From assembly GCF_001652265.1 (NCBI RefSeq), contig NZ_LWBS01000004.1:1-13346 (forward strand): DNA of 13,346 nucleotides, in the 5' to 3' direction. A program made the translations under genes and the position numbers. Under the pieces are notes generated by a model. It was not told the DNA's origin. It searched no databases and saw only the letters and a list, made by a program, of their open reading frames with translations. This DNA comes from Rhizobium leguminosarum (lineage in GTDB: Bacteria > Pseudomonadota > Alphaproteobacteria > Rhizobiales > Rhizobiaceae). Position 1 is the first letter of the stretch. Each line of letters starts with the position of its first letter. Of this stretch, positions 1 to 13,346 are shown piece after piece.

Positions 1-192
1 ATCTACAACGCTTCGTCTCCATCCATGATCCGATCCCAACCTATTTCAAATCCCGCGCCACGACATCTCCTCCGGCCACCATCGCGAACTGCGCACGGCG
101 CCGATGAGCCTGTGGGCGAAAATTGCCGAGCATGAGAGATATCTGCGGATGGCGTCTTTCGCTGGCCTTTCATCCGTTAAGTTTACGATGCC
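1..192 (+). pseudogene. IS6-family transposase, C-terminal fragment with a frameshift
   Basis: This is the last part of an IS6-family DDE transposase whose body lies left of the window. Frame 3 starts with LQRFVSIHDPI, the usual IS6 C-terminal motif. The homology then moves to frame 2 (NLFQIPRHDISSG, then RELRTAPMSLWAKIAEHE). The shift fits loss of one base near position 36, where the expected DPIAN becomes DPI plus an out-of-frame CCAAC. Frame 2 then stays open past the putative element end to a stop at 335-337, so the tail is unrelated read-through. The same motif family recurs at 6345-6526 and 12991-13346. It cannot be functional as seen. Family assignment is from recalled IS6 C-termini; the exact IS name is unknown. 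Confidence 0.75.
173..192. repeat. Putative terminal inverted repeat of the left IS6 element
   Basis: The reverse complement reads GGCATCGTAAACTTAACGGA. It matches the outer end of the IS6 fragment at 7884-7903 (GGCACCGTCAAGTAAACGGA) at 16 of 20 positions, begins with GG as IS6 ends do, and lies at the expected distance after the transposase C-terminus. The element would end at 192. From 193 to 303 I see no recognisable gene. Confidence 0.6.
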
Positions 193-303
193 GGATCTTG
201 ACCGCGACCGTCAGGCCGAGCTCCCCGAGTCAGTCCTCGGCTGCAATCGCCGCGTCCATTACGGGAATTTGCTCCATGCCGTCAAGATTGATGATCGAGC
301 GGC

Positions 304-1300
304 TTACGCCGATCGATTGGGTGCAAGTGAAAGATAGCGCTTTGGTGGAAGGATGTGCGCGCGCATTCCCGTTTGCCTACGATCCAAAACGCCTGCTCCT
401 ATCCAAAACTGGACGGCGCTTCGACGATTACTGCCGAGATGCAACCAGCCATCGAGACCCCTTCGAAGGGCGATAGGTATCGTTGTCGGAGCGAAAAGGA
501 TAGTGCCACGTTCAACGTTGTCAATTTCCAAATACGCCTGGTGCTGACACACCGATCTCGTCAGGACGCGCATTCGATCTTCCAAATCCATCGGGAGCGC
601 GCCAAAACAGTTGCGCTCGGCGGCCCCCAGGAAGCGTGCTTTTTCATCCGAGAACAGATTCGAGAACCACCTGCTTTCCAACGCCTTGCCAAGCTCTCGA
701 ATCCTCCGCGAGAGACCGTCAATGTCGTAGTCATCCCGTAGGAGGCTCTGCTTCAGCTTTAGATTCCGATGTTGCCCGGCAGCGACGACACTCAAGATAT
801 GGTCAAACCTGCTTCTGTATCGATTGAGCACGACTTCATCGGCACCCATGAATAAGGGGACAACGGCTTCATCCGATGAGAACTCGATGACCACCCCTGG
901 CGCGTGAATGCGGCAGATTGGCGAAACGAGCTCGCACATACCGGCAATGGCAAAAACCTCAGCCCAAGATGCCTCCGGATACTCTCGGGAGGCCGGGCTT
1001 TTATAGCCACCAAACGGGATGAACAGGCGCAATGGCACGTCTTCTCGAACCGCATGAGATACGACGCCTAAGACGCGTTGCGCTACAAGGCTATCAAGGG
1101 AAGAGCCACGAAAATTCTTGCTGAGAAGTCGTTGCGCAACCAGTTGCTCGACGGTCGATCCAGCGCGGAGGCCGCTGATACCACAGATTGATCAGCTGCC
1201 CATCGTCTGACCTGATCAACCATCGAAGGTGTTCATCGACGGCGCCTGTGTTCGTCGACGTATTCTGTTCGATTGCAGTCACTGCAGCCTTGATCCTCAC
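304..1300 (-). pseudogene. Unrecognised enzyme-like protein, frameshifted; faint resemblance to the isocyanide synthase (PvcA/DIT1) layout
   Basis: Two minus-strand reading frames appear to be one gene. The first starts with GTG at 1300, overlapping the exporter stop codon as GTGA. It reads VRIKAAVTAIEQNTSTNTGA and onward to about SDDGQLINLW, then becomes noise. The second frame opens after a stop at 1192-1194 and continues GLRAGSTVEQLVAQRLLSK, then PLRLFIPFGGYKSP, ending at 304. A frameshift between about 1150 and 1192 joins them into some 330 residues. If the second part stands alone, the only start is GTG at 1038, which discards a plausible coding stretch. The core (PF-x-x-KSP, a later SDE segment, then YRSRF) recalls the order of features in PvcA/DIT1 proteins, but this is weak and I do not assign that function. 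The C-terminal end (SNRRSAVQFWIGAGVL) looks enzyme-like. Gene order suggests a shared pathway with metK and the exporter. Confidence 0.5.
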
Positions 1301-2484
1301 TGTTTGCGTGCCGCGTCGGCACCTTGTGCCTCACCTGCTCCGGAGCCCCGCCAACGGCAGGAAACGATCGCGACAACGGAGAGCGATGCCAGGAGTGCAG
1401 CGAAAAGGAGGACGAAAGAAAGCGAGCGCGTTGCAATGGATCCTGCGACCGCAGTTGCAGCTGCCGAGCCGAGCCATGATCCGGCCTGCAGCCATCCGAA
1501 TGCCTTCCCCTGCTGAAAAGCGGGGGTAACCCGGGCGACTTCCGAAGTCAGAAGCGCTGTCGTCGGCGCCACTGCAAAACCACTCAGAACAAGAACGAGC
1601 GAAAATAAGCCCAGATTGCTGGTCGTGAAGGTCGCCATGATAGCGCATGCTGCAACTGGAACAGGCAGGAGCGCGAAGCGAAGGCGATCAGCGTTCTTAA
1701 GACGGCTGAAGCACAACCCGCCAACAAACGAGGTTGCCGCCCATGCGGACAATACCAACGCCGTTCCTGTTCCGTCATCGACCCTCGCAACAGTCGCGAC
1801 CTCGACGCAGGCAAGCATCCCGTAAGCTGTCGTTCCCGAAAAGATTAATGCGAGAGTTCGCCAGCCCATTCTTGCGTCGTCTTCGCGTTTCGAAAGTTCG
1901 CTATTCTCTTTCGATCCACGCTCAATCCCGCGACCCACATACCCAAAGGCGAGCGAAACCGCGCCTAGTAGGATTGCGCAGCCAACTGTCGGCCCCACTT
2001 TCCCGGCCAGGCTGGAAACAGCCACGATCAAGGGAGCGATGACAAATGCGGAACTGGCCAAAGCAGCCTCTGCATCGAAGGCGGCTCGGAGACGACTGCT
2101 ACCAAGGATGTGCGCCAAGAGCGCGCGTGCCTGTGCTGTGACGGGTGGAAGTGATGCACCAGCAACGGTAGACAAAACCACCGCAGCAAGTGCGCCGTCG
2201 ACGACACCGATCCCAGCATGGCTCGCAAAGCTCACCGAGCCCAACGCCAACAGCGTTCGCTGCAGACCGGCCCTGTTGGCAACCGAAATCCAAAGGGGTT
2301 GACTGAGAGCGCCAGCCAAAGTCCATCCGGTGAGCGCAAGCGATGCAATCGAAAGCGACAGCTTCTCGGTGAGCGTGAGAAGGATCGCCAACGGCCCCAT
2401 GCTCGTCGCGACGCGATAGAACAGCGTCACGCCAAGAATCGCAAGCGCATGTGTTGGCAATCTTTCCTTGATAGTTGAGTTCAT
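1297..2484 (-). CDS. MFS transporter, probable small-molecule exporter
   Basis: A 395-residue protein dominated by hydrophobic segments rich in Ala, Leu, Ser and Gly, with the length and 12-helix pattern of the major facilitator superfamily. The central hydrophilic loop (GIERGSKENSELSKREDD) falls where the two six-helix halves meet. The C-terminal half contains the helix-pair pattern GFAVAPTTALLTSEVARVTP, seen in drug- and metabolite-exporting MFS proteins. It would sit in the inner membrane and use the proton gradient. The ATG at 2484 follows a purine-rich site (GAGAGACG) and lies 16 nt after the metK stop codon; its own stop overlaps the GTG of the next gene. The tight packing implies one transcript metK-MFS-downstream gene. 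The reading frame is intact although both neighbours are broken. Substrate unknown; export of a SAM-derived product is only an inference from context. Confidence 0.85.
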   Translation of the reverse strand: MNSTIKERLPTHALAILGVTLFYRVATSMGPLAILLTLTEKLSLSIASLALTGWTLAGALSQPLWISVANRAGLQRTLLALGSVSFASHAGIGVVDGALAAVVLSTVAGASLPPVTAQARALLAHILGSSRLRAAFDAEAALASSAFVIAPLIVAVSSLAGKVGPTVGCAILLGAVSLAFGYVGRGIERGSKENSELSKREDDARMGWRTLALIFSGTTAYGMLACVEVATVARVDDGTGTALVLSAWAATSFVGGLCFSRLKNADRLRFALLPVPVAACAIMATFTTSNLGLFSLVLVLSGFAVAPTTALLTSEVARVTPAFQQGKAFGWLQAGSWLGSAAATAVAGSIATRSLSFVLLFAALLASLSVVAIVSCRWRGSGAGEAQGADAARKQ

Positions 2485-2500
2485 TCGTCTCTCAGAGATG

Positions 2501-3422
2501 TTAGGCTAACCCTGCCGCGGCACGCAAGGCGGAGACCTGATTTGTTCTCTCCCATGGTAGGTCGAGATCCGACCTTCCGAAATGCCCATATGCCGCAACG
2601 GGCCGGTACCTAATCTTCCGCAAACCAAGCTTTTCTATTATCGCGCCCGGGCGAAGATCGAAAACGTCGAGAATAGCCTGCCGGATGCGCTCGGGAGCCA
2701 CCTCGTGGGTCCCAAAGGTCTCGAATGAGACGGACAACGGCCCGCGCCATCGCCACGGCGTACGAGACTTGCAGTTCGAACCTTTTTGCAAGGCCGGCTG
2801 CGACGACGTTTTTGGCCACCCAACGTGCGGCGTAAGCGCCAGACCTGTCCACCTTTGTCGCGTCCTTACCACTGAACGCTCCGCCTCCATGCCGCGCAAA
2901 GCCGCCATAGGTGTCGACCTGAAGCTTGCGCCCCGTCAAGCCGGAATCGGCTGCGGGTCCGCCATGCACGAAGCGCCCCGTGGGATTTGAATAGAACTTG
3001 GTATACTCATCGAGAAGCTCATGAGGAACGACTGCGTCAACCACATGAATGCGTAGGTCACGTTCCAACTGGAGCGCATCAATCGATTCATCGTGGTGAG
3101 CTAACACCAGGATCGTATCGACGCGCAACGGCTGGCCATGGGCATACTCGACGGTCACCTGGTTTTTGCCGTCCGGTCGCAAATACGGCAGGGTTCCATT
3201 CTTGCGCACTTCTGCCAATCGCCGCGTCAACCCGTGTGCCAACGTAATAGGCAGCGGCATTAGTTCCGGCGTTTCGTCTGAGGCAAATCCCGTCATGATA
3301 CCTTGATCGCCGGCGCCGATCGGCTCGATATCCGGTGAGCCGCTGCTTTCAAAGTCGACTGCATGATCAATTTTGCCGAGGTAGTCGGGAGATTGGTGGA
3401 CCAGAGATGTCAGGACAAAGCA
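2501..3422 (-). pseudogene. metK: S-adenosylmethionine synthetase (methionine adenosyltransferase), 5'-truncated and frameshifted
   Basis: MetK makes S-adenosylmethionine from ATP and methionine. Both signature motifs are present: GAGDQGIM (around 3294-3317) and the glycine-rich phosphate-binding motif [16 protein letters not shown]. The C-terminal end is complete (AAYGHFGRSDLDLPWERT, then AAAGLA). The sequence is closer to the Bacillus-type MetK I recall ([21 protein letters not shown]) than to the usual alphaproteobacterial chromosomal one, suggesting an accessory copy. Two defects are seen. Homology begins only at about [12 protein letters not shown] near 3420, so roughly 110 N-terminal residues are missing. 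One extra base near 2741-2748 breaks the frame after SYAVAMAR: the expected continuation [11 protein letters not shown] is in another frame. The gene is therefore dead unless the shift is a sequencing error, and even then it lacks its start. It leads the operon with the MFS exporter. Confidence 0.88.
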
Positions 3423-3759
3423 TTTCCGCGGTGTCGTCTTCGGTCGTGTTGTCCGCTACGAGATTGCCAGCCTGGGGGCGCTCAATTTCGTCTTGTCAGA
3501 TGCGCTTGCGGGCGGTGTCGTCTCGTCACTTGCCGTTGATGTACACGGGAAGTCGCTTGGATCGGCAATTCTGTCGCTGGAGATCCCCGAGCCGTCGCGG
3601 ACAGCGGCGAAGATCGGTGACCTTAGCGACGTGCGCTTGCACAATTCGGGACATCTGTTTCAGATTTGCGGCGAGCAGGGGGGCAAAGGCGAGGAGCAAC
3701 CAATGTTGCCTCCGGCTATCTCCGAGCGTTATTTGATCGCGCTTGCCGATCTGGCGTAG
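3412..3759 (+). pseudogene. AtuA-related small protein, C-terminal fragment
   Basis: The plus-strand frame reads [20 protein letters not shown], then ALNFVLSDALAGG, then a VDVHGKSLGSAILSLEIP segment. This matches the end of the roughly 110-residue AtuA-related protein (ferredoxin-like domain of the acyclic terpene utilisation AtuA family), whose hallmark is RYE-(L/I)-PNLGALNFVL followed by HGK-(S/T)-L and a final LEIP. In catabolic operons this protein accompanies AtuA-type proteins and acyl-CoA enzymes. Here the N-terminal half is missing, replaced by the broken end of metK on the opposite strand, and no partner genes remain. After LEIP (about 3590) the frame stays open for some 55 more codons to TAG at 3757-3759. 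That tail is not part of the family as I know it, and the true stop has probably been lost at a second junction. Confidence 0.6.
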
Positions 3760-3832
3760 ACCGCATCGCGGGTCATGCTTACGTCTGACAAGCTTAGATG
3801 CGTCACCGTGTCATGGGCAACCATGCTTATCG

Positions 3833-3880
3833 CAGTCGAACGGCATGTCGGAAGCTCTCGTCAAGACGATCAAACGCCAC
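3833..3880 (+). pseudogene. IS3-family transposase OrfB scrap
   Basis: About 16 codons read QSNGMSEALVKTIKRH, matching the conserved stretch around the last catalytic glutamate of IS3-family OrfB (typical form SNGMAEAFVKTFKRDY). Nothing recognisable of the element remains on either side, so this is a residual footprint between the AtuA-like fragment and the cyclase gene. The interval 3760-3925 holds no other gene that I can support. Confidence 0.6.
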
Positions 3881-3925
3881 TGCATCCACATCGCACGGCT
3901 GAACTTCCGTCTTTTATCAATTCAA

Positions 3926-4696
3926 TCAATCGAAAATCGCCACCGCGCGGCACCAGCCCGCGGAGGCTCGCTCGATCTTCACCGGGAAACAGGCAATGCG
4001 AAAGCCCGTCGCAGGCAGAGCCTCGAGATTGTGCAGCTTTTCGATATGGCAGTAACCGGTGTGGCGCCCTGCCTTGTGTCCTTCCCAGATCAGCGCGGCA
4101 TCTCCGGTTGCGGCAAACTTCTTTGCTGTATGGAGAAATGGCGCGTCCCAGGACCAGCCGTCGGTGCCGGTCACCCTGACCCCGTGGTCCAGCAGAAACA
4201 TGGTTGCCTCGTATCCCATGCCGCAGCCGCTGGCGACGTAATCAGGTTGTCCGAACTTCATACCGGCTGCGGTGTTCACCACCACGATTTCCATCGGACT
4301 GAGCGTATGGTTGATGCGCGCCAGTTCGGCTTCAACCTCTTGCGCGCTGACGACATGCCCATCGGGAAGGTGGCGGAAGTCCAGTTTGACACCGGGCTGA
4401 AAACACCAGTCCAGCGGGATTTCATCTATCCGCATCGAGGGTTTACCGTGATCCTGGGTGGGGTGAAAGTGCCACGGTGCGTCGAGATGAGTGCCATTAT
4501 GTGTGGACAAATCGACGCGTTCGACCGCCCACCCCTCGCCATCGGGCAGTTGATCGGCAGTCAGGCCGGGAAAAAAGGCCAGTATTCCGTTAAGGCTTTG
4601 CTGGTGGTCAGTATATTGAATTTTGGGTTCATTGCCTGGCGGATCGGCAGCTACGCCGTTGGCGATTGGCACCGACAGATCTACAATCCGGGTCAT
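3926..4696 (-). CDS. Cyclase-family metal-dependent hydrolase (kynurenine formamidase-like fold)
   Basis: A 256-residue, apparently complete member of the cyclase family (PF04199), whose best known member, kynurenine formamidase, hydrolyses N-formylkynurenine. The metal-binding signature is clear: H66-x-GTH70-x-D72-x-P74-x-H76 (HNGTHLDAPWH). Later family features include TGTDGWSWDAPF and a HTGYCHIEKLHNLEAL segment where a further His and Glu normally complete the metal site. There is no signal peptide, so it should be cytoplasmic. The ATG at 4696 is well supported by GGGAGAG eight bases or so upstream. Its 5' side runs straight into an IS630 remnant within about 50 nt, so the native promoter has probably been replaced. 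No tryptophan-degradation partners (kynA, kynU) are present, and many cyclase proteins act on other substrates, so the specific reaction is left open. Confidence 0.85.
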   Translation of the reverse strand: MTRIVDLSVPIANGVAADPPGNEPKIQYTDHQQSLNGILAFFPGLTADQLPDGEGWAVERVDLSTHNGTHLDAPWHFHPTQDHGKPSMRIDEIPLDWCFQPGVKLDFRHLPDGHVVSAQEVEAELARINHTLSPMEIVVVNTAAGMKFGQPDYVASGCGMGYEATMFLLDHGVRVTGTDGWSWDAPFLHTAKKFAATGDAALIWEGHKAGRHTGYCHIEKLHNLEALPATGFRIACFPVKIERASAGWCRAVAIFD

Positions 4697-4747
4697 GTGA
4701 CTCTCCCTCAGTTAAATATTGCGCGTGGAAATGGTGGTGCGCAAGAC

Positions 4748-4964
4748 GCCGCGCCGCCCGCTGAGTATCGTCCAACCGTGACTTGGGCCTAGGAGCCTTA
4801 CCGTTGATCGGCCCGTCAGGGCCATACGCATTGAACCGCAAGACCCAATCCCGCACGATCTGAAACGTGACATTGCCCAGCCGCGCCGCATCCTTGGTCT
4901 GGCGCGCCCGACGCCGCAAACGCTCTGCGTCGAAATCCTCTCGTGACGAAATCGCTGAACCCAT
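4748..4964 (-). pseudogene. IS630-family transposase, N-terminal stub with internal deletion
   Basis: The ATG at 4964 opens MGSAISSREDFDAERLRRRA, the usual start of a rhizobial IS630 transposase. The helix-turn-helix segment (DAARLGNVTFQIVRDWVLRF, then NAYGPDGPINGKAP) follows, and homology ends near LDDTQRAA at about 4750. The catalytic DDE domain is gone. In relatives I remember, about 18-20 residues lie between RQTKDAA and the next DAARLG. Here the two are merged into RQTKDAARLGN, as if recombination between two short GATGCGGCGC-like repeats removed the piece between them. The stub points the same way as the cyclase gene and ends about 50 nt before its start codon, so transcription arriving from this side could drive that gene. 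It has no transposase activity. Confidence 0.75.
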
Positions 4965-5223
4965 CCCACACCTCCGATTTGCACCAGAGATTCAGATTCA
5001 TCGCGTTTTGGGAAGTCCGTGAGTCGAATTCAGCAAGATGCCGTATTAGAGCACGTCCGACACGCATGGTTCCTTACGTGTAACCAACGTATTAAAAACT
5101 GCCTTCTTACAACGAGATGGCCAATTCTCTAACTAAGGTCTCAGGATTTGTGGGGGTTCATCCCGGCGATCCGACACAGCTGAGGAGAGCTGCATTTCGA
5201 TAGTCAACTGAATTGGAGAACCT
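4965..5223. other. Intergenic region between the IS630 stub and the SnoaL-like gene
   Basis: No convincing coding sequence on either strand. The right part (about 5085-5140) is relatively AT-rich and is the likely place for the promoter of the SnoaL-like gene. TATTAA at about 5090-5096 could serve as a -10 box, but no good -35 is evident, so no promoter is claimed. The left part is presumably the IS630 end, but I could not identify its terminal repeat. Confidence 0.4.
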
Positions 5224-5682
5224 ATGTCTTTGAAGAACTTCATGCGCGCTGGCGTATTTGCGGCTGTCGCCATCATAAGCCTTGCAGGCGCTGCACATGC
5301 GGGTCCTGCAAAAAACAGGGAACTGGTCATCAGGGCTGTTGTCGGCCTCTTCATCGATCACGATCCGGCGGTCGTCGACAAATACTGGAGCCAGAAATAT
5401 ATCCAACACAATCCCATGTTTCCCAACGGCAGGGACGTCATCAAGGGATTTGTATCCAACACTCCGCCGGGCTTCAAATATGAAATGGGTGCCGTTGTCG
5501 CCGACGGCAACATTGTCATGGTGCGCGGTCGGTACACAGGTTTTGGTCCCAAACCGATGATCGCGGTCGATATGTTCCGCGTTGAAAAAGGCAAGATCAT
5601 CGAACACTGGGACGTGCTTCAGGAGGAGGTTCCAGCCAGCCAAACCAAAAGCGGCAACCCGATGTTCGTTCCGGGGATGTAA
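5224..5682 (+). CDS. Exported SnoaL-like / NTF2-fold protein
   Basis: A 152-residue protein with a clear Sec signal peptide: positive start (MSLKNFMRAG), hydrophobic core (VFAAVAIISLAG) and an AHA site with likely cleavage after residue 26. The mature part matches the SnoaL-like, NTF2-fold family (COG4922 type): KYWSQKYIQHNPMFPNGRD, later VDMFRVEKGKIIEHWDVLQ, then a short conserved tail. These small cone-shaped proteins bind or act on hydrophobic ligands; the enzyme name aldol-condensing SnoaL-like is generic and does not prove an activity. The periplasmic location is set by the signal peptide. Start ATG at 5224 is preceded by GGAG at a good distance. It stands alone, with a terminator directly after it, and is transcribed away from the cyclase gene. 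Confidence 0.82.
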   Translation: MSLKNFMRAGVFAAVAIISLAGAAHAGPAKNRELVIRAVVGLFIDHDPAVVDKYWSQKYIQHNPMFPNGRDVIKGFVSNTPPGFKYEMGAVVADGNIVMVRGRYTGFGPKPMIAVDMFRVEKGKIIEHWDVLQEEVPASQTKSGNPMFVPGM

Positions 5683-5686
5683 AATG

Positions 5687-5726
5687 AACGAGGGTCCGGT
5701 GGAATCTACCTGACCTTCTCGTTTTT
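5687..5726 (+). terminator. Probable rho-independent terminator of the SnoaL-like gene
   Basis: An inverted repeat AACGAGGGTC (5687-5696) pairs with GACCTTCTCGTT (5712-5723), leaving a two-base bulge and a 15-base loop. The right arm runs into five T residues. It starts four bases after the TAA stop. Confidence 0.65.
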
Positions 5727-5805
5727 GTCGTCAGGAGCGATGGTGTCGGCTTTTTGCGTTGATCAGCCACCCATGCTCTTTCGGGTTGCGACTTATCCCG
5801 TTCGC

Positions 5806-6300
5806 TCCGGGAGATATGCTCCGATGATCGAGAAGCGGCTGCGCCAGTTTCGGCGCCCGCATTGTGGTTCGGTCAGGATCGACGAGACCTACGTCAAGAT
5901 CCGCGGCAAGTGGCGTTACCTGTACCGTGCCATCGACAAGCACGGAAACCCAATCGACTTCCTTCTGACTGCAAAGCGCGGTCTCGATGGCGCCAAGCGC
6001 TTCTTCCGCAAGATGCTGAAGGACGAGCCTTTGTTGTCACCGGCAAAGATCGGCACGGACGGCGCCAACACCTTTCCGTCGGCGATCAAGACGTCAGTCG
6101 ACGATGGGCACCTGCATCCGGATCCGGTTCATTATGTCACCAAACATCTCCAACAAGGCATTGAGAGTGACCATTTCCGCGTGAAGAAGAACATGCCGGA
6201 GATCGGCGGATTCCAATCCTTCAAAACCGCGCGTCGAACTGTCGCAGGGTTCGAAGCGATGCTGTGGCTGCGAAAAGGGTTTGGTTTCTCCGGAGAGTGG
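5806..6300 (+). pseudogene. IS6-family transposase, catalytic domain only
   Basis: From about GRYAPMIEKRLRQF the frame follows an IS6-family transposase of the subgroup with long basic linkers. VRIDETYVKIRGKWRYLYRA holds the first catalytic Asp, IGTDGANTFPSAI the second, and IESDHFRVKK the catalytic Glu region, followed by GFEAMLWLRKGFGFSGEW. The N-terminal DNA-binding third is absent: the preceding residues (5725-5805) do not belong to the family. After about 6300 the frame runs on to a stop near 6570, but its translation is no longer IS6-like. The remnant is therefore truncated at both ends and abuts a second, different IS6 fragment. Inactive. Confidence 0.8.
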
Positions 6301-6344
6301 ACCGTCAATGATCAGAACGTATTTCAGCTCAACGCGTTCGGCCG

Positions 6345-6526
6345 ACCGCTTTGCGACACGCCCGGTTCAAGTCGGCAGGGCATGCCCGCGCTTCATCTCC
6401 ATGCATGGCCCGATCGCAAACCTGTTCCATCTTCAACGCAAGAAGACGACCACTGCCGAATATCGAAAACTGCAAAACGCCGCCATGAGCACGTGGCGGG
6501 AAATCACCCTGTCGACTGCGGCATAA
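6345..6526 (+). pseudogene. Second IS6-family transposase fragment (C-terminus), with one-base deletion
   Basis: The segment ends with RFISMHGPIANLFHLQRKKT and YRKLQNAAMSTWREI before a TAA at 6524-6526, the same C-terminal motif seen at 1-192. Just upstream, another frame reads ARFKSAGHA, the usual sequence before QRF in this subgroup. A missing base in the codon for Gln (GCCCGCGCTTC instead of GCC-CAG-CGC-TTC, about 6388-6392) explains the switch. It comes from a different IS6 subgroup than the fragment at 5806-6300, so this stretch is a mosaic of two elements. The outer repeat of this element is not seen; an IS5 element begins 23 bases after the stop. Confidence 0.65.
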
Positions 6527-6549
6527 CCCAGGCCCATCGTGGCCAATCC

Positions 6550-6560
6550 GGCGTTGGTGC
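6550..6560. repeat. Left terminal inverted repeat of the IS5 element
   Basis: GGCGTTGGTGC, matching the inverted copy at 7594-7604 with one mismatch. Inward bases (GCGGATA against ATGAATA) also partly agree. Confidence 0.6.
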
Positions 6561-6604
6561 GCGGATATGAAATCGAGGGCATTTCGATCTTTTGATGTAG
6601 TTGG

Positions 6605-7528
6605 TTATGCCTGCGTGACTTGACGCCGGATAGACTCCGGGCGTCCACATGCCGGCATGCGGTTGAGAACGATGCAACCGATGGCAACGTCGGTCTGTTG
6701 AGCCGGAAAGGAGCGGGCCCGCAGGCGCAATCCGATCAGCCCCTTGTATCGTCCGATGGCGGTTTCGATCAGCGCACGCTTGCCGTAGCCGGCGGCTGGC
6801 CCTGTATCACCATTGCTTTCCACCGCCGTCGAACGCGGTGGAATGACGACGTTCGCGGTTGCGCTGTGCTGCAGGACCGTCTGATAGGTTGGCTTCCCAT
6901 CATAGGCTCCGTCGGCTGTGAACTGGTCAATCTCGCCGTCGATCTGGCTGAGCAACGGCTCCACCTGGGAAGGATCATCCGTGCCCTGATCGGTCAGCCT
7001 ATGGGCAATGATCTCGCCACTATTGGCATCCACTGCCAGATGGAATTTGCGCCAGTTGCGGCGTGATCTGGCGCCATGTTTCTCCTCAAGCCATTGCCCG
7101 GCACCGTACACCTTTAACCCCGTGCTGTCGACCAGCACATGCAGCGGGCCGTCCGGCAGAGGCGGGTTTCGTTGGGCCGGCAGCTTCCACGTTTGTGCCC
7201 GACGGCTCAGCGTCGTATGATCGGGGACGGGTATCTCAAGTCCCATAAGATCGAACACCGAATTCATGAGCCCTTCGGTCTGGCGCAGCCGCATTCCGAA
7301 CACACAGCCCAGGGTCAGGGCCGTTTCGATGGCAAGATCGGAATAGCGGGGTTGACCACCTCGCGTTTTTCGCCGTGGTGCATGCCATCCGGCCAATGCT
7401 TCCGGCGTCATCCACAGTGTAAGACTGCCACGCCGACGCAGGCCTGCCTCGTACTCCGGCCAATTCGTCACCCTGAAGTTCATCTTTGCGATGTGATGAC
7501 GACGATCGGCGTTGTGTTTGTACGGCAT
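6605..7528 (-). CDS. IS5-family transposase
   Basis: A 307-residue DDE transposase with the typical start MPYKHNADRRHHI and the family block RYSDLAIETALTLG. The catalytic residues appear as D134 (VLVDSTGLKVYG), D206 (FTADGAYDGK) and E255 (GYGKRALIETAIGRYK). It cuts and joins DNA at the ends of the surrounding element. Between IPPRSTAVESNG and the GYGKRALIET motif, the relatives I recall have roughly 25 more residues, so this copy may carry an in-frame internal deletion just before the catalytic Glu, which could weaken or abolish activity. Start ATG at 7528 is the one conserved in the family. Family assignment is firm; activity is uncertain. Confidence 0.88.
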   Translation of the reverse strand: MPYKHNADRRHHIAKMNFRVTNWPEYEAGLRRRGSLTLWMTPEALAGWHAPRRKTRGGQPRYSDLAIETALTLGCVFGMRLRQTEGLMNSVFDLMGLEIPVPDHTTLSRRAQTWKLPAQRNPPLPDGPLHVLVDSTGLKVYGAGQWLEEKHGARSRRNWRKFHLAVDANSGEIIAHRLTDQGTDDPSQVEPLLSQIDGEIDQFTADGAYDGKPTYQTVLQHSATANVVIPPRSTAVESNGDTGPAAGYGKRALIETAIGRYKGLIGLRLRARSFPAQQTDVAIGCIVLNRMPACGRPESIRRQVTQA

Positions 7529-7593
7529 GGCACTCGGATCAAGCTGATTGCGATCCTGTTTGCCTATCGCCGAACCGTTCAGAAACTATTCAT

Positions 7594-7604
7594 GCACCAA
7601 AGCC
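7594..7604. repeat. Right terminal inverted repeat of the IS5 element
   Basis: GCACCAAAGCC on the plus strand, the inverted partner of 6550-6560. The break in the adjacent IS6 transposase reading frame falls at the same place. Confidence 0.6.
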
Positions 7605-7605
7605 C

Positions 7606-7854
7606 ATCGAGGTGCCACTTATTGCCGAGCCTGCCGGCCGATCGCTTGCGGATATTGTTGGCGAAATGTCTACCGAATTTCTCCCCCCACAGCCTCACGG
7701 TCTGGTGAGAGACGTTGATGCCACGCGCCGCCAGCAAATCCTCGACCATGCGTAGGCTGAGCGGAAACCGGAAATAAAGCCACACGGCATGGGCAATCAC
7801 GTCCGCTGGAAATCGGTGACGACGATAAAGAGGGGATCTGGCGAATGAGGTCAT
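7606..7854 (-). pseudogene. IS6-family transposase, N-terminal fragment cut by the IS5 element
   Basis: From ATG at 7854 the translation reads MTSFARSPLYRRHRFPADVI, then AVWLYFRFPLSLRMVEDLLA, RGINVSHQTVRLWGEKFGR and GRLGNKWHLD. This is the helix-turn-helix region of a standard IS6-family transposase, ending exactly before the expected Glu of the WHLDE motif that begins the catalytic domain. The IS5 inverted repeat starts there. The missing C-terminal part is not found on the far side of the IS5 element, where the IS6 fragment (6345-6526) points the other way. A deletion or inversion must therefore have accompanied or followed the insertion. The longer frame reaching 7953 is upstream read-through past the element end. 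Confidence 0.82.
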
Positions 7855-7883
7855 GCCGCCAGATCCCACATGTTGATCGACGT

Positions 7884-7903
7884 TCCGTTTACTTGACGGT
7901 GCC
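7884..7903. repeat. Terminal inverted repeat of the IS6 element at 7606-7903
   Basis: Read inward on the minus strand it is GGCACCGTCAAGTAAACGGA, 16 of 20 identical to the IS6 end at 173-192, and lies 29 bases before the transposase ATG. The element boundary is set at 7903. Confidence 0.65.
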
Positions 7904-8033
7904 GCCCGGCATGCAAGGGGGGCCGAGCGCGCCGCCGATGCGTCATGATCCAAGTTGAAACGTAACGGAATGGGCGAAAGGCTGATAGCTGCGAAGCGTT
8001 AGGGTTACCGCAAACACTCTCGTCCTCCAATTT

Positions 8034-8045
8034 CTATACGTATAG
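8034..8045. promoter_or_regulatory. Perfect 12-bp palindrome upstream of the AraC-family gene
   Basis: CTATACGTATAG is a perfect dyad 32 bases before the ATG at 8078. It could be an operator, or its TATA-rich half could be part of a -10 element for the regulator. No -35 box is evident. The stretch 7904-8077 otherwise contains no gene. Confidence 0.4.
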
Positions 8046-8077
8046 CAAAAGTCGTGTAATGCCATTCAAATACAATC

Positions 8078-9157
8078 ATGGCGGGCGTCGAGGAAGAGCT
8101 AACCGATGATTTGGCGCGTCCGGCGGGTGGGCAGGGCGCGATCACTAGTTTCCACTTCACCACGACCGGCATTGCGTCCCCCTTCGATGCATGGCGTTCC
8201 CTCCTGGATATCCTGTTCGACAGCTTTCCTCCCAAAAAGCCTCCCTCGAGTATCTTTCAAGCGAATCTCATAGTTCATCACTTCGGCACCTTCCTGCTAT
8301 GCCGGAGCGGCGCGGTAGGCGGCCGGTATCGGCGCACCAAAACGCGCCTCGCTTGGAACGATCTCGATCACATCGTTATCTCATGCCTCCTGCGTGGTGG
8401 CATCGCAGTGGCCGGTGCCGCCACGCGGCGATTGCGGCCGGGCGACGTTGCGGTGCTCGATCTATCCGCACCGATGGCTTTTGCAATGACGGCCGCCGAG
8501 GGCATGCACCTTATCGTGCCGCGCACGTTGCTGCCAGCCTCGATGGCGCCGGTGCATCCGGTTACCGGTCGCATCCTGGCCCAGGATACCGCCATGGCAA
8601 TCTTTGTCCGAGGGGTAATCGGGGCCCTCGCCGAAGCGGCGCTGCGCCTGAGCCCGGGCGAGATGATGGCTCTCGGAGCATCGGTGCCCGAGCTGCTCGC
8701 CTCCTGCCTGGGACCGGCCGCTGCGGCGACTTCAACGGAGGCCAAGGGCGATCTCGGACGACGCCTGCGTCGCCACATCGAGGAGAACCTGCATCGCAGC
8801 GACCTGACCCCTTCTCGCCTGACGCATGACCTTCATGTCTCGCGCAGTCAGCTCTACCGGCAATTCGCGACGAGCGGCGGTGTTGAAGCCTATATCCGCC
8901 GGCGCCGTCTCCGACGCTGCCTGCTCACCCTCTGCGATTCCCGTTATGCCGACCGGCGGATCGGCGATATCGCCTATGAGATGGGTTTCGCCGACGAGGC
9001 CCATTTCAGCCGGCTATTCCGACGCGCCTTCGGACTGTCCCCCCGGGGCGCCCGCTCCGCCGCCCGACAAGATGACCCCGGTCTGGGTGGCCTGTTCCGT
9101 CCACCCGCCGACGGTGCTTCCTTTGGGGACTGGCTTGCCATGCTCGGGACCAGTTGA
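8078..9157 (+). CDS. AraC-family transcriptional regulator
   Basis: A 359-residue protein with the two-part plan of AraC regulators that carry an AraC_binding_2-type N-terminal sensing region. Residues to about 220 form the non-conserved sensing domain (ARRLRPGDVAVLDLSAPMAF-like pattern; seen here as TRRLRPGDVAVLDLSAPMAF). The C-terminal DNA-binding domain has a first helix-turn-helix at about 242-262 (DLTPSRLTHDLHVSRSQLYR) and a second at about 295-322 (IGDIAYEMGFADEAHFSRLF, then RRAFGLSP), both very typical. It should bind DNA direct repeats, and such a repeat lies 20 bases after its stop codon, in front of the RhiA-like genes on the same strand. That makes it their probable activator. The ATG at 8078 has no strong ribosome site, so the true start could be slightly internal (a TTG at codon 12). 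The ligand is unknown. Confidence 0.88.
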   Translation: MAGVEEELTDDLARPAGGQGAITSFHFTTTGIASPFDAWRSLLDILFDSFPPKKPPSSIFQANLIVHHFGTFLLCRSGAVGGRYRRTKTRLAWNDLDHIVISCLLRGGIAVAGAATRRLRPGDVAVLDLSAPMAFAMTAAEGMHLIVPRTLLPASMAPVHPVTGRILAQDTAMAIFVRGVIGALAEAALRLSPGEMMALGASVPELLASCLGPAAAATSTEAKGDLGRRLRRHIEENLHRSDLTPSRLTHDLHVSRSQLYRQFATSGGVEAYIRRRRLRRCLLTLCDSRYADRRIGDIAYEMGFADEAHFSRLFRRAFGLSPRGARSAARQDDPGLGGLFRPPADGASFGDWLAMLGTS

Positions 9158-9176
9158 GGTTGCGCATGCGTTTCTT

Positions 9177-9213
9177 GGAACGGTCGTCCAAGTTTTAGGA
9201 ACGCTCATCCAGG
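9177..9213 (+). promoter_or_regulatory. Direct repeat with 21-bp period: probable AraC-type operator
   Basis: GGAACGGTCGTCCAAG (9177-9192) is repeated as GGAACGCTCATCCAGG (9198-9213), with 13 of 16 positions identical and an exact start-to-start distance of 21 bp, two helical turns. AraC-family proteins characteristically bind such same-face direct repeats near the -35 region. It lies between the AraC gene stop (9155-9157) and the first RhiA-like gene (ATG 9295). The downstream stretch includes TACAAA (9244-9249) as a possible -10, but the promoter is not well defined. Confidence 0.65.
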
Positions 9214-9294
9214 GACAACTGCAAGGGGCAACGATATCGTCAATACAAATAAAGAGAGAAAAGCGCACTACAGCTCAGCCCACCGAAAGGAAAC

Positions 9295-9987
9295 ATGCTG
9301 ATGTCGACGACGAAGGCAAAGACAAGTTCCGGTCCTGCGACAAGCAGCACGCCATCGGCCGCCGCGGTTCCTTTCGAGCTGACCGCCACCAATGGGTCGA
9401 GCGTGCCGGGATTTCAGTATTTCAGCGTCTTTCCGCCTGCATTGAAAAACCCTCCGCCAAAATCGCAGGTCCTCACCGCCTTGGTGTCGGATGCGACAGA
9501 TCAGGCAGGCACAACGACTTTGACGTGGAACGGTGGAAGCGGCGCGCTGGCCCTGTTTGCGCTCCTTGAAGGCACAAGCCCCAACAATGCCCACAGGACT
9601 CCGGTCGCGCTGGGGGATACGGTTGCGGTGGCTTTGGTCGATGGTGCGTTTACTCTTACCGCCACCGCTGGCGGCCCTGCCAACGCGATCGAGGTGACAT
9701 TCGCTCCCGGTGTCCCACCGGGCGGTCAGATCGGCTTGGTTGTCGGTCCCGCGCCGATCCTTGTTGCGATCCCTGCCGGCCTGTCGTCGTTGACCCTCGA
9801 GCCCGACCTGTCACCGACCGTCACGGTGGTCTTCGGCACCGCCTTCCAGTTTCCCGAAGCCAATGAATCGGACGTCAGCCAGTCAGCGACCACCACTTTC
9901 AAACAGGATGCCACGACCGAGGCCAGCCCCACGGCCATCGCACATATCGAAGTCGATCTGGACAATAAGATCACCCAAGTCGGCTGA
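9295..9987 (+). CDS. Hypothetical beta-rich protein, probable diverged RhiA-like paralogue
   Basis: A 230-residue protein with a Ser/Thr/Ala-rich N-terminal tail (about 25 residues) and then alternating hydrophobic stretches typical of a beta-sandwich. No signal peptide and no Cys. I do not recognise it directly, but its layout follows the next two genes: an FQYFSVFPP segment where they have FAVFQ, a TTTLTWNGG segment where they have FTW or FSW, then GQIGLVVGPAPILVAIPAG and TVTVVFGTAFQ where they have SVGIGMAGSGTFAVQAAPN and YWVMFGNF. This suggests a distant paralogue lacking the conserved N-terminal LTC-(L/I)-NNS motif. The ATG at 9295 follows AAAGGAAA closely; a second ATG lies two codons on. 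It is the first gene after the proposed operator. Paralogy is an inference from eye alignment. Confidence 0.7.
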   Translation: MLMSTTKAKTSSGPATSSTPSAAAVPFELTATNGSSVPGFQYFSVFPPALKNPPPKSQVLTALVSDATDQAGTTTLTWNGGSGALALFALLEGTSPNNAHRTPVALGDTVAVALVDGAFTLTATAGGPANAIEVTFAPGVPPGGQIGLVVGPAPILVAIPAGLSSLTLEPDLSPTVTVVFGTAFQFPEANESDVSQSATTTFKQDATTEASPTAIAHIEVDLDNKITQVG

Positions 9988-10002
9988 TCGCTCAACGAGC
10001 TT

Positions 10003-10110
10003 GCCCGGCATCCGCCTTCCCAGGCCGGGCATTTCCCCCGCCGCTCTAATTCCTCCCACCGGGCGGCGAGGGCGGGCCGGCACCGCTTCAGCCCCGGAGG
10101 CGGTGCCGGC
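10003..10110 (+). other. Two GC-rich hairpins between the first and second RhiA-like genes
   Basis: Within the 164-base gap, GCCCGGC (10003-10009) pairs with GCCGGGC (10024-10030). Further on, GCCGGCACCGC (10076-10086) pairs perfectly over 11 bp with GCGGTGCCGGC (10100-10110). Neither has a proper T-run, so they look more like mRNA-stabilising or processing structures than terminators. Confidence 0.55.
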
Positions 10111-10151
10111 TACCACCCTGCAATTCCGGGCTCCAACAAAAGGCAAAGCAA

Positions 10152-10760
10152 ATGACGAATTACTCTCTGACATGCCTCAATAACTCACAGCTGCACGGCA
10201 GCTTCGCCGTGTTCCAGAAGGCTCCGCCTATGACGGTCCCCGGGAACGTGTTTTCACTGGCCTGGTTTACCCGCCCGGCCGCTCCGGGTAGCAGTGTGAA
10301 ATTCACCTGGAGCCTCGACTATAGCTTCGTATGGTCGGAAACAGGACTGCTTCAGCCTGGCATCAACTTCTCAGCGACCCAGGTGATCTCTGCTGATCCG
10401 AACGGCCAGAACCTGGTTCAGCTCACGCAGGACAACTGGGGTGCGACGACCTTTGCCAATCCCACCGTCAGCGGCGCCCTGGGCTCGCTGACTATCCAGC
10501 AGCTGTCCAACGTCGTGCCAAGCCGGACCTCTGTCGGCATAGGCATGGCCGGCTCGGGCACCTTCGCCGTCCAGGCTGCTCCGAACATGACGGCAGTCTT
10601 CACCCCGCATCCCAACTACTGGGTGATGTTCGGCAATTTCGAGACAGGTGACGTCATCGACATCGAGGACGTGACCGGAGCCGTCGAGGTTACCTACGGC
10701 GGAGCACTGACCTCGCGGACCGCGGCACTCGGTCTGGATAACCTAATCACGGTTTCCTGA
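10152..10760 (+). CDS. RhiA-like protein (rhizosphere-expressed protein family)
   Basis: A 202-residue protein with no signal peptide or membrane segment. The start MTNYSLTCLNNSQLHGSFAV, then SLAWFTRPAAPGSSVKFTW, then YSFVWSETG and TPHPNYWVMFGNFETGDVID, follows RhiA of Rhizobium leguminosarum as I remember it. RhiA is a roughly 24-kDa protein made abundantly in the rhizosphere from the rhiABC operon under the LuxR-type regulator RhiR; its biochemical role is not known. Here the regulator is AraC-type and the gene is one of three paralogues. The single Cys (residue 8) is shared with the next gene. The ATG at 10152 has GGCAAAG upstream, a modest ribosome site. Product naming rests on recalled similarity, not on a search. 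Confidence 0.72.
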   Translation: MTNYSLTCLNNSQLHGSFAVFQKAPPMTVPGNVFSLAWFTRPAAPGSSVKFTWSLDYSFVWSETGLLQPGINFSATQVISADPNGQNLVQLTQDNWGATTFANPTVSGALGSLTIQQLSNVVPSRTSVGIGMAGSGTFAVQAAPNMTAVFTPHPNYWVMFGNFETGDVIDIEDVTGAVEVTYGGALTSRTAALGLDNLITVS

Positions 10761-10768
10761 CGCCCTTC

Positions 10769-10793
10769 GACGGCGGCTGCTCCAGCCGCCGTC
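10769..10793 (+). other. Strong GC hairpin between the second and third RhiA-like genes
   Basis: GACGGCGGCT (10769-10778) and AGCCGCCGTC (10784-10793) form a perfect 10-bp stem with a 5-base loop, eight bases after the stop codon at 10758-10760. It is followed by CCCTTCTCCCC rather than a clean T-run and lies about 20 bases before the AGGAGA ribosome site of the next gene. It may protect the upstream message end or partly terminate. Confidence 0.6.
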
Positions 10794-10823
10794 CCCTTCT
10801 CCCCAACACCACAGGAGACGGCA

Positions 10824-11465
10824 ATGCCGGAGTACAGACTCACCTGCATCAACAACTCAAATCTGCATGGCAGTTTCGCGCTTTACCAGGTGCCGCCCCA
10901 GACGCCTGCGCCGTCGCGGCTAACCAGCCTGGCATGGCTTGCGCGGCCGGCGGCGCCCGGCACCCAGGTGCGCTTCTCCTGGTCCACGGAAGTCGGTTTC
11001 ATCTGGGGTGAACGCGGCACCTTTGGGGGCCGAACGGCCTTTACCTCCTACCAGTATATCGCCGCAGACCCCGATCGCGAAAACGTCATCGACTTCACCT
11101 CGGACTCGTTCGGAGCGCCGACGTTCCAGAATCTGCGCACCGGCGGTGCTCAAGGGACGATGAGCATCCGCCAGCTCAGCGGGTCGTTCGATTTCCCGAT
11201 CCACCTCGGCATCGCAGTCGGCAAATCGCCCATCTACACCGTTGATTTCAATGCGAATGTCCTGAGCGCATTCACTCCGCATCGTCATCGCTGCTGGGTT
11301 GTCTTCGGCAGTTACTCCGCCGGTGAGACGATCGACGTGGAAGCGCTCACCAACATCCAGATCGTTGATTTCAGTCAGACCTCGCCCTCGCAGCGCGTCA
11401 TGCTGACACCGGAGAACATTCTGCAGCAGGCAGCAGCGCCGAACGCCGATCCGCCTTTCGGCTGA
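10824..11465 (+). CDS. RhiA-like protein, paralogue of the preceding gene
   Basis: A 213-residue protein clearly paralogous to its neighbour: MPEYRLTCINNSNLHGSFAL against MTNYSLTCLNNSQLHGSFAV, SLAWLARPAAPGTQVRFSW against SLAWFTRPAAPGSSVKFTW, and FTPHRHRCWVVFGSYSAGET against TPHPNYWVMFGNFETGDV. The resemblance runs the full length, with a short extra C-terminal tail (QQAAAPNADPPFG). No export signal. The ATG at 10824 is preceded by AGGAGACGGCA, a good ribosome site, better than those of the other paralogues. An extra Cys within the TPHRHRCW segment is not shared. The repeated gene suggests the proteins may assemble together or have divided roles. Confidence 0.75.
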   Translation: MPEYRLTCINNSNLHGSFALYQVPPQTPAPSRLTSLAWLARPAAPGTQVRFSWSTEVGFIWGERGTFGGRTAFTSYQYIAADPDRENVIDFTSDSFGAPTFQNLRTGGAQGTMSIRQLSGSFDFPIHLGIAVGKSPIYTVDFNANVLSAFTPHRHRCWVVFGSYSAGETIDVEALTNIQIVDFSQTSPSQRVMLTPENILQQAAAPNADPPFG

Positions 11466-11549
11466 ACCCCGGAAGCGAGCCGGGCCCGTTTAACCCACCC
11501 AAAAGAATAGGCGGACGGCGCGACTTCGCCCACCGTCATACCAGGTCCG

Positions 11550-11587
11550 GCGGCATGCGCCTCCGGTCAGCGCTCCCGGCATGCCGC
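11550..11587 (+). other. Hairpin before the secreted-protein gene
   Basis: GCGGCATGC (11550-11558) pairs with GCATGCCGC (11579-11587) over 9 bp, with a 20-base loop. It lies in the 163-base gap between the third RhiA-like gene and the ATG at 11629. It includes the ATG at 11581, which is why that upstream start is considered less likely. Confidence 0.45.
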
Positions 11588-11628
11588 GGGGAACGTTCGC
11601 CCCTCCCTATCGTGAAGAGGAAGACGTC

Positions 11629-12174
11629 ATGCTCATTAGCAAACTACGGTCCCGCATCCTGGCGGTGACATTTACCGTCCTGGTTTCGCTCGGCGCGATA
11701 AGCCCCGCCCACGCTTATTCCGTCTATCGCCGGGTAACGGCCGATGCCATGACGGGGATTGTCGTATGGACGGCGGCAAACTTCGGCGTCAGCGGTAACC
11801 CGCCCACCCTGTCGTTCTTCTACTATCCGGACGATGGTGCGGCGCGCGCCGCAATGCAGCAGGCTCAATGCTTCGTCAAGGTCGATCTCGGTGACCTCAT
11901 CAATCCGCAAGAGGGTGCCCAGGCGGCTGTCGGCAACGCGGACATTCCGGTCAACGCCGCCCCAGCCGATCAGCCGAGGCCTTTTCCCTGGATGATCGGG
12001 TTCGACAACAATCCGCCCGGCCATTGGAGCATCGCAAGACCTCAAATTACAAACGCAGTCACCAATGCCGCGGCTAGCAGGGTGGCCGCCGCCGGCTTCC
12101 GGAGCCTCGCAACCACAGACAACTCCGGCGTTACCGTCATCAACGGAACACTGCTTAATTGCCGCGCCCAATAG
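11629..12174 (+). CDS. Small secreted protein of unknown function
   Basis: A 181-residue protein when started at the ATG at 11629, which has GAGGAAG upstream and gives a textbook Sec signal peptide: MLISKLRSRI, a hydrophobic core (LAVTFTVLVSLGAIS) and PAHA with cleavage after residue 29. The alternative ATG at 11581 would bury the signal peptide behind 16 charged residues. The mature protein has two Cys (about 81 and 178) that could form a disulfide in the periplasm or outside the cell, and aromatic-rich strands (LSFFYYPDD, PWMIGFDNNPPGHW). I do not recognise a family. The R. leguminosarum rhi operon also contains further genes (rhiB, rhiC), so comparison with RhiC is the obvious test, but I do not claim identity. 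Confidence 0.75.
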   Translation: MLISKLRSRILAVTFTVLVSLGAISPAHAYSVYRRVTADAMTGIVVWTAANFGVSGNPPTLSFFYYPDDGAARAAMQQAQCFVKVDLGDLINPQEGAQAAVGNADIPVNAAPADQPRPFPWMIGFDNNPPGHWSIARPQITNAVTNAAASRVAAAGFRSLATTDNSGVTVINGTLLNCRAQ

Positions 12175-12223
12175 ACGGTTCTTCGACAAGGTCTTAGAGT
12201 CAACGGACGCAATAGCTTTCACC

Positions 12224-12251
12224 GCCGGGCCTTCATGTCCGGCGGCTTTTC
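12224..12251 (+). terminator. Terminator-like hairpin (attenuator?) between the last two module genes
   Basis: CCGCCGG (12224-12230) pairs with CCGGCGG (12241-12247), with a 10-base loop, followed by CTTTT. It lies only 16 bases before the ATG at 12267, overlapping the leader of that gene, so it could reduce rather than end transcription. The preceding 12175-12223 holds nothing else. Confidence 0.5.
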
Positions 12252-12266
12252 ACGGGAGAATTCGAC

Positions 12267-12914
12267 ATGGCAGTGCTTCATCACGCCTTTCGCTGTGCTG
12301 TCACGCCAGCCTTGGAACGAGAGATTGCGAACCTGTTGGCGGCATGGGAGACCGGTGACCGCGAAAGGCTTTCAGACATGGCGCTTGCCCGGTATACGGC
12401 GCTGGCGGAGCGCAAAGACATTCATGCCGCCTTTTATCTCGGCCCCGACGGCGCCGCGCCGTCCTGGCTGCAGCCGCAATTCATCAGCCCCGGGCTCGCC
12501 GCTTTGGTGGTGCTCGCCAAGGGCTTCGTTCCCCTGCCGACTTTGAGCGCCAGCAGCGATACGAACCACTACCAGCTAGCGACCCAACTTCCGGCGCTCG
12601 GCTGGGCGACCGACGAGATCGACTGTCTGATCCGCGGGCAGCCGATCGAGGCAATGCTGCAGGGCTCCGCCGGCTGTGCCTTTCGGCTCGAGCAAGGAGG
12701 GTTCCGGCACACCGGCGGCTGGACCCCTGGGCGGATGGCGCGAACGCTGTGCACGCGCCTCGACAGGCTTGCCTTCGGCCCGCCTTCGCAAGCCAACGAA
12801 GCGGCGCTGGTAGCGTGGAGCAAACTCAACGAAAGCAATGCCTTGCAAGATGCGCGCGCGATGCTTACCCCGCTCACCGACGACGACTGGCTGGTGATGG
12901 CCCTCACTCACTGA
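12267..12914 (+). CDS. Conserved-looking hypothetical cytoplasmic protein
   Basis: A 215-residue protein with no signal peptide and no membrane segment. The N-terminal third looks helical (PALEREIANLLAAWETGDRE, then LARYTALAERKDIHAAFYLG). A central part contains Cys in DEIDCLIRGQPIE and SAGCAFRLEQGGF, and the C-terminal part is helical (EAALVAWSKLNESNALQDAR, DDDWLVMALTH). ATG at 12267 follows GGGAG. It is the last gene of the module, immediately before the IS6 boundary, and reads in the same direction as the RhiA-like genes. I do not recognise the family. Its position after the secreted protein and separation by a terminator-like hairpin suggest lower expression. A role as a cytoplasmic partner or immunity-type protein is possible but unsupported. 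Confidence 0.7.
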   Translation: MAVLHHAFRCAVTPALEREIANLLAAWETGDRERLSDMALARYTALAERKDIHAAFYLGPDGAAPSWLQPQFISPGLAALVVLAKGFVPLPTLSASSDTNHYQLATQLPALGWATDEIDCLIRGQPIEAMLQGSAGCAFRLEQGGFRHTGGWTPGRMARTLCTRLDRLAFGPPSQANEAALVAWSKLNESNALQDARAMLTPLTDDDWLVMALTH

Positions 12915-12937
12915 GGATGCCGCTTAGAAGGTGGAAA

Positions 12938-12957
12938 GGTGTTGTCACGTTAAGTTT
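12938..12957. repeat. Putative terminal repeat of the right IS6 element
   Basis: GGTGTTGTCACGTTAAGTTT starts with GG and shares about half its positions with the IS6 ends at 173-192 and 7884-7903, including the GTCA and TAA or AAA blocks. It is at the expected distance beyond the transposase stop at 12991. Boundary placement is approximate. Confidence 0.4.
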
Positions 12958-12990
12958 CTCTGGCTGGAAAGGTCAGCGGCTCGTGGATAT

Positions 12991-13346
12991 TCAGGCGACA
13001 CAGGCCGCAATTTTCCATGCATCGACAGCTTCGAGCCGATGGTAGCGAATTGTTTGCGCGGCGCGGCGACGGGACGGAACTGAAAAGCAATTGCGGGTCG
13101 CTGAGTGCATGGAGACGAACCGTTGCAACGTGCCTGGTGACCGGTGGCCTTGCATGGTTCGTTCCCGTTTTCGAAACGGCAGATGGCTGTTCTCGGCCCG
13201 ATTATTGAGACCCTTGTGCGACCAATGGTCAAGGCCGGGTGCCACTTCCGCCTTTGCTGCACCGTAGGAGCGGAGCTTATCGGTGATGATCCGTTTGGGA
13301 GCAAAGCCATAGCGCTTCATTAACGCCACCAGCACGCGCTTCGCTG
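12991..13346 (-). CDS. IS6-family transposase, C-terminal part (continues beyond the window)
   Basis: The minus-strand frame is open to the window edge and reads ALMKRYGFAPKRIITDKLRS, with the second catalytic Asp in ITDKLRSYGAAK. NNRAENSHLPFRKRER follows, with the catalytic Glu, then LQRFVSMHSATRNCFSVPSR and a normal C-terminal end (EAVDAWKIAACVA). This is the classic IS6 or IS26 subgroup pattern and no frameshift is visible, so the copy may be intact outside the window. It transcribes toward the RhiA-like module. The N-terminal half lies beyond 13346. Confidence 0.85.
   Translation of the reverse strand, partial: AKRVLVALMKRYGFAPKRIITDKLRSYGAAKAEVAPGLDHWSHKGLNNRAENSHLPFRKRERTMQGHRSPGTLQRFVSMHSATRNCFSVPSRRRAAQTIRYHRLEAVDAWKIAACVA

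Follow-up and report, generated by a model that had tools for sequence, protein, structure and literature searches.

RhiA is an abundant, rhizosphere-expressed protein that has been known for decades and whose function is unexplained. A plasmid stretch of Rhizobium leguminosarum (13,346 nucleotides, hereafter the window) carries an AraC-family gene and a direct repeat followed by five genes on the + strand (g1-g5, Table 1), and raises the question of what RhiA-like proteins do together with such neighbours. The initial annotation, made from the sequence alone, had read this stretch as a regulated module of three related RhiA-like paralogues, one exported protein with two Cys and one further protein, with a shared function, possibly in the response to the root environment or in the self-assembly of proteins.

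Table 1 Features of the RhiA-family module in the window.
Feature	Position	Strand	Evidence
AraC-family regulator (FeaR-like)	8078..9157	+	Pfam HTH_18, NCBIfam FeaR, upstream position in 22/24 related loci
Pair of directly repeated 14-mers (spacing 21 bp), probable operator	9177..9211	+	kept in 22/22 AraC-bearing loci
g1, distant RhiA-family protein	9301..9987 (alternative start 9295)	+	hhalign to RhiA profile
Strong RNA hairpin 5' of g2	10070..10118	+	region z -3.87; comparison across 24 loci
g2, RhiA homologue 1 (RhiA1, core gene)	10152..10760	+	41% to RhiA of 3841; PF27136 labels
RNA hairpin 8 nt past the g2 stop codon	10769..10793	+	region z -4.98; position in 13/13 loci
g3, RhiA homologue 2 (RhiA2)	10824..11465	+	39% to g2; tree branch 100/100
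g4, secreted, two Cys; signal peptide about 11629-11715	11629..12174	+	family alignment, signal-peptide rule, model
RNA hairpin between g4 and g5	12222..12245	+	region z -1.46, weak alone; hairpins at the same junction in other loci
g5, orphan family without signal peptide	12267..12914	+	56 homologues; 11/24 loci

Relationship to RhiA was clear for two of the three proteins. The 39% identity between g2 and g3 extends over 200 aa (E 1e-51), and both are full-length homologues of RhiA from Rhizobium johnstonii (leguminosarum) 3841, with 41% identity over 200 aa for g2 and 24% over 185 aa for g3 (E 3e-10). The family label PF27136 was carried by all 120 listed of the 197 homologues of g2. For g1, BLAST gave no credible match to g2, g3 or RhiA, it was absent from the output of a search with the RhiA profile, and one of its 37 homologues carried the label; yet profile-profile comparison linked it to RhiA clearly (hhalign score 47.4, E 3e-6, where 60 column shuffles reached at most 26.4 and the reversed control 14.4), and the idea that g1 is unrelated to RhiA was rejected. 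The three paralogues thus stand, with g1 as a very distant member recognised by profile only. The 12 second RhiA copies in the tree fell on one side of a single branch with support 100/100; the duplication is therefore old. This tree was built without L021 (see below), without any g1 protein and without RhiA matches scoring at most 60 bits (L043-L046, L063, L064 and the second copies in L053 and L079). No signal peptide was seen on g1-g3. The structure model of g2 was all-beta (pLDDT 90.7) and had no known fold match in the PDB or among viral models, an absence that does not show a new fold, and actinoporins and thaumatin-like proteins recurred in its weak Foldseek rows. Searches for solved relatives by sequence gave nothing credible for the profiles of RhiA, g1 and g5, for g4 or for RhiC of strain 3841.

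Gene order was compared with that in other bacteria and was conserved elsewhere. The comparison used 24 related loci, a count without L038 and L039 (same contigs as L006 and L008), and covered 7 of 10 plasmid records that carry a close RhiA1; the possibility named beforehand as refuting the module, an order not conserved elsewhere, was thus set aside. The regulator has HTH_18 at residues 250-326 (Pfam, 4.9e-14), the C-terminal helix-turn-helix domain of the AraC/XylS family. Its nearest NCBIfam model was FeaR (PRK09685, 3e-33), with a score (115.5 of 199 bits) under the curated cut-off for membership. The copies of the direct repeat, GGAACGGTCGTCCA at 9177 and GGAACGCTCATCCA at 9198, are spaced by 21 bp, and this spacing was found in every one of the 22 loci with an upstream AraC gene; none of 1000 letter shuffles was as good in 19 of them, and the other three gave 0.001, 0.005 and 0.022. 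The repeat is probably the operator of the AraC-family protein, through which the operon would be regulated. Intrinsic terminators and sigma-70 promoters in the window did not exceed shuffled sequence. Regulators differ at other RhiA loci, being LuxR-type in L020 and L054 and Mor-like in L075 and, judged by eye, in L076 and L077. The homology, gene order and operator of the module are well supported.

A nearly identical module, on the Vaf-108 plasmid of R. leguminosarum (NZ_CP018231, L021), has the same six genes at 98-100% identity but a different downstream flank. The operon is laterally mobile, and the RhiA family is patchy, occurring in 9 of 394 genomes of the bacterial family when weak matches and the source genome are counted. 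Comparison with rhiABC-rhiR of strain 3841 (NC_008381, L020) showed a shared leaderless RhiA homologue, a small secreted Cys-containing protein (RhiC) further along the same strand, and a plasmid location with adjoining IS elements. In contrast to the window, that locus has a single RhiA rather than three, a phage tail-collar protein (RhiB, Pfam 1.6e-14) between RhiA and RhiC, and a LuxR-type regulator with an AHL synthase nearby instead of an AraC-type protein. No tail-collar match was found among g1-g5 and the regulator is AraC-type, so that neither RhiB nor the LuxR-type RhiR of a rhiABC operon is represented, and the arrangement in the window is, as had been suspected, unlike rhiABC-rhiR. 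A classical rhiA was not found elsewhere in the source genome, and both credible RhiA matches sit in the window.

The exported protein was borne out by the family alignment and the signal-peptide rule: g4 has a predicted signal peptide, and two Cys are conserved in its mature portion. Its start was placed at 11629 rather than at the in-frame 11581, because relatives start at the signal peptide. The g4 model had a pLDDT of 87.2, low only in residues 1-26, and Pfam gave no credible match. Similarity of the model to the ADP-ribosyltransferase fold (Tpt1, guanine-specific ADP-ribosyltransferase) had a Z far too low for fold assignment. ADP-ribosyltransferases have an active-site pattern of Arg/His, Ser/Tyr and Glu; at candidate positions picked by eye in the family alignment, g4 proteins had Arg in 7/9, His in 2/9, Ser in 9/9 and Glu in 5/9, with Q in the window at the Glu position, so that the pattern is incomplete. 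Perhaps g4 has a degenerate or unusual ADP-ribosyltransferase-like fold. It is related to the secreted proteins of L014 and L040 over 108 columns (hhalign 43.2, whereas none of 100 shuffles exceeded 20.3), and these matched g4 of L022 in tblastn (27%, E 2e-5). RhiC of strain 3841 was rejected as a relative (no credible similarity, E 2.6).

The g5 family has no match in Pfam, NCBIfam, PADLOC or PHROG, and profile scores (A1-A3 9.5, A2-A3 13.9) led us to reject it as a RhiA relative. It occurs in 11 of the 24 loci (one partial), always downstream of g4. Among the 15 loci with g4, g5 is missing in four and partial in a fifth, so the two do not behave as a toxin-immunity pair, in which the toxin always has its partner gene. 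For ten proteins including g1-g5, PADLOC gave no credible anti-phage defence match (best E 0.028), and no PHROG phage family matched g1-g5.

What follows RhiA varies between loci: g4, an AvrRpt2-like cysteine protease, an EndoU nuclease or other secreted proteins. The protease (Peptidase_C70, PF12385) was present in five of the 24 close loci, always together with g4, and the nuclease (EndoU_bacteria, PF14436) in one, so that toxin-type enzymes were recognised in 6/24 loci and none in 18/24. These enzymes stand alone elsewhere and occupy the same slot in relatives, whereas the window has neither. Proteins of the DUF4347, Stv or HG...DAC kinds adjoin distant RhiA-like genes. Searches for solved relatives by sequence gave nothing credible for L010 and L015, and a genome-wide C70 search recovered the known copies in 0/4 genomes and is uninformative on C70 uniqueness. 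The variability of this slot is new here, and we infer that it is an effector (cargo) position. Because of it, and of the toxin-type enzymes in some relatives, an effector or antagonism module is at least as likely as a root-environment response. The shared module that had been proposed is thus upheld in its homology, conserved order, predicted AraC-type operator and predicted exported protein; the variable slot, with toxin-type enzymes in some relatives, had not been foreseen. No direct support for a self-assembling system emerged.

Hairpins recurred between the genes at nearly fixed positions. Upstream of RhiA1, the best hairpin in the 24 loci ranged from -26.7 to -38.4 kcal/mol and ended 17-88 nt before the start codon; downstream, a hairpin began 6-12 nt past the stop in all 13 loci with RhiA2. 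The scan reports the best hairpin regardless of strength, and at about 60 nt most of the RhiA1>RhiA2 junctions are short. In a control with 40 dinucleotide shuffles for each of 21 loci, all shuffles were beaten at the RhiA1>RhiA2 junction in 10/12 loci, at g1>RhiA1 in 8/15, at RhiA>g4 in 4/9, at g4>g5 in 2/10 and at C70>g4 in 1/4, and in none at RhiA>C70 (0/5) or g4>g4 (0/2). The RhiA2>g4 junction of the window was not unusual (z -0.5 in the shuffle control, 0.21 in the region scan). Stem letters at RhiA1>RhiA2 vary between locus groups; the pair table covers 10 of the 13 loci (L015, L016 and L021 excluded), and its stems were preselected as hairpins, so their pairing is in itself no test.

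How can these observations be explained together? We lean, at somewhat under an even chance, towards RhiA proteins as partners of an exported effector in an operon switched on by the AraC protein. They might instead be abundant structural or adhesive proteins for root life (inclusion, surface or matrix); g4 would then be an accessory at the surface, and the enzymes found nearby in other genomes would be coincidental or confined to modifying the matrix. This possible but doubtful explanation fits the long-known abundance of RhiA in the rhizosphere, the all-beta model of RhiA1, the strong intergenic hairpins, which agree with high and unequal expression, and the 18 loci without a recognised enzyme. 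However, searches gave no match to established families of adhesins, lectins or inclusion proteins (no PixA/AidA inclusion-body protein was among the Pfam matches of g1-g5), the absence of signal peptides on g1-g3 speaks against it, and it leaves unexplained why the protein that follows RhiA changes between loci.

It is improbable, in our view, that the operon is a chemical response, in which the FeaR-like protein, on detecting an aromatic amine or a compound from the root, induces proteins that bind or scavenge it. FeaR is the best NCBIfam match of the regulator and the repeat is conserved along with the AraC gene, but that match is below its cut-off, the module has no catabolic or transport gene, and other RhiA loci use LuxR-type or Mor-like regulators. 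The recurrence of actinoporins and thaumatin-like proteins in the weak structural rows would suit RhiA proteins that are themselves pore-forming or membrane-binding, with the enzymes as optional cargo; we give this a still slimmer chance.

Under the preferred reading, in which RhiA accompanies an exported effector, the operon would be turned on by its own AraC-family regulator through the 21-bp repeat and would encode, besides an exported partner, between one and three RhiA-family proteins that have a beta-sandwich fold and lack a leader. The effector position would hold g4 in the window and EndoU, or C70 beside g4, in some relatives. For this effector, RhiA proteins may act as a carrier, an adaptor or a partner active at membranes; g5 would have an accessory role, and the hairpins may stabilise the messages and so lead to an excess of RhiA proteins. 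It is a bolder and rather doubtful extension that the RhiA family is the conserved core of widespread, so far unrecognised effector cassettes, in which an exchangeable effector, either secreted or of the protease/nuclease kind, is served by up to three (at least one) beta-sandwich proteins that lack a leader; rhiABC would be one member, and g4 a new and divergent ADP-ribosyltransferase-like effector family.

Three families of uncharacterised proteins (g1, g4 and g5) come out of the analysis, as do the intergenic hairpins. The analysis also offers a concrete lead on RhiA function, resting on mobile RhiA operons whose regulators differ, whose repeat is conserved and whose slot after RhiA is occupied in some genomes by identifiable enzymes: RhiA proteins may accompany exported effectors.

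In the window, part of contig 4 of an 8.2-Mb assembly, the AraC-family gene and five same-strand genes (g1-g5) sit between IS elements in an IS-rich setting, and adjacent genes are separated by 63 to about 165 bp. A near-copy is carried by plasmid NZ_CP018231 of R. leguminosarum Vaf-108 (locus L021), in which six of six proteins are 98-100% identical to those of the window. Module conservation was scored by profile scans in 24 loci that carry a close RhiA1 (the protein of g2), namely the window, 15 loci, L040 and seven plasmid-record loci (L021, L022, L023, L047, L048, L049 and L055), the last taken from 7 of the 10 plasmid records that matched closely; L021 is almost the window itself, and L012 and L016 stop soon after RhiA. 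Results showed an AraC-family gene upstream in 22 loci (absent in L016 and L019), g1 in 17 (two as fragments), a second RhiA in 13, g4 in 15 (with additional g4-like proteins in L014 and L040), g5 in 11 (one partial) and a C70 protease in five. Module genes always shared one strand, and non-module flanking genes were common to at most five loci. The initial annotation had described one collinear module, and this gene set recurs in other bacteria. Two tandem g4 genes per module were seen in L018 and L048, g5 of L048 being only partial.

Coordinates of features in the window and in compared RhiA loci
Feature	Location	Strand	Remark
metK (methionine adenosyltransferase) fragment	window 2610-3296	-	IS-rich region; match 1.2e-80, below cut-off
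Putative cyclase (PF04199)	window 3926-4696	-	7.2e-35; near IS elements
SnoaL-like protein	window 5224-5682	+	secreted-looking; near IS elements
IS6 transposase	window 5725-6570		
IS5	window 6605-7528		
Direct repeat, two 14-mers	window 9177 and 9198		21 bp apart
IS6 piece	window 12991-13344		
110-111-aa protein, unassigned family	L011:10416-10748; L013:10432-10767; L014:10411-10746		after RhiA2
LodA/GoxA oxidase, tyrosinase and multicopper oxidase genes	L023:1-5200		R. ruizarguesonis; flank RhiA module (record annotation)
DarT-macro domain pair	L023:10044-11857		other side of RhiA module (record annotation)
Secreted protein with trypsin-like motifs (by eye)	L062:10122-11387	-	upstream of RhiA, same strand

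The RhiA family is patchily distributed. Counting the centre genome each time, the initial searches gave matches in at least 9 of the 394 family genomes, three of them weak, and in at least 2 of the 385 class genomes, one of them weak. The corresponding minimum was 6 of 398 for the phylum, and for two additional families 6 of 198 and 5 of 197. For g4, matches came from two of the 397 genomes in the order, its own and one that matched weakly.

The proteins of g2 and g3 (RhiA1 and RhiA2) share 39% identity over 200 residues, and RhiA of strain 3841 is 41% identical to the former and 24% to the latter. BLAST of g1 against these three gave no credible match. Profile-profile comparison of g1 (37 sequences) with RhiA (64 sequences) produced a near end-to-end alignment (score 47.4, E 3e-6), compared with 26.4 for the best of 60 column shuffles and 14.4 for the reversed profile, so that three related RhiA-like genes were indeed present, g1 joining g2 and g3 only through its profile. 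The Pfam label PF27136 was attached to one of the 37 g1 homologues and to at least 120 of the 197 homologues of RhiA, all of those listed. In a midpoint-rooted tree of 56 RhiA sequences, all 12 second copies fell on one side of a single branch (support 100/100), among them those of L015 (unclassified proteobacterium) and L016 (Rhodospirillaceae). This grouping indicates that RhiA was duplicated before the two-copy module spread among rhizobia.

The AraC-type repeat recognised earlier, a 14-mer pair with 21-bp spacing, was found within the first 170 bp after the AraC gene in 22 of 22 AraC-bearing loci, the pattern being derived from the window and related loci not being independent. None of 1000 letter shuffles was as good in 19 loci, and the fractions in the others were 0.001 (L011), 0.005 (L015) and 0.022 (L014). 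Among spacings of 16-28 bp, 21 bp was the sole best in 21 of 22 loci, with a tie in L014. RNA hairpins were also present between module genes. After the g2 stop, a hairpin starts 6-12 nt downstream in 13 of 13 RhiA2 loci (8 nt in seven), and its stem letters vary between locus groups. The hairpin was stronger than all 40 shuffles in 10 of 12 loci for the RhiA1-RhiA2 junction and in 8 of 15 for the g1-RhiA1 junction; other junctions were weaker. Since the terminator scan did not list these hairpins, they would more likely stabilise or process the message than terminate it.

The gene position after the last RhiA (the slot) varies in content among close loci. It holds the g4 family, a papain-like protease matching Peptidase_C70 (AvrRpt2; 4.2e-7 in L006 and 2.1e-6 in L018, the two loci scanned), a secreted EndoU nuclease (L015, 4.6e-17) or a 147-aa secreted protein without assigned family (L010). 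The C70 protease precedes g4 in L005, L006, L007, L018 and L048, and all five proteins keep the Q, C, H and D of the protease motif. Downstream sequence was long enough in 22 close loci, of which 19 have a secreted protein and L011, L013 and L019 have none; a simple signal-peptide rule (without false-positive control) detected 15 of the 19, and L006, L007, L014 and L017 were added from reading N-termini. Recognised toxin-type enzymes were found in 6 of 24 loci.

The neighbours of RhiA were also compared at other loci. Among six loci of the classical RhiA-RhiB-RhiC operon type, the rule found a secreted protein in L020 (strain 3841), L041, L050 and L056; RhiC was recognisable by eye in L054, and L051 had no secreted protein. 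Pantoea sp. At-9b carries two RhiA-like genes and then a small secreted protein, and in two genomes with weak RhiA-like matches (37-45 bits) the next protein belongs to DUF4347 in one (5.2e-10) and to Stv in the other (1.4e-12). EndoU, DUF4347 and Stv were each single-copy, at the RhiA site, in genomes of 3.6, 4.8 and 6.4 Mb, which shows that they are not abundant families encountered by chance. Any unique neighbour would pass this test, however, and the argument depends on the class recurring, as judged post hoc. In L075-L078, from four of six genomes of one family, RhiA is followed by a protein whose called length is 106-157 aa and which shows an HG...DAC pattern (HR instead in L078). It is possibly a clan-CD protease; the three proteins scanned had no credible Pfam match. 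A Mor-like gene precedes the pair in L075-L077 (in L075, Pfam 0.00062, below cut-off, and PHROG late activator 1e-7; in L076 and L077, assigned by eye). The pair adjoins a mug-like gene in all four loci and also an rpoD-like gene in L075-L077; this is apparently a repeated insertion place within one family. The remaining loci of that family have another small protein (L061) or a second RhiA-like gene (L079). No toxin-type enzyme was recognised after RhiA in the second further family (L062 and L080-L084), where the one neighbour scanned, in L080, gave nothing credible, and the rule found no secreted protein at most of the distant RhiA loci.

The conservation of the repeat suggests that the AraC-family regulator binds it and would switch on g1-g5. 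RhiA is an abundant protein, and together with the hairpins this suggests that the leaderless RhiA proteins are probably produced abundantly; g4, with its signal peptide, is exported. RhiA may reach this exported partner through another export route, or may act inside the producer, e.g. in a chaperone or protective role. The slot is filled by different secreted or enzymatic proteins, whereas RhiA1 keeps 72-94% identity to that of the window across 15 loci. RhiA1 is therefore probably a general partner, with the protein in the slot acting as the specific effector.
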